Positions 1 to 64,000 of a stretch of DNA of 64,000 nucleotides are shown here, in pieces. The position numbers were made by a program, and so were the translations under genes. The notes beneath the pieces are model-generated. The model saw only the letters and a program-made list of their open reading frames with translations, was not told the origin of the DNA and did no database searches. This DNA is from Catellatospora sichuanensis (lineage in GTDB: Bacteria > Actinomycetota > Actinomycetes > Mycobacteriales > Micromonosporaceae): assembly GCF_007483665.1 (NCBI RefSeq), contig NZ_VIQO01000011.1:186001-250000 (forward strand), given 5' to 3'. Every line of letters starts with the position of its first letter. The stretch's first letter is position 1.

Positions 1-106
1 CGCAGTGGAGCGCGCACACCGCGGGCGCGGCGTGCGCCGGGGCCGCGACGACTACGCCCGCCACCCCGGTCAGCAGCGCCGCCATGAGGATTGTGAGCTT
101 GCGCAT
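1..106 (-). CDS. Secreted protein, N-terminal fragment (runs off the window)
   Basis: Only the first 35 or so codons are in the window. The frame opens with ATG at 106-104, preceded by an AGGTGG ribosome-binding site about 5 bases upstream. It encodes a clear Sec signal peptide: positive MRK, a hydrophobic run (LTILMAALLTGVAGVVVAA) and an APAHA cleavage site, followed by APAVCALHC. The mature part cannot be judged, although two early cysteines hint at a small disulfide-bonded secreted protein. It diverges from the hydrolase gene that starts at 289. Confidence 0.6.
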   Translation of the reverse strand, partial: MRKLTILMAALLTGVAGVVVAAPAHAAPAVCALHC

Positions 107-218
107 CGGATCCACCTCGCTCCGGGTACCCGGCCGGGCACCCGCTCCGGTCGGTGTTCACGTTCCGGCACGTACCGACAGAATCTCGTTGGTATCTGTC
201 GATGTTTGAGGGATCGAA

Positions 219-233
219 GTTAACAAACTTAAC
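219..233. promoter_or_regulatory. GTTAACAAACTTAAC dyad in front of the hydrolase gene
   Basis: The inverted repeat GTTAA-CAAAC-TTAAC lies 56 bases before the hydrolase start. It overlaps a possible promoter (TTGAGG at 206-211, TAACCG at 230-235). The first ten bases are identical to those at 9682-9691 in the promoter of the RiPP operon. This suggests one regulator controls both. Confidence 0.5.
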
Positions 234-288
234 CGTTGGCTGTCCACGGCCGGCCTGTGCCAATGCGGCCGCTGTGCAAAACTGCGCC

Positions 289-1377
289 GTGATCCGTTCA
301 TCAGCGCACCTCGGCTCGTACTCCGATCTGTCCCGCGTCGCCGTGCCGCGGCGTGACCCCGCCGTGGTGGTCGAGCCGCGCGACGTCATCGGACTGCTGG
401 ACTTCGCCCCGGACGATGAGCCGCGCGAGCCGCGCGTGGACGGCCGGTGGTCGCGGGACGGCGTGGACGGCGAGGAGGTGTCGTGGTCGGTGGGCTACGG
501 CCCGCGTACCCGGGCGTGGCTGCTGCGTCCGGCCGCACGATCCGGGCCGCTGCCGGGTGTGGTGGCGCTGCACAGCCATGACGGGGCCAAATTCCACGGC
601 AAGGAGAAGATCGCAGACGGACCGCACCCGGCGGGCCCGGACATGGTGGCGCTGCGCGAGCGGTCCTACGGCGGCCGGGCCTTCGCCAACGAACTGGCCC
701 GGCGTGGCTTCGTCGTCCTGGTGCACGACGTGTTCCTGTGGGGCAGCCGCCGCTTCGACGCCTCGACCATGGCAGGGGCGCTGGGCCTTGCCGTCGTCCC
801 CGACGACGATCCGGCCGCCTACAACCCGCTCGCGTCCCGGCACGAGCACCTGGTCGCCAAGTACTGCACGGTGCTCGGGACCAGCATGGCCGCGCTGGTG
901 GCGTACGAGGACCGGGTCGCGGCCAGGTACCTGGCGTCGCGAGCCGAGGTGGTGGACGGCCCGCTGGGCTGCGTGGGGCTGTCCGGCGGAGGCGCCCGAG
1001 CCGCACTCCTCAGCGCCACCTCGCCGCGTATCGGGGCGACCGTGATCACGGGGATGATGACCACCCATGACGCCATGCTGGACCGGCACGTCGCCGGACA
1101 CACCTGGATGTTCTTCCCGCCGGGCCTGCCGCGCCTGGGCGACTGGCCCGACGTCGCCGGCTGCCGGGCGCCGTCGCCGCTGCTGGTCCAGTACCTGCGC
1201 GACGACCACCTGTTCCCCCTGGACGGCATGGAGGCCGCCGACCGGCGCCTGGGCGAGATCTACCGGCACCGCGGCGCCCCGGCCGCATACGTCGGCGAGT
1301 TCCATCCGGGCGACCACCGCTTCGACCTGGCGATGCAGGAGTCGGCGTTCGCCCGCCTCAGCGCATGGCTCACCTGA
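289..1377 (+). CDS. Alpha/beta hydrolase, dienelactone hydrolase/acetylxylan esterase-like
   Basis: I start this 362-residue protein at GTG 289; an in-frame ATG at 154 would add residues that look non-coding and would span the dyad at 219-233. The fold is an alpha/beta hydrolase. LPGVVALHSHDG supplies the strand and oxyanion region, GLSGGG is the nucleophile elbow (serine), PLLVQYLRDDHLFP carries the acid, and GDHRF holds the likely catalytic histidine near the C-terminus. The protein looks cytoplasmic because it has no signal peptide. It converges on the RiPP operon, with 90 bases between the stops, and shares the GTTAACAAAC element with it. A role in the pathway, such as trimming or deacylation, is inference; a free-standing esterase is equally possible. 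Confidence 0.75.
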   Translation: MIRSSAHLGSYSDLSRVAVPRRDPAVVVEPRDVIGLLDFAPDDEPREPRVDGRWSRDGVDGEEVSWSVGYGPRTRAWLLRPAARSGPLPGVVALHSHDGAKFHGKEKIADGPHPAGPDMVALRERSYGGRAFANELARRGFVVLVHDVFLWGSRRFDASTMAGALGLAVVPDDDPAAYNPLASRHEHLVAKYCTVLGTSMAALVAYEDRVAARYLASRAEVVDGPLGCVGLSGGGARAALLSATSPRIGATVITGMMTTHDAMLDRHVAGHTWMFFPPGLPRLGDWPDVAGCRAPSPLLVQYLRDDHLFPLDGMEAADRRLGEIYRHRGAPAAYVGEFHPGDHRFDLAMQESAFARLSAWLT

Positions 1378-1467
1378 CCTGCAAGGCGTGACGGAGCGCC
1401 TCATCCGGATCCGCCGACGCACCGATCCGTTTCGACCGGCGCCACGCGGTTTCAGCAGGACGCGGCG

Positions 1468-2568
1468 TCACGCCGGCTGCGCGGATCCAGCCGGGGCGAC
1501 GCTGTCCGACTTGGCCACCATGTAGTCCAACCGGGCCAGCAGATGGCGGGCGACCTGGTCGCCGGTGGCCCATTCGAACGCCGGATCCGGCCGGCAGTCG
1601 TTGCGCATCGCCTGGTTCATCAGCTGCCACAGCTCGGACGTCGACGCGGTCGCTTCGCCGTGCACGGTCATCCCGGCCTCGCTCATGGCCTTGACGCGGA
1701 GCCCGAACGAGTCCGGGTACGACACGGCAGGATGGGTCATGGCCAGCACCGGAACCCGGTTCCACACGAGGTCGCAGGTGACGGTGCCGTTGGCGTTGGC
1801 CACCACCAGGTCGGCGGCGGCGTAGTACTTCTCCGGTTCGGCGGTGAACCCGGCCCAGACGATGTCGGCCGCCCGCTCGGCGGGCACCTGGCAGAACGGT
1901 TCCGCCAGCACGAACAGCCGGTGTCCGGGCGGTGAGTGAGCCAACCAGGTCCGTACGGTGAGGTCGGCGATCGCCGCGTTGTCGACCATCGCGGTCATTC
2001 CGCCGACGGTGAGCACCGCGACCGTGTCGGACGCCGCGACCCCCAGTTCGGCGCGTGCCGTGGCGCGGTCGACGCCGAAGTCGCCCACCACCGGCCCGAA
2101 CGCCTGAATCGGGGTGGTGAAGCCGACCGGGCCGGGATGGGCGGCGGAGAAGTCGAGCAGCAGGATCTCCCCTGCCTGGTCCAGGATCGGATCGGACTCC
2201 GGGGCGCCCAGTTCGGAGTAGAACCAGTCGGTCAGCAGGATCGCCCGCCGGCGCCAGCGCCTGGCGCAGAACGACAGCGCCCATACGACCTCGTCGGCGA
2301 TCACCAGATCGAAGGGGTCGTATCGGTCCATCAGCTCCCAGATGCGCTTGCCCGCCGCCGGGGACATGTCCTCGTGGTCGCCGATGCCCATGTCGGCGAA
2401 GGTCTCGCCGTACAGCTCCAGGTAGACGGCGGCGCTGCCGGAGGCCATCACCTGGATGTCGACGTCGGGCCGCAGGGTGCGCATGGCTTTGACGATCCGC
2501 AGGTCCCTGGCGGCATGCCCGAAGCCGTGGCCGCGGGCTAGCAGCAGTACTCGTGGTGCGGAGCTCAT
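1468..2568 (-). CDS. Glycosyltransferase, MurG/GT1-like (last gene of the RiPP operon)
   Basis: A 366-residue GT-B type glycosyltransferase. The N-terminus VLLLARGHGFGHAARD is the glycine-rich acceptor-side loop typical of MurG-like and related GT1/GT28 enzymes. The C-terminal half has AVLTVGGMTA and the sugar-nucleotide-binding segment ADLVVANANGTVTCDLVWNRVPVLAM. ATG 2568 overlaps the stop of the upstream flavoprotein gene as ATGA, so translation is probably coupled. As the ninth gene behind a RiPP precursor, its acceptor is most likely the modified peptide, for example Thr44, Ser51 or a cysteine thiol. The sugar donor cannot be read from the sequence. Confidence 0.8.
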   Translation of the reverse strand: MSSAPRVLLLARGHGFGHAARDLRIVKAMRTLRPDVDIQVMASGSAAVYLELYGETFADMGIGDHEDMSPAAGKRIWELMDRYDPFDLVIADEVVWALSFCARRWRRRAILLTDWFYSELGAPESDPILDQAGEILLLDFSAAHPGPVGFTTPIQAFGPVVGDFGVDRATARAELGVAASDTVAVLTVGGMTAMVDNAAIADLTVRTWLAHSPPGHRLFVLAEPFCQVPAERAADIVWAGFTAEPEKYYAAADLVVANANGTVTCDLVWNRVPVLAMTHPAVSYPDSFGLRVKAMSEAGMTVHGEATASTSELWQLMNQAMRNDCRPDPAFEWATGDQVARHLLARLDYMVAKSDSVAPAGSAQPA

Positions 2569-3176
2569 GGCGCCGTCTCCCGGAGTCGTCGGCGCAACAG
2601 CTCCACGGAGCCCAGCGCGGCGGTGAACGGCGGCGGCCCGTGTGCGTCGTCGCGGCCGGTGGTGAAGCTGAGCACCGGCACGGGTGGCAGCACGGTGATC
2701 GTCGGCCGCTGCGCCAGCGCCGCCACGTGTGCGGCCGTGACGGGACTGTCCCAGCCGCCGGGCGGCAGCGCCGGGGCGACGACCACCGGTGCGGTGCTGC
2801 ACTGGATCGCCAGCAGGCTGGGCGAGTCGGCCAGCCCGAGCGCCAGCCGGGCCAGGTAGTTCAGGCCGGCCGGGTACACCATGACGGCCTGCGCCCACTG
2901 TTGCAGGGTGACATGCAGGGCCTCGGCGGCCGGCTGGGGCCACTCGTCGACGATCGCCTCCCGGCCGGTGATGCACCCGGCGGCGGTGGCGGTGATGAAC
3001 TGCAGCGCCGATCGCGTGAGCACGACCTGGACCTCCAGTTCCGGGTACGCCGAGCGCAGCCATGCCAGGTCCCGGGGCAGGAAGGCGGCGTTGAGCGAGC
3101 CGGTGGCCACCAGCAGCAGCCGCCGGAACCCCAGCGGTGGCAGCCTGGGGTCGGCGGACGTGGTCGGTTGGTCCAT
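2565..3176 (-). CDS. HFCD-family flavoprotein, EpiD-like peptidyl-cysteine decarboxylase
   Basis: This 203-residue protein has the layout of homo-oligomeric flavin-containing cysteine decarboxylases (EpiD, MrsD, PPC decarboxylase). LLLVATGSLNAAFLPRD is the flavin-binding N-terminus. The active-site histidine lies in EALHVTLQQWAQ, and VYPAGLNYLARLALGLADS matches the conserved asparagine-containing motif (PaTANtlaKiA-GiaDn in relatives). EpiD-type enzymes oxidatively decarboxylate a C-terminal cysteine to an aminoenethiol. The precursor encoded at 9482-9658 ends in exactly such a cysteine, which supports the assignment. The start follows the SagB stop with no gap, and its own stop overlaps the next glycosyltransferase start. 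A coenzyme-A PPC decarboxylase is less likely in this operon. Confidence 0.85.
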   Translation of the reverse strand: MDQPTTSADPRLPPLGFRRLLLVATGSLNAAFLPRDLAWLRSAYPELEVQVVLTRSALQFITATAAGCITGREAIVDEWPQPAAEALHVTLQQWAQAVMVYPAGLNYLARLALGLADSPSLLAIQCSTAPVVVAPALPPGGWDSPVTAAHVAALAQRPTITVLPPVPVLSFTTGRDDAHGPPPFTAALGSVELLRRRLRETAP

Positions 3177-4526
3177 TCACTCGTCCTGACCGGGAAGGGA
3201 GCCGATGACGATCTCGCCCACCGAGGACACCTCGAGCGGGTCGAGGCCGGTCGCATCGGCGAAGTCTGCGGCGTCGCCGGTGCCGACGGCGCACGCGCCG
3301 AGGCCCATCGCGGTGGCGCTGAGATACACCGATTGCAGCAGCACGCCGGCGTTGCGCAGCGTCAGCGAGTAGGCCAGGTCGCCGTACTTGCGGGTGGGCC
3401 GGTCGAACCGGGCCGCGAGGCTGATGAGCAGTGGCGGCACCGACTCACGGTTGATCGCCAGGTAGGCGGCGTTGATCATCCGGACGAGCGGCACGGTGTC
3501 CCGGGTGACCACGCCCAGCGCGTGCCGGTCCGGCAGGTAGCGGTAGACGCCGGGAGCGAGGTCGTGGCACGCGCGGACGGTCAGGTAGAAGTCGAGTTCG
3601 TGCATCGCCCCGGCCGACGGTGCCGGCCGCAGGGTGTGCGAGTAGAGCCGGCCGGCGGCGGGGTCGGCGTCCAGCCGCTGCTGGATGCGCGCCACCCTGT
3701 ACAGCAGCTCACCGAGTTGCGGCAGGGTCAGGGGTGCGCGGCCGAACCGGCGGACCGAGCGGCGGCTCTCCATGACGTCGGCCAGCGGCGGGTCGGTGTG
3801 CCGCAATGCCGCCAGGTCGGGCACCGGAAGCGGGAGGTCGGTGTCGGCGGCGGGCGCGGCGGGTGGTTCGTCCAGGGTGCCCGGCGCTGCCAGGCGGGGA
3901 TCGACCAGGCCGCTGCGGCTGCGGGTGTGGGTCCAGGCCGCGTGCGGCGGGCTCACGGGCTGCGGGCCGGGTGCGGCCACCAGGCCGACCGCGGCGAGCA
4001 GCCGCACCAGTTGCGGGCCCCCCGGGGCCAGCCGTCCCGCCGCCGCCGGTGTGGTCGGTGCGCACAGCCCGGCCGCCACCGCCGCGAGTTCGGGTCGGTG
4101 CAGGTGCACGACCGTGCCGTCGCGGGCGGACTCGACCACGGCGTGGTCGCCGAACCGCCGCAGCAGCGCGTACGGCGACAGCTGCACTGCCTGGTCGGCA
4201 GCCGGTTCCAGGTCCGGCCGCAGGTCGGCGCGCCGGGAGTGGATACGGGCCGTGGCGACATCGCCGTGCTCGTCAGCGCATCCGAGGGTGATCACGCCGG
4301 TGGCGAGCAGCCGCCTGATGAGCGCGTCACCCTGCTCGGCGTCCAGCGCCAGCCGGTCGCGAAGCTGCTGCCAGGTCAGCGGTCGGAGCAGCGCTCGCAG
4401 GGCAGCGGCCACCGAACCGTCCGCGTCGTGCAGTGCCACCGGGTCGCGGTCCGCGACGGTGATCATCAGGTCGGCGGTCGCGGTGGAGTCCATGGCCGGC
4501 CTGCCGTCGAGGCGCAGTGTGATCAT
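3177..4526 (-). CDS. SagB-type FMN-dependent azoline dehydrogenase
   Basis: A 449-residue protein. The C-terminal half (from about residue 225) is a nitroreductase-fold dehydrogenase of the SagB/McbC type. It shows ESRRSVRRFG at the FMN-binding start, PSAGAMHELDFYL, PGVYRYLPDRHAL, then KYGDLAYSLTLRNAGVLLQ and a C-terminal VGEIVIGSLPG. SagB enzymes oxidise thiazolines to thiazoles. The first 220 or so residues form an extension resembling the winged-helix and linker regions often fused to actinobacterial SagB proteins. ATG 4526 overlaps the stop of the upstream glycosyltransferase (ATGA). Unlike the neighbouring half-domains, this copy looks complete. Confidence 0.88.
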   Translation of the reverse strand: MITLRLDGRPAMDSTATADLMITVADRDPVALHDADGSVAAALRALLRPLTWQQLRDRLALDAEQGDALIRRLLATGVITLGCADEHGDVATARIHSRRADLRPDLEPAADQAVQLSPYALLRRFGDHAVVESARDGTVVHLHRPELAAVAAGLCAPTTPAAAGRLAPGGPQLVRLLAAVGLVAAPGPQPVSPPHAAWTHTRSRSGLVDPRLAAPGTLDEPPAAPAADTDLPLPVPDLAALRHTDPPLADVMESRRSVRRFGRAPLTLPQLGELLYRVARIQQRLDADPAAGRLYSHTLRPAPSAGAMHELDFYLTVRACHDLAPGVYRYLPDRHALGVVTRDTVPLVRMINAAYLAINRESVPPLLISLAARFDRPTRKYGDLAYSLTLRNAGVLLQSVYLSATAMGLGACAVGTGDAADFADATGLDPLEVSSVGEIVIGSLPGQDE

Positions 4527-5695
4527 CGCCGCCCGTTCTCCCGGGCGTGGCGGTATCCGGCCCGGACGGCGTCGAGCATGAGTTCGGTCAGCGGCTGCTC
4601 CAGTTCGTCGAGCACGTCGCGGGTGGCGACCGGGTGCAGGTGTGCCTGCGGCAGGGTGGTGAACGCCCGTCGTGTCACAGGGTCGGCCAGCAGGGTTTCC
4701 AGGGCCGCCTCGTCGGCGGCGGGGAATCGGCTGGGCACCGGGGTGCCGTCGGGCCGGTAGAGCCGCACCGATGCTGCGGCGAGGCAGGCACCGACGGCGA
4801 ACGGCGTCAGCCACAGCCGGTCCAGCAGCGGGTCGACGAGCCGGTGATGCTGCCGCCGCCACTGGTCGGTGTGCGCCCGGGCCAGTTCGGTCACCCGGGC
4901 CGGGTCCAGTCCGGTGTCGGCCAGCCACTGGCCGGTGGTTCTGATGGACCAGGGCAGCCCGCCGTCGCCGATCGGTTTGCGCTGTGCGTGGTAAGGCTGC
5001 GACCCGAACTCGGGCATCTGGTAGTGCGCGAAGGTGGGCAGCAGGTCGGCCATGGCGAGCAGGTCGCCCGGCGCGGGGGCGGGCACGTCGTCGGCGAAGC
5101 ACGCCGAACGGCGCGGCCCCTGGTGGGTGTTGCCGGTCAGGCTGTCAGGCGAGTCGTGGTCGATGAGGTTGGGGATGCGGCAGATGGCGGTGACCTGCCG
5201 TTCGCGCAGGAAGTTCATCAGCGCGACGTCGTCGGTGGGGGTCCAGGCGCGCAGGTTGGCGGTGGCTGCCTGGCCGAAGTCCCGGGCGATCGCGGCGGGC
5301 AGCACCAGGGCGACGCTGGGCACGTACTCGTCGACCACTTCGGCCCACGTCGCCCCGGTGAGGGCGGCCAAGCGCAGGTGGTGGGCCGTGTTCGAGGTCC
5401 ATTCGGTGAACAGCGCCAGGGCCGTGTCCGGGTACTGCGCGATCGCGGCGTGCACCGCGTCGGCGAAGCCCTGGCACGGCACGGCGTCGTCCTGCAGCAC
5501 CATGTGGTGGGTGGCGTGTTCGGGGACGAAGGACCAGGCGACGGCGGCGGTGCGCAGCGACGACGGCGACCCGTGCGGTTCGGGGTCCACGACGATGTCG
5601 GGCTTGAGTTCGGCCAGCCTGTCGGCGAGCGCTTCGGCGAGGGTGAGCCGGCTGGGATGCGCCATGATCACGGTGGAGAGCTGGTGTGCGGTCAT
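4523..5695 (-). CDS. GT-A-like glycosyltransferase in the RiPP operon
   Basis: A 390-residue protein whose first 240 residues look like a GT-A glycosyltransferase. It opens with STVIMAHPSR and has a metal-binding acidic motif in MVLQDDAVPCQGF. TPTDDVALMNFL is a plausible catalytic-base region, and PNLIDHDSPDSLTGNTHQG resembles the conserved segment near the end of GT2/GT25-like domains. The last 150 residues contain a helical region that I do not recognise. It overlaps both neighbours by four bases (ATGA), so it belongs to the pathway. With the MurG-like enzyme at 1468-2568 it implies a disaccharide or two glycosylation sites. The family call rests on motif reading only. Confidence 0.65.
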   Translation of the reverse strand: MTAHQLSTVIMAHPSRLTLAEALADRLAELKPDIVVDPEPHGSPSSLRTAAVAWSFVPEHATHHMVLQDDAVPCQGFADAVHAAIAQYPDTALALFTEWTSNTAHHLRLAALTGATWAEVVDEYVPSVALVLPAAIARDFGQAATANLRAWTPTDDVALMNFLRERQVTAICRIPNLIDHDSPDSLTGNTHQGPRRSACFADDVPAPAPGDLLAMADLLPTFAHYQMPEFGSQPYHAQRKPIGDGGLPWSIRTTGQWLADTGLDPARVTELARAHTDQWRRQHHRLVDPLLDRLWLTPFAVGACLAAASVRLYRPDGTPVPSRFPAADEAALETLLADPVTRRAFTTLPQAHLHPVATRDVLDELEQPLTELMLDAVRAGYRHARENGRR

Positions 5696-6165
5696 CGCGT
5701 TTCCTTGCCGGCGACGGTGGTCAGGTGGGTCATCGAGGCGTTCACTGTGGCCAGTGGCCAGGCGATCGCTTCGTCGTCGCAGGTCACCTGGTCGAAGCCG
5801 GCGCCGAGGCGGGTGGCCAGGTGGTGCGAGACGATGCCGGCGGCGAGCGCGAGTCGCCGGAAGTCGGCGGCCGAGGCGGTGGCCGGGCCGCCTAGCAGCA
5901 CGGCCACGTCGGCGGCCAGGTGCGCCAGCGGCGGTGGTTGCGGGTGGACGCGGTGCAGGAATCCGGCCGGGTCGAGGCAGTACGTGCCGGTGGGGATGGC
6001 CGTACCGCCGAAGACGGCGATGCAGGCGGTCAACGGCTCGGGCGAGGCGGCCAGCGATGCGATGACGGTGACGCCGATGTCGTCGCCGGGCCTTGGCATG
6101 CGGGCTGCGGTGAAGTCCTGTCGCAGCGCGGCGTGCAGGGCGGTGTCCTTGGGCTGTATGGGCAT
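5692..6165 (-). CDS. Small nitroreductase-like protein of the RiPP operon
   Basis: This 157-residue protein resembles only part of a SagB/nitroreductase domain. TACIAVFGGTAIPTGTYCLDP aligns by eye with the strand and PxGVYRYDP element of the full dehydrogenase, and DFRRLALAAGIVSHHLATRLGAG with its R-N-A-G helix. The ESRRSxRxF FMN-binding start is missing. It may be a non-catalytic partner of the dehydrogenase, since McbC/SagB enzymes act as dimers, or a decayed duplicate kept in frame. Its ATG overlaps the preceding stop by one base and its own stop overlaps the glycosyltransferase start. Confidence 0.55.
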   Translation of the reverse strand: MPIQPKDTALHAALRQDFTAARMPRPGDDIGVTVIASLAASPEPLTACIAVFGGTAIPTGTYCLDPAGFLHRVHPQPPPLAHLAADVAVLLGGPATASAADFRRLALAAGIVSHHLATRLGAGFDQVTCDDEAIAWPLATVNASMTHLTTVAGKETR

Positions 6166-7535
6166 CAGGGCCGCCTCGGGTAGATCCCCACGACGGCGGC
6201 CGGCTGTTCGCCGCCGTCGCGCAGTTCCAGCAGGTCGGCCAGTGCCTGGTCGACGGTGTCGGCCAGCACGGCGTCGTGGTCGGCGGTGGCCGCGGTGACG
6301 GCCGCGACGGCGCGGCCGGCGGCCAGGAACGCCCGGCGCAGGCTCTGTTCGGCGTAGGCCGCGGTCAGCCGTGCGGTGGCGGCGACGAACACGAGCACGG
6401 CGGCCGGGGTTTCGGGCAGTCCCGAGATCGGCGGGCAGGTGGTGAGGTCCCCGCGGGCGGCGACGAGGGCCTGGGCGGTCGGCGACCAGCGGTGGACCGG
6501 GTGCGGCAGGCCGTCGACGGCGAGCAGGTACGTGTCGGCGTACGGTCGGGCCGTCGCCGCGGACAGCAGCGGCCGCAACCAGGAGGGTGCCTCGCTCAGC
6601 GGTGTCCGTGGCGCCGACGCCAGGTCGATGTCGGCGGGGGCGGGGACCGTCCGATCAGCTGGGACCTGCCAGGACGGTCGCCGGTTGAGCCATTCCAACC
6701 GCCCGATCGGGCCGTCGTCGGCGAGGGTGCAGGTCGGGCAGTCGGCCGAGGGCGTGACCTCGTGGATGCTGCGGTCGAGGGTGACGGTGTCGATGCGGTG
6801 CAGGCGACGACCGGTGGCCGGCGCGGACAGCCGGGTCAGCCACGCGATGACCTCGGCGACGGTCAGGGCGCTGAGCAGTTGTGCCGCCGCGAGGCCGAGG
6901 GGTCCCGCGCCGCCGCGCCCCGCGCCGCCCAGGAAACATTGTGGACAGCTCGTGTCCGGCCCGGTGAACAGTGGCCCGAGTTCGACGTGGGAGTCGTCGC
7001 CGCCGATCCGCAGCACCGGCACCCCGGTGGCCGCCACCGAGGCCAACCGGTCGTCGTCGGCCACCGCCAGCGCGGCCGTGGTGGTGGGGTCCGCGGTGAT
7101 CGTGCCGATGCCCGACTGTGCCAGGTCGTCGGCCAGCAGGTCGCCCAGCGGGCCCGCCGCGGCGACGACGACGGCGGCTTCGGCGAGCCGCTTGCGCAGC
7201 GTCGCAGGCTGATCGGGGCTGCCGGCCGCGGCCACCGCGCGGGACAGGAAAGCGTCGGCGGCGTCGTCGCGGTCCACCACGCCGTCGTGCAGCAGGCCGC
7301 TGCGGTGCAGCAGCGCCACGGCCTGGGCCACCTGGGTGACCGGCGTCGACGTCGCCTGCGCGACCGCGGCCAGGCTGGTGCGGCCGTCCAGCAGCGGCAG
7401 CAGCCGGGGCATCAGGTCGTGCGCGGCGGCGCCGGTGAACAACCGCCGGCTGGGGCCGCCTTCGATCAGCAGTCCGTCGTCGGTGCTGATGACGGCAAGA
7501 CCGGCGGCCACCGCGGGATGAGCGAGCCGGCTCAT
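6165..7535 (-). CDS. E1-like cyclodehydratase partner with RRE-like start and nitroreductase-like tail
   Basis: A 456-residue protein. Residues 1-85 resemble a PqqD/RRE-type winged helix that binds leader peptides (LDGRTSLAAVAQATSTPVTQVAQAV). Residues 90-300 form an E1/ThiF-like region with two zinc-type CxxC pairs, CPQC and CPTC, as in the C proteins of azoline cyclodehydratases. The last 130 residues look like a worn nitroreductase domain: YLLAVDGLPHPVHRWSP resembles FYLTV-PGVYRY of SagB, and YAEQSLRRAFLAAGRAV resembles its later helix. ATG 7535 overlaps the upstream stop (ATGA). Its likely role is to deliver the precursor to YcaO. The fused tail is unusual. Confidence 0.75.
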   Translation of the reverse strand: MSRLAHPAVAAGLAVISTDDGLLIEGGPSRRLFTGAAAHDLMPRLLPLLDGRTSLAAVAQATSTPVTQVAQAVALLHRSGLLHDGVVDRDDAADAFLSRAVAAAGSPDQPATLRKRLAEAAVVVAAAGPLGDLLADDLAQSGIGTITADPTTTAALAVADDDRLASVAATGVPVLRIGGDDSHVELGPLFTGPDTSCPQCFLGGAGRGGAGPLGLAAAQLLSALTVAEVIAWLTRLSAPATGRRLHRIDTVTLDRSIHEVTPSADCPTCTLADDGPIGRLEWLNRRPSWQVPADRTVPAPADIDLASAPRTPLSEAPSWLRPLLSAATARPYADTYLLAVDGLPHPVHRWSPTAQALVAARGDLTTCPPISGLPETPAAVLVFVAATARLTAAYAEQSLRRAFLAAGRAVAAVTAATADHDAVLADTVDQALADLLELRDGGEQPAAVVGIYPRRP

Positions 7536-8155
7536 ACCGATGCTCCTTTCGACACCTGTCGGGCGGTTTCGGCGATGGTGGCGGCGAGCCGGGGGTCTCC
7601 CCAGGTGTCGGCGGCGCCGCAGCGGGGGCAGCCGTGCCTGGCGATGAGGTCCACCCGGCTCACCATCATCGTGGCCAGGTCGACCATGACGGTCATGCCG
7701 GGCTGTGGCGACTGGAGCACGAGCCGGGCGAGCGCTTCGGCGGCCCGCAGGTGGTGCGGCAGATGGCCGTAGACCCCGAGCGTGTCGTCGGCGCGGTACG
7801 CGGCCAGCAGCTCGGCGCGGTGCCGAGACTTCGGGTCGTGCTGCTCGCGGCGGAAGCGGTAGCAGTCGTAGCACGGTCCGCCGGGAGCCACCCAGGGTCC
7901 GACGACCAGGAAGGGATGGTCCACCACGACCGGCAGCCAGGCGATGGCACGGTCGTGCGCCAGCTCGTCGAACAGCTCGGTCCGGGCCGCGTCGGGCCGC
8001 CACGACACGAGCACCATCGCCTGCGCGGCGCCCGGTCGGGGCCGGTCGGGGTCCAGGGCCGACGCACCGTCGGCCAGCAGGCGGCTCTGGACGGCGTGAC
8101 CGAACTCCCCCACGGCGGCGACCGCGACGTCGGTCAGGCGAACGGTTGCGGCCAC
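7532..8155 (-). CDS. Small E1-like cyclodehydratase subunit (TOMM leader-binding protein type)
   Basis: The GTG start at 8155 is chosen because AGGAG lies eight bases upstream; further upstream the frame runs into the ycaO gene, which it overlaps by 22 bases. The 207-residue product has GGPCYDCYRFRR in the middle and CPRCGAADTW near the end, a CxxC...CxxC zinc tetrad. Such tetrads are typical of the E1-like domain that precedes or accompanies YcaO in thiazole-forming systems. It has no N-terminal winged helix; that function seems to sit in the next gene. The two proteins together probably form the complete partner of YcaO. Confidence 0.7.
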   Translation of the reverse strand: MAATVRLTDVAVAAVGEFGHAVQSRLLADGASALDPDRPRPGAAQAMVLVSWRPDAARTELFDELAHDRAIAWLPVVVDHPFLVVGPWVAPGGPCYDCYRFRREQHDPKSRHRAELLAAYRADDTLGVYGHLPHHLRAAEALARLVLQSPQPGMTVMVDLATMMVSRVDLIARHGCPRCGAADTWGDPRLAATIAETARQVSKGASV

Positions 8156-9399
8156 GGGTTCAGCTCCTGTTCCGGGGATGCCGGCACGCCCATCGCCGCC
8201 GGTGCCTCGATCAATCGCGGGTGGGCGCGGAACTGCGCGAGCGGCGACAGCGACATGGGCTGCAACCGCGGCACCAGCACGGTCAGCGCGACGAGCCCGA
8301 CCCGGCGCAACTCCGCCGACGTGCGGTCGACGCACACCGCCTGCGCCCCGATCCGGCGCAGCTGCTCCAGCACCACCGGCAGCGCCTGCCGCGGGTCTTC
8401 GGGCAGTTCCAGGCACCTGTCCGAGACGGGCCGCCGGGCGAGGTCCTCGGTGAGGAACGCGAAGGCTTCGGCCCGCTGCGGCACGGCCATGTACCGGGCG
8501 CCGTCCATGATGTCGGCGAACTCCGCGTACTCGGTGACGGGCGACGTGCCGTGGTGGAACAGCTGCCGGATGTTGAGGATCTCGATGAGGGCCTTCTCGG
8601 CCGCCTGCGCCAGGGTTCGTCCGGTGGCCGCACCGACCAGATTGGCGGCCTCGGGGTCATGGGGCGCCTGCTGCAGCGCGTACACCGTCGGGATGCCGAC
8701 GTCGGTGGTGGCGTTGAACAGCACGTTGTTCAGGAAGCGGCGGCGGCCGTGGTCGAGCAGGTCACGCACGGCCGGGCTCATCGCGGCGGGTCCGAGCAGC
8801 GGCAGCCGCAGCCGGCGCAGCCAGGTGACGGCGATGGCGTCGCGTTCGATGACCTCCAGCAGCCCGCCGAGCAGCGCGCGCTCTGGTTCGACGTGCACGG
8901 CGTACCCGGTGGAGATCTGGAACACGAAGCGTTCGGCCGGTTCCGGGTGCAGCCCGTAGCAGGCCATGACGGCGGGCACCCAGGTCGGTTCGCCGGACGT
9001 CAGGTCGGTGCCGCGCATCCAGCGGATGACGGCGTCCGGATCGGGCGGGACGACCTTGCAGTCGGGGTGGGCATATTCGGCTTCGGAGCAGCGGGGCAAC
9101 CGGCTCAGGTCGACGACGGCACCGGGCAGGTCCGCGGCGGCGGCCCGGACCGTGTCGGCGTGCGGATAGCTGCCCACGTATCGTTCGGCGGCCTCGGCGA
9201 TCGCGATGGTGGCGGCGAGATCGGCGTCGAAGCTGCGTCCCGTGCCGATCTGCGGGCTGCCGCCGTGATGGTCGGTGTGCGAGTCCCCGCTGGACGCCAC
9301 GACATGGCTCAGCCGGTCCAGGCCGCGGTCGGGCAGCAGCGGACGCAAGCCGCTCACCACGCCCAGCGGGCTCACCAGGCTCGCGAGATCGACGCTCAT
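8134..9399 (-). CDS. YcaO azoline-forming cyclodehydratase
   Basis: A 421-residue YcaO protein. ATG 9399 is chosen because GGGGGAAGG precedes it. ATP/Mg-binding signatures are visible in TIAIAEAAERYVGSYP (the SxxExxER-like helix), GLLEVIERDAIAVTW and AAEKALIEILNIRQ. It ends in NPWPQPFA, which contains the PxPxP tail important for catalysis in azoline-forming YcaO enzymes. These enzymes use ATP to turn Cys (or Ser/Thr) plus the preceding amide into azolines. No TfuA partner, which would suggest thioamide formation, is nearby, and two E1-like partners are. It follows the precursor gene after 82 bases and is probably on the same transcript. Confidence 0.92.
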   Translation of the reverse strand: MSVDLASLVSPLGVVSGLRPLLPDRGLDRLSHVVASSGDSHTDHHGGSPQIGTGRSFDADLAATIAIAEAAERYVGSYPHADTVRAAAADLPGAVVDLSRLPRCSEAEYAHPDCKVVPPDPDAVIRWMRGTDLTSGEPTWVPAVMACYGLHPEPAERFVFQISTGYAVHVEPERALLGGLLEVIERDAIAVTWLRRLRLPLLGPAAMSPAVRDLLDHGRRRFLNNVLFNATTDVGIPTVYALQQAPHDPEAANLVGAATGRTLAQAAEKALIEILNIRQLFHHGTSPVTEYAEFADIMDGARYMAVPQRAEAFAFLTEDLARRPVSDRCLELPEDPRQALPVVLEQLRRIGAQAVCVDRTSAELRRVGLVALTVLVPRLQPMSLSPLAQFRAHPRLIEAPAAMGVPASPEQELNPWPQPFA

Positions 9400-9481
9400 G
9401 ACCTTCCCCCGAAGCCGCATCCACTGAGGACGCGACGGTGGCCGGCATCGCCGTGCCACCGTCGCGGATGGAGATCGAAGA

Positions 9482-9658
9482 TCAGCAGCCGCAGCCGCAC
9501 GCGCAGGAGCAACCGCAGCCGCAACCCGTGATCGGGGCGGCCTCGGGGTCCTGCGGGGTCAGCTCGCCGGCGTTGCGCATGATCTCGGCGACCAGCTGGT
9601 CCCAGTCGCCCGCGGAGACGTCCTGGACGTCCAGGTCAAGGTGCTTGACGGGTCCCAT
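9482..9658 (-). CDS. RiPP precursor peptide with seven X-Cys repeats
   Basis: A 58-codon gene that length filters would miss. GGAGG stands four bases before ATG 9658; a second ATG directly upstream (9661) is too close to it. The leader is acidic and helical (MGPVKHLDLDVQDVSA, then DWDQLVAEIMRN and a TPQDPEAAPI linker). The last 15 residues are TGCGCGCSCACGCGC: seven cysteines, each after Gly, Ser or Ala, with Cys58 the final residue. Adjacent YcaO, E1-like and SagB genes predict conversion of the cysteines to thiazoles. A terminal cysteine suits the EpiD-like enzyme in the operon. The exact leader-core boundary is not visible; after the AAP at 40-42 is plausible. Confidence 0.87.
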   Translation of the reverse strand: MGPVKHLDLDVQDVSAGDWDQLVAEIMRNAGELTPQDPEAAPITGCGCGCSCACGCGC

Positions 9659-9681
9659 CATTCCTCCAAGCCAGTGGATCT

Positions 9682-9708
9682 GTTAACAAACCTTGCGGAG
9701 AAGTTAAC
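9682..9708 (-). promoter_or_regulatory. Promoter/operator of the RiPP operon (paired GTTAAC sites)
   Basis: Two GTTAAC palindromes (9682-9687 and 9703-9708) start 21 bases, about two helical turns, apart and lie 24 bases before the precursor start. Read on the minus strand, TTAACT could serve as -35 and TAACAG as -10, with a 16-base spacer, so a bound protein would cover the promoter. The ten bases GTTAACAAAC recur at 219-228. Confidence 0.5.
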
Positions 9709-9873
9709 AGTGTTTTCCTGTCGATGGAAGACTCTTTCGTGGACCTTTCCAGCCACCCGCCCGCACGCGCCTGGGCCGCCGACGGCAGGCCTCGTTTTTC
9801 GAGCGGCTGTTCCACAACGGCTCGCGCCACCCGCCGACGTCATACGATTACGTCTCGTAGGGAGGTGGGGTGA

Positions 9874-10563
9874 ATGAAGGTCCTGATGGTGCTGACCTCA
9901 CATGACCAGCTCGGTGACACCGGGCGCAAGACGGGTTTCTGGCTCGAGGAACTCGCCGCGCCCTACTACCGATTCCGCGACGCCGGGTGGGACGTCACGC
10001 TGGCGTCACCCAAGGGCGGACGACCGCCACTGGACCCCAAGAGCAACGAACCGGACTTCCAGACCGACCTGACCCGTCGATTCGAGGCCGACACGGCCGC
10101 AGCAGCCCAGCTCGACGCCACGCTGCGCTTGGACTCGGTGTCCGCCGACGACTTCGACACCGTCTTCTATCCGGGCGGTCACGGCCCGATGTGGGACCTG
10201 GCCGAGGATCCCACCTCGATCGCACTGATCGAACACGTCGTCCGATCGGGCAAGGCCATCGCGCTGGTGTGCCACGCCCCGGGCGCGCTGCGCCACACCA
10301 CGACACCCGACGGCACCGCCCTGGTGGCAGGCAGGAAGGTCACCGGCTTCACCAACACCGAGGAAGAAGCCGTGGGCTTGACCAAGGTCGTGCCGTTCCT
10401 GGTCGAGGATGAACTCGTCGCCAAGGGAGCCGACTTCAGCAAGGCCGACGACTGGCAGCCGTACGTGGTGACCGACGGCCTGCTCATCACCGGCCAGAAC
10501 CCGGCGTCCTCGGGCCCGGCCGCCGATCAGCTGATCGCCCTGGTTCAGAAGATCAACGCTTAG
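9874..10563 (+). CDS. DJ-1/PfpI-family protein (Hsp31/glyoxalase III-like)
   Basis: A 229-residue type 1 glutamine amidotransferase-like protein. The nucleophile elbow ALVCHAPGAL places the reactive cysteine at residue 133, followed by the histidine usual in this family. YPGGHGPMWDL and an N-terminal DTGRKTGFWLEE (with the Glu before the active site) fit Hsp31/YhbO-like glyoxalase III or chaperone members. GGGAGGTGGGG precedes ATG 9874. A dyad TACGA-TTACGTC-TCGTA (9842-9858) lies just ahead of the ribosome-binding site and may bind a regulator such as the MarR protein encoded at 10827. It diverges from the RiPP operon and is probably a separate methylglyoxal or redox stress gene. Confidence 0.85.
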   Translation: MKVLMVLTSHDQLGDTGRKTGFWLEELAAPYYRFRDAGWDVTLASPKGGRPPLDPKSNEPDFQTDLTRRFEADTAAAAQLDATLRLDSVSADDFDTVFYPGGHGPMWDLAEDPTSIALIEHVVRSGKAIALVCHAPGALRHTTTPDGTALVAGRKVTGFTNTEEEAVGLTKVVPFLVEDELVAKGADFSKADDWQPYVVTDGLLITGQNPASSGPAADQLIALVQKINA

Positions 10564-10685
10564 CCGAGCGCGCGGCCCTCGCCACGGTCGGCGACATTGT
10601 CGTGCAGCGCCCGGTTCACGGCCGCCGAACCGTCCCTGTCCGACCACGAGCGAACGTGTCGACGTCACGGACCGGTACATCGCAA

Positions 10686-10716
10686 AAGGGACGGCCACCC
10701 CTCAGGACCGTCCCTT
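10686..10716. terminator. Hairpin after the DJ-1 gene
   Basis: AAGGGACGG pairs perfectly with CCGTCCCTT (9 bp) across a 13-base loop. It lies between the convergent DJ-1 and MarR genes and may end both transcripts. Confidence 0.55.
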
Positions 10717-10826
10717 CCACAGCGCGCGAACCGACCTGAGTCGCAGGTCGTTCGGCACCTAGGCGACCACCATAACGGGATGATTCACCAAAACCACGCA
10801 CCAGCTCGTCGCGTGTCCTGGCGATT

Positions 10827-11294
10827 TCAGCTCGGGTCGCCTTCCGCGGCGAGATTCGCGAGCATGCGGTCCAGCATTGCGCGCAGCTGCGCCACCTCCG
10901 TGTCGTCGAACCCGGTCAGCAGCCTGCCGACCACGCGCCCGAACGCGGACGGGAGGTGCGGGACCAGTGCCCGACCCTGCGTGGTGAGTTCTATGACGAT
11001 GGCCCGCCGGTCCCGCGGATGCTTGGTCCGGCGCAGCAGGCCCTTGCCCTCGAGCCGGTCGAGCAGCCGTGTCATTCCGGCGGTATCGGTGCCGAGTGTG
11101 GCTTTGAGGCTGCTGGGGGTGGCCGCCTCGCCGGCCGCGTGCAGCAGCAGTGCGGCTTGCTGGCTGGTCAGGTCATGGCGGGCAAGGTCGCGGTCGAGCA
11201 CCGTGGTCAACTCACGGGCCACCTGGTGAAGCAGCGATCCGGCGCCGAGGGCAGGGAGTCCGGGGGCGCGAACAGCGGATGTGGAGCGGTCCAT
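10827..11294 (-). CDS. MarR-family transcriptional regulator
   Basis: A 155-residue MarR protein. The winged helix includes LTSQQAALLLHAAGEAATPSSLKATLGTDTAGMTRLLDRLEGKGLL, and HPRDRRAIVIELT is the conserved wing (DxRxxxxxLT). Flanking helices provide dimerisation. ATG 11294 lies close to TAGGCT, a good -10, and a perfect GCTGTC-TC-GACAGC palindrome lies upstream (11326-11339), so autoregulation is likely. Its target beyond itself may be the DJ-1 gene it converges with. The ligand cannot be predicted. Confidence 0.88.
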   Translation of the reverse strand: MDRSTSAVRAPGLPALGAGSLLHQVARELTTVLDRDLARHDLTSQQAALLLHAAGEAATPSSLKATLGTDTAGMTRLLDRLEGKGLLRRTKHPRDRRAIVIELTTQGRALVPHLPSAFGRVVGRLLTGFDDTEVAQLRAMLDRMLANLAAEGDPS

Positions 11295-11325
11295 GGGCCA
11301 AGCCTAACACGCTGTCCAGACACTT

Positions 11326-11339
11326 GCTGTCTCGACAGC
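11326..11339. promoter_or_regulatory. Palindrome GCTGTCTCGACAGC upstream of the MarR gene
   Basis: Perfect 6-bp arms around TC, 32 bases upstream of the MarR start. A related half site (GCTGTCCAGACA) overlaps the region just downstream. This is probably a MarR operator. Confidence 0.5.
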
Positions 11340-11381
11340 TATCCCGGCCCCTCAGGCCGGCGATCCGTCAGGAAGCGCCCG

Positions 11382-12545
11382 TCATGCCGCTTTGACGGGC
11401 TGCCGGAGGATCGTCTTGAGCTTGGCCGGCTCCGTCCGGCGCGGATCGCTGAGGTAGACCTCGTGATGATCGCCGTTGAAGGTCAGCCCGTTGTCGGGCA
11501 GGTAACGGTTGTGCAGGCGGTCCAGGGTCGGCGCCTCGTCGTCGTAGGAGCCGACGTGCAGGATCTGGACGCACTTGCCCTCCACTAGGGCAAGCAGCCT
11601 GAGGGTGGCCAGCGCCGGGTTGTCCTTCTTCTTGGCGACGTCGGCGACGGCCGCTCGGACCATGTCCTCGGTGATCCAGTCGGGCTGGCTGATCATCATC
11701 GTCCAGGCCCAGGCGTCCTTGTCCCGCGTGACGAACGCGGTGGGATCGTCCGCCCGCCACAGACCCTCCAACGGTCCGACCACGAAGTCCCGGTCGAGGG
11801 TCTTCTTGCTGGCGAACTTCAGGTGGTATGCCACGCCGAAGAGGGCCTCGACGGCGGCGGTGTACGCCGTGGACGTGTTCGGATCACCGTGTCCGTCGAC
11901 CGCGAGGTATCGCAGTTCGGGGACGTCGACGACGGCGAAGTCCTTCGCCGGCGGTGCGTACAGCTCGCGACGCGCCTTCTTGATGTCGTACTTGTCCATG
12001 GTGGTCTCCTTGGTCAGTACACCCAGGGTGGCTTCAGTCCAGCCGGCATCGGCCTGGAGCATGGCTTCGCAGTAGTCGAAGATCGCCGAAGCGGCGGTGG
12101 GCAACGGGGCCTGCCTCGCCCTGGCCGCACGGACCTCCGCCAACTGGTTCCGCAGCGCCTCGAGGCGCCGGGTCAGCCCGGCCACCACGTCCTCCTCCGG
12201 CAGGCCCGGGCTGTTGGCCATCCCCACCAGGACACGAGAGCGCACCGGCGTCAGCGTCGCCAGCGCATCTCCGGTGGCGACCCCGCACAGGAGGCGGCCC
12301 GCTGCCGTCACCTGATACGTGGAGCGCGACTTCGCCGACCGCTTTTCGCCGGCCGGCGTCGCGCTCGCTTCGATCAGGCCGCGGCTGGCGAGCTTGTCGA
12401 GGAGGTAGTAGATGGACGAGAAGCCGAGAGCCGTCCAGGCGCGCACTCCGCGTTCCTCGATGACCCGTTCCAGCTCGTACCCGTGTCGGGGCTGCTCGAG
12501 GAGCAGCCCGAGGACGGTCAGCTCGGCATCGGTCAGCGTCTCCAC
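11382..12545 (-). CDS. PadR-family regulator fused to a GyrI-like domain
   Basis: A single 387-residue frame holds two proteins that are often separate. Residues 1-175 are a PadR repressor: winged helix with ELTVLGLLLEQPRHGYELERVIEERG, then a Vir_act_alpha_C-like coiled region around ARQAPLPTAASAIFDYCEAML. Residues 183-387 are a GyrI-like effector-binding protein: MDKYDIKKARRELYAPPAKDF, VPELRYLAVDGHGDPNT, and the typical end YLPDNGLTFNGDHHEVYLSDPRRTEPAKLKTILRQPV. A strong AAGGAG stands 7 bases before an in-frame ATG at 11999, so the GyrI part could also be made alone (205 residues). GyrI-like domains bind amphipathic small molecules, suggesting an inducer-sensing fusion. Confidence 0.85.
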   Translation of the reverse strand: METLTDAELTVLGLLLEQPRHGYELERVIEERGVRAWTALGFSSIYYLLDKLASRGLIEASATPAGEKRSAKSRSTYQVTAAGRLLCGVATGDALATLTPVRSRVLVGMANSPGLPEEDVVAGLTRRLEALRNQLAEVRAARARQAPLPTAASAIFDYCEAMLQADAGWTEATLGVLTKETTMDKYDIKKARRELYAPPAKDFAVVDVPELRYLAVDGHGDPNTSTAYTAAVEALFGVAYHLKFASKKTLDRDFVVGPLEGLWRADDPTAFVTRDKDAWAWTMMISQPDWITEDMVRAAVADVAKKKDNPALATLRLLALVEGKCVQILHVGSYDDEAPTLDRLHNRYLPDNGLTFNGDHHEVYLSDPRRTEPAKLKTILRQPVKAA

Positions 12546-12825
12546 GGCACCATTCTAGCGCTAGAATACGCACCGGCGTGCCCCCCCGCTCGCCCCACGC
12601 CTGAACGCGCGACGCCAAAACAGCTCGTACGCCGCGTGCGAACCGTGGTCCGCGAGCACGCGACAAGCCCTGCGGGTCGCGCGCACGGCGATGCCCTTTG
12701 GCGTCTGGAGCGCAGGTGAGCGGCGCGTGAACCTCTGACGACGACCGATAACGAATCTAAATCAATCAGTAGAGATTAGTTGCGCCGAAACTCCGTCGCC
12801 TGGAAACTTCCTTCATCGATGCGAT
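12546..12825. other. Intergenic promoter region, AT-rich core
   Basis: This stretch before the secreted phosphoesterase gene carries no convincing reading frame. An unusually AT-rich segment at 12748-12782 (GATAACGAATCTAAATCAA and following) is the likely promoter zone for the gene at 12988. The PadR-GyrI gene diverges at the other end. Confidence 0.35.
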
Positions 12826-12873
12826 GTGGAGGGTCGCCCTGCCGCCCCCGAGGGTGGCAGAGCGACCCTCCAC
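12826..12873 (+). promoter_or_regulatory. Long hairpin in the leader of the phosphoesterase gene
   Basis: GTGGAGGGTCGC pairs perfectly with GCGACCCTCCAC (12 bp), and inside it CTGCC can pair with GGCAG. It lies 114 bases before the start codon with no plus-strand gene upstream to terminate, so it is probably a leader RNA structure (attenuator or stabiliser). Confidence 0.45.
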
Positions 12874-12987
12874 GCCACGCGCCGCAGCGGTTCCGACCAC
12901 CGGGAGCAGCACCGGTCAGGCCGTCACAGATCCATCTGCCTCGCCGCGCCCCGGTTCTGCCCCACCGACCGAGGAAGGAAGGAAGGA

Positions 12988-14340
12988 ATGAGGATCACCA
13001 AGATCACCCGTGCTCTCGGTGCAACCCTTGCCGTGATCATGGCGACGGCCTTACCCGGCCCTGCAGCACCCGCGCAGGCGCTAGCCGCGGAGACCTTCAC
13101 CATCGTGATGCTGCCCGACACCCAGTACGCCTCCGAGTACTGGCCCGAGGTGTACCGGGCGCAGATGCAGTGGGTGGACGACCAGCAGTCCGCCAGGAAC
13201 ATCAAGTACGTGCTGCACGTCGGTGACGTGGTCGACAACTCCGACCAGCTGGCCCAATGGAACAACAGCAAGAGCGCGATGGGTCTGCCCACCGACGACG
13301 TGCCCTACATCATCGGCCCGGGCAACCACGACCTCGATCCGGGCACCGCCTCAACGACCCGCACCACGACCAGGTACAACACCCACTATCCGCGATCCAC
13401 GTTCACCGGGCTGCCGTCGTTCGGCGGGACATACCCCGCCAACCAGAACGACAACACCTACCACACGTTCAACGCGGGTGGCGTGGACTGGCTGGTGGTG
13501 GCCATGAAGTACGCGCCCAGCGCCGCCGAGATCACCTGGGCGAACTCGGTGGTGGCCGCGCACCCCAGCCACAACGCCATCCTGGTCACCCACGCCTACC
13601 AGAACGGCGTCACCAAGGACACCAACGGCAACAACCTGTGGACCAACCTGGTCAGCAAGCAGGCCAACTTCCGGTTCACGTTCTCCGGCCACTACGTCAA
13701 CGCCGGTGTGATCACCCAGCAGGGCACGAAGGGCAACACCGTGCACCAGATCCAGGCCGACTATCAGAACGCCTCCCAGCGCGACCCCAACAGCTTCCTG
13801 CGCATCATGACGGTCGATCCGAACGCCAAGACCCTGGACGTCAAGACCTACTCCCCCTTCCTCAACACCTACAAGACCGACGCGGCGAACCAGTTCGTCC
13901 TCAGCAACATCAACCTGATCCCCCCGGCGTGGAACACCGTCGTCGACAACACGACCGCAGGCCGGTTCACCGCGAGCGCGAACTGGGGAACGTCGACCTA
14001 CTCGACTCAGCGGTACGGCACGGACTACCGCTTCGCCGACCCCGTCTCCGCCAGCGATCCGGCCTGGTACAAGGTGAACATCCCGGAAACGGGCACCTAT
14101 CAGGTAGCGGTCTGGTATTCGGCCAACGCCGGCTACAACAACGCGACTCCGTACATCGTCGTGACGCCGAGCGGCAACCAGACCGTGAACGTCAACCAGC
14201 GTGCCAACGGTGGCAAATGGGTCTCCCTCGGCAACTTCACGCTGGCCGCCGGTGACGAGAACAAGGTGGGCGTCAGCCGCTGGACCGCCGGGACCGGATA
14301 CGTCATCGCCGACGCAGTGAAGATCACCCGCATCAGCTGA
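12988..14340 (+). CDS. Secreted metallophosphoesterase with golvesin/Xly-type C-terminal domain
   Basis: A 450-residue protein started at ATG 12988 behind a run of GGAAGGAAGGAAGGA. It has a signal peptide ending at APAQALA. The calcineurin-like phosphoesterase domain (about residues 35-300) shows metal-binding motifs in MLPDTQYASEYWPE, LHVGDVVDN, IGPGNHDLD, ILVTHAYQ and FSGHYVNAG. From about residue 320 (WNTVVDNTTAGRFTASANWG through GYVIADAVKITR) it carries a golvesin/Xly-CBD-like domain, common on secreted polysaccharide- or wall-active enzymes. The substrate is unknown. A perfect GC-rich hairpin follows at 14384. Confidence 0.85.
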   Translation: MRITKITRALGATLAVIMATALPGPAAPAQALAAETFTIVMLPDTQYASEYWPEVYRAQMQWVDDQQSARNIKYVLHVGDVVDNSDQLAQWNNSKSAMGLPTDDVPYIIGPGNHDLDPGTASTTRTTTRYNTHYPRSTFTGLPSFGGTYPANQNDNTYHTFNAGGVDWLVVAMKYAPSAAEITWANSVVAAHPSHNAILVTHAYQNGVTKDTNGNNLWTNLVSKQANFRFTFSGHYVNAGVITQQGTKGNTVHQIQADYQNASQRDPNSFLRIMTVDPNAKTLDVKTYSPFLNTYKTDAANQFVLSNINLIPPAWNTVVDNTTAGRFTASANWGTSTYSTQRYGTDYRFADPVSASDPAWYKVNIPETGTYQVAVWYSANAGYNNATPYIVVTPSGNQTVNVNQRANGGKWVSLGNFTLAAGDENKVGVSRWTAGTGYVIADAVKITRIS

Positions 14341-14383
14341 ACAGCACCAACGCTGCAACGGCCGTGCAGGCGTACCACCCGGA

Positions 14384-14417
14384 CGTGGGGGTGCGGCGGT
14401 CCCGCCGCACCCCCACG
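14384..14417 (+). terminator. Terminator hairpin after the phosphoesterase gene
   Basis: A perfect 16-bp stem (CGTGGGGGTGCGGCGG with its complement) closes on a two-base loop. There is no U-run, as usual in high-GC actinobacteria. Confidence 0.7.
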
Positions 14418-14466
14418 CGCCTTCCCGTCAACCGCGTGAGCCAACAACCGCCACGGAGTGTGTCTC

Positions 14467-15684
14467 GTGATCCCCGCGATCCTGCTCAGCGCGGCCATCG
14501 CCGCCCACCCGCTGACCCCGTTCTCGGTCGATCAGCTTGTCGAAGTGACGCTGCACCCGGATCGCGTCGACGTCGTCGCCGTGCTCGACGTCGGCGAAGT
14601 GGCGGCGAAGCAGCTCACGCCCGACTGCGCCGCCTTCGCCGCCAAGCTGGAGGCCCGCATCGGGCAAGTGCCCCTGCAGTGGACCGTCCAGTCGCAGGAG
14701 TTGACGCGGCAAGGCGCTGCGGGCTCGGAAACCAGCCGGGTCACCTGTCGCCTGTCGGCCCCGGCCGACCTGGTCGCATCGGCGACCGTCTCGGTGGCGA
14801 ACGGGTACCTGACGGATCGGGTCGGCGCCAACCAGATCGTGATGGCCGGCGCAGGCGTCTCGCTGCCGACGAGCCTGCCGCCCTACGAGCGGTCGGCGCA
14901 ACTGACGTTGCAGCCCGAAGTCGATGCCACGGCAGCCGTCGCAGCCGGTGCCGCCCCCGCGCCGCAGCGCAGCTGGTTGCAGCGCGGTGAGGCTTGGCTC
15001 GCCGACGCCATCGGAGACCCGTCCCCGCAGGTCCTGCTGCTCGCCGTGCTCTTCGCAGCGCTACTGGGCGCCGCGCACGCGGCACTTCCCGGGCATGGCA
15101 AGACCGTGATGGCCCTGTACATGGCGGGACGGCAGGGGCGGCGACGAGACGCGGTCATCGTCGGCGGCACCGTCACGCTCACCCACACCGCCGGCGTACT
15201 GATCCTCGGCATCGCCACCACCGCGTTCGCCGGCCTGGCCGCCGAATCCGTGCTCAGCTGGCTGGGCGTGGCCAGCGGCGTCCTGATCACCGTCGTGGGA
15301 GTCGGCATCCTCGTCAGCGGTCTGCGCCACCGGCATGCCCACCACCACGACACAGCGCATCACCATCATCATCACCACCACCACGACGGTCGCCGCAGCA
15401 GCCTTGCCGCCCTCGGCGTCGCCGGTGGCCTCGTGCCCAGCCCCACGGCACTGGTCGTCCTGCTCGGCGCGGCCGCGCTGGGTCGCCTCTGGTTCGGCAT
15501 CATCCTGATCGTCGTGTACGGCTTGGGGATGGCGGCCATGCTGACCGCCGCGGGACTGCTGCTGCTGCGGGTGCGCGACCGCTGGGCATGGCTCGGCCGC
15601 CTGACCGTGCCGGCGGAGGCGACCGCATCGGTCATCATCGTGGTGGGATTCGGCCTGGCCACCCGCGCCGCGTTCGCTCTCTGA
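14467..15684 (+). CDS. NicO/RcnA-type nickel/cobalt exporter with His-rich loop
   Basis: A 405-residue membrane protein. GTG 14467 is chosen because GGAG lies eight bases upstream. Residues 1-175 form a signal-anchored outside domain starting IPAILLSAAIAAHPLTPFSVDQ. The remainder has about six membrane segments with NicO-family motifs: LLGAAHAALPGHGKTVMALYMAG and GTVTLTHTAGVLILG, each with His residues in transmembrane helices. Between segments sits a histidine cluster (HRHAHHHDTAHHHHHHHHHD), typical of RcnA-like Ni/Co efflux proteins. The following lipoprotein gene starts 64 bases downstream and may be co-transcribed. Export rather than uptake is inferred from the family. Confidence 0.82.
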   Translation: MIPAILLSAAIAAHPLTPFSVDQLVEVTLHPDRVDVVAVLDVGEVAAKQLTPDCAAFAAKLEARIGQVPLQWTVQSQELTRQGAAGSETSRVTCRLSAPADLVASATVSVANGYLTDRVGANQIVMAGAGVSLPTSLPPYERSAQLTLQPEVDATAAVAAGAAPAPQRSWLQRGEAWLADAIGDPSPQVLLLAVLFAALLGAAHAALPGHGKTVMALYMAGRQGRRRDAVIVGGTVTLTHTAGVLILGIATTAFAGLAAESVLSWLGVASGVLITVVGVGILVSGLRHRHAHHHDTAHHHHHHHHHDGRRSSLAALGVAGGLVPSPTALVVLLGAAALGRLWFGIILIVVYGLGMAAMLTAAGLLLLRVRDRWAWLGRLTVPAEATASVIIVVGFGLATRAAFAL

Positions 15685-15748
15685 GCCCGATCCGTCCCGC
15701 CGGGGACCATGTCCCGCCCGGGCAGCCGAGCGGGCAGAAGGAGATTCC

Positions 15749-16303
15749 ATGCGACTCGCCACAGGCCGATTTCTCGGCACCGTGCTGGTAGGTCTCACGC
15801 TGGCGGGAGCATCCGCTTGCGGGCAGGCCACACCGCCCGCCGCGGTCGGCCCGACCACGCCCGTCGACCCGACCACGCCCACGGCTGCCGCCGCGACCGC
15901 GGGAGCGGGCGCTTCCGCCGGCTCGACCGCGCCTGCCGGAACGCGCGATCCGAAGACCGCCCCCGCGTGCGACGCGGTGACGAAGGCTCGCAGGACCGCC
16001 CTCGACGCGCTCGTGCCGGTGGCTGCGGCCCTCGGCCGGGGCGGGCTCTCGCGGGATGATCTCGCCAAGGCCACCAATGACCTGAACGCGGTCTACACCG
16101 CCATGCACCTGGGCGTGGCCGGTGCCGCAGACCTCACCGTCGACCCGCAGCTCAAGGCGAAGATCTCCGCGTACCAACTGGCGGTGGAGCATGCGATCGT
16201 CGCCGTCGAAGGGTCCGACGGGGAACAGGCGAAGCTCAAAGCCGTGATCGAGTTGCCCGCGCTGCGTAGCGCAGAGAAGGCCGTCATGGCAGCCTGCACC
16301 TGA
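15749..16303 (+). CDS. Predicted lipoprotein, function unknown
   Basis: 184 residues. The N-terminus MRLATGRFLGTVLVGLTLAG ends in ASAC, a usable lipobox, so the mature protein is probably lipid-anchored at Cys24. A Pro/Thr/Ala-rich linker (residues 26-65) is followed by a helical domain (ACDAVTKARRTALDALVPVAAALGRG to the end) with two cysteines that could pair. AAGGAGA precedes the start. It lies between a metal exporter and another unknown gene in the same direction; a metal-related role is only a guess from position. Confidence 0.65.
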   Translation: MRLATGRFLGTVLVGLTLAGASACGQATPPAAVGPTTPVDPTTPTAAAATAGAGASAGSTAPAGTRDPKTAPACDAVTKARRTALDALVPVAAALGRGGLSRDDLAKATNDLNAVYTAMHLGVAGAADLTVDPQLKAKISAYQLAVEHAIVAVEGSDGEQAKLKAVIELPALRSAEKAVMAACT

Positions 16304-16321
16304 CGACGGGAGAGGGCGCGA

Positions 16322-17179
16322 ATGATCGAGTGGCTTGACGATGTCTGGTCGCGGACACACGTGGTGCAGATCGTCGAAGGCGGCGAGGACGGCGGTCCGC
16401 TCCCCGGCCGTACGGTGCTGGCCGAGCTGCGGGACTCGGCCTCGGTCGACGCGGCGAGAACGCTGACCACGACGGGTCGCTTCACCCACGACGTCTGCCG
16501 CTGCCACGGCGGTCCCACCGTCGTTCTCCGCGACGTGGCGGGGCAGGTGCTTGCCTGCGCCAGTCTTCATGGGCACGGCTCAGTCAGTTGGGAGCGGTCG
16601 CGGTTCCGCAACGACCTCGTCATGGCGGAACCTGCTGCACTCCCCCTGTTCCTGGCCGGGCAGGGTGTCCCCGACCAGCTGACGACGTTCTTGGCGCCGC
16701 TGGCCGACCTGTTGGACCTGCACGAGGGACACGAGCAGTTCCGGCCCGCCGGAGAGGCAGGCGAGCGTCGGCTGACCGATCACGGCGTGCCCGATGTGCT
16801 GCGTCCGGTATTGACGACCGTCACCGGCCGGCAAGCCGGCGACCTGTCAGCCGAGCAGGTCGACGGCATCCGCCGAATGCTCGCAGCCACGACACCCGCG
16901 CCCGTCGAGCGGGCGGCGATCCTGCTGTCGTGGCTCGGCCGGCTCTCCATCCCGGCTGAGGCCCTCTGGGGCGAAGGCGTGCTGGTGCGGCAGTTGCTCG
17001 CCGATCTCCACCGGTCCGACGTCGTGCGTGCGGCGTCCGGAACGCAAACCGGACACGTCGCGATGGGTGTGGTCAACCTGGCCATGCACACGGTCGACGA
17101 CGGCACGCTCGCCAAGGCCGTCGGTCCGACTCTGCGTCGACTGTTCCTGTCGGCGTCCGTGGCCGACGGCGCGAGGTAG
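16322..17179 (+). CDS. Protein of unknown function (285 aa)
   Basis: The gene starts 18 bases after the lipoprotein stop behind GGGAGAGGG. I recognise no family. The N-terminal 110 residues look like a small alpha/beta unit with a paired-cysteine motif (FTHDVCRCHGGPTVVLRD) and DVAGQVLACASLHGHGSVSW, which resembles domains that sense or bind small ligands. The C-terminal part is helical, with repeated leucine-rich segments (LTTFLAPLADLLDLHEGHEQF, ILLSWLGRLSIP). No signal peptide or membrane span is visible, so it is likely cytoplasmic. Confidence 0.55.
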   Translation: MIEWLDDVWSRTHVVQIVEGGEDGGPLPGRTVLAELRDSASVDAARTLTTTGRFTHDVCRCHGGPTVVLRDVAGQVLACASLHGHGSVSWERSRFRNDLVMAEPAALPLFLAGQGVPDQLTTFLAPLADLLDLHEGHEQFRPAGEAGERRLTDHGVPDVLRPVLTTVTGRQAGDLSAEQVDGIRRMLAATTPAPVERAAILLSWLGRLSIPAEALWGEGVLVRQLLADLHRSDVVRAASGTQTGHVAMGVVNLAMHTVDDGTLAKAVGPTLRRLFLSASVADGAR

Positions 17180-17259
17180 TCATACTGCCGGACCAGGCGA
17201 TCGTCCGCTGACCCGGAGGCCGAGCCACCGAATCGCCGCGGAGGACGTACCTTTGCGGC

Positions 17260-19722
17260 ATGGGTTTGGGTGGTCGGTTGAAACAGAAGCTGCGCACGTT
17301 CATGGAGCGCCCGGGTACGACGGTCAGTCTGGACCGTTATAAGGCGATTCTGCCGAGGATCCGGGATCTGGAGGACGAGCTCGCCGCATTGACCGACGCG
17401 GAGTTCACCGAGCGTGCGGTGGCGCTGCGGGAGTCCGTCTGCGGGACGGGCGAGGACACGCCGCCGGTCACCATGGCCGAGCCGCTGCCCATCGGCGAGG
17501 AGGACCTGGCCGAGATCTGCGCGCTGGGCCGCGAGGCCGGTCGCCGCGCCCTCGGCGAGCGCGCCTTCGACGTGCAGCTGCTCGGGGCGATGGCGATGCT
17601 GCAGGGCAACGTCGTGGAGATGGCCACCGGCGAGGGCAAGACACTGGCCGCGGTCATCGCCGCCTACGGCTATGTCGTGCGCGGCTCCCGGGTGCAGGTG
17701 CTGACCGTCAACGACTACCTCGCCGACCGCGACGCGCGTTGGATGGGCCCCGCGTACCGGCTGCTCGGCCTGACCGTCGACGCCGTCGGGGAGGGCGCCG
17801 CCCACGACGAGCGCGCGGCCGCGTACCGCTGCGACGTCACCTACGTGTCGGTGAGCGAGGCGGGTTTCGACTTCCTGCGTGACCAGATGGTGCTGCGCGC
17901 CGAGGACGCGGTCATGCCCGGCCTGTACACCGTGATCATCGACGAGGCGGACTCGATCCTGATCGACGAGGCCCGGGTGCCGCTGGTGGTGGCCGGCAGC
18001 CTCGCCGACGCCGCGTCGGACGCGAGCGCCGCGGCGCTGCTGGTGGCGGCGATGCGGCCGGGCCGTGACTACGAGGTGATCGACGACGGCCGCAACGTGC
18101 AGCTCACCGACGCCGGCGCGGCGATGGTGGAGCGCGCGAGCGGCGGCATCCACCTCTACGCCCAGGAGCACCTGCCCAAGCTCACCGCGGTCAACCAGGC
18201 GCTGCACGCGCGGGCGCTGCTGGCCGTGGACGTGGACTACATCGTCAAGGACGGCCGGATCGCGCTGGTCGACGAGTTCCGGGGCCGGGTCGCCCGCCGC
18301 CGCCGCTGGCCCGACGGGCTGCAGGCGGCGGTCGAGGCCAAGGAGGGACTCACGGCGACGGACGAGGGCGAGATCCTGGCCACGATCACCGTGCAGGCGT
18401 TCATCGCGCTCTACCCCACCGTCGCCGGGATGACCGGCACCGCGTCCAGCATCGGCGACGAGCTCCGCGAGTTCTACCGGCTCGAGGTCGCGGTCATCCC
18501 GCCGAACACGCCCAACGTCCGGACCGACGAGCCGGACCGGGTGTACGCGACGATCGAGGAGAAGGAAGAGGCGCTGATGGCCGAGGTGGCCGCGGCGCAC
18601 GAGACGCGACGGCCGGTGCTGGTCGGCACGCTGGACGTGGCCGAGTCGGAGCGGCTCGCGGCGGCCCTGCAGGACCACGGCATCACGTGCGCGGTGCTCA
18701 ACGCCAAGAACGATGCGCATGAGGCCGCGGTCATCGCCGAGGCCGGCGGGCTCGGCGCGGTCACCGTGTCCACGCAGATGGCCGGCCGGGGCACCGACAT
18801 CCGGCTGGGCGGCAGCGACGGCCAGGACAGGGAGGCGGTGGCCGAACTCGGCGGCCTCTACGTCCTCGGGGCTGGCCGCCACGACAGCCGCCGGGTCGAC
18901 GACCAGTTGCGCGGCCGGGCGGGACGGCAGGGCGACCCGGGCGGCTCGATGTTCTTCGTCAGCCGCGAGGACGAGCTGATCGTGCGGCACGGCGACGGGA
19001 TCGGCGGAACGACCGCCGGGGACGGGCGGGTGACCGGCCCGGCCGTGCACTGGGCCGTGGGGCACGCGCAGCGCGTCGCCGAGGGGGTCGACTTCGAGAT
19101 CCACCGCAACACCTGGCGCTACGGCGTACTGGTCGAGAAGCAACGCCAGGTGCTCGCGCAGCGCCGCAAGGCGCTGCTGACCACCGATGCCGCGGCGGAG
19201 CTGCTGCGCGGCGACCAGACGCGCTTCCCGGCCGATCCCGACGTGGTCGCGGCCGGGCTGTGGGACGACGCCGAAACGGACGACCTGGCCGACGACGAGC
19301 CGGACATGGTCCCGGTTGCGGAGCGGTACGCCGAGGTCGTCGCCGCGATCGGCGAGCAGGCGACCGAGGAGGTCGCCCGGCAGATCGCGCTTTACCACCT
19401 GGACCGCGGCTGGGCCGACCACCTCGGCATGCTGGCCGACGTGCGCGATGGCGTGCATCTGCGCGCGCTGGGCCGCCAGGATCCGCTGGACGAGTTCCAC
19501 CGGGTGGCGGTGCCCGCGTTCAGCCGGCTGCTGACCGGTGTCGAGGCGAGCACGGCGGAGACGTTCATGGCCGCGAGGATCGAGAGCCCGGACTGGACGC
19601 CTGCCGAGGCGGGTCTGGAGCGTCCGAGCGCCACGTGGACGTACATGGTGCACGACAACCCGTTCGGCTCGGAGATCGAACGCCTGATCTCCGGCATGGC
19701 CAAGGCACTGCTGGGCCGCTGA
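17260..19722 (+). CDS. secA2: Accessory preprotein translocase ATPase SecA2
   Basis: An 820-residue SecA. Motor motifs are intact: Walker A in VEMATGEGKTLAAVIAAYGY, the LTVNDYLADRDA motif, YVSVSEAGFDFLRDQM, Walker B/DEAD in VIIDEADSILIDEARVPLV, and the helicase-II motifs VSTQMAGRGTDIRLGG and RRVDDQLRGRAGRQGDPGGSMFFVS. It lacks the C-terminal zinc-binding tail of housekeeping SecA and is shorter (about 820 versus more than 900 residues), matching the actinobacterial accessory SecA2 type. SecA2 exports a small set of proteins through SecYEG. No substrate gene stands directly beside it. A strong terminator follows. Confidence 0.9.
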   Translation: MGLGGRLKQKLRTFMERPGTTVSLDRYKAILPRIRDLEDELAALTDAEFTERAVALRESVCGTGEDTPPVTMAEPLPIGEEDLAEICALGREAGRRALGERAFDVQLLGAMAMLQGNVVEMATGEGKTLAAVIAAYGYVVRGSRVQVLTVNDYLADRDARWMGPAYRLLGLTVDAVGEGAAHDERAAAYRCDVTYVSVSEAGFDFLRDQMVLRAEDAVMPGLYTVIIDEADSILIDEARVPLVVAGSLADAASDASAAALLVAAMRPGRDYEVIDDGRNVQLTDAGAAMVERASGGIHLYAQEHLPKLTAVNQALHARALLAVDVDYIVKDGRIALVDEFRGRVARRRRWPDGLQAAVEAKEGLTATDEGEILATITVQAFIALYPTVAGMTGTASSIGDELREFYRLEVAVIPPNTPNVRTDEPDRVYATIEEKEEALMAEVAAAHETRRPVLVGTLDVAESERLAAALQDHGITCAVLNAKNDAHEAAVIAEAGGLGAVTVSTQMAGRGTDIRLGGSDGQDREAVAELGGLYVLGAGRHDSRRVDDQLRGRAGRQGDPGGSMFFVSREDELIVRHGDGIGGTTAGDGRVTGPAVHWAVGHAQRVAEGVDFEIHRNTWRYGVLVEKQRQVLAQRRKALLTTDAAAELLRGDQTRFPADPDVVAAGLWDDAETDDLADDEPDMVPVAERYAEVVAAIGEQATEEVARQIALYHLDRGWADHLGMLADVRDGVHLRALGRQDPLDEFHRVAVPAFSRLLTGVEASTAETFMAARIESPDWTPAEAGLERPSATWTYMVHDNPFGSEIERLISGMAKALLGR

Positions 19723-19740
19723 CGGGGCCCGTTCCCCGGT

Positions 19741-19770
19741 CGGTGCGGCCGCCACCTGGCGGCCGCACCG
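19741..19770 (+). terminator. Terminator hairpin after secA2
   Basis: A 13-bp perfect stem (CGGTGCGGCCGCC and its complement) with an ACCT loop, 18 bases after the secA2 stop. Confidence 0.7.
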
Positions 19771-19879
19771 ATACCTGAGTCCTCCTGGACCTGGCATGAC
19801 CACTCGTGCGGTGCCGTGTACAGCAGGCGCGTATCCGATCCGCCGGTGGGGCCAGACATTCGGGTGCGGCCCGGCGGGC

Positions 19880-20446
19880 TCACTCCCAGCCTTGTCCCGC
19901 CTCGGCCCATAGGTCCCGCTGAATGGATCCGGGCTGCTTCCCCAACCATGTGGTGATCTGGTGGGCCAGGTCCTCCGGAGCAGCCGCCGACGACACCAGC
20001 CGTAGGGCTTGAGCAGAATACGGAAAGACTTCCGCACGCTTGCGCACAAGCTGTTCGTCGAGATCCGTGGCTTGACGCCGTCTTCGGAAACGCTGGACGG
20101 CGTCGTCGGGAAGAACCTCGAACTCCACAATCCACAATGGTGCCCCCGGAACGTCCGCCAATGCCTTCAGCAGGCTGGCACGCTGTTCGAGTCGGCTGTA
20201 CGTGCACTCGAGCAGCGGAGTCTGCCCGCGCTCGAGGACCATGCGAGCGAGTGCGTGCGCCGCGTGATAGGCGAACATCCGGTCGTTCCGGTTTCGGTCC
20301 GACCCGGGAAGCAGCAGCGAGCACAGGGCGTCGACCTCCAGGTGGACTCCGCGACCGCGCAACCAGTCAGCAGCGAGCACCTTGCCCACCGAAGACTTGC
20401 CGGCGCAAGGGGGGCCGGTCAGGACCAGAACTCCGTTGTCCGTCAC
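19880..20446 (-). CDS. P-loop kinase-like ATPase (AAA/zeta-toxin/CPT-like fold)
   Basis: About 188 residues if started at GTG 20446; GTG 20461 is an alternative, and upstream residues in the frame look non-coding. VLVLTGPPCAGKSSVGKVL is a Walker A loop, VHLEVDALCSLLLPG provides the conserved acidic residue after it, and LVLERGQTPLLECTY is followed by an arginine-rich lid (VQRFRRRRQATDLDEQLVRKR). This is the layout of small-molecule or RNA-end kinases and resistance phosphotransferases. The substrate is unknown, and there is no partner antitoxin gene nearby, which argues against a zeta toxin. Confidence 0.65.
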   Translation of the reverse strand: MTDNGVLVLTGPPCAGKSSVGKVLAADWLRGRGVHLEVDALCSLLLPGSDRNRNDRMFAYHAAHALARMVLERGQTPLLECTYSRLEQRASLLKALADVPGAPLWIVEFEVLPDDAVQRFRRRRQATDLDEQLVRKRAEVFPYSAQALRLVSSAAAPEDLAHQITTWLGKQPGSIQRDLWAEAGQGWE

Positions 20447-20742
20447 GGCTCGTCGACTCACGGCACCCGTGGCCCGACATGCGGCCACAGGTTGCGGAGC
20501 TCGTACCTTCTCATTCGACCTCGCGATCTTGACGATGGGACGGGGAACTCTGCTTACCAGAGCACCCACGGGCGGCTCAACACCAGGTCGTCCGGCAGGA
20601 TCGACGGGGCATGTGCGCCACGCGTCGAACAGGCGACACGCGCGCGCCACGCCCCTGAGGTGTTTCCGTCGTCCCGCTCCCGACTTCTAGACTGATCCGC
20701 CCGACGTCCCGGCGTCACCTTTCGATCGGCGAGGGAGCTCCC

Positions 20743-21507
20743 ATGTCAGCCGTTGCCCTTCCGCACGACGTGTACGGCTCCGGTCCGCACCACGTCGCCG
20801 TCCTGCACGGCTGGTTCGGCGACCGCCAGGCCTTCGCGAAGGTCGTGCCCTATCTCGACGGCGACGCCTTCACCTACGTCTTCCCCGACTACCGCGGCTA
20901 CGGCCAGGCCCGCGACCTCGCCGGGGAGTACAGCATTGCCGAGATCGCCGGTGACGTGATCGCCCTGGCCGACAAGCTCGGCTGGGACGACTTCTCCCTG
21001 GTCGGGCACTCCATGGGCGGCAGTGTCATCCAGCGGGTCATGCTCGATGCGCCCGGCCGGGTACGCAAGCTGGTCGGTGTCAATCCCGTGCCCGCGTCCG
21101 GTGTGCCTTTCGACGAGCAGGGCTGGGCGTTGTTCTCCGGCGCCGCCGACGAGCCGGGCAACCGGCGGGCGATCATCGATTTCTCCACGGGCGGCAGGCT
21201 GCCCGCGGCGTGGCTGAACGAGATGGTGGCCAAGTCGCTCGGCAACTCCAACGTCGAGGCGTTCCGCGCCTACCTGCCCGCCTGGGCACGCACCGACTTC
21301 CACGCCGAGGTCGCCGGCAACACCACGCCCGCCCTCGTCGTCGCCGGGGGGCAGGATCCGGCGCTGTCCGCCGACGTCATGCGCGCCACCTGGCTGCAGT
21401 TCTACCCGAACGCCGAGCTGAGCGTCCTGGCCGACGCCGGGCACTACCCCATGGAGGAGACGCCCCTGGCCCTCGTGGCAGTGGTCGAAAACTTCCTCAG
21501 GTCCTGA
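20743..21507 (+). CDS. Alpha/beta hydrolase
   Basis: A 254-residue hydrolase with a complete triad: nucleophile serine in LVGHSMGG, acid in VVAGGQDPALS, and histidine in LADAGHYPMEETP. The oxyanion motif HGWFGD follows the first strands. GAGGGAG precedes ATG 20743. There is no signal peptide, so it is cytoplasmic. The family covers esterases, haloperoxidase-like and lactone hydrolases; the substrate cannot be read from the sequence. It appears to be transcribed alone. Confidence 0.85.
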   Translation: MSAVALPHDVYGSGPHHVAVLHGWFGDRQAFAKVVPYLDGDAFTYVFPDYRGYGQARDLAGEYSIAEIAGDVIALADKLGWDDFSLVGHSMGGSVIQRVMLDAPGRVRKLVGVNPVPASGVPFDEQGWALFSGAADEPGNRRAIIDFSTGGRLPAAWLNEMVAKSLGNSNVEAFRAYLPAWARTDFHAEVAGNTTPALVVAGGQDPALSADVMRATWLQFYPNAELSVLADAGHYPMEETPLALVAVVENFLRS

Positions 21508-21562
21508 CCGGGTAGGCGCACGCCACGTGTGTGCGCCATGACCGGGCAATCCGCGGAACCTC

Positions 21563-21612
21563 TTGACACACCCATCGACACGGATCAAACTCTGGCTTTG
21601 ACAATCTTGTCA
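21563..21612 (+). promoter_or_regulatory. Promoter and palindromic operator of the SGNH hydrolase gene
   Basis: TTGACA (21563-21568) and CAAACT (21586-21591) are spaced by 17 bases. Eight bases after the -10 lies a perfect palindrome TGACAA-TC-TTGTCA (21599-21612), placed to block transcription. This is probably a sugar-responsive repressor site. Confidence 0.5.
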
Positions 21613-21667
21613 GCGTGGACGGCGCCACGCGAGCCCGAACGTCCAGACCCGGTCGAAGGGACTGCCC

Positions 21668-22777
21668 ATGCGCCGAAATCTCAGCAGGCCTCTGGCATTC
21701 ACCGCCGCGCTCGCCGCCTGCGCCCTGACCCTCCTGCCGGCCGCACCGGCGCACGCCGAGTCCAACGGCGGGGTCCGGGTCATGCCGCTCGGCGACTCCA
21801 TCACCGACGGGTTCAACGTGCCCGGTGGCTACCGCGTCAACCTCTGGCAGCGCATGGCGGCCGACGGGCGCACCGTCGACCTCGTCGGCTCAGGCTTCAA
21901 CGGCCCCGCCGGCCTCGGCGACCACGACCACGAAGGACACTCCGGCTGGCGCATCGACCAGATCGACACCAACATCGTCAACTGGATGCGCACGTACGCA
22001 CCACGGACCGTCCTGCTGCACATCGGCACCAACGACATCGGCCAGAATTACGACCTACCCAACGCACCTGCCCGGCTGTCGGCCCTCATCGACAAGATCC
22101 GCCTGCTGGCGCCGCAGGTCGAGTTGTTCGTCGCCCAGCTCATCCCGCGCAGCAACCCGACCGAGGAGGCGCGCTCGCAGGTGTTCAACGCCGCGGTCCC
22201 GGGCATCGTCGCGCAGAAGGGTCCCCGCACCCACCTGGTCGACATGCACTCCGCCCTCACCCTCGCCGACCTCGCCGACGGGCTGCACCCGAACCAGACC
22301 GGCTACGACAAGATGGCCGCCAAGTGGTACACGGCGCTGCAATCGGTGCCCGGCAGCCTCACCACCGTCACCGTGCCGCCGGTCGGCTCGGCTGTCCTAC
22401 TGTCCAATCCCCTGTCCCGTCGTTGCCTGGACGACTCCGGCACCGGCACCGCGGGGCCCGGTTCCCAGGTGCTCCTGTGGGACTGCCACGGCAACGCCAA
22501 CCAGCGCTGGACCCGCACCGCGGTCGGTGAGCTGCGGATCTACGGCGATCGGTGCCTCGACGTCAACGGCAACGGCACCGCCGACGGCACGAAGATCCAG
22601 ATCTGGCCCTGCAATGGCACCAGCGCGCAGCGTTTCACCGTCAACACCGACGGCACCATCGTCGGCGCCGGCTCGGGCAAGTGCGTCGACGCCAAGTCCA
22701 GCGGCACCGCCAACGGCACCATCGTCCACCTTTGGACCTGCAACGGCACCGGCGCGCAGCGCTGGTTCGTGCGGTGA
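21668..22777 (+). CDS. Secreted SGNH-hydrolase (CE3-like) with C-terminal CBM13
   Basis: 369 residues with a signal peptide ending APAHA. The esterase domain (about 35-225) has the SGNH blocks: MPLGDSITDGF (Ser), the glycine block, LLHIGTNDIGQN (Asn) and DGLHPNQTGY (Asp-His). It resembles carbohydrate esterase family 3 acetylxylan esterases. Residues 235-369 form a ricin-type beta-trefoil (CBM13) with three repeats marked by QxW-like motifs (NANQRW, SAQRF, GAQRW) and paired cysteines. The probable role is deacetylation of plant polysaccharide bound through the lectin. The promoter carries a repressor-like palindrome and a strong hairpin follows the gene. Confidence 0.88.
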   Translation: MRRNLSRPLAFTAALAACALTLLPAAPAHAESNGGVRVMPLGDSITDGFNVPGGYRVNLWQRMAADGRTVDLVGSGFNGPAGLGDHDHEGHSGWRIDQIDTNIVNWMRTYAPRTVLLHIGTNDIGQNYDLPNAPARLSALIDKIRLLAPQVELFVAQLIPRSNPTEEARSQVFNAAVPGIVAQKGPRTHLVDMHSALTLADLADGLHPNQTGYDKMAAKWYTALQSVPGSLTTVTVPPVGSAVLLSNPLSRRCLDDSGTGTAGPGSQVLLWDCHGNANQRWTRTAVGELRIYGDRCLDVNGNGTADGTKIQIWPCNGTSAQRFTVNTDGTIVGAGSGKCVDAKSSGTANGTIVHLWTCNGTGAQRWFVR

Positions 22778-22780
22778 CCC

Positions 22781-22817
22781 GTGGGTGAGGGCGCGCCTGG
22801 TGCGCGCCCTCACCCAC
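22781..22817 (+). terminator. Terminator hairpin after the SGNH hydrolase
   Basis: A 16-bp perfect stem (GTGGGTGAGGGCGCGC and its complement) with a CTGGT loop, directly after the stop codon. Confidence 0.7.
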
Positions 22818-22872
22818 GGCACCGGCCGACATCGAACCTGACACCGAGCCCGCGCCTGGTGCAGGCGGCGGT

Positions 22873-23772
22873 TCACCACACCGACCCGGCCGGGGACGTG
22901 ACCGTGTGGGCGGGCGGCAGACTCCGTCGCCGGTGGCGAGCCACCATCGCGAGGAGCCCGAACGCCGGCACGCCGCCCAGAAGTAGCGGGACGATCACAT
23001 TGGCTCCCAGGTCGGCGTGGTCGCCGGATGGGGACGGGCCGACGACCGCCGTCACCAGAAGCGTCGCCGCGACGCTGCCGACCGTGAGCAGACCTGCGAC
23101 GATCAGCGTCGCCGTCGTCTCCCGCCGCGCAACCACGCTCACCAGCGCCGCTGTCACCACACCCACCGTCGACGCCGAAGCCAGCATGACATCGACCCGT
23201 GTGTCGTATGCGAGAGCATCGAACTCGAGCACGCCGAGAACCGACGGGCCATACGCCTTCGCATTCGCGCTTACCAGCATCAGGATCCAGAGCACGACTG
23301 CGCCCATGACCGCACCCCACGCCAGTACTCGGGCCGATGCGGCACGCACACCGACGATCAAGCTCGTGACGGCGCCGAGCGCCAGGCCCACGATCGCGGC
23401 CTGGGCGGCCGAAACCGACGCCTGGTCGACGAGGCTGAGATGCTTTGCGCTACCTGCCTGCTCCATCAGGTAAGGCACAACCGTGCCGGCGCCCGACGCC
23501 GCCGTCACCGCCACGATCCAACGCGGCCGGGAGCTGGGATCCCGGAAAGCCGACCGAGCCAGCAACACGGCCACAATGACCGCCGTCGCGCAGAACCACA
23601 GCACGTTGCGGTAGTTGTCCAGCCAGTCGTTGTCTGCGCCCGCGTCGAACCGGCGATCGAAGTCCAGCACGCCGAACCCGACAGCGGCCAACAGCTGGGC
23701 CCAAGCCAGCGCCGCGCCGAGGGCCGCGGCCGTCAGGACGAACCATACAGACGTATCGCGCCGCGTGGTCAT
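22873..23772 (-). CDS. Polytopic membrane protein, function unknown
   Basis: About 299 residues with seven or eight hydrophobic segments (for example WFVLTAAALGAALAWAQLL, VLWFCATAVIVAVLLA, AAIVGLALGAVTSLIVGV, VLLVTAVVG). I start at ATG 23772 because TTGACG and TAACCT form a promoter whose start site falls on this codon (leaderless); an in-frame ATG at 23793 lies inside that promoter. No enzymatic or transport motif is recognisable. Confidence 0.65.
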   Translation of the reverse strand: MTTRRDTSVWFVLTAAALGAALAWAQLLAAVGFGVLDFDRRFDAGADNDWLDNYRNVLWFCATAVIVAVLLARSAFRDPSSRPRWIVAVTAASGAGTVVPYLMEQAGSAKHLSLVDQASVSAAQAAIVGLALGAVTSLIVGVRAASARVLAWGAVMGAVVLWILMLVSANAKAYGPSVLGVLEFDALAYDTRVDVMLASASTVGVVTAALVSVVARRETTATLIVAGLLTVGSVAATLLVTAVVGPSPSGDHADLGANVIVPLLLGGVPAFGLLAMVARHRRRSLPPAHTVTSPAGSVW

Positions 23773-23779
23773 GGACCGA

Positions 23780-23809
23780 AGGTTAGTAATCATCGCTACG
23801 CAGCGTCAA
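23780..23809 (-). promoter_or_regulatory. Promoter of the membrane protein gene (leaderless start)
   Basis: On the minus strand TTGACG (23809-23804) and TAACCT (23785-23780) are 18 bases apart. Seven bases separate the -10 from ATG 23772. Confidence 0.5.
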
Positions 23810-23825
23810 CGGCGCACCACAGGAC

Positions 23826-25033
23826 ACCGGCATCGCGGTCAACCGGATGGGCGCCTTCCTCGCCATCTTCCTCATCCTCTACCTGACCAGCCTGGGCATC
23901 GGCCCCGCCGCGGCGGGTGTGGTGCTCACCCTGTACGGCACGGGTTCCATCGCCGGTGTGTTCACCGGCGGCCTGCTGTCGGACCGGATCGGGCCCCGGC
24001 AGGTCATCGTGGCGTCGACGCTGCTGTCCAGCGTGGCCGTGGCCGCGATCGCGTTCGAGCGGGACTACGTCTGGCTGATGGTGACGAGCCTGGCGGCGGG
24101 GGTCCTGACTGCCGCCTACCGGCCGGCCGGCGCGGCGATGCTGGCCGAGCTGACCCGCTGCACCGCCTGGTCACCACGACCGTGGCGAGCCGACTCGGCC
24201 TCAACGTGGGCGCCACCATCGGGCCGCTGATCGGCGCCTGGCTGGCGACCCACTCGTACACCGCGGTCTTCCTGGTCAACGCCGGGACCGCGCTCACCTT
24301 CGGGCTGGTCACCATCTTCCTGCTGCCCGACGTACGGGCCAGCGGGCAGCCGCGCCCCGAGCCCGCCACCGGCGAGCAGCCGGCCGCAGGCCCGGTCGAG
24401 ACGCGGCCCACCGCCAAAACCTCCCGCGCCCGTGGGCTGCTGAGCGACCGCCGGTACCTCGCCGTACTGGTCGCGATGTGCGCCACCGCCCTCGCCGAGG
24501 TGCAGTACCAGGTCATCCTGCCGCTGCATCTGGAGTCTCAGGGGCACCCGGTGACGCTCTACGGCACCATCATCGCGATCAACGGGGCGCTCGTCATCGG
24601 CCTGGAGCTGACCCTGACCCGAGCGGTGCAGCGGTTGCCGATCCGGACCGCCATCGCCGCCGGATCCCTCTGCATCGGGCTCGGCCTGGCTGTGTTCGGC
24701 TTCGGCGGGCCGATCTGGGTCTTCGTCGTGGGTGCGCTCATCTGGACCTTCGGCGAGATCGTCAACGCCCCGTCGTTGAACGCGTATCCGGCCATGGCCG
24801 CCCCGGTGGAGCTGCGCGGCCGGTACATCGGCGCGCTCTCGGCGATGCAGTCCGCCGGGTACGCGTTCGGCCCGCTCATCGGCACCACGCTGTTCCAGTA
24901 CTTCGGGCCCGCTGCCTGGGCGTCCTGCGCCGTACTCGGCGTGATCGCCTGCGGTGCCCTCTGGTACGGCGTGCAGAACCGCTTCGCCGCCGTCGCCCCG
25001 CCACTGGAGGACAAAGCACTGGCGACGGCCTGA
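23826..25033 (+). pseudogene. MFS transporter, 5'-truncated and frameshifted
   Basis: Two frames together make one MFS protein. The first (from codon ACC 23826, with ATG at 23847) encodes VNRMGAFLAIFLILYLTSLGIGP and the first five helices, including GGLLSDRIGPRQ (motif A). Near 24160-24170 the homology moves to another frame, which continues with RLVTTTVASRLGLNVGATIGP and runs to the stop at 25033. One missing base in CTGACCCGCTGCACC would explain the shift. The usual residues before the first helix are also missing: upstream sequence belongs to the promoter of the divergent membrane gene. It is either a decayed gene or an assembly error. Confidence 0.75.
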
Positions 25034-25097
25034 CCTGCCGTCGGGAAGCCCGAACCGCCTGGCGGGATTCGCGCGGTTCGGAGTGTAACGTCCGGGT

Positions 25098-26009
25098 GTG
25101 AGCATCCCCGCGGCTGTTACCCGTGCCCGCACCCAGGCCGTCCCGCCCACCCCGGTGAGCCTGCGGGACGTGCCGGCGGCCTCGATATCGGTGGCCGCCG
25201 GGCAGGCCGGGGTGGCGCAGCTGGAGGTCGCGACGAACGTGGGCACCGCCGCGCGCCTCGTCCGACGGGCCGCGGACGCCGGGGCCGCGCTGCTCGTCCT
25301 GCCGGAGCTGTTCCTCACCGGCTACCACCTCGCCCGGATCTCCGGGCAGCCGCAACAGCACACGCTGCGCCCCGACGACCCCCGCCTGGACGAGCTCGCC
25401 GCCGTCTGCGCTCAGACGCGCACAAGCGCCGTCGTCGGCGCACCGGCAACAGACCCCGAGCGCGGCACGCTGCACATCTCGGCGTTCGTCATCGGCCCCG
25501 ACGGCCGGCTCCGCGGACGGTACGACAAGCAGCACCTCGACGCCGCGGAACTGACCGCCGGGTTCGCTCCCGGCGCGACCGGATGCACGCTGACCCTCGG
25601 CGGGTGGCGGCTCGGGCTCGGCATCTGCTGGGACTCCAGCTTCCCGGAGCACGCGCGGGCCGCCGCGCTCGACGGCTGTCAGGCGTACCTCGTTCTGGCG
25701 CTGTTCGACCGCGGGGCCGGGGTGCGCAAGCGCGCCCTGCTGTGCCCGGCCCGCGCCTGGGACAACGCCGGCTACGTGGTCGCGGCCAACCACTGCGGCA
25801 GCACCGGTCCGTACGAAGGCTGCGGCGGCAGCGGCGGCTGGGCCCCCGACGGCACACTGCTCGCCGACGCCGGTCAAGACGATCCGGGGCTTGCCGTCGT
25901 GCCGTTGAAGCCAGCGGCCGTGGCCGAGGCCCGCCGGGGTGACCTGACGCTGGACGCCCCGTCGCTGGACGCCCGGCCCGGCCCCCGCGCGCTGGTCAGC
26001 CTCGACTGA
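25098..26009 (+). CDS. Carbon-nitrogen hydrolase (nitrilase superfamily amidase)
   Basis: 303 residues with the Glu-Lys-Cys triad of the superfamily: VLPELFLTGYHL (Glu), RYDKQHLD (Lys) and LGICWDSSFPE (Cys), plus the later KRALLCPARAWDNAGYVVAAN. TAACGT lies six bases before GTG 25098, so the transcript is probably leaderless. The first 30 residues precede the domain and are variable in such proteins. Substrates are small amides, nitriles or carbamoyl compounds; none can be picked from the sequence. It follows the broken transporter gene in the same direction. Confidence 0.85.
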   Translation: MSIPAAVTRARTQAVPPTPVSLRDVPAASISVAAGQAGVAQLEVATNVGTAARLVRRAADAGAALLVLPELFLTGYHLARISGQPQQHTLRPDDPRLDELAAVCAQTRTSAVVGAPATDPERGTLHISAFVIGPDGRLRGRYDKQHLDAAELTAGFAPGATGCTLTLGGWRLGLGICWDSSFPEHARAAALDGCQAYLVLALFDRGAGVRKRALLCPARAWDNAGYVVAANHCGSTGPYEGCGGSGGWAPDGTLLADAGQDDPGLAVVPLKPAAVAEARRGDLTLDAPSLDARPGPRALVSLD

Positions 26010-26024
26010 GGCGTGACCCGGCGG

Positions 26025-26270
26025 TCAGGCGCAGCCCGCCTCGACGGCCTGCGGGAAGGGCCGGGTGAGCGCCTGCTGCCAGGTCTCCTCCAGCGGCTGC
26101 GGCGGCACCACCGCCGACCAGAGCCCGTGCACCTGCGCTCCGCGCAGCACCTTGCCCTGGTAGCTGCCGGCGCCGAGGGCCACCGCTTTCATGCCGTTCG
26201 CGACCGCGTGCCGGATCGCCATTTTGGTGACGCCGAAGAACGAGCGTGCCGGCTTTCCCGACCGATCCAC
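26025..26270 (-). pseudogene. C-terminal remnant of a GNAT/FemAB-like acyltransferase
   Basis: An 81-codon frame ends in a segment (GVTKMAIRHAVANGMKAVAL, then GAGSYQGKVLRGAQ) that matches the C-terminal core of GNAT-fold acyltransferases of the peptidoglycan-type family (AIxxGxxxxxxGaxsYxxKxxRG). The N-terminal two thirds of such a protein is absent, and nothing upstream in any frame supplies it. It is probably a relic left by a deletion. Confidence 0.5.
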
Positions 26271-26505
26271 GTGATCTTATCGCAATGCCTGGTCGCGCCA
26301 CCGGGAGTCGCATATCAGACTCCTCAACACCCGCGCGGCATAAGTGAGAACACGAGGTCCCGTCTGGTGTTCACCGGGCGCCGAAAGGCCGTTCACATGA
26401 CGGAACACCGGTTCCCGAAAGAGCGCCGGCGAGTCGGCCGAGTTTGATCGCGGACGGGTCGGTGAGGTCCGGCATGGCCGGTTTCCGGCGCGGCGCCCGC
26501 GACGG

Positions 26506-27093
26506 CTACCGTGCGCCCGCGTGCCAGACCCGGGCCGTTCGCGGGTAGCCGATCACGGCGGCGACGCGGTCGGCGGTGGCCGTGCCCAGCTCACGTTCGG
26601 TGATCCACAGGCCCAGATCGAGCCCGGCAGTAAGCGCACCAGCGGTGATGCGGTCACCCGCGTCGACGACGCGTTCGGCCACGACGTCCACGCCGTAGGC
26701 ACGCAACTCGTCGTACGCACCGCTGTTGGTCGTCGCCGGACGGCCGGTCAGCACACCGGCGGCGGCCAGCAGCAGTCCCCCGGTGCACACCGACGCCATC
26801 CAGCGTGTCGAGGGTGCCAGCGCGGCCAGCCTGGCGGTAAGCCCGCCGCGCTGCGCCTGCGCCCAAGCGCCCTCCGGCGCCCGGTTGAGCCATCCGCCGC
26901 CGGGAACGATGACCCCGTCGGCCCGCCCCAGCACGGTGGGTACGTGCAGGCTGACGCCGCGCATGCTGGTCACCGAACCGGCTTGATCGGCGGTGACCAG
27001 CTCCACGGTCAATCCCGCCATGGACAACACCTCGAACGGCCCGAACACGTCGAGTTCGTCGAAGCCGTCGAAGACCACCATCTCGATTCGCAT
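26506..27093 (-). CDS. DJ-1/PfpI-family protein
   Basis: 195 residues from ATG 27093; a longer upstream frame has no support. MVVFDGFDELDVFGPFEVL is the start typical of the ThiJ/PfpI proteins related to GlxA and isonitrile hydratase. GVIVPGGGWL and the nucleophile elbow WMASVCTGGLLLAAAG (Cys) follow, with TNSGAYDELRAYGV near the site of the partner His/Asp. It diverges from a GlxA regulator that has the same fold, with only 41 bases before the first in-frame ATG of that gene, suggesting joint control. Confidence 0.82.
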   Translation of the reverse strand: MRIEMVVFDGFDELDVFGPFEVLSMAGLTVELVTADQAGSVTSMRGVSLHVPTVLGRADGVIVPGGGWLNRAPEGAWAQAQRGGLTARLAALAPSTRWMASVCTGGLLLAAAGVLTGRPATTNSGAYDELRAYGVDVVAERVVDAGDRITAGALTAGLDLGLWITERELGTATADRVAAVIGYPRTARVWHAGAR

Positions 27094-27134
27094 GTGGACC
27101 AGGATGTCGTCCCGTCCACACGACAGCGAGTGGC
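27094..27134. promoter_or_regulatory. Shared divergent control region with nested inverted repeats
   Basis: TGTCGT and ACGACA flank a 9-base spacer, and GTGGAC/GTCCAC form a second, overlapping dyad. Both lie between the divergent DJ-1 and GlxA genes and are likely bound by the AraC-type GlxA protein. Confidence 0.45.
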
Positions 27135-27146
27135 ATGCTTGCCGCC

Positions 27147-28091
27147 ATGCGTAAGAAAGCTGCCACGCATCACGTCGTCGTGCTCGCCATGCCGTCGGTG
27201 GTGGCCTTCGACCTGACCATCGCGACACACGTGTTCGGCCACGAGGGGCACGGCCGGTACGCCGTCACGATCTGCTCGCCGGAGCCGGGAGCCTCGGCCA
27301 CCACGACATCCGGCCTGTGCCTGAGCATCGAGGCGGGCCTCGACGCGATGGCCGACGCCGACACCGTCATCGTGCCGGGATTCGCCCGGGGGCCTGCACC
27401 GCGGCGGGCGCTGGACGCCCTGAATCTCGCCTACCGGCGCGGCGCGCGGATCGCATCGATCTGCACCGGCGCGTTCGCGTTGGCGCAGGCGGGCCTGCTC
27501 GACGGTCGGCGCGCGACGACCCACTGGTTTCACGCCGATGCGCTGGCCCGCGAGCACCCCCGGGTGAAGGTCGACGCGAACGCCCTGTACATCGACGAGG
27601 GCCAGGTGCTCACCAGCGCCGGGCTGGCCGCCGGCCTGGACCTGTGCCTCTACCTCATCGGATGCGACCATGGCCGGTCGGCGGCCGTACTCCGGGCGCG
27701 GCACATGGTCACCCCGCTGCACCGCGCCGGCGGCCAGGCGCAGTTCATCCCCTCGGACGCGTCCGCCGATGGCGGGGACCTCGCCCATGTCACCGCCTGG
27801 GCCTGCGCCAACCTGCACCTGCCCATCACCGTCGCGGATCTGGCCCGCAAGGGCATGCGGTCGTCCCGCACCCTGCATCGCGGTTTCCGGACGTCGTTCG
27901 GGATGAGTCCGCGGGCGTGGTTGATCCTGCAGCGCCTGCGCGCCGCCTGCACCATGCTGGAAAACCCGGACATCACCGTCGACGAGGTCGCCCGGCGTAG
28001 CGGACTGGGCACGGCCACGAACCTGCGGATGCACTTCCATCGGGCGTTCGCCACCACGCCCACCGACTACCGGCGGGCGTTCACGCCCTGA
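27147..28091 (+). CDS. GlxA-family transcriptional regulator (PfpI + AraC domains)
   Basis: About 314 residues from ATG 27147; ATG 27135 is an alternative four codons upstream. The N-terminal 190 residues are a PfpI-like domain (TVIVPGFARGP, IASICTGAFALAQAGLLDG, TTHWFHADALA). The C-terminal 100 residues are an AraC HTH: ITVADLARKGMRSSRTLHRGFRTSFGMSP, then ITVDEVARRSGLGTATNLRMHFHRAFATTPTDYRR. Such regulators usually sense amino-acid or amide-type metabolites and activate neighbouring genes. The divergent DJ-1 gene is the obvious target. Confidence 0.87.
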   Translation: MRKKAATHHVVVLAMPSVVAFDLTIATHVFGHEGHGRYAVTICSPEPGASATTTSGLCLSIEAGLDAMADADTVIVPGFARGPAPRRALDALNLAYRRGARIASICTGAFALAQAGLLDGRRATTHWFHADALAREHPRVKVDANALYIDEGQVLTSAGLAAGLDLCLYLIGCDHGRSAAVLRARHMVTPLHRAGGQAQFIPSDASADGGDLAHVTAWACANLHLPITVADLARKGMRSSRTLHRGFRTSFGMSPRAWLILQRLRAACTMLENPDITVDEVARRSGLGTATNLRMHFHRAFATTPTDYRRAFTP

Positions 28092-28121
28092 CGGCACCGG
28101 CGCGGATTTCGCGACAAGGCC

Positions 28122-28646
28122 TCATGCGACGGCTTCGGCGCGGACCGCGGTCCGCCTGAAGAACGGCGCGACCGTACGGACGATGAAGACGCCACTCACG
28201 ACGGTCAGCGTCAGGGCGACCGGCATGACGTGCTCCGCCTGCCATTCGAAATCGCCCGCTGTGATCTGCTGCTGAGTGAAGCCGAACAAGTCCCCCGGAA
28301 GCAACGACGCCGGGTACCACAGCGGGGCATACCGGTACGGCACCGGCACTCCGCCGTCGAGCACCCAGTAGCCCGCGACGTCGTAGATCAACCAGCTGTC
28401 CACCACGACCGCCACATCGACCGCCACCAGCGCACCGAGCAGCAGCGACGCGGCCCCGACGCCGCGGTGCCCGGCCCGCAGCAACGCGAGCCCGCCGACG
28501 GCGACCAGGCCGAGGACCAGCGCCCAGGTTGCCGCGGTCGCCAATTCGAGCAAAAGGTATTCGGGGCGCAGGCCGTGCGCGAGCACGACCGCGAAGATCG
28601 CGGCGATGAGCCACAGGAAGGCAAGCCGCACGATCATGGTCCTCAT
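28122..28646 (-). CDS. Small membrane protein, function unknown
   Basis: 174 residues with four hydrophobic segments (LAFLWLIAAIFAVVLAHGL, ATWALVLGLVAVGGLALL, ASLLLGALVAVDVAVVV, VALTLTVVSGVFIV). An outside loop contains YDVAGYWVLDGGVPVPYRYAPLWYP. No family is recognised. It lies 49 bases downstream of another minus-strand envelope gene, and the two may be co-transcribed. Confidence 0.6.
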   Translation of the reverse strand: MRTMIVRLAFLWLIAAIFAVVLAHGLRPEYLLLELATAATWALVLGLVAVGGLALLRAGHRGVGAASLLLGALVAVDVAVVVDSWLIYDVAGYWVLDGGVPVPYRYAPLWYPASLLPGDLFGFTQQQITAGDFEWQAEHVMPVALTLTVVSGVFIVRTVAPFFRRTAVRAEAVA

Positions 28647-28695
28647 GAGGCGACGGTACGGTCATCGCCGTCGACCCGCCAGACCTGTCGACAGG

Positions 28696-29295
28696 TCAGC
28701 GCCGGTAGCACCGCCAGGCGTACGCGTCGTCCGGATCGGCAGTCTGGGCATACGCACCCTTGCCATAGGTGTCGGCGCAGGCGACGTCCATGTCGACGAT
28801 TCTCACGAACAGCAGCAGCTTGACGCATTGCCAGCGGCCGTCTGCGCGCGGCCCCGCCAGGGCGCCGTTCCCATGATCTACGCAGTACTCTTCCGCCAGA
28901 TCTGCCACACCGGCCTTTCCGGACGGACCGAGCAGCACCGGACCGGGAGTCCGCGACGCGCTTGCCGGACGCGTGGGCGTGGGCCGCGGTGCGGCGAGGG
29001 TGGGCTCGGGCTCCGGCGCGGTGGTAGGCGGGGCGGAAGGCAGCACCGAGCCGACGGTCGGCTCCGCCGCACCCATCGACCAGCGGCTGTCCGGCACCGT
29101 GTCGGACGGCCGCGACGACGGCGAGGAGTCGTCGTCTCCGCCGGAGAACAACGGCTGGATGCAGAGCAGCAGACCCAACGTCGTAGCGGCGAACAACCAC
29201 CACCGTCGACGGCGGATACGTCGCCGCTCACGATCCGGTTGCAGCGCGGATCCGTCCAGGTGCCCTTCGTCGGCTGCGGTCACCCGATCTGCCAC
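28696..29295 (-). CDS. Single-pass membrane-anchored protein with Pro-rich stalk
   Basis: 199 residues from GTG 29295. A basic cytoplasmic N-terminus (RERRRIRRRRWW) precedes one membrane segment (LFAATTLGLLLCIQPLFSGG). A Ser/Pro/Thr-rich stalk (residues 55-115) leads to a small outside domain with four cysteines (EEYCVDHGNG, WQCVKLLLF, VACADTYGKG, WRCYRR). The arrangement suggests a disulfide-bonded cell-surface sensor or binding module. No known function. Confidence 0.6.
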   Translation of the reverse strand: MADRVTAADEGHLDGSALQPDRERRRIRRRRWWLFAATTLGLLLCIQPLFSGGDDDSSPSSRPSDTVPDSRWSMGAAEPTVGSVLPSAPPTTAPEPEPTLAAPRPTPTRPASASRTPGPVLLGPSGKAGVADLAEEYCVDHGNGALAGPRADGRWQCVKLLLFVRIVDMDVACADTYGKGAYAQTADPDDAYAWRCYRR

Positions 29296-29419
29296 GTGCT
29301 CCGTCCTCCTCGCAACGCTGCGACGCCTGGCCGTACGACCCCATGACGCCCGCCTGAGGCCTGCGTGAAGCGTCAGGTCCGTGGCACGGAGGCGTCACTT
29401 TCCTTCATCAGGTTCGTGA

Positions 29420-29590
29420 TCAACGCACATAATGGGCAACTGCTCGCCTCTGCGCAACCTGGGCCACCACTCGGTCGAGCCACAGCACCTCGTGCAGCAC
29501 CCGCGAACCGGCCGGCCTCATCGGCGATGCGGTAGTGCTCCAGCAGCGTCGAGATCGTCTCGCCGAGAGGAATCGGACCGCGAACCGTCC
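29420..29590 (-). pseudogene. Possible frameshifted relic of a small gene
   Basis: On the minus strand one frame reads GPIPLGETISTLLEHYRIADEAGRF and another continues with VLHEVLWLDRVVAQVAQRRA before a TGA at 29420. Joined, they look like the end of one small helical protein broken by a frameshift near 29500. No ribosome-binding site or full start is present. The rest of the 29296-29679 gap shows only an AT-rich stretch at 29600-29622, probably the promoter of the plus-strand genes that follow. Confidence 0.3.
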
Positions 29591-29679
29591 GCGGTGACCG
29601 TATAAGATCATAGATATATCGTCGTGGTCCGGCCGCATGGTGTACTCACCGACGGCCGTGACCGTCAAGGAGGTGTCGG

Positions 29680-29781
29680 ATGGTCCCCCAGCCCATCGCC
29701 GGGCGGGCGCGGCCCGCACCGCGGGTCACGCTGACCGACATCTCCGCCGACGAGCGCCACCTGCCCGCCCTCGACGGTTGA
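29680..29781 (+). CDS. Small ORF (33 aa) upstream of the FAD oxidase
   Basis: AAGGAGG stands six bases before ATG 29680, one of the best ribosome-binding sites in the window. The product starts MVPQPIAGRARPAPR and ends ADERHLPALDG. It ends seven bases before the start of the oxidase gene, so it may couple or tune translation of that gene. It could also be a remnant of a longer gene. No similarity recognised. Confidence 0.4.
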   Translation: MVPQPIAGRARPAPRVTLTDISADERHLPALDG

Positions 29782-29788
29782 CGCCGCC

Positions 29789-31159
29789 ATGACCGGTTCC
29801 GTCGATCTGACGTCCCTGGTGGCCGCGCTGCCCGCCGGCTGCGTCATCGTGGACCCGGACCGCATGGACACGTACCGGTGGGACCGCGCCAATGATCCTC
29901 ACGCAGGTGTACCTCTCGCGGTCGTCCGAGCCGCATCCACCGAGGACGTGCAGGCCGCGGTCAGGTTCGCGGCCGCACACCGCATCGCCGTGGTGCCGCG
30001 CGGTGCCGGATCGGGCCTGTCCGGCGGATCCTCGGCCGTGGACGGATGCCTGGTCGTTTCGACCGAACTCATGCGCAAGATCACCGTCGACCCGACGTCC
30101 CGCACCGCCGTCGTGGAGCCGGGTCTGTTCAACGCCGAGGTCAAGGCCGCGGCCGCCGAGCACGGGCTGTGGTATCCACCCGACCCGTCCTCGTACGAGT
30201 TCTGCTCGATCGGCGGCAACGTCGCCACCAACGCCGGTGGCCTGTGCTGCGTCAAGTACGGCGTGACGAGCGACTACGTCCTGGGACTCACGGTCGTGCT
30301 CGCCGACGGCACCGCAGTCGAACTGGGCGGCCCACGGCTCAAGGACGTCGCCGGGCTGTCGCTGACCAAGTTGTTCATCGGCAGCGAGGGAACGCTCGGC
30401 ATCATCACCCGAATCGTGCTGCGCCTCATCCCGGCCCAGCGGCCGCGGGCCACCCTGGTCGCCACCTTCACCTCCCTCGACGACGCGACGCGCACCGTCC
30501 TGGACGTCACCCGCGGCATGCGCCCGTCCATGCTCGAGTTCATGGACCGAACGTCGATCAACGCCGTCGAAGACCTCACCAGGATGGGCCTTGATCGCAA
30601 TGCCGAGGCCATGCTCGTCATCCAGTCCGACGAGCCTGCACCGCACGCGGCCGCGGAGATCGGCCAGATCAGCGATTTCTGCCAGGCCAACCACGCCGTC
30701 GAGGTGTTCTCCACCGACGACCAGGAGACCGGCGAGGCGTTTACGGTGGCCCGGCGCATGGCGATACCGGCGGTCGAGAAAAAGGGCTCGCTGCTGCTGG
30801 AGGACGTCGGCGTCCCGGTGCCCGAACTCGGCGCGCTGGTGCGCGGCATAGCGGCGATCTCCCGGGCCCACGACGTCACGATCGCCGTCATCGCGCACGC
30901 CGGTGACGGCAACACGCACCCGCTGATCGTGTTCGACCCCATGGACGCCGATCAGTCGGCGCGCGCCCATCGGGCCTACGCGGAGGTGATGGACCTCGCC
31001 ATCGCCTTGGGCGGCACGATCACCGGCGAACACGGCGTCGGCCGCCTCAAGAAGGCCTGGCTACCCGGCTACCTCGGTCAGGATGCCCTCGAACTCAACC
31101 GACGGGTCAAGAACGCACTCGACCCGCTGGGAATCCTGAACCCAGGCGCCATCTTCTGA
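29789..31159 (+). CDS. FAD-linked oxidase, GlcD/D-lactate dehydrogenase type
   Basis: 456 residues. The FAD_binding_4 (PCMH) domain spans about 35-215, with VVPRGAGSGLSGGSSAVDG for the pyrophosphate, and NVATNAGGLCCVKYGVTSDYVLG and KLFIGSEGTLGIITRIVLRLIP as the flavin loops. The FAD-oxidase C domain follows, with HAGDGNTHPLIVFDP and GGTITGEHGVGRLKKAWLP, the signatures of glycolate oxidase GlcD and cytochrome-type D-lactate dehydrogenase. It probably oxidises a 2-hydroxy acid. No GlcE or GlcF partner lies beside it, so a single-subunit D-lactate or D-2-hydroxy-acid dehydrogenase is more likely than a full glycolate oxidase. Confidence 0.88.
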   Translation: MTGSVDLTSLVAALPAGCVIVDPDRMDTYRWDRANDPHAGVPLAVVRAASTEDVQAAVRFAAAHRIAVVPRGAGSGLSGGSSAVDGCLVVSTELMRKITVDPTSRTAVVEPGLFNAEVKAAAAEHGLWYPPDPSSYEFCSIGGNVATNAGGLCCVKYGVTSDYVLGLTVVLADGTAVELGGPRLKDVAGLSLTKLFIGSEGTLGIITRIVLRLIPAQRPRATLVATFTSLDDATRTVLDVTRGMRPSMLEFMDRTSINAVEDLTRMGLDRNAEAMLVIQSDEPAPHAAAEIGQISDFCQANHAVEVFSTDDQETGEAFTVARRMAIPAVEKKGSLLLEDVGVPVPELGALVRGIAAISRAHDVTIAVIAHAGDGNTHPLIVFDPMDADQSARAHRAYAEVMDLAIALGGTITGEHGVGRLKKAWLPGYLGQDALELNRRVKNALDPLGILNPGAIF

Positions 31160-31241
31160 TCGCCAGAGCCGCGCGAGCTCGCGAAATGCGGTGAAACCGC
31201 GGTGTAGGCGCGGTGGAACCGGCGCGGTGGAAGCTGTTTCT

Positions 31242-31261
31242 CGACCGGTTGACGCCGGTCG
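31242..31261 (+). promoter_or_regulatory. Inverted repeat in front of the DrrA-type gene
   Basis: CGACCGG-TTGACG-CCGGTCG has perfect 7-bp arms around a TTGACG that could be a -35 element. It ends 13 bases before ATG 31275. A cluster of GCGGTG repeats precedes it (31189-31230). Confidence 0.4.
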
Positions 31262-31274
31262 TGAAGGAGCGAAC

Positions 31275-32273
31275 ATGAAGCACATTCCCGCGGTCCACGC
31301 GGAGGGCCTGGTGAAGTCCTTCGGTGACTTCCGTGCCGTCGACGGGGTCGACCTGCACGTCGACCAGGGTGAGATCTACGGCGTGCTCGGCCCCAATGGC
31401 GCCGGCAAGACCACCATGCTCAAGATGCTGGCCACCCTCCTGCCCATCGACGGGGGCCGGGCCGAGATCTTCGGCGTGGACGTGCGCCGCGACCCGCACC
31501 GCACCAGGCAGCTGCTCGGTGTCACCGGCCAGTACGCGTCCGTGGACGAGAACCTGACCGCGAACGAGAATCTGTGGTTGTTCGGCCGCCTGCAGGGGGT
31601 GTCCAGCCGGACGTCGCGCGCCACGGCGGCCCAGTTGCTGGAGCAGTTCGGCCTGCAGGAGGCGGCGAACAAGCCGATCTCGCAGTTCAGCGGCGGTATG
31701 CGGCGGCGCCTCGACCTGGCCGCCAGCTTGATCACCCGCCCGCCGCTGATCTTCCTGGACGAGCCGACCACGGGACTGGACCCGCGTACCCGTGGACAGA
31801 TGTGGGACACCATCCGCGAGCTGGTCGCGGGCGGCTGCACGGTGCTGCTGACCACGCAGTACCTGGACGAGGCCGACCAGCTCGCCGACCGGATCGCGGT
31901 CATCGACCGCGGCCGCAAGGTCGCCGAGGGCACCCCCGACGAGCTCAAGGCGTCGGTGGGCAACTCGACGCTGCGGCTGCGGCTGACCGACGGCGCCGAC
32001 CAGGCGGTCGCGGCCGAGGTCGTGCGGCGCCTGCTCGGTGAGGATCCGGTGCTCAGCCCGGAGTCGGGGCGGATGAACGTGGCCCTGGCCACCGCGGACC
32101 GGGCCGCGGACGTGCTCATCAGCCTGCGCGAGGCGGGCATCGGCATCACCTCGGTGAGTGTCGACGCGCCGACCCTCGACGAGGTGTTCCTGGCTCTCAC
32201 CGGGCACGACACCGGCGACAGCTCCGACCCGTCCGCGGCCGCGGACAAGCGCCAGCTAGAGGTGGCCCGATGA
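31275..32273 (+). CDS. ABC exporter ATP-binding protein, DrrA-like
   Basis: 332 residues from ATG 31275 behind GAAGGAGCG. Walker A GPNGAGKTT, signature QFSGGMRRRLDLA, Walker B LIFLDEPTTGLDPRT and the H-loop-like TTQYLDEADQLADRIAVID are complete. The DrrA-type C-terminal domain (about residues 235-310), ending APTLDEVFLALTGHD, is present. DrrA-like ATPases drive export of hydrophobic antibiotics with a DrrB permease, encoded next with a four-base overlap. The substrate is unknown. Confidence 0.9.
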   Translation: MKHIPAVHAEGLVKSFGDFRAVDGVDLHVDQGEIYGVLGPNGAGKTTMLKMLATLLPIDGGRAEIFGVDVRRDPHRTRQLLGVTGQYASVDENLTANENLWLFGRLQGVSSRTSRATAAQLLEQFGLQEAANKPISQFSGGMRRRLDLAASLITRPPLIFLDEPTTGLDPRTRGQMWDTIRELVAGGCTVLLTTQYLDEADQLADRIAVIDRGRKVAEGTPDELKASVGNSTLRLRLTDGADQAVAAEVVRRLLGEDPVLSPESGRMNVALATADRAADVLISLREAGIGITSVSVDAPTLDEVFLALTGHDTGDSSDPSAAADKRQLEVAR

Positions 32274-33121
32274 CCCTGCAGATGACCCAGCCGGCCCCGG
32301 CGGCGACGCCGCGGCGGCTGACCCCGGGAGACGTCGCCGCCCGTACGACGTCGCACAACAGCCTGCGCGAGACGCTGAGCCAGACGATGTCGATGGCGTG
32401 GCGGGCGACCAAGAAGATGCGCCGCAACCCGGAGCAGTTCTTCGATGTCACCATCCAGCCGCTGCTGTTCACGGCGATGTTCGCGTACCTGCTCGGGGGT
32501 GGCCTGTCCGGCAGCGTGGAGGCCTACCTGCCGCTGGTGATCCCGGGCATCCTGGCGCAGACCGCTTTGACGGCCTGCATGGCCACCGGCGTGCAGCTGC
32601 GCGAGGACATGGAGAAGGGGGTGTTCGACCGGTTCAAGTCGTTGCCGATGGCCCGGATCGCGCCGCTGGCCGGTCCCATGATCGCTGACCTGCTGCGGTA
32701 CGCGATCGCCTCGACGCTGACCTTCGTCACCGGTATCGCGATGGGCTACCGCCCCGGTGGCGGGGTGGCCGGTGTGGCGATGGCGATCGTGCTCACGATG
32801 ATCGCCGGTTGGTCACTGGCCTGGGTGTTCACCTGGGTCGGCACGCTGGCCCGCAGCGCGCAGAGCGTCCAGGGCATCTCCATGATGATCATGTTTCCGT
32901 TGACGTTCATGTCCAACGCGCTGGTCCCGGTCGAGACCCTGCCCGGCTGGCTCGCCGCGTTCGTGAAGGTCAACCCGGTGTCATACATCGTCACCGCGAC
33001 CCGCGACCTGGCCAACGACGGCCAGATCACCGGGCACGTCGGCTGGGCGCTGGTGGCCTGTGCGGCCGTCATCGCCATCTTCGCGCCGCTGTCGGTACGC
33101 AGCTACAAGCGCCACCTATGA
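32270..33121 (+). CDS. ABC-2 exporter permease, DrrB-like
   Basis: 283 residues with about six membrane segments (PLLFTAMFAYLLGGGLSG, ATGVQLREDMEKGVFDRFKS cytoplasmic loop, LTFVTGIAMGY, VLTMIAGWSLAWVFTWVG, MMIMFPLTFMSNALVP). The EKGxFDRFKSLPM loop and FMSNAxVP are typical of DrrB/ABC-2 permeases. Its ATG overlaps the ATPase stop (ATGA). The gene ends two bases before the convergent end of the SARP regulator, which is a candidate controller of this exporter. Confidence 0.9.
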   Translation: MTLQMTQPAPAATPRRLTPGDVAARTTSHNSLRETLSQTMSMAWRATKKMRRNPEQFFDVTIQPLLFTAMFAYLLGGGLSGSVEAYLPLVIPGILAQTALTACMATGVQLREDMEKGVFDRFKSLPMARIAPLAGPMIADLLRYAIASTLTFVTGIAMGYRPGGGVAGVAMAIVLTMIAGWSLAWVFTWVGTLARSAQSVQGISMMIMFPLTFMSNALVPVETLPGWLAAFVKVNPVSYIVTATRDLANDGQITGHVGWALVACAAVIAIFAPLSVRSYKRHL

Positions 33122-33123
33122 GG

Positions 33124-36100
33124 TCAGCCGGCCCCGATCCGCTCCACCAGGCTGCGCGCCTCGTCGAGCAGGTCGGGGCCGCGCCGGTCGCCGTACTCGG
33201 CAGCCAACGCGGCCAGCAGCCCCGGCGCGCGCTCCTCGGCGTGGACAACGATCCGCGCCCAGGCCAACGTGGGCATGCTCCGGTTGTACGCGAAACGGTC
33301 CGCCAGCGCGATCAGCCGCACCGCGTCCTGGACGGGCAGGGCTCCGCGCAGCAGTCCCCACGCACCGAGCGCGAACAGCACCAGCCCACAGACCGGATAG
33401 TCCAGGTAGGGATGGTCGGGGTCGAGCACCTGCAACGCCTGGTCACGGTCCCGCGCGAACAACGCGGCACCGATCGGGTCATCGGCCGGCGCGTAGTAGG
33501 CGTGTGCGGCCAGACTTGTCGCCTCGGCGACCAGCACCCACGGCTCCAGCCCCGTCGCCGCGACGGACGGGATCCGCAGCTCCCGCACCCGCACGCACGC
33601 CGATCGGTAGCCGGCCAACCCGGCCTCGACGTCACCGCGGGCCAGGGCCAGCTCGGCCCTGCCCAGATCGAAGGAGAGCCGGCCGGCCAGGGCTCCCTCG
33701 GACTCCGTCGCGTCGCCGAGGCCGGCGAGCTGGCCGGCGGCGGCGTCGACATCACCCTCGGAGATCATCACCAGGGCGAGCAGCGAACGCAGCTGGATGG
33801 CGTCATCGCGGGCACCGAGCCGGTCGAGCACCGGCAACGCGACGTGCGCATGGACCGCCGCTTCTCTGCCCCGGCCGAGCTGCATCGCGAGCTGCGCGGC
33901 CATGGTGTGCATGATCGCCTGCGACCAGGGGCCCACCGTGTCGTCCGCGAGCTGCAAGCCGCGCTCGGCGGCGTCCATCGCCGCGTCCGGATCGCCCATG
34001 TTCTCCAAGGCCTGGCTCAGCCACGGCAACGCCAGGGCAGCGATCTCACGGTCCGGGGAGGCGGCATGCGCACGTAGCTGGTGGAGATAGCCGTCGGCCG
34101 AGCGTGGATCGATGTCGGTCAGCATGGTGACCATCGCGGAGATCCACGGATCGTGCTCGCCCGGCCCGATCGCCCGCAAGGTGGCCCGCAGCAGGTCGGA
34201 ATGAGGCGAATTGGCGATCAGGGAACCGTTGAGGGTCATCGCGATCGCCATCCGGGTGGCGTCGGCGAGATCCGGCGGAGGCGTCCAGCCGTCCACCGCG
34301 TTCGCCGCCGCTTCGATGAGAACCAGCAGGCGGGGGTGTTCACCCAGAATGATCCAGTATCCGGCCAGGGCGGCGAGGATCTGCACCGTCGCCGCCGGGT
34401 CCGGCGCGGCGAAGGTCCGGCGGAGCACGTCGGAGAGGTTCGTCTCCTCGGGGCGGATGGCGTCGACGACGTCGAACTGCCTCGGGCTGAACAGGGCGCG
34501 GGCGTGCCGCGCGGAGTAGGCGACCGCCCAGGCACGCTGGGCCTGCTCGGCCGCGTCGTCCTCACCGGCGTCGACCAGCTGCATCCGGCCGAACTCGCGT
34601 ACGGTCTCCAGCATCCGGTAGCGCACGCCGCCGGGACCGGTCTCCACGACGGTCAGCAACGACTGGTCCGCCAGATCGTGAACTGCCGAGAGCGCGTCGT
34701 CGCCGAGCATCGCCTCCGCGGCGGCGAGGGTGAATCCGTCGTGGAACACCGACAGCCAGCGCAGGGCCCTGCGCTCCCGTTCGGCGAGCAGGTTCCAGGA
34801 CCAGTCGATGACGGCCAGCAGCGTCTGATGCCGGTCGGGTGCGCTGCGGTCCCCGCCGCGCAGCAACGCGAACCGGTTCTCCAGGCGGCGGGCGATGTCC
34901 GCGACGGCCATCACGCGTACCTTCGCCGCCGCCAGTTCGATGGCGAGCGGGAGCCCGTCGAGACGCTCGACGATCTCGGCCACCACCTCGTCCGCGCCGG
35001 CGAGGTGCACGTCCGGTCGGGCAGCCACGGCCCGCTGCCGGAACAGCTCGGCCGCGTCCTTGGTGTCCAGCTCCGCCAGCAGGTAGACCTGTTCGGCGGC
35101 GATGGCCAGCGGCGCCCTGGTGGTGGTGAGTATTCGCAGCTCACGGGTGGTCGCGGCAAGGTAGGCGACGAGGTCGGCGACAGCGGCGACGATGTGCTCG
35201 CAGTTGTCCAGGATCAGCAGGCTCGGCGCCTGGTCGAGGTAGCGCGCGATCCGGGCCCGTACGTCGGCCCGCTGCTCCGAGGTGAGGGCGCGCCGGCCGC
35301 TGACCGAGTCCCGTACGCCCAGCGCCGACCCGATCTCGCCGACGAGGTCGTCGGGTGCGGTGACGCCGACGAGCTCGACGAAATGCACCACCGGGGCCGG
35401 GTACTCCCGGCCGAGCACATGGGCCAGCCGGGTCTTGCCCAGTCCTCCCGGTCCGACGATGGACACCACCCGGAAGGCGGCCAGCGACGCCTTCAGCCGA
35501 CGGATGTCGGCTGCGCGGCCGAGCAGAGTGGTCGCCTCATAACGCACGCCCGCACGGACCGGGCTGTCCTGGACGAGCAGCTCGCTGTGGACGCGGCGCA
35601 GGTCCGGGCCGGGGTCGGCGCCGATGCGGTCACGCAGGTCCGCACGGTAGGTCTCGTATCGGCTCAACGCGGCACCGGTGCCGCGGACCGCCGCCTCGCT
35701 GCGCAGCAGGTCCGCCAGCAGTGCCTCGTCGGCGGGGTTCGCGGCCCATGCCTCGGTCAGGGCGGGCAGCGCAGCGGCGTACTCGCCGAGCCTGGCCCTG
35801 GCCCTGGCCAGCAGCAGCCGGGCCTGCTCAAGGTCGTGTTCGGCCTCGCGCCGCAGCGAAGCGAGCGGACCGTGGCCGTCGCCGGCGGCGACCGCGCCGA
35901 GCGCAACGGCCGCAGCGGCCAGGTCGGCTGCGCGTGCCGGGTCGGACTCGAACGCGGACCGGGCCGCGGCGAGCCGGTCCGCGAGCACCTGTGTGTCCAC
36001 CTGCGACCGGTCGATGCCCAGGCGGTAGCCGTCGCCGTCGCGAACCACCGAGTCCGGCCCGTGCGCCGTCCTCGTCCGCGAGACCAGCACCTGAAGTGCT

Positions 36101-36270
36101 TTGAGTGGATTGGCGGGGACGTCCTCTTCCCAGATGAGGTCGACCAGACGCGGGGAACCGACCGTCCGTCCGGCAGCGGCGAGCGCGGCCAGGAGCGCTT
36201 GCGGCCGCTCGCCCAGCACCGGCTCGCCGTCCCAGCGCACCGTTTCCAGCAGCGACAGGGTGATCGGCAC
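33124..36270 (-). CDS. SARP/AfsR-type regulator: wHTH, BTAD, NB-ARC, TPR-like tail
   Basis: 1048 residues from GTG 36270; TAGACT lies six bases upstream, so it is probably leaderless. Residues 1-95 form the OmpR-like winged helix of SARPs, and 97-240 the bacterial transcriptional activation domain (ARSAFESDPARAADLAAAA, LPALTEAWAANPADEALLADLLRSEAAVRG). From about 250 comes an NB-ARC ATPase with SIVGPGGLGKTRLAHVLG and SLLILDNCEHIV. The remaining 450 residues are TPR-like helices. There is no C-terminal LuxR domain. Such regulators control secondary metabolism or export. The nearest candidates are the convergent drrAB pair; the RiPP operon is 24 kb away. Confidence 0.88.
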   Translation of the reverse strand: MPITLSLLETVRWDGEPVLGERPQALLAALAAAGRTVGSPRLVDLIWEEDVPANPLKALQVLVSRTRTAHGPDSVVRDGDGYRLGIDRSQVDTQVLADRLAAARSAFESDPARAADLAAAAVALGAVAAGDGHGPLASLRREAEHDLEQARLLLARARARLGEYAAALPALTEAWAANPADEALLADLLRSEAAVRGTGAALSRYETYRADLRDRIGADPGPDLRRVHSELLVQDSPVRAGVRYEATTLLGRAADIRRLKASLAAFRVVSIVGPGGLGKTRLAHVLGREYPAPVVHFVELVGVTAPDDLVGEIGSALGVRDSVSGRRALTSEQRADVRARIARYLDQAPSLLILDNCEHIVAAVADLVAYLAATTRELRILTTTRAPLAIAAEQVYLLAELDTKDAAELFRQRAVAARPDVHLAGADEVVAEIVERLDGLPLAIELAAAKVRVMAVADIARRLENRFALLRGGDRSAPDRHQTLLAVIDWSWNLLAERERRALRWLSVFHDGFTLAAAEAMLGDDALSAVHDLADQSLLTVVETGPGGVRYRMLETVREFGRMQLVDAGEDDAAEQAQRAWAVAYSARHARALFSPRQFDVVDAIRPEETNLSDVLRRTFAAPDPAATVQILAALAGYWIILGEHPRLLVLIEAAANAVDGWTPPPDLADATRMAIAMTLNGSLIANSPHSDLLRATLRAIGPGEHDPWISAMVTMLTDIDPRSADGYLHQLRAHAASPDREIAALALPWLSQALENMGDPDAAMDAAERGLQLADDTVGPWSQAIMHTMAAQLAMQLGRGREAAVHAHVALPVLDRLGARDDAIQLRSLLALVMISEGDVDAAAGQLAGLGDATESEGALAGRLSFDLGRAELALARGDVEAGLAGYRSACVRVRELRIPSVAATGLEPWVLVAEATSLAAHAYYAPADDPIGAALFARDRDQALQVLDPDHPYLDYPVCGLVLFALGAWGLLRGALPVQDAVRLIALADRFAYNRSMPTLAWARIVVHAEERAPGLLAALAAEYGDRRGPDLLDEARSLVERIGAG

Positions 36271-36363
36271 CCGCCAAGTCTAGGAGCCCGTTGAACAGCG
36301 AGGTCAGCGGGTCGGGCAAGGGTCGAGAGGCGGGGCACGGAGCCACCCGGCAGGATCCGGGCC

Positions 36364-36396
36364 GGGGCCCGGCCGGCAGTGCGCCGGCCGGGCCCC
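36364..36396 (-). terminator. Terminator hairpin after the GH76 gene
   Basis: A 14-bp perfect stem (GGGGCCCGGCCGGC and its complement) with an AGTGC loop, seven bases beyond the GH76 stop. Confidence 0.7.
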
Positions 36397-36402
36397 AGGC
36401 TG

Positions 36403-37872
36403 TCACGGCGCGGCGTTCATCAGGTCGAGCGCGCTGTGCTGGCGGGCGGCGTCGGTGGTGTCGACGGGCCCGGCCCAGCGCAGGCCGTAGGTGTCCAGCG
36501 CGGTCCGGTCGCGGGCGTAGGCCGTGTCGGCCTGCAGCCGCAGGTAGGCGTCGTACGGGTGGTCGGTCAGCAGGGCGTTGAGCTGGCCGAGGCCGCGCAC
36601 GTGTGCGCCCTTGAACGAGGTGCCGTCGGCGCCGCAGTTCCCGCTCTCGCAGGGGTCGCGCAGGATGCCGCCGGAGTGCAGCTGCGGGGTGGTGGTGGCG
36701 GCGTTGGCGAGCTGGCGGGCCCGGGTCAGCAAAGCCGCGTCGCCGGTCGCACGGTGCAGCTCGGTCAGGCCGGCCAGCAGCACGCCCTGGTTGTACGACC
36801 ACACCGTAGAGCCGTTGTTGCGGCAGGTGGACAGGCTGATGCCGTCGTTCACCAGGTTCGAGCTGTTGATCATTCCGGTGTTCTGGAACCAGGTCCATTC
36901 CTGCTGGGCGCGCTGCAGGTAGACCGTGTCGCCTGGGATGCGGTTGTGCAGTGCCGCGCTGACCTGCAGGTAGAGGCTGTTGGCGATGGCCGCCTTGTAG
37001 GTGCGCGCGGTGCTCCACCAGATGCCGCCGCCGCAGGTGCCGTCCCAGTACGCGGCCATGTGGTCGGCCGCCACCCGGGCGGTGTTCAGGTAGCGGCTCT
37101 CCCCCGTCAGGTCGTACGCCGAGATCCAGGCCATCGCCCACCAGCCGGTGTCGTCGAGGTACTCGTTGCGGAACTGACCCAGGCGGCTGTTGACGTTGCG
37201 GTCGTAGGTGTTGGCGATGGCGTAGCGGTAACTGCCCATGCCCGTGACCCGGATGTTGTCGATGACGGCCGTGAGCGCGTTGGCGCTGTTCCACCAGCCG
37301 GTCGTGTCGAACAGGCCGGTGCCGTTGTGGTAGCTCATCATCAGCCCGGTCGCGGCGGCGGTGCGCCGGTTGCCGGCGTTCCAGGTGGTGCGGGCCCAGG
37401 CGGTGCAGACGGTCTCAGGCCGGTCACCGGCTTTGCCGCAGGCGCGCAGCGCGCCGACGGCGTTGGTGCTCCACTGGTCGACATTGTACATCGGGGTGCG
37501 CGCGGTGCGGCTGCCCCCGGGTGTGGTGGCCAGGCCCAGGCGGCTGTCGGTGACGGTGCGCCCGCCGTTGAACGAGCGGTCCAGCCATACCTGGTCGCCG
37601 GGGTTGCCGTTGGCGATGACGCCCCAGGACATGGCGTCGGTGTCGTTGAAGTGCAGGCTGATCTGGCGGCCGTAGATGGTCACGGTGAGCGGGACCCGGT
37701 CGGTGGGCGCGAGCGCCGCGTCGCGCCCGTCGCAGTAGCGGTTGCAGATGACGGCCAGGGGCGCGGCACCGGTCGGTGCGGCGGTGGCGGGTGCCGCGAC
37801 GCCGAGTGCGGCGAGCAGCGAGGTCGCCGACAGCGCGGCGAGCCTGGGCAGGGAGCGGGACATTGCGGACAC
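36403..37872 (-). CDS. Secreted glycoside hydrolase family 76 (alpha-1,6-mannanase-like)
   Basis: 489 residues from GTG 37872; ATG 37863 is an alternative further from the GGAGG at 37877-37881. A signal peptide ends at APATAA. The (alpha/alpha)6 domain carries the GH76 catalytic Asp-Asp in [18 protein letters not shown], with [21 protein letters not shown] and [22 protein letters not shown], all characteristic of endo-alpha-1,6-mannanases. It probably degrades fungal or mycobacterial alpha-mannan outside the cell. Its promoter region carries the same palindrome as the ABC importer operon, tying it to the LacI regulator. Confidence 0.9.
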
Positions 37873-37956
37873 TGTTCCTCCAGGGAGAGCGGAGCAACGT
37901 GTACGGGCGTCTGACGGCAGCCCTCAACACACAGCGGCGTGCCTGGTCAGCGATCG

Positions 37957-37968
37957 GACAACGTTGCC
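37957..37968. promoter_or_regulatory. LacI-type operator GACAACGTTGCC before the GH76 gene
   Basis: GACAACGTTGCC around a CAACGTTG palindrome, 85 bases before the GH76 start. Its reverse complement, GGCAACGTTGTC, occurs exactly at 41267-41278 in front of the sugar importer. Confidence 0.65.
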
Positions 37969-38096
37969 ATGTCCAAGTCGGCCCGGCACGCCGTTGCCCG
38001 GCGACTGCCACCCTATGATTGTCAAGTTCAAATGTCTAGATGTTTACGCGAGATCGACAAAACTTCTCGACGTTTCAACAAAAGCGGTGGGGCGGT

Positions 38097-38124
38097 GCCG
38101 GGGCGGCGCGGTGGCCGCCCCGGC
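38097..38124 (-). terminator. Terminator of the sugar importer operon
   Basis: An 11-bp perfect stem (GCCGGGGCGGC and its complement) with a six-base loop, nine bases after the permease stop. Confidence 0.65.
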
Positions 38125-38133
38125 GTGACCACG

Positions 38134-39027
38134 TCAGCTCTTGATCGCGCCGGCCATCAGGCCGCCGATGAACCACCTGCCGAGCAGCACGTACACCACC
38201 AGCGTGGGCAGCGACGTGATCAGCGCACCGGCCATCGATGCCGCATAGTCGGGCGACTGCGCACCCGCCAGCGCGTTGAGCGCGATGGTGATCGGGCCGT
38301 TGCGGGTGTTGGACAGGAAGATCGCGAACAGGTAGTCGTTCCACGACGAGGTGAACTGCCAGATGACCGTCACGACGAAGGCCGGCCCGGAGAGCGGCAG
38401 GATCAGCATCCGGAACGTGCGCAGCAGTCCCGCACCGTCCACCCGTCCGGCCTCGATCAGTTCGACCGGCACCGTGGTGGCGTAGTAGTTGCGGAAGATC
38501 AGGGTGCAGATCGGGATGCCGTAGACCACGTGCACGAAGATCAGCGTCGGGATGCCCCCGGGCAGTCCGATGAACTGCACCACCTCGCGCAGCGGGATCA
38601 TGACCGCCTGGTACGGGATGAACATGCCGAACAGGATCAGGGTGAACACCACGTCGGCGCCGGGAAAGCGCCAGCGCGACAGCACGAAGCCGTTGGCCGC
38701 GCCGATGATCGAGGAGATCAGCGCGACCGGGATCGCCAGCTCGAAGGTGCGCAGGAACGACGGCCCGAGCGCGGTCCAGGCCTTCTCCCAGGACGCGGTG
38801 GTCCACACCTCGGGCAGGCTCCACTGGCCGTCGACGCCGATCTCCCGGCCAGACTTGAAGCTGGTGACGATGAGCACGTACAGGGGCATCAGCACGATCA
38901 GCAGGAACAGCAGCAGCAGCGCGTGCCGCACGAGCTGGCCGACGGGTGACGGCCTTGCCTTCCGGCCGCCCGCTGCCGGGGCGGGTCCGCTGCGGACCTC
39001 GTCGGGCGCCATGGTCTGGCTGGTCAT
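38134..39027 (-). CDS. Sugar ABC transporter permease (MalG type)
   Basis: 297 residues with six membrane helices and the EAA loop ELIEAGRVDGAGLLRTFRMLILPLSGPAF. The start LLLLFLLIVLMPLYVLIVTSFKS and the SRWRFPGADVVF segment are typical of MalG-like permeases. ATG 39027 overlaps the stop of the first permease (ATGA). It forms the importer with the permease at 39024 and the binding protein at 39946. No ATPase gene is present here; such actinobacterial operons commonly use a shared MsiK-type ATPase encoded elsewhere. Confidence 0.92.
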   Translation of the reverse strand: MTSQTMAPDEVRSGPAPAAGGRKARPSPVGQLVRHALLLLFLLIVLMPLYVLIVTSFKSGREIGVDGQWSLPEVWTTASWEKAWTALGPSFLRTFELAIPVALISSIIGAANGFVLSRWRFPGADVVFTLILFGMFIPYQAVMIPLREVVQFIGLPGGIPTLIFVHVVYGIPICTLIFRNYYATTVPVELIEAGRVDGAGLLRTFRMLILPLSGPAFVVTVIWQFTSSWNDYLFAIFLSNTRNGPITIALNALAGAQSPDYAASMAGALITSLPTLVVYVLLGRWFIGGLMAGAIKS

Positions 39028-39920
39028 GAGCGCTTCTCCGCCCGGTTGACGTGGATGAGGTAGGGCACGACCACGATCGCGACGACGACGAGCAGGAACA
39101 CCGAGATCGCGGCGGCCTTGGCGTAGTCGCTGGTGAGCAGGGTCTGCCAGACGTAGACCGCGGGGACCTCGGTGATCCACTGGGCTCCGGAGACCGACAT
39201 GATCAGATCGAACATCTTCATCGACATGTGGCCGGTGATGATCATCGCGGACAGCACGGTCGGCGTGAGCTGTGGGAACAGGACCCGGCGGTAGAGCTGG
39301 AAGTTGCTCGCGCCGTCCATCGCGGCGGCCTCACGCAGCTCGTTCGGGATGCCGCGGAATCCCGCGAGGAACAGCGCCATCACATACCCGGCCAGCTGCC
39401 AGATCGCAGGCACCGCCATCGCGGCCATGCCCCAGTCGGGGTCGGTCCACCAGGGGTTCTGCAGGAAGTCGAGGCCCAGGCCGCCGAAGACGGCGTTGAG
39501 GCCGCCGGCGTCGTCGCCCTCGCCGGGGTTCATCAGCCAGCGCCACACCACGCCGGACGCGACGAACGAGACGGCCATCGGGAACAGGTAGACGGTCCGG
39601 AAGACGCCCTCGGCACGCGCGCCACGTTCCAGTAGTAGCGCCCAGATCAGGCCCATCACCAGCGTGCCGACCATGAAGACGATCGTGAAGACCAGCAGAT
39701 TCTTCAGGGAGTGCGTGAACCGGTCGTTGATGTCGTTGGTGAACAGATTGACGTAGTTGTCCAGGCCCGCGAACCCCTTGGACTCACGGGCGTTGTGCCG
39801 GTCCTGCATGGACAGGTTGACCGTCCAGGCGATGAGCCCGTAGACCAGAACGCCGAGCAGGATCAGCGAGGGTGAGATCAGCAGCAGGCCGGATAGCCAC
39901 GGCCGCTTCCAGCTGCGCAT
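39024..39920 (-). CDS. Sugar ABC transporter permease (MalF type)
   Basis: 298 residues from ATG 39920. Six helices start with LSGLLLISPSLILLGVLVYGLIAWTVNLSM, and the EAA loop is ELREAAAMDGASNFQLYRRVLFPQLTPTV. FRTVYLFPMAVSFVASGVVWRWLMNP is typical of carbohydrate-uptake MalF/LacF permeases. The gene follows the binding-protein gene after 25 bases. Confidence 0.92.
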   Translation of the reverse strand: MRSWKRPWLSGLLLISPSLILLGVLVYGLIAWTVNLSMQDRHNARESKGFAGLDNYVNLFTNDINDRFTHSLKNLLVFTIVFMVGTLVMGLIWALLLERGARAEGVFRTVYLFPMAVSFVASGVVWRWLMNPGEGDDAGGLNAVFGGLGLDFLQNPWWTDPDWGMAAMAVPAIWQLAGYVMALFLAGFRGIPNELREAAAMDGASNFQLYRRVLFPQLTPTVLSAMIITGHMSMKMFDLIMSVSGAQWITEVPAVYVWQTLLTSDYAKAAAISVFLLVVVAIVVVPYLIHVNRAEKRS

Positions 39921-39945
39921 GGTGTTGCTCCTTCGGCCGGGGGCG

Positions 39946-41208
39946 CTACTTCTTGGCGGCGAACTGCGCGGCGGCCGCGGCGAGCGCGTTCTGCAGCGCG
40001 GCGACGTCACCGTCGGTGGAGAACTTGCCGGCGGCGCTCACGATCGCACCCTGCAGGCCCTGCGAGCAGGCCGAGCCGTGAGCGCAGGACGGCACCTGCT
40101 TGTCGGCCTTCCAGCTGGTCATCGCGGCCTGCTGGTAGGCCGGGAAGCCGTCGGAGCTGACGTCGGTGCGGGCCGGGATGGAGCCCTTCTTGACGTTGAA
40201 GGCCTTCTGGCCCTCTGCGCTGCCCACCGTCTTGAGCCAGCACTTGGTGCCCTCGACGTTCTTGGCGCCCTTGGGCAGCACGAACGCGTCGGCCAGCCAC
40301 TGGAAGGTGCCGGTGTTGCCCGGGAAGACCGAGTAGCCGTAGTCCTTGAAGCCCTTGGCGTCGAGGTCGGCCGCCTCCCAGTCACCCATGAGCTGGTAGG
40401 CCGCCTTGCCCTCCATGATGAGCTTCTCGGCGTCGGTCCAGTCGAAGGTGTCGCGGTCGGCGTTGCTGTAGGTCAGCAGCTTTTTGAACTTCTCGATGGC
40501 CGCCGTGACGTCGGCGCCCTTCCAGTCCGTCGAGCCGTTCCACAGGCCGGTGAACTTGTCCGCGCCCAGGTCGCTGATCAGCACCGACTCCAGGAGCATG
40601 ACCTGCGTCCAGTCCTTGCCCAGCGCCAGCGGCGTGGCCACGCCCTTGGCCTTGAGCTTGTCCAGGTCGGCGATGAAGGCGTCCAGCGTGGTCGCGTCGG
40701 CGGTGATGCCGGCCTTGGCCAGCACGGTCTTGTTGCTCCACAGCACGTTGGCGCGGTGGATGTTCGCCGGCACGGAGTAGATCTTGCCGTCGACGGTGAT
40801 GTTGTCGATCAGGCCCTTGGGGAACGCACTGGTCAGGCCCCACTCGGCGTACTGCGCCGAGATGTCCTCGACCTGGTCGGCGTTGATGTAGTCCGACAGC
40901 TCCGCGCCCGCGTGCGCCTGGAACGTGCTCGGCGGGTCGTTGGTCTGCAGGCGGCTGGCCAGCACGCTCTTGGCGTTGGACCCGGCGCCGCCGGCGACCG
41001 CGCCGTTGACGAACGCGAAGTCAGGGCAGGCGGTGCCGAACTGCGCCACGAGCCCGTCCAGGCCCGCCTTCTCACCGCCGTCGGCCCACCACGTGAAAAC
41101 CTCGACGTTCTTCTCCGCAGCGGGGTCTTCGCTCGACGAACACGCTGCCGCGGAGAACAGGGCAGCGACGGCCACGAGTGCCACCGCTGCTTGCCTGGTA
41201 AAACGCAT
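39946..41208 (-). CDS. Sugar ABC transporter substrate-binding lipoprotein
   Basis: 420 residues from ATG 41208, with GGAGG five bases upstream. The lipobox SAAAC (mature Cys23) follows a short signal sequence. The two-lobe family-1 binding protein includes VEVFTWWADGGEKAGLDGLVAQF, VPANIHRANVLWSNKTVLAKAG and EKLIMEGKAAYQLMGDWEAADL, which fit glucose/mannose- or mannobiose-type binding proteins. With GH76 under the same operator, manno-oligosaccharide uptake is the likely role. The LacI-type site lies 58 bases upstream. Confidence 0.9.
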   Translation of the reverse strand: MRFTRQAAVALVAVAALFSAAACSSSEDPAAEKNVEVFTWWADGGEKAGLDGLVAQFGTACPDFAFVNGAVAGGAGSNAKSVLASRLQTNDPPSTFQAHAGAELSDYINADQVEDISAQYAEWGLTSAFPKGLIDNITVDGKIYSVPANIHRANVLWSNKTVLAKAGITADATTLDAFIADLDKLKAKGVATPLALGKDWTQVMLLESVLISDLGADKFTGLWNGSTDWKGADVTAAIEKFKKLLTYSNADRDTFDWTDAEKLIMEGKAAYQLMGDWEAADLDAKGFKDYGYSVFPGNTGTFQWLADAFVLPKGAKNVEGTKCWLKTVGSAEGQKAFNVKKGSIPARTDVSSDGFPAYQQAAMTSWKADKQVPSCAHGSACSQGLQGAIVSAAGKFSTDGDVAALQNALAAAAAQFAAKK

Positions 41209-41265
41209 GGTTCCTCCGATCACACAGGTTGACTTCCGGAATGCGAAACCCACCCTCGCGATTTG

Positions 41266-41279
41266 TGGCAACGTTGTCA
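41266..41279. promoter_or_regulatory. LacI-type operator TGGCAACGTTGTCA before the importer operon
   Basis: A near-perfect palindrome centred on CAACGTTG, 58 bases before the binding-protein start; it matches the site at 37957 in inverse orientation. Confidence 0.65.
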
Positions 41280-41917
41280 AACGCGATGCTCATCGATGTG
41301 TACTCGCACCCGACTGCGTTCGGTGACCACACGATCACGACACCCCAACTCCGTCGGCGAGCATAATCGAGAACCCTCGATGTCCACATACGCGGCGACG
41401 CGGTGAGCTGGCACACCAACCGACAGGGTCCGATAACTCCCAAGTCTCCATTGGACGGCGGTCGATACTTTCGTCACCGAGCAGCCAAACCCCCCGCCGC
41501 CCTGACTTTACGAAACTGCAACATTGACGTGCCGTAGCGACGCGGGCCTGAACGCCGCTGCCCGGCGACGCTGCCAGACGGCGTCCACACAGTTCAGGAG
41601 CGGAGCAGGGCCGGCCTTACAGTCGTCTCCGGCGCTTGGCAATGCGGAGCCGGCCGCGTGCAGGAAACAGCGCGAATCAACATTCGCCGCGACGTCGCAG
41701 CGCCGATGCGGCTGTAAGGCGCGCGGCGCGGCCACCTACCCGATCAGCTGAGCACCAACGTCCTGCGCTGCCTCGACACGGTCGGCCACCACTCGCCATG
41801 CGTGGCCGTTCCCATGCGAACACAGCCCTTTCACGCCCCTCTCGCGGGCGTTATCATCTGGCAGCCAAACCGGTTCAGTCGGCACGCGGAAACGCCGCCA
41901 CCACAGGGAGTCGACAG
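41280..41917. other. Intergenic region before the LacI gene, no gene seen
   Basis: 638 bases without a convincing reading frame. TATCAT at 41852-41857 is a possible -10 for the LacI gene. The rest has lower GC than the surrounding genes, and short repeated GCCGGC-like words, but I see no terminator or RNA gene. Confidence 0.3.
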
Positions 41918-42955
41918 ATGGTCGGTGACGGAACCACGACCCGCCTGCTGCCGAGCCGGGCCAGGCTCCTCGACGTCGCCCGGCTCGCCGGAGTCAGCGT
42001 GAAGACCGTGTCACGGGTCGTCACCGGCCACCAGAACGTCAGCAAGCACACCCGGGAGCGGGTCACGCAGGCCGCCCAGCAGCTGCGGTTCCGGCCCAAC
42101 CACCTGGCTCGCGACCTGCGCCAGGGCGGCGTCTCCCGGACCATGGCGTTCGTGATCGGCGACCTGACCAACCCGTTCTACGCGCAGGTCGCCGCCGGGG
42201 TGGAGCAAGGGCTGGCCGATGAGGGCCTGACCATGGTGATCGCCGTGACGCACGACGACCCCGCCCAGGAAGCCCGAGTGGTCAGCACCATGCTGGAGCG
42301 CCGGGTGCACAGCCTGCTGCTGGTGCCCATCGCCGCCGATCAGAGCTACCTGGCGGGCGAGCTGCAGCTGGGCACGCCGATCATCTGCCTGGACCGGCCC
42401 GCTCAAAACCTGGCCGCCGACAGCGTGGTCATCGCCAACCGTGCCGGTGCCACGGACGCGGTCCGGTCGCTGCTCGCGCACGGGCATCGGCGGATCGCCT
42501 TCATCGGCAGCACCGTCTACACCAACGACGAGCGGCTCGCCGGCTACCGCCAGGCGCTCTTCGACTTCGGGGTCGCGGCCGTGACCGAATGGGAGCGCAC
42601 CGACGCCGTCACCGCGGCCGACGCGGATCGGGCGACCCGCGAGCTGCTCGCCGCCCCAGTCACGCCGACGGCGATCCTGGCCGGCGACAACCGCATCAGC
42701 ACCGGCGTGCTGCGCGCGCTGCGCGACACCCAGCGCGAAGTGGCGCTCATCGGCTTCGACGACTTCGATCTGGCGGAGACATTGAGCATCACCGTGGTCA
42801 GCCATGACGCCGGGCAGATGGGACGCGAAGCGGTGCGCCTGGCATTGGCCCGCCACGAGGACCTCAGCGGACCGCCGATGCAGAGCGTGATCCCGGCCCG
42901 GCTCACACTGCGGGGCTCCGGCGAGACTCCACCGCCGCGCTCGCGCCTGTACTGA
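41918..42955 (+). CDS. LacI-family transcriptional repressor
   Basis: 345 residues from ATG 41918, with AGGGAG seven bases upstream. The HTH and hinge are textbook: RLLDVARLAGVSVKTVSRVVTGHQNVSKHTRERVTQAAQQLRFRPN. The periplasmic-binding-protein-like effector domain follows (MAFVIGDLTNPFYAQVAAGVEQGL, FDDFDLAETLSITVV). It diverges from the sugar importer. The CAACGTTG palindromes at 37957 and 41266 are the kind of central-CG operator this family binds, so it very likely represses the importer and the GH76 gene until a sugar inducer appears. Confidence 0.92.
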   Translation: MVGDGTTTRLLPSRARLLDVARLAGVSVKTVSRVVTGHQNVSKHTRERVTQAAQQLRFRPNHLARDLRQGGVSRTMAFVIGDLTNPFYAQVAAGVEQGLADEGLTMVIAVTHDDPAQEARVVSTMLERRVHSLLLVPIAADQSYLAGELQLGTPIICLDRPAQNLAADSVVIANRAGATDAVRSLLAHGHRRIAFIGSTVYTNDERLAGYRQALFDFGVAAVTEWERTDAVTAADADRATRELLAAPVTPTAILAGDNRISTGVLRALRDTQREVALIGFDDFDLAETLSITVVSHDAGQMGREAVRLALARHEDLSGPPMQSVIPARLTLRGSGETPPPRSRLY

Positions 42956-43137
42956 GCACGCGGCTGTCACGTCGATACGGTCGCAGTACCCGTCCCGGGC
43001 AGCACGCGCTGACCTCGGCCGACGATACGCCCGGCCGTGACCCGGGTAGCTGGACGCCGCAGGCCGGCAACGAGGGAACGAACTGGGGTGACCGTCGCGA
43101 GGCGCGACGCTACGGCGTCCCGCCCCGCGACCTACCC

Positions 43138-44391
43138 TCATACCCTGACTTGGATTCCTTGCCGAATCACTTGGGGCGCCTTCTCGTGAACTGCCCGAGG
43201 TGGCAAGTGCGGTTCGAGTCGCAGGGTGCAGGCGAAGGCGATGATGTTGAGCACGGCCAGTGCCAGGAACGGCATTGCGTGCCCGAGACCGAAAAGACCT
43301 GCGAACAGGACCGGGGCGGCGATCTCGGCGCCGACGAAGGAATACTGGAACAGCGCGAGATAGCGACCACGTGTCGCCGGCGGAGCGCAGGCCGCAGCGA
43401 TTGCCATGGAAGCCGGTGCGTGGATGATTTCGGCGGTGGTGAACAGGACGGTGGCTGCGACGAGGACGGGCACGGACCAGACCGAATGCTCGCCGGAGAT
43501 GCCGGCGAACGCCAGGGACCAGGTCGTCCACAGTCCCGCAGCCAGGCAGATCAGACGTGTTCGGCGATGGCGGGCAAGGCGACGGGTGAGTGGGCCGCCC
43601 AGGACGCCGATGATGATCGCGTTGCCCACCAGGACCACCGAGGCCAGCCAGGCGGGTGCGTGCAGCGCGGTCCGGATGAAGGTCGGCAGCGTGAGGCCGA
43701 GCATGAGGGTGGACATGGCGAAGACCGTGTTCACGGCGGTGAGCATCAGGAACGGCCGGTCGGCGAGCACAGCGCGGTATCCGACGGCGGGCCCAGTGCC
43801 GTGGGCGGTGGGGCGGGGCATACGGGGATAGGCGGCGAGGGAGGCTGCCGCGAGGGTCAGGCAGATGCAGGCCGCATAGGCGATCGCGCGGTAGGTGGCG
43901 TCCTGGCCGTCGGCGAGGACGGCCCCGGTGATCAGCCCTCCGGTGCCGATACCGACCGTACGGGTGATGTTCGCTCGTGCGTACCACACGTCTTTGAGGA
44001 CCGCCGTGTGATCAGCGTGGTCGGCGATGAACGTGAAGAGCGTCGACCAGAAGAACCTGACGCCTGTCGCGCCGACTGCCGCGGCGATGAAGATACCGGC
44101 GGGTTGGCGGACGTGGACGAAGGCCAGGAATGAGGCTGCCTGCAGCAGTAGAGCGCCGATGACCAGTGTGCGCGCGCCGACGCGGTCCGCCAGCGCTCCG
44201 GCGAACAGCGGGACGGGGATCGTGATCGCGTTGGCCGCCCCGATCAGGATGCCCAGCTCCGCGAGCGGGACGGTGGTCAGCGCGGTGAAGTAGACGATCG
44301 ACAGCGGCAGGAACAGACCTCCGCCTATGGACGTGAGTAGGAGGGAACCGACAAGCGCGGTCCCGCTGCGGCGGTGGGGAAATGGTTGCAC
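43138..44391 (-). CDS. MFS exporter, attenuator-controlled
   Basis: 417 residues from GTG 44391. Twelve membrane segments; the MFS motif A-like loop is FAGALADRVGARTLVIG, and GGPLTRRLARHRRT is its repeat in the second half. It resembles drug exporters of the MFS DHA1 type. The 5' leader of about 170 bases contains a six-codon leader peptide and stable hairpins, a design used to switch on antibiotic-resistance genes when ribosomes stall. It lies downstream of a chloramphenicol phosphotransferase gene on the same strand, so export of chloramphenicol or a related ribosome inhibitor is a reasonable guess. Confidence 0.85.
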   Translation of the reverse strand: MQPFPHRRSGTALVGSLLLTSIGGGLFLPLSIVYFTALTTVPLAELGILIGAANAITIPVPLFAGALADRVGARTLVIGALLLQAASFLAFVHVRQPAGIFIAAAVGATGVRFFWSTLFTFIADHADHTAVLKDVWYARANITRTVGIGTGGLITGAVLADGQDATYRAIAYAACICLTLAAASLAAYPRMPRPTAHGTGPAVGYRAVLADRPFLMLTAVNTVFAMSTLMLGLTLPTFIRTALHAPAWLASVVLVGNAIIIGVLGGPLTRRLARHRRTRLICLAAGLWTTWSLAFAGISGEHSVWSVPVLVAATVLFTTAEIIHAPASMAIAAACAPPATRGRYLALFQYSFVGAEIAAPVLFAGLFGLGHAMPFLALAVLNIIAFACTLRLEPHLPPRAVHEKAPQVIRQGIQVRV

Positions 44392-44461
44392 GGATCGATG
44401 CCTCGCGTTCCGAAAGGGAGGAACCCGGGGCCGGCGAACGGACCCGGGGACGACAGCGGAA

Positions 44462-44529
44462 CGCCACCTGCCTGCCCAGCGGCGAGGCTGCGGGAAGACA
44501 CGCAGCCCAAGGGGCGGTTGCAGGTGGCG
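44462..44529 (-). promoter_or_regulatory. Attenuator-like RNA structure in the MFS leader
   Basis: Perfect 10-bp arms CGCCACCTGC (44462-44471) and GCAGGTGGCG (44520-44529) enclose a second hairpin, GGCTGCG/CGCAGCC (44486-44492 with 44501-44507). The outer arm starts nine bases after the leader-peptide stop, within reach of a stalled ribosome. A third dyad (CCCGGG, 44424-44448) lies nearer the MFS start. Confidence 0.6.
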
Positions 44530-44538
44530 GTCGAGGCG

Positions 44539-44559
44539 CTAGACGTCCATGAGAAGCAT
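44539..44559 (-). CDS. Leader peptide MLLMDV
   Basis: ATG CTT CTC ATG GAC GTC TAG, six codons, begins seven bases after a TAGGGT -10 element, so it is translated from the very 5' end of the transcript (leaderless). It is followed directly by the hairpins of the MFS leader. Ribosome stalling here would be expected to open the downstream structure. The peptide itself probably has no other function. Confidence 0.6.
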   Translation of the reverse strand: MLLMDV

Positions 44560-44566
44560 GGCCGTG

Positions 44567-44606
44567 ACCCTAACCGACCTGATTCCACCCCCGCATACGT
44601 TTTTTG
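44567..44606 (-). promoter_or_regulatory. Promoter of the leader-MFS transcript, WhiB7-like AT-rich block
   Basis: On the minus strand, TAGGGT (-10, 44572-44567) is 17 bases from TGCGGG (44595-44590, a poor -35). Just upstream is a run of six A (44605-44600). A weak -35 with an AT-rich block before it is the arrangement recognised by WhiB7 in antibiotic-stress promoters; WhiB7 control is inferred. Confidence 0.4.
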
Positions 44607-44672
44607 TCCGTACTCCCCGCAGCCAGGGTTGCCCGCTGCTACCTACCGGGCGGCCCGGAGCTGATCCGTCGA

Positions 44673-45206
44673 TCAGCTGACGCGGGCGGCGATGGCCCGC
44701 GCGCACACGAGGGACTCGGTATGCGTCGTGTCCACCTCCAGGTCGTAAACCACGCCGTCGTGAACCACATCCGCCTGCAACGCAGCCATTCCCTGGACCC
44801 GGTCTCCACGGGCGACCTCACGGCCGGCAGCGACCTCGCTCTCACATCTGACGCCGACCCATAGCACGTCCAGCTCACCCAGAGTCTTCTGCCAGCTCTG
44901 CTGGGACCCGGATCCGCCGAGAAAGACATCGTCGATGATGACCCTGGCGCCTGCCCGGGCCATGGCCGCGACACCCTCCATCCAAGCCGTCTGCAGCGCC
45001 CGGAAATCCGCCCCGACGCTCACTGCGCCGTCCGCCGCGAACACGATCCCCTCGTCCGACGCATGCAGCTTCGCGGGCAGCGCGTCGACGAACGAGTCGC
45101 AGCCGAACGCGAGCCACGGATCCGGAAGCACGGCCTGCAGGCACCGTACGATCCCGGACTTCCCCGAGCTGGAACCACCGTTGAGGATGATCATCTGAGT
45201 CGCCAC
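44673..45206 (-). CDS. cpt: Chloramphenicol 3-O-phosphotransferase
   Basis: 177 residues from GTG 45206, with TACCGT six bases upstream (leaderless). It follows the Streptomyces venezuelae enzyme almost residue for residue in the motifs I remember: [20 protein letters not shown] (Walker A), WLAFGCDSF with the catalytic aspartate at position 37, [36 protein letters not shown], and the end [14 protein letters not shown]. The enzyme inactivates chloramphenicol by phosphorylating its primary (C-3) hydroxyl. No chloramphenicol biosynthesis genes are seen, so this is probably a resistance gene. The MFS exporter gene follows on the same strand. Confidence 0.92.
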
Positions 45207-45453
45207 CGCCCCACGGTAGGACGTCTGCCACACGCCACGGAATTGATTTCGACAGAATCTGCCCAGGCGCGCCACGACCCGGTGACCTTTCCGGTCACGG
45301 CTCTGGCTCCGTCGCCAACAGTGATCATGGAGCTGCGCTGAAGTCCTCGTCGGGGGTCTGGATGGCACCGAGCTGGGCGCCGCTCCCGGGTCGAGCGCGG
45401 CATGGGAGCTACAGCGGGCTGTTAGTGATCATCGCCACTGACCGTCAAGGCCG
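45207..45453. other. Intergenic region between cpt and the SulP operon
   Basis: No gene is seen. It holds the cpt promoter (TACCGT at 45218-45213, with an AT-rich AAATCAATT block upstream at 45249-45241) and the start of the divergent SulP control region. Confidence 0.35.
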
Positions 45454-45479
45454 ACTCTCCTCTCACCGGAGAGTAGGGT
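45454..45479 (+). promoter_or_regulatory. MerR-type operator overlapping the SulP-merR promoter
   Basis: ACTCTCC-TCTCACC-GGAGAGT, with perfect 7-bp arms, ends directly on a TAGGGT -10 (45474-45479). A dyad lying in the spacer just before the -10 is the usual MerR arrangement, and a MerR gene is in the operon. Confidence 0.55.
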
Positions 45480-45622
45480 CTGCCGAGGTCGTCGCAGGCG
45501 GTGTGGCTGCCGACCGCTGGATCGGCGCGAACGCCGACCTCTGCCATGTGGCGCCGTGCGCCGTTCTTGATCTCAGCGGGCGCGTTGCCGTGCGCTTGCT
45601 GTGCTTCCTGGAGATGAGCGAC

Positions 45623-47122
45623 ATGCCTTCCCTGCAAGCGGCGTTCGGCCGAGCGCGCCTGCCCCGCCCGGCGTGGCTGTCGCCCCGGGTACTGCGGACC
45701 GAGGTGCTCGCCGGACTGGTCGTGGCGTTGGCGCTGATCCCGGAGGCCATCTCGTTCTCCATCCTGGCCGGGGTCGATCCTCGGGTGGGGTTGTTCGCGT
45801 CGTTCACGATGGCTGTCACGATCGCGGTCTGCGGCGGTCGGCCCGCGATGATCTCCGCCGCGACCGGCGCCATCGCTCTCGTCGTAGGCCCGCTGGCCCG
45901 CGAGCACGGGCTGAACTATCTGATCGCCGCGGTCATCCTCGGCGGAGCGATCCAGATCGTACTGGCCGCGGTGGGCGTCGCGAAGCTGATGCGCTTCATT
46001 CCCCGCAGCGTCATGGTCGGGTTCGTCAACGCCCTCGCCATCCTGATCTTCATGGCACAGATCCCGCATCTGCTCGGCGTGCCCTGGCTGGTCTACCCGC
46101 TCGTCGCGGTCGCCCTCGCCGTCATGTTCGTTCTCCCCCGGCTGACCACCGCGATTCCGGCGCCGCTGGTGGCGATCGTCGCGCTGACCGCGTTCACGGT
46201 GCTGGCTCACGTGGCCGTGCCGACGGTCGGCGACGAGGGCGAGCTGCCCGACAGCCTGCCCGTCCTCGGGCTGCCCGACGTGCCGTTCACCTTCGACACG
46301 TTGCAGGTCATCGCGCCGTTCGCGGTGGGCATCGCGCTCGTCGGGCTGATGGAGTCGCTGATGACCGCGAAGCTGGTCGACGACATCACCGACACCCGCT
46401 CCGACAAGACCCGCGAATCGTGGGGCCAGGGCGTGGCGAACATCGTGACAGGCTTCTTCGGCGGCATGGGCGGCTGCGCGATGATCGGCCAGACAATGAT
46501 CAACGTGAAGGCTTCCGGCGCCCGGACCAGACTGTCGACGTTCCTCGCCGGCGCCTTCCTGCTCATCCTCGTGGTCGCGCTCGGCGACGTCGTGGCCGTC
46601 ATCCCGATGGCCGCCCTCGTCGCCGTCATGATCATCGTCTCGGTGTCGACGTTCGACTGGCACAGCATCGCGCCGAGCACCCTCAAACGCATGCCGTGGG
46701 GCGAGACCATCGTCATGGCCACCACCGTCGCCGCCACACTGATCACCCACAACCTGGCCATCGGCGTCGTCCTGGGCGTACTCGCCGCGATGGTCGTCTT
46801 CGCCCGCCGGGTCGCCCGCCTCGTAGACGTCACCAGCGTCCTGGATCCGGACGGCCGTACCCGCATCTACTCCGTGCACGGCGAGCTGTTCTTCGCCTCC
46901 AGCAACGACCTGGTCACCCGGTTCGACTACGCCGGCGATCCCGACACCGTCATCATCGACCTGTCCCAAGCCCACATCTGGGACGCGTCGTCGGTCGCCG
47001 CGCTGGACGCGATCACCACGAAGTACGCCTCCCGCGGCAAGACCGTCGAGATCATCGGCCTGAACAAGCCCAGCGCCCGAATGCACGACACCCTCGCCGG
47101 GCAGCTCAAGGTCGGCCACTGA
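45623..47122 (+). CDS. SulP-family anion transporter with STAS domain
   Basis: 499 residues from ATG 45623, with GGAG nine bases upstream. Residues 1-400 are the SLC26/SulP membrane part: LAGLVVALALIPEAISFSILAGVDPRVGLFAS, GRPAMISAATGAIALVVGPLA, and GFFGGMGGCAMIGQTMINVKASGARTRLS. Residues 405-499 form a STAS domain (VHGELFFASSNDLVTRF, VIIDLSQAHIWDASSVAALDAI). Members move sulfate, bicarbonate or related anions. The last codons overlap the merR start (TGATG), so the regulator is made with the transporter. Confidence 0.9.
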   Translation: MPSLQAAFGRARLPRPAWLSPRVLRTEVLAGLVVALALIPEAISFSILAGVDPRVGLFASFTMAVTIAVCGGRPAMISAATGAIALVVGPLAREHGLNYLIAAVILGGAIQIVLAAVGVAKLMRFIPRSVMVGFVNALAILIFMAQIPHLLGVPWLVYPLVAVALAVMFVLPRLTTAIPAPLVAIVALTAFTVLAHVAVPTVGDEGELPDSLPVLGLPDVPFTFDTLQVIAPFAVGIALVGLMESLMTAKLVDDITDTRSDKTRESWGQGVANIVTGFFGGMGGCAMIGQTMINVKASGARTRLSTFLAGAFLLILVVALGDVVAVIPMAALVAVMIIVSVSTFDWHSIAPSTLKRMPWGETIVMATTVAATLITHNLAIGVVLGVLAAMVVFARRVARLVDVTSVLDPDGRTRIYSVHGELFFASSNDLVTRFDYAGDPDTVIIDLSQAHIWDASSVAALDAITTKYASRGKTVEIIGLNKPSARMHDTLAGQLKVGH

Positions 47123-47541
47123 TGACCACGCCGAGCGCCGACCCGACCGCAGCCGGCCGGCACATGCAGATCGGCGAAGCCGCCGAACGCACCGGGCTCA
47201 GTATCCGCACCATCCGCCACTACGACGAGGCCGGGCTCGTCGTGCCGTCGGCTCGCAGCGAAGGCGGCTTCCGGCTCTACACCCAGGCCGACCTCGACCG
47301 TCTCGCCGTCATCAAACGGATGAAACCGCTCGGCTTCACCCTGGAGGAGATGCGAGACCTCCTCACCCTCCTCGACGCACTCGCCGCCGCGCCACCAGGC
47401 GAGGATCGCTCCGGCCTGCTCGACCGGCTGGCGGACTTCCACGAGGCGGCACAGCAGCAGGTCGCCGCCCTCACCCATCGGCTGCACACCGCCGAGGGCT
47501 TCGCGCTCCAGCTGCGCCAACACCTCGACCAGCATCGATGA
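47122..47541 (+). CDS. MerR-family transcriptional regulator
   Basis: 139 residues. MQIGEAAERTGLSIRTIRHYDEAGLVVPSARSEGGFRLYTQADLDRLAVIKRMKPLGFTLEEM is the MerR HTH and wing. The dimerisation helix follows (LADFHEAAQQQVAALTHRLHTAEGFALQLRQHL). No cysteines are available for metal binding, which argues against a metal sensor. It is translationally coupled to the SulP transporter and presumably acts at the dyad at 45454. Confidence 0.88.
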   Translation: MTTPSADPTAAGRHMQIGEAAERTGLSIRTIRHYDEAGLVVPSARSEGGFRLYTQADLDRLAVIKRMKPLGFTLEEMRDLLTLLDALAAAPPGEDRSGLLDRLADFHEAAQQQVAALTHRLHTAEGFALQLRQHLDQHR

Positions 47542-47732
47542 CAAAACTGACCGAAGTAGGAAAGCCGATGCTGAGCGCCTGAGCATGGCCCCTCGTTGTG
47601 GTGCGAGACATGCCCGGACCGCCGCAAGTCACGATCTCCTGCTGGTTCGCCGTCGAAATCAGCCCGCTCATGCGTGATGCCGTCCGCCGAAGAACTGGGC
47701 GCCGTCGCGACGCGGCATTGGCTCGGTCGGGG

Positions 47733-48737
47733 TCAGTCTGGAAAGCCGACGGCCCGACCCGGCGCCGCCGAGGCCGGTGATTCGGTCGTGCGGTCGACCA
47801 GGAGGGTGCCGAACGGGGTGCGCCAGTAGAGCACCTCGCGTCCGGAACGCTGCTTGGTCACCGCCCCGGCATCGAGCAGCACCCGGAGGTGGTCGCCGAC
47901 AGACCCCAGGGACAGGCCGGTGAGCGCGGCCAGGTGCGATGTGCTCACCGGTGTGCCCAACCGGCGGAGGATGGCCGCTCGGTTCAGGCCGATCAGCCGG
48001 TCCAGCCCATCCGGCGCAGGCGGGGCGGCATCGGCCAGAATGCCGCGGGCCGGGTAGACCATGCCGAAGCGCGTGGGCTGGTCCCACACCACCCAGCCGT
48101 GGCCGCAGTGCGCCGGGACGAAAATCAGCTGCTCGGCCCGGTCGAGCGGCAGCGGCGGGTCGGGGAGGTCGTTGACCTGGAGCCGGCCGTCCCCCAGCCA
48201 CTGCATGGTGCCTGCCAGGTCGGGGAAGACGCCTGCCCAGCCCTCGGCACTGAGCCGGGAGGTACGTGCCACGACGTCGGCCCGCAACCGCTGTTCCCGC
48301 GCCGGCCACTCCGGACGGACGGTGTGCGTCCAGACCCAGTCGAGCAGGAACACCGCCTCCTGCGTCAGCCCGTCGACGGACAACACGTCATCGAGTGGCC
48401 CCGGCCGGGTCGCCCGCAGGTCGGCGCGGATCTGCTCGTCGGGGCGTGCGATGACGGCCGCAAGCTCCTCGGCGAACGTCGGGGTGGCCGACGCGGGTGC
48501 CAGGGTGAGGAAGTCGGCCATGTACCGGCGCCCGAACGCAGCGGCCACCAATGCCCGCACCACCGGCCGTCGAGCCAGCATCTCCTCGTATGCGGCAACG
48601 TGTGGCCGCCGCCAGGCGTGCTGCCACGGTCGGCGCGGCCTGTCCAGCGACAGCAGCGCGGACACCGTGTCGGTCATCGGCGAAATGGTGAACCGACTGC
48701 GTGCGAGCAGATCCACCGGCACCTGCCAGACCGCCAT
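47733..48737 (-). CDS. ArsR-family regulator with large N-terminal domain
   Basis: 334 residues with GGAGG six bases before ATG 48737. The DNA-binding winged helix is C-terminal (about 245-315): LNRAAILRRLGTPVSTSHLAALTGLSLGSVGDHLRVLLDAGAVTKQRSGREVLYWRTPFG. The N-terminal 240 residues form a helical ligand-type domain of the kind found in DUF5937 ArsR proteins. It diverges from an MFS gene across 53 bases with a dyad, so it probably controls that exporter. Confidence 0.82.
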   Translation of the reverse strand: MAVWQVPVDLLARSRFTISPMTDTVSALLSLDRPRRPWQHAWRRPHVAAYEEMLARRPVVRALVAAAFGRRYMADFLTLAPASATPTFAEELAAVIARPDEQIRADLRATRPGPLDDVLSVDGLTQEAVFLLDWVWTHTVRPEWPAREQRLRADVVARTSRLSAEGWAGVFPDLAGTMQWLGDGRLQVNDLPDPPLPLDRAEQLIFVPAHCGHGWVVWDQPTRFGMVYPARGILADAAPPAPDGLDRLIGLNRAAILRRLGTPVSTSHLAALTGLSLGSVGDHLRVLLDAGAVTKQRSGREVLYWRTPFGTLLVDRTTESPASAAPGRAVGFPD

Positions 48738-48749
48738 GTTTCGCCTCCA

Positions 48750-48766
48750 GCCGTAACTTTAACGGC
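48750..48766. promoter_or_regulatory. Dyad GCCGTAACTTTAACGGC between ArsR and MFS genes
   Basis: GCCGT/ACGGC arms around an AT-rich centre in the 53-base divergent region; a likely operator of the ArsR protein. Confidence 0.45.
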
Positions 48767-48790
48767 CCCGCATCGCGGAACCCGAGGATC

Positions 48791-50062
48791 ATGGACGTGA
48801 GAACATACTCGGAACTGTTCGCCGTCAACGAGTTTCGCAACCTCTTCCTGGCCAACTGCGCCGGGATCGCCGCGCACACCAGTTCCGCGCTGGCCCTCGG
48901 CTCGCTGACGTACGCCGTGACCGGTTCGGCGGCGCTGACCGCGCTGAGCATGTTCGGGGCGCCGCTGGCCGGCGTGCTGGGCAGCCTGACCCTGCTCTCC
49001 GCCGCGGACAGCCTGCCGCCGCGCCGAGCATTGACCCTCGCCGCGCTGGTCGCGCTCGCCGGTACGGCGACCCAGGCCGTCCCGGGACTGCCGATCGGAC
49101 TCCGGTTCGCCGTCATCATGCTCGTCGCGTACGTCGGGTCGATCGTCGGTGGCGCCCGCTGGTCGCTGCTCAACGACATCCTGCCGCCCGGCGGGTACGT
49201 GCTGGCCCGATCGACGATGAACGCCAGCGTCGGCGTGATGCAGATCGCCGGGTTCGGGGCGGGCGGGCTGCTGCTGGTCTGGCTCACCCCGTATCAGGTG
49301 TTCCTGATCGCGACCGCGCTGCGGGCGCTGGCGGTGGCGACGACGTGGTTCGGCATCCGGGAGCGGCCGGCCCGGACCGGCGAGCGGGCCTCGACGGCAC
49401 GGACCATGCGGGTCAACCGGGAGCTGTGGGCCGACCGCGGACGCCGAGCGCTCTACCTCAACCTGTGGCTGCCCAGCGGCCTGGTCGTCGGCTGCGAGGC
49501 GCTGTTCCTGCCGTACGCGGGAGACCGGGCCGGTTTCCTGTTCGCCGCCGGTGCGCTCGGCATGCTCGCCGGTGACGTGGTGGTGGGGCGGTTCCTGTCG
49601 CCGGCCGCCCGCCGCCGGTGCGTCCTGCCGCTGCGGCTCCTGCTCCCCCTCCCCTACCTCGTCTTCCTGCTGCACCCGGACCTTGCACCGGCGATGCTGC
49701 TCGCGCTGGTCGCCTCATTCGGGTTCGCGGCCTCGCTGCCGTTGCAGGAGTGGCTGATCGACCGTTGCCCGCCGGAGGCACGTGGCCAGGCGCTCGGCCT
49801 GCAGCAGAACGGGATGATGACCGGGCAGGCGGTATTCGCGGCACTCGCCGGAGCGGTCGCCGACGTGCTGCCGACGCACCGGGCGGTGGCGTTGCTGGCG
49901 TTCCTGGCGCTGGCCACGACGCTGGTGCTCACTCGGAGTCTGCGGCACGCCCGGCCGGTGCCGCCGCAGGTGGTCCTGCAGGCGGCACCGGGCAGCGGGC
50001 CCTCGTCGTCAGTAGACGTAGGGCCACCCGGCGGCGTCGTAGCCGATCCGGTTGATGCCTAG
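48791..50062 (+). CDS. MFS transporter
   Basis: 423 residues from ATG 48791. About twelve helices, starting FRNLFLANCAGIAAHTSSALALGSLTYAVTGS, which is the pattern of MFS proteins of the MFS_3 or enterobactin-exporter type. GARWSLLNDILPPGGYVLARSTMN and LPLQEWLIDRCPPEARGQALGLQQNGMMTGQ mark later loops. It is paired with the divergent ArsR regulator. Its 3' end overlaps the convergent GH43 gene by 54 bases. Confidence 0.82.
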   Translation: MDVRTYSELFAVNEFRNLFLANCAGIAAHTSSALALGSLTYAVTGSAALTALSMFGAPLAGVLGSLTLLSAADSLPPRRALTLAALVALAGTATQAVPGLPIGLRFAVIMLVAYVGSIVGGARWSLLNDILPPGGYVLARSTMNASVGVMQIAGFGAGGLLLVWLTPYQVFLIATALRALAVATTWFGIRERPARTGERASTARTMRVNRELWADRGRRALYLNLWLPSGLVVGCEALFLPYAGDRAGFLFAAGALGMLAGDVVVGRFLSPAARRRCVLPLRLLLPLPYLVFLLHPDLAPAMLLALVASFGFAASLPLQEWLIDRCPPEARGQALGLQQNGMMTGQAVFAALAGAVADVLPTHRAVALLAFLALATTLVLTRSLRHARPVPPQVVLQAAPGSGPSSSVDVGPPGGVVADPVDA

Positions 50063-51502
50063 CAACGACGCTCCGTTGTCGGCGTAGTAGTGGTAGATGA
50101 GGTGTTCACCGTCGGTGTCCTGAAGGACGGCCTGGTGTCCGGGGCCGTGGACCGAGCCGTGGCCGGCCAGGACCTGGGTGCCGCCGCCGCTGGTGAGGGT
50201 GGTGCCGTTGCGGTCGACGTACGGGCCGGTGACGGTGGCGGACCGGCCGACCATGATCCGGTAGGTGCTGGCCGCGCCCTTGCAGCACAGGTCGAACGAC
50301 ATCCACATGTAGTAGTAGCTGCCGTGCTTGACGATGTAGGGCGCTTCGACGGCGCCGCCGGCGTTCGGGCGCGTAACGAGGTTGCGGACCTGGGTGTCCG
50401 ACGTCGATCGCAGTCCGGTGCCGTTGTCGAGGCGGATGAGTTTGAGGCCGGACCAGAACGATCCGAATGTCAGCCACCAGTTGCCGGATTCGTCGACGAT
50501 GAGATTGGGGTCGATGGCGTTGTAGTTGACCGCGGTCGACGACTCGATCACGAGACCGCGGTGGGTCCAGGAACCTGACGCCCCGGTGGGTGAGGTGGCC
50601 AGGAAGATGGCCGATCGCTGGGAGCCGAACGACGATGCCGAGTAATAGAGCCAGTACTGCCCATTGCGGTAGGAGATGTCCGGTGCCCACAGGTTGCGGT
50701 CGCCGTTGGTGTACGTCGTCGTCCACGACGCGCCGTTGGGCCACACCGCTCCTGCGTTACGCCAGGTGACCCGGTCGGTGGACGTCTTCAGCGACAGGTT
50801 GATCCCGGTCGCGGCCAGGAGGTAGGTGCCGTCGGGCTTCTTCACGACCGTCGGGTCGTGCGTGCCCACGTCCCCGGCCACCCGGCCGGGAGCGGGGTAC
50901 TGTCCCGGTTGCGTGCCGGGCGTGCTCGTCGGTGCGGCGGTCGGGGTGGTGCCGCCGCCGACGCGGACCAGCCTGAACTGCTGGTTGGTGCCGTTGGTGT
51001 CGTCGTATTGCGCGTACCTGCCGCCGTCTGCGGTCGACCATCCCCACAGATCGACCGCCTTGCCGCTGTTGCGGTTGATCAGCTGCAGGTAGGTCGAGTC
51101 GATGTCCTGTACCGAGAACTGCTGGTTGGTTCCGTTGAGGTCGGCCCACTGCACGATGTCGGCGCCGTTGGCCGTCGAGCGCTCGTACACGTCGAGCACC
51201 TTGCCGCTGTGCCGGACCCGCAGGCGGTAGAAACCGCCGCCGGAGTCGACGAACTGGAACTGCTGGTTGGTCGCGGCGGTGTTCGGTGTCCGCTGCACCA
51301 GTGCGGCGCCGTCGGCCGTGGACGAGTTGCCGATCTCGAGCGCCTTGCCGCTGTGCCGGTTGACGAGTTGGTAGTGAGCGCTGGTGTCGATGACTGCGGC
51401 GTCGGCGGTGGTGGCGACCGCGACCGCAGCGCCGCCCGCAACCGCGACGACCGCGGCCAGGAGGGCGGCCGCGCGTGCGCGGCGTGAGGGTCTGCTCTGC
51501 AT
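50009..51502 (-). CDS. Secreted GH43 arabinanase-like enzyme with N-terminal CBM13
   Basis: 497 residues. A signal peptide ends near ATTADA. Residues 37-180 form a RICIN/CBM13 trefoil with repeated GKALEI, GKVLDVYE and GKAVDLWG blocks and TNQQF motifs. A Thr/Pro linker follows. The GH43 five-bladed propeller (about 205-497) has the catalytic base in GTHDPTVVKKPDGTYLL, the pKa-tuning Asp in NAIDPNLIVDESGNWWLTFGSF, and the likely acid Glu in GGAVEAPYIVKHGSYYYM. This resembles endo-1,5-alpha-L-arabinanases. It follows the second GH43 gene after 33 bases and is probably co-transcribed. Confidence 0.9.
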   Translation of the reverse strand: MQSRPSRRARAAALLAAVVAVAGGAAVAVATTADAAVIDTSAHYQLVNRHSGKALEIGNSSTADGAALVQRTPNTAATNQQFQFVDSGGGFYRLRVRHSGKVLDVYERSTANGADIVQWADLNGTNQQFSVQDIDSTYLQLINRNSGKAVDLWGWSTADGGRYAQYDDTNGTNQQFRLVRVGGGTTPTAAPTSTPGTQPGQYPAPGRVAGDVGTHDPTVVKKPDGTYLLAATGINLSLKTSTDRVTWRNAGAVWPNGASWTTTYTNGDRNLWAPDISYRNGQYWLYYSASSFGSQRSAIFLATSPTGASGSWTHRGLVIESSTAVNYNAIDPNLIVDESGNWWLTFGSFWSGLKLIRLDNGTGLRSTSDTQVRNLVTRPNAGGAVEAPYIVKHGSYYYMWMSFDLCCKGAASTYRIMVGRSATVTGPYVDRNGTTLTSGGGTQVLAGHGSVHGPGHQAVLQDTDGEHLIYHYYADNGASLLGINRIGYDAAGWPYVY

Positions 51503-51535
51503 GAGAGGGTCCTTCAGGGTGGGAGATGCGGTCGG

Positions 51536-53077
51536 TCAGCGCTCGCCGGAGGGTGCGGTCACGGCGACACCCGTGCTGACGGGGGTTCCGAAGTTGGGGG
51601 TGTCGTCGGCGTTCCAGGTGAACTTCTGCGCCCGGGTGGAGCGGTTCATGTCGCAGCCGCCCGAGGCGGAGCTGTTGGCGTGGTAGACGATCCAGTCCTC
51701 GGTGCCGTCCGGGGACTTGAAGAAGCCGTTGTGGCCGGGGGCGAAGACCCCGTTGGCGTCGCTGCGCTGGAACACCGGCGTGGACTTCTTGGTCCAGTGG
51801 CCGGCGTTCAGCGGGTCGGACCCGGTAAGGGTGAGCAGGCCGAGCTTGTAGTCCGGGCCCCAGCACGCGCTCGCCGAGAAAACGATCATGGTTTTGCCGT
51901 TGCGGTAGAGCGGCTCGGCGCCCTCATTGACGGCGCCTGTCTGCCGCTCCCAGGAATAGGTCGGCGAGCTGATGAACCGCCGCGCGCCGCTCGGCGTCCA
52001 CGGGTTGGACAACGGGGTGATGGACAGGCTCTGCGTCCCGTTCATCGCACTGCCCAGCAGGTAGAGCCGCCCGTTGTGCTGAAGGATGCTGGCGTCCAGC
52101 TCCCAGGTGCTGCCGAGATCGGCCTTGAACGTGTAGGGGCCCATCGGGTCGGTTCCGGCGGATTCGAGCACGTGCAGGCGCTGCGTCGGGTTGTAGTCGG
52201 CGACGTTCTGGCCCGCCACGTAGTAGAAGTACCAACGCCGCCCGTTGGGTCCGTCCAGGAGGTGGAACTCCGGCGCCCACATGTTGCAGCAGCCGTTGGG
52301 ACGGCCGGCCAGATTGAAGATCACCTGGTCGGCGGCATTGGCCAGCCCCGCCAGCGTGGTGGCTCGGCGCATCGTGATCGTCGAGTTCCACGTCGTGGTG
52401 GCCAGGTAGTAGTAGCCGTCGTGGTACTGCAGCCACGGGTCGGGACCGTTGCGCTTGATCGGGTTGGTGAACGTGCGGGTGCCGGCAGTCGGAGAGGCCG
52501 TCGGGGTCGTGCCGCCGATGCGAACCAGGCGGAACTGCTGATTGGTCCCGTTGGTGTCGGTGTACTGCGAGATCCGCGCGCCGTCGGCAGTCGACCATGC
52601 CCAGAGAACGAGGGCTTTGCCGCTGTGCCGGTTGATCAGCTGCAAGTGGGTCGAGTCGATGTCCTGTACAGAGAACTGCTGGTTGGTGGCGTTGAGATCC
52701 GGCCACTGGACCATGCTCGCCCCGTCGGCGGTCGACCAGTCGTAGAGGTCCACCACCTTGCCGCTGTGGCGAGCCCTGAGCCGGTAGTAACCGCCGCCGG
52801 AATCGACGAACTGGAACTGCTGGTGGGTGGCCGACGTGTTCGACGTGCGCTGCACGAGTCCGGCGGCATCTGCCGTCGACCCGCCATTGATCTCCAGCGC
52901 TTTGCCACTGTGCCGGTTGACCAGCTGGTAGTACGCCGACGTGTCGATCGTCGCCGCGTTTGCGGTCGTCACCACCGCGACAGCGGTCCCGACGGCGACA
53001 GTGACGACGGCGGCGACGGCCAATGCAGTCCGGATCCGCTTTCTGGGTGACGTACCGGACGGGAGTGCAACGGTCAT
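51536..53077 (-). CDS. Secreted GH43-like arabinofuranosidase with N-terminal CBM13
   Basis: 513 residues from ATG 53077. A signal peptide ends near TTANA. The CBM13 domain (about 42-185) is nearly the same as in the downstream gene, including the QQFSVQDIDST segment, indicating a duplicated module. The C-terminal part is GH43-like: NPIKRNGPDPWLQYHDGYYYLATT (base), NMWAPEFHLLDGPNGRRWYFYY and TWELDASILQHNGRLYLLGSA (Asp), and NEGAEPLYRNGKTMIVFSAS (Glu). This is the layout of GH43 members that release arabinose from side chains. It is the first gene of the two-gene operon. Confidence 0.88.
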   Translation of the reverse strand: MTVALPSGTSPRKRIRTALAVAAVVTVAVGTAVAVVTTANAATIDTSAYYQLVNRHSGKALEINGGSTADAAGLVQRTSNTSATHQQFQFVDSGGGYYRLRARHSGKVVDLYDWSTADGASMVQWPDLNATNQQFSVQDIDSTHLQLINRHSGKALVLWAWSTADGARISQYTDTNGTNQQFRLVRIGGTTPTASPTAGTRTFTNPIKRNGPDPWLQYHDGYYYLATTTWNSTITMRRATTLAGLANAADQVIFNLAGRPNGCCNMWAPEFHLLDGPNGRRWYFYYVAGQNVADYNPTQRLHVLESAGTDPMGPYTFKADLGSTWELDASILQHNGRLYLLGSAMNGTQSLSITPLSNPWTPSGARRFISSPTYSWERQTGAVNEGAEPLYRNGKTMIVFSASACWGPDYKLGLLTLTGSDPLNAGHWTKKSTPVFQRSDANGVFAPGHNGFFKSPDGTEDWIVYHANSSASGGCDMNRSTRAQKFTWNADDTPNFGTPVSTGVAVTAPSGER

Positions 53078-53331
53078 GGAAGTACCATCCTCTGGCTTCC
53101 GGCGGCACAGCCGCCGTCCAACGGAAGCCGGCAACTGGGCGCAGCCCTCGTGTCCTATCGCCTCCCGGGCAGGCAGAACACGAAGAACGTCGTCGCGTGG
53201 GGCGAACCACCCGTTGCACAGGCCGGATCTACCGCGTCCGTGCAGCGACGCGGGACGAACGGGCCCGAAACCCGGCGAATCGCAACACACATGTCAACAA
53301 CGCGTTTCGTCGAGGTTTCGACATCCGTGAT

Positions 53332-53345
53332 TGTTAGCGGTCACA
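53332..53345. promoter_or_regulatory. LacI-type operator TGTTAGCGGTCACA upstream of the GH43 operon
   Basis: A near-palindrome (TGTTAGCG/GTCACA) resembling the TGTTAGCGCTAACA-like boxes found before hemicellulase genes of streptomycetes. It lies 255 bases upstream of the first start codon. The rest of 53078-53405 shows no gene. Confidence 0.45.
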
Positions 53346-53405
53346 TCCGTGGCTGTCAAGCGGTGCCGCCCAGCCGCCAGATTCCGCTTCGGTCCGGAGA
53401 AGGCG

Positions 53406-53435
53406 GAGGCCCGGCTCGTGTCCGAGCCGGGCCTC
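53406..53435 (-). terminator. Terminator hairpin after the DHA2 MFS gene
   Basis: A 13-bp perfect stem (GAGGCCCGGCTCG and its complement) with a TGTC loop, 64 bases beyond the transporter stop. Confidence 0.7.
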
Positions 53436-53498
53436 GAACCGGAAGGGCCGCCCGCATCCCCGCCTGGTGGGGGCAGCCCGTCCGGTGCTTCGCGGTGT

Positions 53499-55052
53499 TC
53501 AGTGCGTCGCGAACGCCAGCTCAGGTGCCTGCCCGCTGGAGTCGACGACCTTCTTGCGCGGCAGGAACAGTGCCGGCACGATGCACAGCGCGACCAGGAT
53601 CATCGCCACCAGATAGGTGTTGCCGAACGCTCCGGCCAGGCCCTCCTTGCCGGCAGCCAGCACCGGGGCGGGCACCTGGTCGGCCGGAACCACGCCCTGC
53701 GCAACCCCGAGGTATGCCGCGGCCGCCTGGTCGGCGAGCACCTTGTTCGTGAGCACCACCGACATCACCGCCGTGCCGATCGAACCGGCGGTCTGCTGGA
53801 TGATGTTCATCATCGTCGAGCCGCGCGCGATCTGGCCGTCGGTGAGGCTGCTCATCGCCGCCGACATGATCGGCATCATGGTCAGGCCCATGCCCATGCC
53901 CAGCACGAACAGGCTGCCCAGCAGCAGGAGGTACGAGCTGTCGGCGGCGACCTGGGTGTAGACCGCCAGTGCGGCCGTGATCAGGGCGATGCCGGTCAGG
54001 ACCAGCTTGCCCGGACCCATCTTGTCGGTCAGCTTGCCGCCGATGGGCATGGTCAGCATCGCGCCCAGGCCGTTGGGGGCCAGCAGCAGGCCCGCATCGA
54101 GCGTGCCCTCGCCGCGCACCTGGATGAAGTAGCTGGGCAGCAGCAGCATCGAGCCCATGAACGCCACCGAGAACAGGGTCATCGTGATGACCGAGATGGT
54201 GAGGTTGCGGTTGCCGAACAGGCTCAGATCGATCAGCGCGTGTCGTTTGCGCAGCGCGTGCAGCACGAACGCGACCACCAGGGCCAGGCCGATGAGCCCG
54301 GGGACCAGCACCTTCGTGGCGGCGACCCGGCCCTCCCCGGGGATGGAGGAGACGCCGTACAGGAACAGGGCCAGACCCGGCGACAGCAGCAGCATGCCGA
54401 GGAAGTCAAACGACTCCGACACCTTCGGCTCATCCTTGGCCAGCACCCGCCAGGCGGCGAACAGCGCGATCAGACCGATCGGCAGGTTGATCAGGAAGAC
54501 CCACTGCCAACTGGCGGCCTCGATCAGCCAGCCGCCCAGGATCGGGCCGCCGATCGGGCCGAGCAGCATCGGCACGCCCAGCACGGCCATGACGCGGCCG
54601 ATGCGCTCCGGGCCGGCGGCCCGGGTCATGATCGTCATACCGAGCGGCATGAGCATGCCGCCGCCCAGGCCCTGCAGCGCCCGGAACGCGATCAGCGGGC
54701 CGATGTCCCAGGCGAAGCTGCACAGCACCGAACCGGCTACGAACAGCACGATCGAGGTCAGGTACAGACGCTTGGTGCCGAAGCGGTCCGCGGCCCAGCC
54801 GGTGACCGGGATCACCGCTGCCAGAGCCAGGGTGTACGCGGTCATGGTCCACGCCACCGTCGCGGGCGTCGACAGGAACTCGCGTTGGAACGTCGGCAGG
54901 GCAACGCTGACGACGGTGATATCGAGGATGGACATGATGGCGCCCAGCACCACGACGCCCGCGACCTTGAGGACAGCGCTGTCCAGCTTCTCGGTGGCGG
55001 GCGGTGGAGCCCCGGAGTCGGCCGTGGCCGGCGGGCTGCTGGTTGTGGTCAT
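53499..55052 (-). CDS. DHA2-family multidrug MFS exporter (EmrB/QacA type)
   Basis: 517 residues from ATG 55052, with AGGAGGA upstream. Fourteen helices. Motifs include LGAIMSILDITVVSVALPTFQREF (motif D1), GWAADRFGTKRLYL (motif A) and LGVPMLLGPIGGPILGGWLIEAASWQWVFLINLPIG (motif C, the drug-antiport signature). The closing KEGLAGAFGNTYLVAMILVALCIVPALFLPRKK is typical of EmrB. It exports drugs by proton antiport. No regulator is adjacent; a 268-base leader separates it from the divergent MFS gene. Confidence 0.9.
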   Translation of the reverse strand: MTTTSSPPATADSGAPPPATEKLDSAVLKVAGVVVLGAIMSILDITVVSVALPTFQREFLSTPATVAWTMTAYTLALAAVIPVTGWAADRFGTKRLYLTSIVLFVAGSVLCSFAWDIGPLIAFRALQGLGGGMLMPLGMTIMTRAAGPERIGRVMAVLGVPMLLGPIGGPILGGWLIEAASWQWVFLINLPIGLIALFAAWRVLAKDEPKVSESFDFLGMLLLSPGLALFLYGVSSIPGEGRVAATKVLVPGLIGLALVVAFVLHALRKRHALIDLSLFGNRNLTISVITMTLFSVAFMGSMLLLPSYFIQVRGEGTLDAGLLLAPNGLGAMLTMPIGGKLTDKMGPGKLVLTGIALITAALAVYTQVAADSSYLLLLGSLFVLGMGMGLTMMPIMSAAMSSLTDGQIARGSTMMNIIQQTAGSIGTAVMSVVLTNKVLADQAAAAYLGVAQGVVPADQVPAPVLAAGKEGLAGAFGNTYLVAMILVALCIVPALFLPRKKVVDSSGQAPELAFATH

Positions 55053-55320
55053 GCGGGGGGTCCTCCTGCTGGTTGAACTTCTCGGGCGTCGACGTCGGAT
55101 CCAGTCCTGACCTGACCTCAACGCGTTCTGCCATCGTCGCAGTTCGGTTACCGCTGACTGCAGGTGAGTCACTCTCCGGGGGCGCAATCGACAATGCCCC
55201 CACCTGCGCTGTGACCCGAGGAAGGCACTTCCCTGGTAGAGCGCAGAACGCATGGCCAGCGGTAGATATAGGCCGAGCGGCATCTGATCTGGCACGAGGC
55301 CGTCAGGATAAGTTGAATCC

Positions 55321-56550
55321 GTGGTCGTCGCGTCAAGGACAGCTGCCCGCGGCATACGGTTCGCCGACTGGTTCCGGCCGGCGTCCGCGTTCGTGGTCAA
55401 CGGCGCCCTCTACGGCAGTCTGCTGACGCGCTACCCGGAGATCGCCGACCGGGTGGCGGCGAGCGGGAGCGAGTTCGGCGTCGTGCTGTTCGCCGCTGCG
55501 GCCGGCGGCCTGCTCGGATCACTGGCCGCGCCTGCGCTGGCCCGTGTCGTCCGGGAGTCGAGCGCTTTGCTGGTCGCCGGCACGGGGTACGCGTTGTTCG
55601 CCGTTGCCGTGGCCTTGGCGCCGGACCTGTACCTGCTCGGGTGTGGGCTGCTCCTGCAGGGCCTGTTCGACGGGATGCACGACGTGACGATGAACGCCGC
55701 CACCGTCAGGGTTCAGCAGGACGCGAACTCCAAGCTCATGGGTCGTATGCACGCCACCTGGTCACTGTCCTTGGCCGGCGCGGGCCTGCTCGGTGCCGTC
55801 GCGGTGGGTATGCGAATCCCGGTCGCCTGGCACATCGGTCTGGTGGCCGGGATCGCACTCGTCGTCCAGACCGCCGCAGCGGTGTGGCGACCACGTTCGG
55901 AAACGAAACCCGGCGAGGCGCGCACGCCCGCTGCGACGCGCTCGGGTTCTCGTCCGAGCCTGCCTGCACAGCGCGGCCGGACGGTTCGGCTACGACACGT
56001 GTTGCCGGTGCTGGGTGTGGCCGCGCTCGCCGCCAGCTATGTGGAAAGCCCAGGACAGGAGTGGACCGGGTTGCTGCTCAGCCGGGGGCTGGACGCCGAA
56101 CCCCAGCTGGCTGCTTCGGCGCCGGTCCTGTTCGGCGCCGGGCTGGTGGTGTCGCGGCTGGTCCTGGATGCCGCCCAGCAGCTACTCGGTTCCCGGGTGG
56201 TAGCCGTCGGCAGCGGCCTGACGATGGTCCTGGCGATGCTCGCCGGGTGCTTCATCATCGTGGGGGAAGCGGCGCCTGGATGGGCGCTGGTCGCGGTCAC
56301 CGCGGCAGGGATCGGCGCTGGACCGGTCTTCCCCCTGCTCTTCGGGGCGGGTGAACATCTCTCGGTGCGGCACGGGATACCCGTCGCCCGGACGGCGTCG
56401 ATCGTCTCGGCCCTGTCCCGTGTCGGCGCGATCTCGGCACCGGTCGTGGTGGGGCCGCTGACCGAGGCGTTCGGGATGGTGACGGTGTTCGCCGTCATGG
56501 CCGCCGGAGCCCTGCTGGTGCTGTTCGCCCTACCCCGAGTGGTCCGGTGA
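55321..56550 (+). CDS. MFS transporter (FucP/YbjJ-like)
   Basis: 409 residues from GTG 55321; TAAGTT lies six bases upstream, so it is probably leaderless. About twelve helices. FVVNGALYGSLLTRYPEIADRVAASGSEFGVVLFAAAAGG and MNAATVRVQQDANSKLMGRMHATWSLSLAGAGLLG resemble the YbjJ/MFS_1 family of unassigned transporters. It diverges from the DHA2 exporter. The substrate is unknown. Confidence 0.8.
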   Translation: MVVASRTAARGIRFADWFRPASAFVVNGALYGSLLTRYPEIADRVAASGSEFGVVLFAAAAGGLLGSLAAPALARVVRESSALLVAGTGYALFAVAVALAPDLYLLGCGLLLQGLFDGMHDVTMNAATVRVQQDANSKLMGRMHATWSLSLAGAGLLGAVAVGMRIPVAWHIGLVAGIALVVQTAAAVWRPRSETKPGEARTPAATRSGSRPSLPAQRGRTVRLRHVLPVLGVAALAASYVESPGQEWTGLLLSRGLDAEPQLAASAPVLFGAGLVVSRLVLDAAQQLLGSRVVAVGSGLTMVLAMLAGCFIIVGEAAPGWALVAVTAAGIGAGPVFPLLFGAGEHLSVRHGIPVARTASIVSALSRVGAISAPVVVGPLTEAFGMVTVFAVMAAGALLVLFALPRVVR

Positions 56551-56668
56551 CAGCGCCGGAACCCGGTGGTGGCATCAGCACGTCCCATCCCGGAGCCACG
56601 GCCTGGGCGCCGTTGAAGGACCAGGTCATGAGTCCTGGGAGATCGCACAGCGTCTGTACCATCGCCTC

Positions 56669-57718
56669 ATGGACGCGCGGACTGCGGAATCATTGCGCGA
56701 TTACGCCGAAGGCGCGGTGCCGAAACTGATGGGCCTCGACGGCAGGGCGACGCTTGCCGACCTCGACCGGCGTTGTGACGATGTGCGAGCTGTCATACGC
56801 TGGTTCCTCCGCGAGGGACGCACGGACGAGGCCCTTCGACTGGGGTCGTCACTGGCTCCGTTCTGGATGGCGAACAAGCTCCTCGACGAAGGATCGGCGT
56901 GCCTTGAGCAGGCACTCGCGGCCCCGGGAGGCACGGCCGTCAGGCGTGGCCGCGCCTACTTCGAGCACGGGCTGCTGGTCTTCTGGACCGGCGATGACGA
57001 CAAGGCGGCATCACTTCATCGCCAGGCACTCGAGATCGGGCGGGACGCAGGCGACGCGAACATCACCGCCCTGGCCCTGACCGGCCTTGCGAGGATCGCG
57101 TTGCGCTCCGATGTCGACGAAGCTCGCCGGCTGTGTCGCGAGGCGCTCGCCGTGTGCGACGGTGCCGATGATCCCACTGGCCGATCGAGTGCCTTGCATG
57201 TCATGGGAGTCGCCGCGCAGATGGCCGGCGACTTCGTGGAGGCGCGCACACTCATGAATGAGCGGATCGCCCTGGCCGAACAGGCCGGAAATCTGGCCGC
57301 CGTCAGCGCGGAATGCAGCAACCTCAGCATGGTGGAGCGTCAGCTCGGCAACATCGATGCGGCGCAGGAGCTGGCACGAGCGGCACTGGAGATCACCTAC
57401 CGACGCGGCGACGACTGGGCGATGCCATACAACATCAATGGCTTGGCGGCGATCGCCGTCGACCGCGGCGAGTTCGAGCGCGCAGCGACCCTGCTAGGAG
57501 CCGTCGAGTCGATGATGGACGCCGCCGGCGCGCAGTGGCCGCCCGACGAACGACCACACTACGACCGGATGCTCGTCGTATTACCGGCCGAGATGGGCGC
57601 GACACCGTTCACCAGAGCCCGCGCCATCGGCCAGGCCCTGGCATCGTACGACGCGGTGGTCTTCGCTCTCGGAACGGGTGCGGGCGGACCAGACCAAGCG
57701 CGACGCGAACCAGCATGA
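56669..57718 (+). CDS. TPR-repeat protein, resembling the tail of an ATPase regulator
   Basis: 349 residues, largely tetratricopeptide-like helices: GRAYFEHGLLVFWTGDDDKAASLHRQALEIGRDAGD, ALALTGLARIALRSDVDEARRLCREAL, ALHVMGVAAQMAGDFVEARTLMNERIALAEQ, and later units. The start (LRDYAEGAVPKLMGLDGRATLADLDRRCDDVRAVIRWFLREG) and the C-terminus (ERAATLLGAVESMMDAAGAQWPPDERPHYDRML) match the C-terminal third of LuxR/SARP-type ATPase regulators. The DNA-binding and ATPase parts are missing, and no in-frame coding sequence precedes ATG 56669. It could be a truncated regulator or a stand-alone scaffold. Confidence 0.65.
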   Translation: MDARTAESLRDYAEGAVPKLMGLDGRATLADLDRRCDDVRAVIRWFLREGRTDEALRLGSSLAPFWMANKLLDEGSACLEQALAAPGGTAVRRGRAYFEHGLLVFWTGDDDKAASLHRQALEIGRDAGDANITALALTGLARIALRSDVDEARRLCREALAVCDGADDPTGRSSALHVMGVAAQMAGDFVEARTLMNERIALAEQAGNLAAVSAECSNLSMVERQLGNIDAAQELARAALEITYRRGDDWAMPYNINGLAAIAVDRGEFERAATLLGAVESMMDAAGAQWPPDERPHYDRMLVVLPAEMGATPFTRARAIGQALASYDAVVFALGTGAGGPDQARREPA

Positions 57719-57927
57719 GTAATGGTCGACAGCGATCCACTGCCGGGTGAACCGGCGGCGCCGCAGGACCACCGTTGCTCTGCATGACCCACATCGGTAC
57801 GCGATCAGCACCCCGACCTCGCCGATCTCCCGGTTCGGCTCGGCACGCGTGGGTGGGACACCGGCGTTCACCACCGCGTCCGACGGAGCCGCCGGATGGG
57901 CACGCGGTGGCACGTCGTGCCGGGGGC

Positions 57928-58158
57928 CTACTCGGTGAACAGATTGGTCAGGCGACCCGCGAACAGCTGCGCTTCAATGTCGCTGATCTCATCGCCCAGC
58001 TCGCGGACCAGCTTCTGCTGAGTGCACAGAGCTACGTCCCCCTCCTTGAGCTGGGCCTCGGGGATCACGACGACCACACCGTCGACCACGGCCAGGACGG
58101 GGTCGACGTCTCGCGACCGCGCGAGCACACGCACGTCGTTCGCCGTCACGGTGGTCAT
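57928..58158 (-). CDS. Small protein of unknown function (76 aa)
   Basis: Starts at ATG 58158. The first half (ANDVRVLARSRDVDPVLAVVDGVVVVIPEAQL) has alternating strands and the second half is helical (KLVRELGDEISDIEAQLFAGRLTNLF). Codon positions show the strong GC3 bias expected of a real gene. I recognise no family. It diverges from the acyltransferase-like gene. Confidence 0.5.
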   Translation of the reverse strand: MTTVTANDVRVLARSRDVDPVLAVVDGVVVVIPEAQLKEGDVALCTQQKLVRELGDEISDIEAQLFAGRLTNLFTE

Positions 58159-58394
58159 GCTGTCAGCTTACCGAACCGCAGGTCGCCAGCGTGCCGTGAT
58201 CGCCCATCCTCGATGTAACGACCCGTCGCCGTCGAGGCTGTGGCGGCGGACCCGACACATGTGCTCGAACGCTGTTTCGATCATCTGGCGCGCCGGGCGC
58301 GGTGCGCCGGGTTCGGCGACCGGGCGGGAGCGAGAAGCCACGCCGAGCACGTGTGGCGTTCACGGTCTGCGCGCAGCAAGCGACCTCGTCCTCG

Positions 58395-58423
58395 TTCAGG
58401 AAGACCTCGCCGGTCGGTAGGAT
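58395..58423 (+). promoter_or_regulatory. Promoter of the acyltransferase-like gene
   Basis: TTCAGG (58395-58400) and TAGGAT (58418-58423) are 17 bases apart. The predicted start site falls on GTG 58431, giving a leaderless transcript. Confidence 0.5.
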
Positions 58424-58430
58424 CGTGCGC

Positions 58431-59375
58431 GTGGATCTGGACGACACCGCCGCGCGGCTCGGGGTATCCGTTGAGGACGTCGACCGCGTGCACGGGCTCG
58501 CCGGCGACCGGCCATCGGCTCCCCTGCCCGCCAAGGCCGACGCGCCCGCGATGCTCGACCGGCTCGCGGTGCGGCCGGAAGACGCCGCCGAGATCATGGC
58601 CGGCTGGCCCGACCTCGACTCGCCACTGTGGACGCCGGAGCTGCGCTGGCTGCTCGACCGCTCGATCGCGCTGGTCCGCGCCGATCTCGGGGGCCACGGC
58701 TGGCTGCCGCCCGGTCCGGAGCTGCCGCGCGACCGGGGCCCTGCCTGGCGGCATCTGTACGTGTACGCGTACCTGGCTCTGGTCGACGTCGTCACGGCGT
58801 ACCACCGCGACCACGGCATCGCCGATGCCGTGTCGTGGGCGACCCTCGCGGACCTGGGACGCAACCTCGCGGTCGACCGGCGGATGCACCGCCAGGGCTG
58901 GCCGGTCATGCAGAGCTGGCTGACGCTGCACGCCCGCGGCGGCCTCTACGAGCTCGGCCGGCTGCAGTACCAGCGCGGCGACAGCGCCATCGGCCTGCAC
59001 ATCTCCGAGTCGGGGCCGCTGACCCCGGAGGCGGTCGCGTCGTCGCTCGACGAAGCCCGCGCGTTCTTCCCGCGCCACTTTCCCGACGAGCGCTACACGG
59101 CGTTCTCCTGCGGCTCGTGGCTGCTCGACCCGCAGCTGCTGGAGTACCTGCCCGGGGACTCCAACATCGTCCGGTTCCAGCGGAGGTTCGAACTGGAGCC
59201 CTACGAGGAGCCGGAAGGGATCGACGCCGACGTCGAGGTGCTGCGGTTCGTGTTCCGCACCCTGACCGCGCCGCTCGACCAGCTGCCGCGCCGCACCTTG
59301 CTCCAGCGCGCGATCGTCGACCACCTGAAGGCCGGCCGCCACTGGCGCTGGCACCGCGGCCGCTTCGAGGTCTGA
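58431..59375 (+). CDS. Acyltransferase domain-containing protein (DUF5596-like)
   Basis: 314 residues from GTG 58431, chosen from the promoter geometry. The N-terminal half is helical with tryptophan-rich segments (HLYVYAYLALVDVVTAYHRDHG, DLGRNLAVDRRMHRQGWPVMQSWLTLHARGGLYELGRLQYQRGD). The C-terminal half contains IGLHISESGPLTPEAVASSLDEARAFFPRHFPDERYTAFSCGSWLLDPQL and SNIVRFQRRFELEP, which are characteristic of actinobacterial proteins labelled acyltransferase domain-containing, remotely GNAT-like. The reaction is unknown. Confidence 0.72.
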   Translation: MDLDDTAARLGVSVEDVDRVHGLAGDRPSAPLPAKADAPAMLDRLAVRPEDAAEIMAGWPDLDSPLWTPELRWLLDRSIALVRADLGGHGWLPPGPELPRDRGPAWRHLYVYAYLALVDVVTAYHRDHGIADAVSWATLADLGRNLAVDRRMHRQGWPVMQSWLTLHARGGLYELGRLQYQRGDSAIGLHISESGPLTPEAVASSLDEARAFFPRHFPDERYTAFSCGSWLLDPQLLEYLPGDSNIVRFQRRFELEPYEEPEGIDADVEVLRFVFRTLTAPLDQLPRRTLLQRAIVDHLKAGRHWRWHRGRFEV

Positions 59376-59576
59376 CCGCGCCGGGTGCTGCCTGGCGGAT
59401 CTGGCCCCGAGCCGCTTCCCCGACCACGGAGAGGAGATCGAGAATTGTCGCGCACCGTCGTTCCGGTGTCATGGGAGTGGTGGCGAATCGGCACCCGCGG
59501 CACCTGCCCGCTGGTGACCCATGACATCCGGAGTCGGTGGTAGGGTCGGCGCGTCCCAGGTCGACAGGTGGTTGTT

Positions 59577-60005
59577 GTGGTTTTTGTGGGCAAGGTACTG
59601 CGGTTCGACGAGGCTCGTGGGTACGGTTTCATCGCGCCGTCGAGCGGCGGGGAAGACGTGTTCTTCCACTCCAATGACTTCGGGGCGCAGAAGCACCGGA
59701 TCCATCCCGGCACGCGGGTCGAGTACACGACGGAAGAGGGCGAGCGGGGCCTGAAGGTCGCGACCGTCCGGATCCTGGACTCGCCCCTCGACGCACCGCA
59801 GTCCAGCGGAGCCCCGGTCCAGACGAGAACTGCGTCGGCCGCTGACGACGACGGCTTGTGCGATGTACTCACTGCGCGGGAATACACCGCCGAGGTGACC
59901 GAGGTGCTCCTGCAGCATGTCGACTCGCTCACCGGCGCGCAGATCACGCAGATCCGCGAGCGGCTGCTGGCACATGCACGGGCTCACGGCTGGGTCGAGA
60001 TCTGA
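59577..60005 (+). CDS. Cold-shock-domain protein with helical C-terminal extension
   Basis: 142 residues if started at GTG 59577, which has AGGTGG six bases upstream; GTG 59568 and 59586 are alternatives. Residues 4-65 form a cold-shock domain with RNP1 ARGYGFIAP and RNP2 DVFFHSNDF. The C-terminal 75 residues are an acidic linker and a helix pair (VTEVLLQHVDSLTGAQITQIRERLLAHARAHGW). Classic CspA is about 70 residues, so this is the long actinobacterial CspB-like form. It binds single-stranded nucleic acid. TAGGGT at 59541-59546 is a likely -10. Confidence 0.85.
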   Translation: MVFVGKVLRFDEARGYGFIAPSSGGEDVFFHSNDFGAQKHRIHPGTRVEYTTEEGERGLKVATVRILDSPLDAPQSSGAPVQTRTASAADDDGLCDVLTAREYTAEVTEVLLQHVDSLTGAQITQIRERLLAHARAHGWVEI

Positions 60006-60144
60006 CCCACGACGCGGTCGGGGTTTCGGTCGGCCCAGTGCCGGGCCAGGAGGCCGCCGTAGGACCAGCCCACCAGCACGCCCGGTGCACTCCCCTGGCT
60101 ATGCGGACGGCGTCCAGGTCCCTTCACCGGGGCGGCGAGCGGGA

Positions 60145-60180
60145 GTGCAGGCCGCCCGCGTGGTGACGGGCGGCCTGCAC
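60145..60180 (-). terminator. Terminator of the padR-ABC operon
   Basis: A 14-bp perfect stem (GTGCAGGCCGCCCG and its complement) with an eight-base loop, seven bases beyond the permease stop. Confidence 0.7.
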
Positions 60181-60187
60181 GGGTCGG

Positions 60188-60949
60188 TCAGGCGATCTTG
60201 CGGCGGTAGACCCGCATCGCGAACGCGTAGGCGACGACGAGGATGCCCGCGCACCAGCCGAGCGCGATCCAGATGTCGGTGCCGACCGGCTGCTGGTCGA
60301 ACAGCGCCCGGATCGCGTTGACGATCGAGGTGACCGGCTGGTTCTCGGCGAACGCCCGCACCGGACCCGGCATCGTGGCGGTGGGCACGAACGCCGAGCT
60401 GAGGAAGGGCAGGAAGATGAGCGGGTACGAGAACGCGGTCGCGCCGTCCGTGGAGGACGCCGCCAGTCCGGCGATCATCGCCACCCAGGTCAGGGCGAGG
60501 GTGAACAGCGCCAGGATCGCGGCCACGGCGAGCCATTCCAGCACTCCTGTGGAGGTGCGGAAGCCCATGAGCAGCCCGACCGCGATGATGACGACCACGG
60601 AGATGGCGTTGGACACCACCGAGGTCAGCACATGCCCCCAGAGGACCGCCGACCGGGCGATCGGCATGGAGTGGAACCGTTCGAAGATGCCGCTCTGCAT
60701 GTCGTTGAACAGCCGGAAGCCGGTGTAGGAGATGCCGCTGGAGATGGCGATCAGCAGGATGCCGGGCATCAGGTAGTTGGTGTAGTTACCGGTGCCGGCC
60801 TGGATGGCGCCGCCGAACACGTAGCGGAACAGCAGCATGAACGCGATCGGCATGATCGTGACGGTGATGATGGTGTCCATGCTGCGGGTGACGTGCCGGA
60901 TGGAGCGCCCGAGCATCACCCCGGTGTTGCTGAACACGTGCGCGCTCAT
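60188..60949 (-). CDS. ABC-2 exporter permease, DrrB-like
   Basis: 253 residues with about six membrane segments (TITVTIMPIAFMLLFRYVFGGA, NAISVVVIIAVGLLMGF, ALTWVAMIAGLAASS, YPLIFLPFLSSAFVPTATMPG). RLFNDMQSGIFERFHSMPIARSAVL is the cytoplasmic loop typical of DrrB. ATG 60949 overlaps the ATPase stop (ATGA). It is the last gene of the PadR-controlled operon. Confidence 0.9.
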   Translation of the reverse strand: MSAHVFSNTGVMLGRSIRHVTRSMDTIITVTIMPIAFMLLFRYVFGGAIQAGTGNYTNYLMPGILLIAISSGISYTGFRLFNDMQSGIFERFHSMPIARSAVLWGHVLTSVVSNAISVVVIIAVGLLMGFRTSTGVLEWLAVAAILALFTLALTWVAMIAGLAASSTDGATAFSYPLIFLPFLSSAFVPTATMPGPVRAFAENQPVTSIVNAIRALFDQQPVGTDIWIALGWCAGILVVAYAFAMRVYRRKIA

Positions 60950-61716
60950 ACCCGCGCCTCCTTGTCTGCGACGATGGCGAGGAAGATCTCCTCGAGGGTG
61001 GGCTGGCGTTCCACGAGTTCGGCCTTGGCGGCGGGCAACAGCTTGCGCAGTTCGGTCAGCGTGCCCGAGACGATGATGGTGCCCTGGTGCAGGATCGCGA
61101 TCCGGTCGGCCAGCTTCTCGGCCTCCTCCAGATACTGGGTGGTCAGCAGCACCGTGACGCCGCTGTCGGCCAGAGCCTGGATCTCCTTCCACACCTCCAG
61201 CCGGGCCTCCGGGTCCAGGCCGGTGGTCGGCTCGTCCAGGAAGATGACCGGCGGGTCGCCGATCAGGCTCATGGCGATGTCGAGGCGGCGGCGCATGCCG
61301 CCGGAGTAGGTCGCCACCCGGCGACCTCCGGCGTCGGTGAGGTCGAAGCGTCGCAGCAGGTCGTCGGCGACCTGGCCGGAGTTCTTCACCTGGCGCAGCT
61401 TGGCGACCATGACGAGGTTCTCCCGGCCGGTGAGGATCTCGTCGACCGCCGCGAACTGGCCGGTCAGGCTGATCGACTCGCGGACCCGCTCGGGCTGGGC
61501 CACCACGTCGAACCCGGCCACGCTCGCCGTACCGGCATCCGGTTTGAGCAGCGTGGACAGGATGCGCACGACCGTGGTCTTGCCGGCGCCGTTGGAGCCG
61601 AGCAGCGCAAAGATGCTTCCTGAGGCGATGGTGAAGTCCACACCTTTGAGGACTTCCAGCTTTCCGTAGGACTTGCGTAGTCCACTGACGTGGACGGCGG
61701 GGGGTGGGGTACTCAT
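60946..61716 (-). CDS. ABC exporter ATP-binding protein, DrrA-like
   Basis: 256 residues: Walker A GSNGAGKTT, signature TYSGGMRRRLDIA, Walker B VIFLDEPTTGLDPEA, and TTQYLEEAEKLADRIAILHQG. It is shorter than the DrrA at 31275 because the C-terminal domain is reduced to the QPTLEEIFLAIV segment. It starts 15 bases after the pentapeptide-repeat gene. It probably exports a drug or lipid under PadR control. Confidence 0.9.
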   Translation of the reverse strand: MSTPPPAVHVSGLRKSYGKLEVLKGVDFTIASGSIFALLGSNGAGKTTVVRILSTLLKPDAGTASVAGFDVVAQPERVRESISLTGQFAAVDEILTGRENLVMVAKLRQVKNSGQVADDLLRRFDLTDAGGRRVATYSGGMRRRLDIAMSLIGDPPVIFLDEPTTGLDPEARLEVWKEIQALADSGVTVLLTTQYLEEAEKLADRIAILHQGTIIVSGTLTELRKLLPAAKAELVERQPTLEEIFLAIVADKEARV

Positions 61717-61731
61717 GGGGGTGGTCTCTCC

Positions 61732-62592
61732 TTATTCGACGATCACATTGGCGGGGGTGAAGCCGAAGCCCTTGAGCGCGGCGAAGGTCAGCTTGTCCAT
61801 GCGCGCACCGTCGAAGTTCACGGTGCGAAGGGCTTTGTAGTACTTCTTGCTCCAGCCGCCGCGGAAGGAGCAGTCGCGCAGGATCGCGCCGCGCAACGAC
61901 ATCTCCGCCAGTGCCGTCTGGTCGAACTTCACGCTGGTGAAGCTCTCGCCGTCGAAGTTGAGGCCGCGTAGGTCGGAGTGGGTGAAGTCGACGCCGGTGA
62001 AGGTGCAGCGTTCGAAGATGGTGCGCCTCAGGTCCGTTGCGCGGAACGCGACGTCGGTGAGCGCGGCGTCTTCGAACCGGACCTCGTACAGGCCGGACGT
62101 GCTGAAGTCGGTGCGCACCAGGCGCGTCCTGCGGAAAGTGGAACCCTTCAACTCGGCCGTGGTCATGACCACATCGGTCAGGTCGGCGCCGTCGAAGTTG
62201 GTGTCCTTCATGTCGCTGCTTTTGAACTTGCTGCCGGCCAGGTCGGCATTCGAGAAGTCCGAGCCGCGCAGTGCGCTCGCCCCGAACCTTCCCGCCCGTG
62301 CCGAGACGCCCGCGAAGTCGCTGCCTTCCAGGGCACTGGCGTCGAAGCGGGTCACCACCTGACGCTCGAGCGTCCGCGACAGGTTCGTCACCTCCTGCAC
62401 CGTCTCCTCGATGTCGCCGATGCTGTCCACGGTCATCTCGAACGCGGTCGCCTCGTCCTTGCCTTCGGCGCGCAGCTCACGGAACCGCTCCTGCAGGTCG
62501 GCCAGCAGGTCGGCCTTCAGTTCGCTGACACTCCTGGTGCCTTCGTAGGGTGCGAAGACGCCGTCGAGGTACTGGCTGAGCCTGTCGGTCAT
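61732..62592 (-). CDS. Pentapeptide-repeat protein with permease-prefix/HAAS-like N-terminus
   Basis: 286 residues from ATG 62592. Residues 1-70 (MTDRLSQYLDGVFAPYEG, LKADLLADLQERFRELRAEG, AFEMTVDSIGDIEETVQEV) match the HAAS/permease-prefix module that often accompanies PadR regulators. Residues 78-260 are pentapeptide repeats (A(D/N)LxF pattern: ALEGSDFAGVSA, ADLAGSKFKSSDMKDTNFDG, DLRRTIFERCTFTGVDFTHSDLRGLNFDG), a right-handed beta-helix. Some such proteins protect gyrase; here the role is unknown and may be sensing in the PadR operon. Confidence 0.8.
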   Translation of the reverse strand: MTDRLSQYLDGVFAPYEGTRSVSELKADLLADLQERFRELRAEGKDEATAFEMTVDSIGDIEETVQEVTNLSRTLERQVVTRFDASALEGSDFAGVSARAGRFGASALRGSDFSNADLAGSKFKSSDMKDTNFDGADLTDVVMTTAELKGSTFRRTRLVRTDFSTSGLYEVRFEDAALTDVAFRATDLRRTIFERCTFTGVDFTHSDLRGLNFDGESFTSVKFDQTALAEMSLRGAILRDCSFRGGWSKKYYKALRTVNFDGARMDKLTFAALKGFGFTPANVIVE

Positions 62593-62605
62593 GGTTGTTC
62601 GCCTT

Positions 62606-62935
62606 TCACAGCAGCGTGTCGAGCACGCGTTTGGCGTACTCCCACGTGGTCTTGTTGTGCGTGTATGTCGCACGGCCCTTTTCGGTGATCTTGAAGTATT
62701 TGCGGCGGCCGCCCTGGGATTCGTCGCCCCAGTACCACGTGATGTCACCGTCGGCTTCCAGGCGCCGGACGCTGGAGTACATCGTGGCTTCCTTCAGTTC
62801 GTACTCGCCCTGCGAACGCTCGGCGATCAGCTTGACGATCTCGTAGCCGTAGCGGTCTGCCTCCGTCAGCAGCCGCAAGATCATCGTGTCGGTGTTGCCT
62901 CGCAGCAGGTCGGACGTGACCTTGCTCGTGCTCAT
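62606..62935 (-). CDS. PadR-family transcriptional regulator
   Basis: 109 residues: LLRGNTDTMILRLLTEADRYGYEIVKLIAERSQGEYELKEATMYSSVRRLEADGDITWYWGDESQGGRRKYFKITEKGRATY is the complete PadR winged helix with its wing (GGRRKYF-IT). It lacks the long C-terminal domain (subfamily 2). It heads the four-gene operon and probably represses it. A clean TTGACA-17-TACGGT promoter lies upstream. Confidence 0.9.
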   Translation of the reverse strand: MSTSKVTSDLLRGNTDTMILRLLTEADRYGYEIVKLIAERSQGEYELKEATMYSSVRRLEADGDITWYWGDESQGGRRKYFKITEKGRATYTHNKTTWEYAKRVLDTLL

Positions 62936-62954
62936 ACCTCACCTCCTGCATTAC

Positions 62955-62983
62955 ACCGTAGGTCGCACTACTGTGACTGTCAA
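62955..62983 (-). promoter_or_regulatory. Promoter of the padR-pentapeptide-ABC operon
   Basis: On the minus strand TTGACA (62983-62978) and TACGGT (62960-62955) are exactly 17 bases apart. ACTAC and GTAGT form an inverted repeat spanning the -35, which may be the PadR site. AGGAGGTGAGGT precedes the start codon. Confidence 0.65.
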
Positions 62984-63068
62984 GGTAGTTGGGCAGACGT
63001 GGTAAGTTGGTGAGCAGGGTAACGAGGATGAGGTGCCTCGCCGCGACCAGCGCAGAAAGGTCGGCGCC

Positions 63069-63305
63069 ATGAACAGACCATTGGATCCGGACGATGTCGC
63101 GCTGCTGATCGAGCAGGCCGCGGAGACCGGTGACCTTGCCCTCCTGCATCGCCTGGCCGACGAGGGCAGCACCGACGCCCTCGACCAGCTGGTCGAGTCG
63201 GCGACAGAGCAGGAGGATTTCGACGAGCTTCGGCGCTTGGCGGCCGCCGGCAACCAGGATGCTGCAGCCATCCTGGCCGAACTCGGAGGCGAGACCGACG
63301 CTTAG
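63069..63305 (+). CDS. Small acidic protein of unknown function (78 aa)
   Basis: ATG 63069 is chosen over an upstream ATG (63033) because the extra residues are atypical and AAAGG precedes it. The product is helical and acidic: LDPDDVALLIEQAAETGDLALLHRLADEGSTDALDQLVE, then QEDFDELRRLAAAGNQDAAAILAELG. The spacing of Ala/Leu resembles Sel1- or ankyrin-like two-helix units. No known function. Confidence 0.6.
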   Translation: MNRPLDPDDVALLIEQAAETGDLALLHRLADEGSTDALDQLVESATEQEDFDELRRLAAAGNQDAAAILAELGGETDA

Positions 63306-63469
63306 GGAACGGACCGACGGCGTCCGCCGGCCGGGAAGACACCCGTCAGGGCGCTTGTCGACGTCGAGGGCGAGGCGAGCGTGGTGGTGCTTGTACCCGC
63401 GCGGCGATCAGCCGCGGCGTGGCCGTCCTACCCGCGGTCCGAGCGGGGATGCAGCAGCGGTCCGTGCCG

Positions 63470-63928
63470 CTACTCGCAGAAGACCTGCACCTTGGCCTCG
63501 GCCGAGTCGATGTCGACGGTGAGCTCGTCCAGGTGCTCGATCAGTTCCTCGAGCTGCTGCGGTTTGAGCTGGGTCAGGTCGATGTCCACCCCCGAACGGT
63601 GCAACTCCGCGTTGGCCCGCGTGAGCGCCTGCGGCGGGACGAGGCTCGTCAGCCGCACCCCCGCCCGCAGCAGCTGGAGCGGGACCCGGATGTTGATGCG
63701 GGCCGACCCGTCGCCGCCGGAAGCCTCGCCCGCCCAGTGGCTGCCGGAGCCCTCGTCCGCGATCACCACCACGCGTAGGTACTTGGGCCGGGGTTTCGTG
63801 CCGGGCCCGGCTGCCCTCGAAGACGGAAACCGGTCTCGGTCGAGGGCGTCGATCAGCCGCTCGGCCTCGTCCGCGGTGATCTTGGAATCCGAAAGCATCT
63901 GCAAAACCTGTCGTCGCTGCTCGTTCAT
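63470..63928 (-). CDS. SHOCT-like domain protein (YvlB-associated type)
   Basis: 152 residues. The first 30 (QRRQVLQMLSDSKITADEAERLIDALD) match the short helical SHOCT-like or DUF2089-type module at the start of YvlB-related proteins. A strand-rich middle follows (KYLRVVVIADEGSGSHWAG, ARINIRVPLQLLRAGVRLTSLVPP), and the helical end is LTQLKPQQLEELIEHLDELTVDI. Such proteins commonly accompany DUF4097-like envelope-stress genes. A fragment of the next upstream gene starts 19 bases away. Confidence 0.7.
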   Translation of the reverse strand: MNEQRRQVLQMLSDSKITADEAERLIDALDRDRFPSSRAAGPGTKPRPKYLRVVVIADEGSGSHWAGEASGGDGSARINIRVPLQLLRAGVRLTSLVPPQALTRANAELHRSGVDIDLTQLKPQQLEELIEHLDELTVDIDSAEAKVQVFCE

Positions 63929-63947
63929 CGCTGCTCCTCCATCTGAC

Positions 63948-64000
63948 TCATCTGACGTTCACCAGCACGCCCATGCTGCCGTCTTCGATCTCGAACCGGG
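63948..64000 (-). CDS. C-terminal end of an upstream gene (runs off the window)
   Basis: Reading from the window edge, one frame ends RFEIEDGSMGVLVNVR and a TGA at 63950-63948, 19 bases before the SHOCT-like gene. The alternating hydrophobic pattern fits the beta-strand end of a DUF4097-like protein, which would suit its neighbour, but 16 residues are too few to be sure. Confidence 0.4.
   Translation of the reverse strand, partial: RFEIEDGSMGVLVNVR

Follow-up and report, generated by a model that had tools for sequence, protein, structure and literature searches.

A minus-strand operon and its cysteine-rich precursor

Nine minus-strand genes at one end of the 64 000-nucleotide stretch of DNA analysed here (the window) form a compact operon between positions 1468 and 9661, with positions and strands confirmed (Table 1). 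From the upstream end, the precursor and YcaO genes are separated by an 82 bp gap and the YcaO and F-protein genes overlap by 22 bp, followed by overlaps of 4 bp (F-protein/E1-like), 1 bp (E1-like/orf157), 4 bp (orf157/GT_A) and 4 bp (GT_A/SagB); the SagB and HFCD genes abut, and the HFCD and GT_B genes overlap by 4 bp. The original prediction of a single operon of overlapping minus-strand genes is thereby borne out, and every gene that it listed is present, although orf157 had been left out. No peptidase or transporter gene lies in the operon. The genes of this soil actinobacterium should give a peptide carrying a chain of thiazoles, a clipped end and probably sugars.

Table 1. Genes of the operon, in order from the upstream end
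Feature	Position	Strand	Basis or remark
Precursor peptide, 58-59 aa	9482..9661	-	start at 9661 or 9658; core ITGCGCGCSCACGCGC; orthologues
YcaO cyclodehydratase (D protein)	8134..9399	-	TIGR03604, PF02624; C-terminus PWPQPFA
Ocin-ThiF/F-protein-like leader-binding partner	7532..8155	-	TIGR03882; GTG start
E1-like (C-protein-like) partner	6165..7535	-	sub-threshold ThiF, HTH_47, TIGR03882; profile matches
orf157, 157 aa, unassigned	5692..6165	-	no family match
GT_A, putative GT-A-fold protein, QDD motif	4523..5695	-	distant profile matches
SagB-type azoline dehydrogenase	3177..4526	-	TIGR03605, PF00881
HFCD flavoprotein, predicted C-terminal-Cys oxidative decarboxylase	2565..3176	-	PF02441; CypD profile; His88
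GT_B, putative GT-B-fold glycosyltransferase	1468..2568	-	weak matches

The complete nine-gene set is found in the window and at four further loci (L012, L013, L014 and L017), with eight of the nine genes at L018; Catellatospora and one other Micromonosporaceae genus share it in conserved form, whereas a further genus of this family has it rearranged. Given these syntenic orthologues and dN/dS values of 0.15–0.58 for each of the nine genes in comparisons with three Catellatospora orthologues, the gene set reflects more than chance. Less closely related clusters in Nocardiopsis and Kutzneria carry YcaO and SagB genes and an HFCD gene with EryCIII-type glycosyltransferases. Bit scores from our profile A1 are inflated for the loci that score highest, since the profile was built from them.

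The precursor gene, preceded immediately by a ribosome-binding-site-like GGAGG, encodes a peptide ending in GCGCGCSCACGCGC directly before the stop codon, which confirms the seven X-Cys units first reported. Cys-rich cores are retained in precursors across genera. The C-terminus is CGC in all eight HFCD-linked azole precursors examined and a residue other than Cys in 13 of 13 precursor-like peptides from the five closest YcaO clusters that lack HFCD; these counts are not independent, as the precursors inside each group are related. Nor is the link between a Cys end and HFCD exclusive, since the precursor of a distant thiopeptide-like cluster (L157) ends in Cys with no HFCD profile match. In the L012 and L014 cores a single Thr stands just before the first Cys, and beyond that Cys there is neither Ser nor Thr. 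Precursor matches in three other genomes (G015, G173 and G186; E 0.001–0.007) were dropped because their translations are unlike a leader plus core, and tblastn found no match to a window protein in the 19 kb surrounding the G186 locus (L019).

Candidate azole-forming enzymes

The YcaO protein exceeds the TIGR03604 cut-off (262.1 bits against 219.25), matches PF02624 (E 1.2e-59) and passes the SagD-type model; its profile lies nearest the azoline-forming MusD, TruD and LynD, and it is the single YcaO match in the whole genome. SagB (TIGR03605, 143.5 bits; cut-off 78.4) also matches PF00881. The claim of E1-like partners held in part: the F-protein passes TIGR03882 (58.6 bits; cut-off 36.9), but the E1-like protein falls below every curated cut-off (sub-threshold ThiF, HTH_47 and TIGR03882), and its assignment draws on profile matches to LynD (E 4e-6), TruD and MccB, with PbtF appearing only at E 0.07. 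It possibly includes a winged-helix leader-binding domain.

We propose that the F-protein and E1-like protein would deliver the precursor leader to YcaO, that this enzyme would cyclise the core's X-Cys cysteines into thiazolines and that SagB would oxidise these further to thiazoles. Thiazole installation, as originally predicted for YcaO/E1/SagB, is well supported by the joint set of YcaO, E1-like, F-protein and SagB genes, by the YcaO being the only match in the genome and by the conserved Cys-rich cores. The product of orf157 has no family match in Pfam/NCBIfam scans and may possibly be a degenerate SagB/nitroreductase-like partner. An hhalign comparison with SagB-like proteins of sister clusters gave a weak 33-column match (probability 25%), comparisons with SagB and with a Nocardiopsis/Kutzneria SagB-like pair gave nothing significant, and the predicted structural model is too poor (mean pLDDT 51.3).

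The nearest YcaO relatives (262–306 bits) belong to clusters with thiocillin-family precursors (L151–L155), which encode separate E1-like and F-like proteins, as here; discrete C and D cyclodehydratase proteins are also described for berninamycin- and TP-1161-type thiopeptides in the accessible part of PMC4603692. Unlike the operon, however, both clusters scanned for Lant_dehydr_N proteins, L151 and L155, encode them, and none of the five clusters yields an HFCD or GT profile match or a Cys-ended precursor-like peptide. Neither of the thiopeptide marks sought, a LanB-type dehydratase and a pyridine synthase, had a match among the ten window proteins scanned. Heterocycloanthracins resemble the operon as F-protein-dependent azole RiPPs, many with Gly-Cys or Cys-Ser repeats in their precursors, but have a fused C/D cyclodehydratase, and the available portion of the same source names no decarboxylase or glycosyltransferase for them (PMC4603692).

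The flavoprotein and the predicted fate of the C-terminal cysteine

The HFCD protein passes PF02441 (56.2 bits; cut-off 22.7), and its nearest profile is CypD (E 5.6e-31), with a score of 82.3 bits, under the cut-off of 215, in the CypD model NF033753. The description of this protein as EpiD-like was right as to flavoprotein family, but EpiD as its closest relative was rejected on profile comparison, which places CypD nearer. His88, presumably the HFCD active-site His, is present in 12 of 12 LAP-linked rows (nine operons) and in 31 of 32 other rows; since CypD itself has no His at the aligned position in the profile alignment, we regard this residue as supportive, not decisive. The HFCD tree is compatible with one or two origins of the LAP-linked proteins. 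Together, the flavoprotein family, the conserved His and the eight CGC ends, set against the non-Cys ends in the nearest clusters lacking HFCD (L157 being a more distant counter-example), support C-terminal decarboxylation as first put forward, in which the CypD-type flavoprotein would oxidatively decarboxylate the invariant C-terminal Cys.

No LanB-type dehydratase lies near the operon: in searches for LanB-type enzymes, the sole Lant_dehydr_N match in the window's genome lies ~106 kb from it, no match reaches E 0.001 in G037, the match in G024 is ~0.85 Mb away and none lies near the Nocardiopsis and Kutzneria clusters. This distance, together with the L012 and L014 cores described above, makes it very unlikely that the enethiol would react with a dehydroamino acid, supplied by a dehydratase encoded elsewhere, to give an AviCys-like thioether, even though the genome does hold that one match and the nearest HFCD relatives in azole-free settings resemble class V lanthipeptide clusters, whose products carry AviMeCys (PMC8068269, available in part). 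As the cluster has no dehydratase, no AviCys partner is encoded, and the enethiol would most likely be closed by the YcaO system to a 2-substituted thiazole without the 4-carboxylate, or be capped. Such a 4-unsubstituted thiazole or capped enethiol is more plausible than AviCys. A C-terminal thiazole without carboxylate would be the end group of bottromycin as well, where it is made by P450-type oxidative decarboxylation, in place of the flavoprotein predicted here.

Class V lanthipeptides (lanthidins such as cacaoidin and lexapeptide) likewise combine a CypD-like Cys decarboxylase with precursors ending in Cys, and cacaoidin has three glycosyltransferases as well; they differ in forming lanthionine/AviMeCys through HopA1 and phosphotransferase proteins and, as far as the accessible part of the source goes, in having no YcaO azole set (PMC8068269). 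Thioamitides also bring YcaO and HFCD together within one cluster, but there, in the portion of PMC8153245 available, YcaO and TfuA act on thioamides and the HFCD product goes on to AviMeCys, whereas here a SagD-type YcaO occurs with SagB. The ten window proteins scanned include no match to HopA1/phosphotransferase or to TfuA.

A different use for the same product would be as a metal-binding or redox-active thiol peptide, not an antibiotic, with thiazole nitrogen and the C-terminal enethiolate as N,S ligands, an arrangement with an analogy in methanobactin. Genes read as KatG- and Fur-like directly adjoin the operon at L012 and L014 and lie ~4–5 kb from its end in the window's genome. However, L013, L017 and L018 show no such neighbourhood in the stretches listed, the position of these genes may simply be inherited and the operon itself contains no metal-uptake gene; we consider this role improbable.

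Putative glycosyltransferases and the proposed pathway

Both genes originally read as glycosyltransferases are present and have weak fold-level matches, but neither passes a curated family cut-off (Pfam/NCBIfam). Individual GT_A sequences give weak hits to models of GT2 and NTP-transferase families, the 19-member GT_A profile reaches a guanylyltransferase at E 0.0011, and the predicted GT_A model is too poor (mean pLDDT 40.1). GT_B has a weak match to TIGR00661 (E 4.7e-4, residues 6–54) and a 30-column hhalign match to EryCIII-like GTs (probability 20%), and its orthologues match PF13528 (E 0.0038–0.24) and PF13692 (E 0.0098). PDB sequence searches with five-member profiles of GT_A and GT_B returned nothing, in the case of GT_B none at E 0.1.

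That GT_A's best structural hint is a guanylyltransferase, and that both proteins miss the family cut-offs, would suit a decarboxylated azole RiPP without sugar, in which GT_A and GT_B do other work such as nucleotidyl transfer or self-protection. We hold this to be a doubtful but serious alternative, as GT_B orthologues match glycosyltransferase models only, a clear EryCIII-like GT occupies the same position in the Nocardiopsis HFCD cluster, and L012, L014 and the other operons retain both genes. Glycosylation is plausible, though the weakest part of the overall reading; the GT-A-like and GT-B-like proteins would then probably attach a sugar to the decarboxylated azole peptide.

The HFCD gene adjoins a putative GT gene in three arrangements (window/L017, L018 and L015/L016); the L015 protein is an EryCIII-like GT above Pfam cut-offs, and at L018 a PIG-L deacetylase gene also adjoins HFCD. 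As the transferases in these arrangements are unrelated and no hydroxyl residue follows the first Cys in L012 and L014, the sugar could sit on the C-terminal thiol. Trapping of the enethiol as an S-glycoside or, less radically, a YcaO-closed 4-unsubstituted thiazole needing no dehydrogenase is a speculative and rather unlikely outcome; the S-glycoside, if true, would represent a new RiPP end-group strategy.

Overall, we favour with modest confidence an operon for a linear azole-containing RiPP with C-terminal decarboxylation and probable sugar addition. Each reaction and the sequence in which the reactions run are inferred, as are the identity and position of the sugar, removal of the leader and export. 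Persiathiacins are polyglycosylated thiazole-containing RiPPs too, but are thiopeptides, and a cysteine decarboxylase is unmentioned in the accessible part of the source (PMC11406533). Searches of an incomplete collection of open-licence papers, covering titles, abstract openings and selected passages, turned up no recognisable azole RiPP cluster joining a cysteine decarboxylase and glycosyltransferases. Calling the cluster a new type is fair for this combination, but not for the enzyme families, which are not new; we regard it as a genuinely new azole RiPP variant with predicted chemistry. One short pathway would unite azole chemistry, flavoprotein C-terminal decarboxylation and probably glycosylation, raising the question of what an HFCD enethiol becomes with no dehydroamino acid at hand. 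Natural variants in three Micromonosporaceae genera and in the distant Nocardiopsis and Kutzneria clusters make the core rules directly testable. The unnamed GT_A-like family also recurs in several actinobacterial gene clusters, one of them a YcaO-TfuA cluster.

Gene content and conservation of the operon

Throughout the 9.45 Mb genome whose contig 7 includes the window, YcaO gave a single match. From YcaO through GT_B, neighbouring genes overlap or abut, with an 82-bp gap between the precursor and YcaO. YcaO, the F-protein, SagB and the flavoprotein passed curated cut-offs, which, together with a gene order conserved in relatives, bears out the operon as originally predicted. The flavoprotein family assignment also stood, although its profile was closest to CypD (E 5.6e-31) and not to EpiD, as had been proposed (EpiD chains, E 5e-6 to 1e-4). 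ThiF, winged-helix and TIGR03882 matches of the E1-like protein were all sub-threshold; a five-member profile matched LynD, TruD and MccB, in agreement with its assignment as partner of YcaO, itself most like MusD/TruD/LynD. In sister clusters a SagB-like gene occupies the place after the E1-like gene, that of orf157, and orf157 gave a weak local hhalign match to these SagB-like proteins.

A precursor search of 201 genomes (E 0.01) matched 10. Five of these fall in the genus (11 genomes), two are other Micromonosporaceae (G024 and G037), both real, and three were judged to be chance. The order of all nine genes is identical in the window, in the Catellatospora loci L012, L013 and L014 (G006, G002 and G005, which are not extra species) and in L017 of G024. 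L018 of G037 keeps homologues of eight genes, with HFCD and GT_B relocated and an unlike 93-aa ORF at the orf157 position. In G007 the genes checked were the precursor, YcaO, the F-protein start and HFCD. All nine genes gave dN/dS values of 0.15–0.58 against L012, L013 and L014. The operon is thus real and conserved.

KatG- and Fur-like genes, identified by reading the sequence, adjoin or lie near the operon at three Catellatospora loci (L012:11745-14472, L014:11750-14474 and L020:4342-7069) but were not seen in the stretch of L013 listed. The G037 cluster is flanked by genes for a PIG-L deacetylase and for an EamA transporter (L018:7152-10295), and an ABC transporter follows GT_B in G024 (L017:2803-4638); these are candidate sugar-editing and export genes.

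Precursor ends and the predicted decarboxylation

Position of the operon and precursor cores in the window and related loci
Feature	Locus	Position	Strand	Core
Operon	window	9661 to 1468	minus	
Core	window			ITGCGCGCSCACGCGC
Core	L013			ITGCGCGCSCACACGC
Core	L012 and L014			VTGCGCGCACGCGC
Core	L017			ISGCCASSVRCGC
Core	L018			GTICGCSCASCSCASCTSCGC
Core	L015 (Nocardiopsis)			MCSCCCSSCGC
Core	L016 (Kutzneria)			ACCCSWCGC

All eight precursors, representing seven distinct cores, end in CGC. As a control, 296 class-level genomes were searched for YcaO (E 1e-30, 17 matched), and the five loci closest to the group but not part of it (262–306 bits) were read over 20 kb each. YcaO and E1-like profiles matched at all five and F-like at four, with no HFCD, GT_A, GT_B or GT1 profile match; none of their 13 precursor-like ORFs, picked by eye, ends in Cys. 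The thiocillin-family RiPP model was matched by all three control loci tested, and Lant_dehydr_N proteins were present in both tested (L151 and L155). Of two more distant YcaO loci, L156 had no Cys-ending precursor listed, and L157 (148 bits) encodes a thiopeptide-like precursor ending in Cys with no HFCD profile match; a Cys end therefore occurs without HFCD, albeit not in the nearest clusters.

At the azole-free HFCD loci L121, L127, L060 and L063, five of five precursor-like peptides are Cys-terminal, and none was seen at L131, the fifth such locus listed; since loci share ancestry, these precursor-end counts are not independent. Class V lanthipeptide clusters have HopA1, M16 and luciferase domains; at the azole-free loci these were confirmed only in L121, which looks like such a cluster. 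L121-L123, L125 and L126, all azole-free HFCD loci, also hold a GT1-type gene (201–213 bits).

His88 is kept in all 12 HFCD rows linked to linear azole peptides (nine operons) and in 31 of 32 others. Because CypD, a known decarboxylase, has no His at the aligned position, this supports but does not prove decarboxylation.

An AviCys end is unlikely, as no dehydratase family matched in the operon and Lant_dehydr_N, the class covered genome-wide, is absent or distant. Its one match in the window's genome (L158, G000:C7:302024-303937; perhaps another RiPP cluster) lies ~106 kb away on the same contig; it had no match in G037, lies ~0.85 Mb from the cluster in G024, and a genome search found none near the Nocardiopsis and Kutzneria clusters. 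The enethiol could instead attack the preceding carbonyl and lose water, which would give an aromatic thiazole with no need for a dehydrogenase and, with decarboxylation, a net change from Cys of -64.02 Da.

HFCD and azole genes beyond the group

Among 394 class-level genomes, 17 matched the HFCD profile (E 1e-28); in the 19 non-window match regions read, YcaO was strong, by our own profiles, in N. kunsanensis L059 only, with weak matches (68–70 bits) in L075 and L076. In the family, 33 of 354 genomes matched (E 1e-25), seven being operons of this group, and 14 further regions fetched from the 33 gave no YcaO profile match.

Precursor, GT1-type gene and HFCD stand in a row in L015 and L016. 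YcaO, two SagB-like genes and an E1-like gene adjoin this row in L015, whose glycosyltransferase exceeds EryCIII-like Pfam cut-offs; L016 has two SagB-like genes and, by contig number and coordinates, a YcaO match just beyond the fetched end. Sugar-nucleotide genes were confirmed in both. Several GT1-type genes, an NDP-hexose 2,3-dehydratase and P450-like ORFs surround the Kutzneria precursor (L016:1667-17674).

Putative glycosyltransferases and the predicted product

Two glycosyltransferases had been proposed. GT_B and its orthologues matched glycosyltransferase models only, every one weakly, and a sequence/profile search of the PDB (E 0.1) gave no match. For GT_A no family assignment was found. 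Its 19-member profile matched a guanylyltransferase (E 0.0011) over the stretch holding the QDD motif; scanned singly, two of the 19 members matched a GT2 model (best E 0.014), two and one matched nucleotidyltransferase models (best E 0.003), and unrelated lone matches were similarly weak. GT_A thus reads as a GT-A-type fold, which falls short of proof for a glycosyltransferase.

For the predicted glycosylated polythiazole with a decarboxylated end, azoles and C-terminal decarboxylation are likely and glycosylation is plausible. In the accessible parts of the sources, the terms decarboxyl-, glycosyl- and flavoprotein are absent from the main text of a TOMM cluster survey (PMC4603692); in dehydrazoles YcaO is paired with a LanM-like dehydratase (PMC10676384); thioamitides have a cysteine decarboxylase (PMC8153245); cacaoidin combines a CypD-like decarboxylase with three glycosyltransferases (PMC8068269); and thiopeptides can be polyglycosylated (PMC11406533), so that glycosylated azole RiPPs are already known. 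No azole RiPP with both decarboxylation and glycosylation was found in the openly licensed literature searched, which, within that part, agrees with the view that no characterised linear azole peptide joins all three chemistries. Judged from sequence, the novelty of the operon among azole RiPPs is its gene content.

The gene row at L168:9087-14107 includes a GT_B relative (E 1.1e-31) and a 57-aa ORF whose product ends ...AENCWSGC; HFCD and YcaO profiles gave no match there. GT_A relatives adjoin YcaO-type genes at L082:3459-8301 and L085:7699-12349; L082, with YcaO and TfuA confirmed by Pfam and a 59-aa ORF adjoining, possibly encodes a glycosylated thioamide RiPP. The window's own genome holds two GT_A paralogues, L079 (G000:C5) and L081 (G000:C26), the latter adjoining MFS-like, FMN-reductase-like and GT1-like genes in an arrangement like that of L080.
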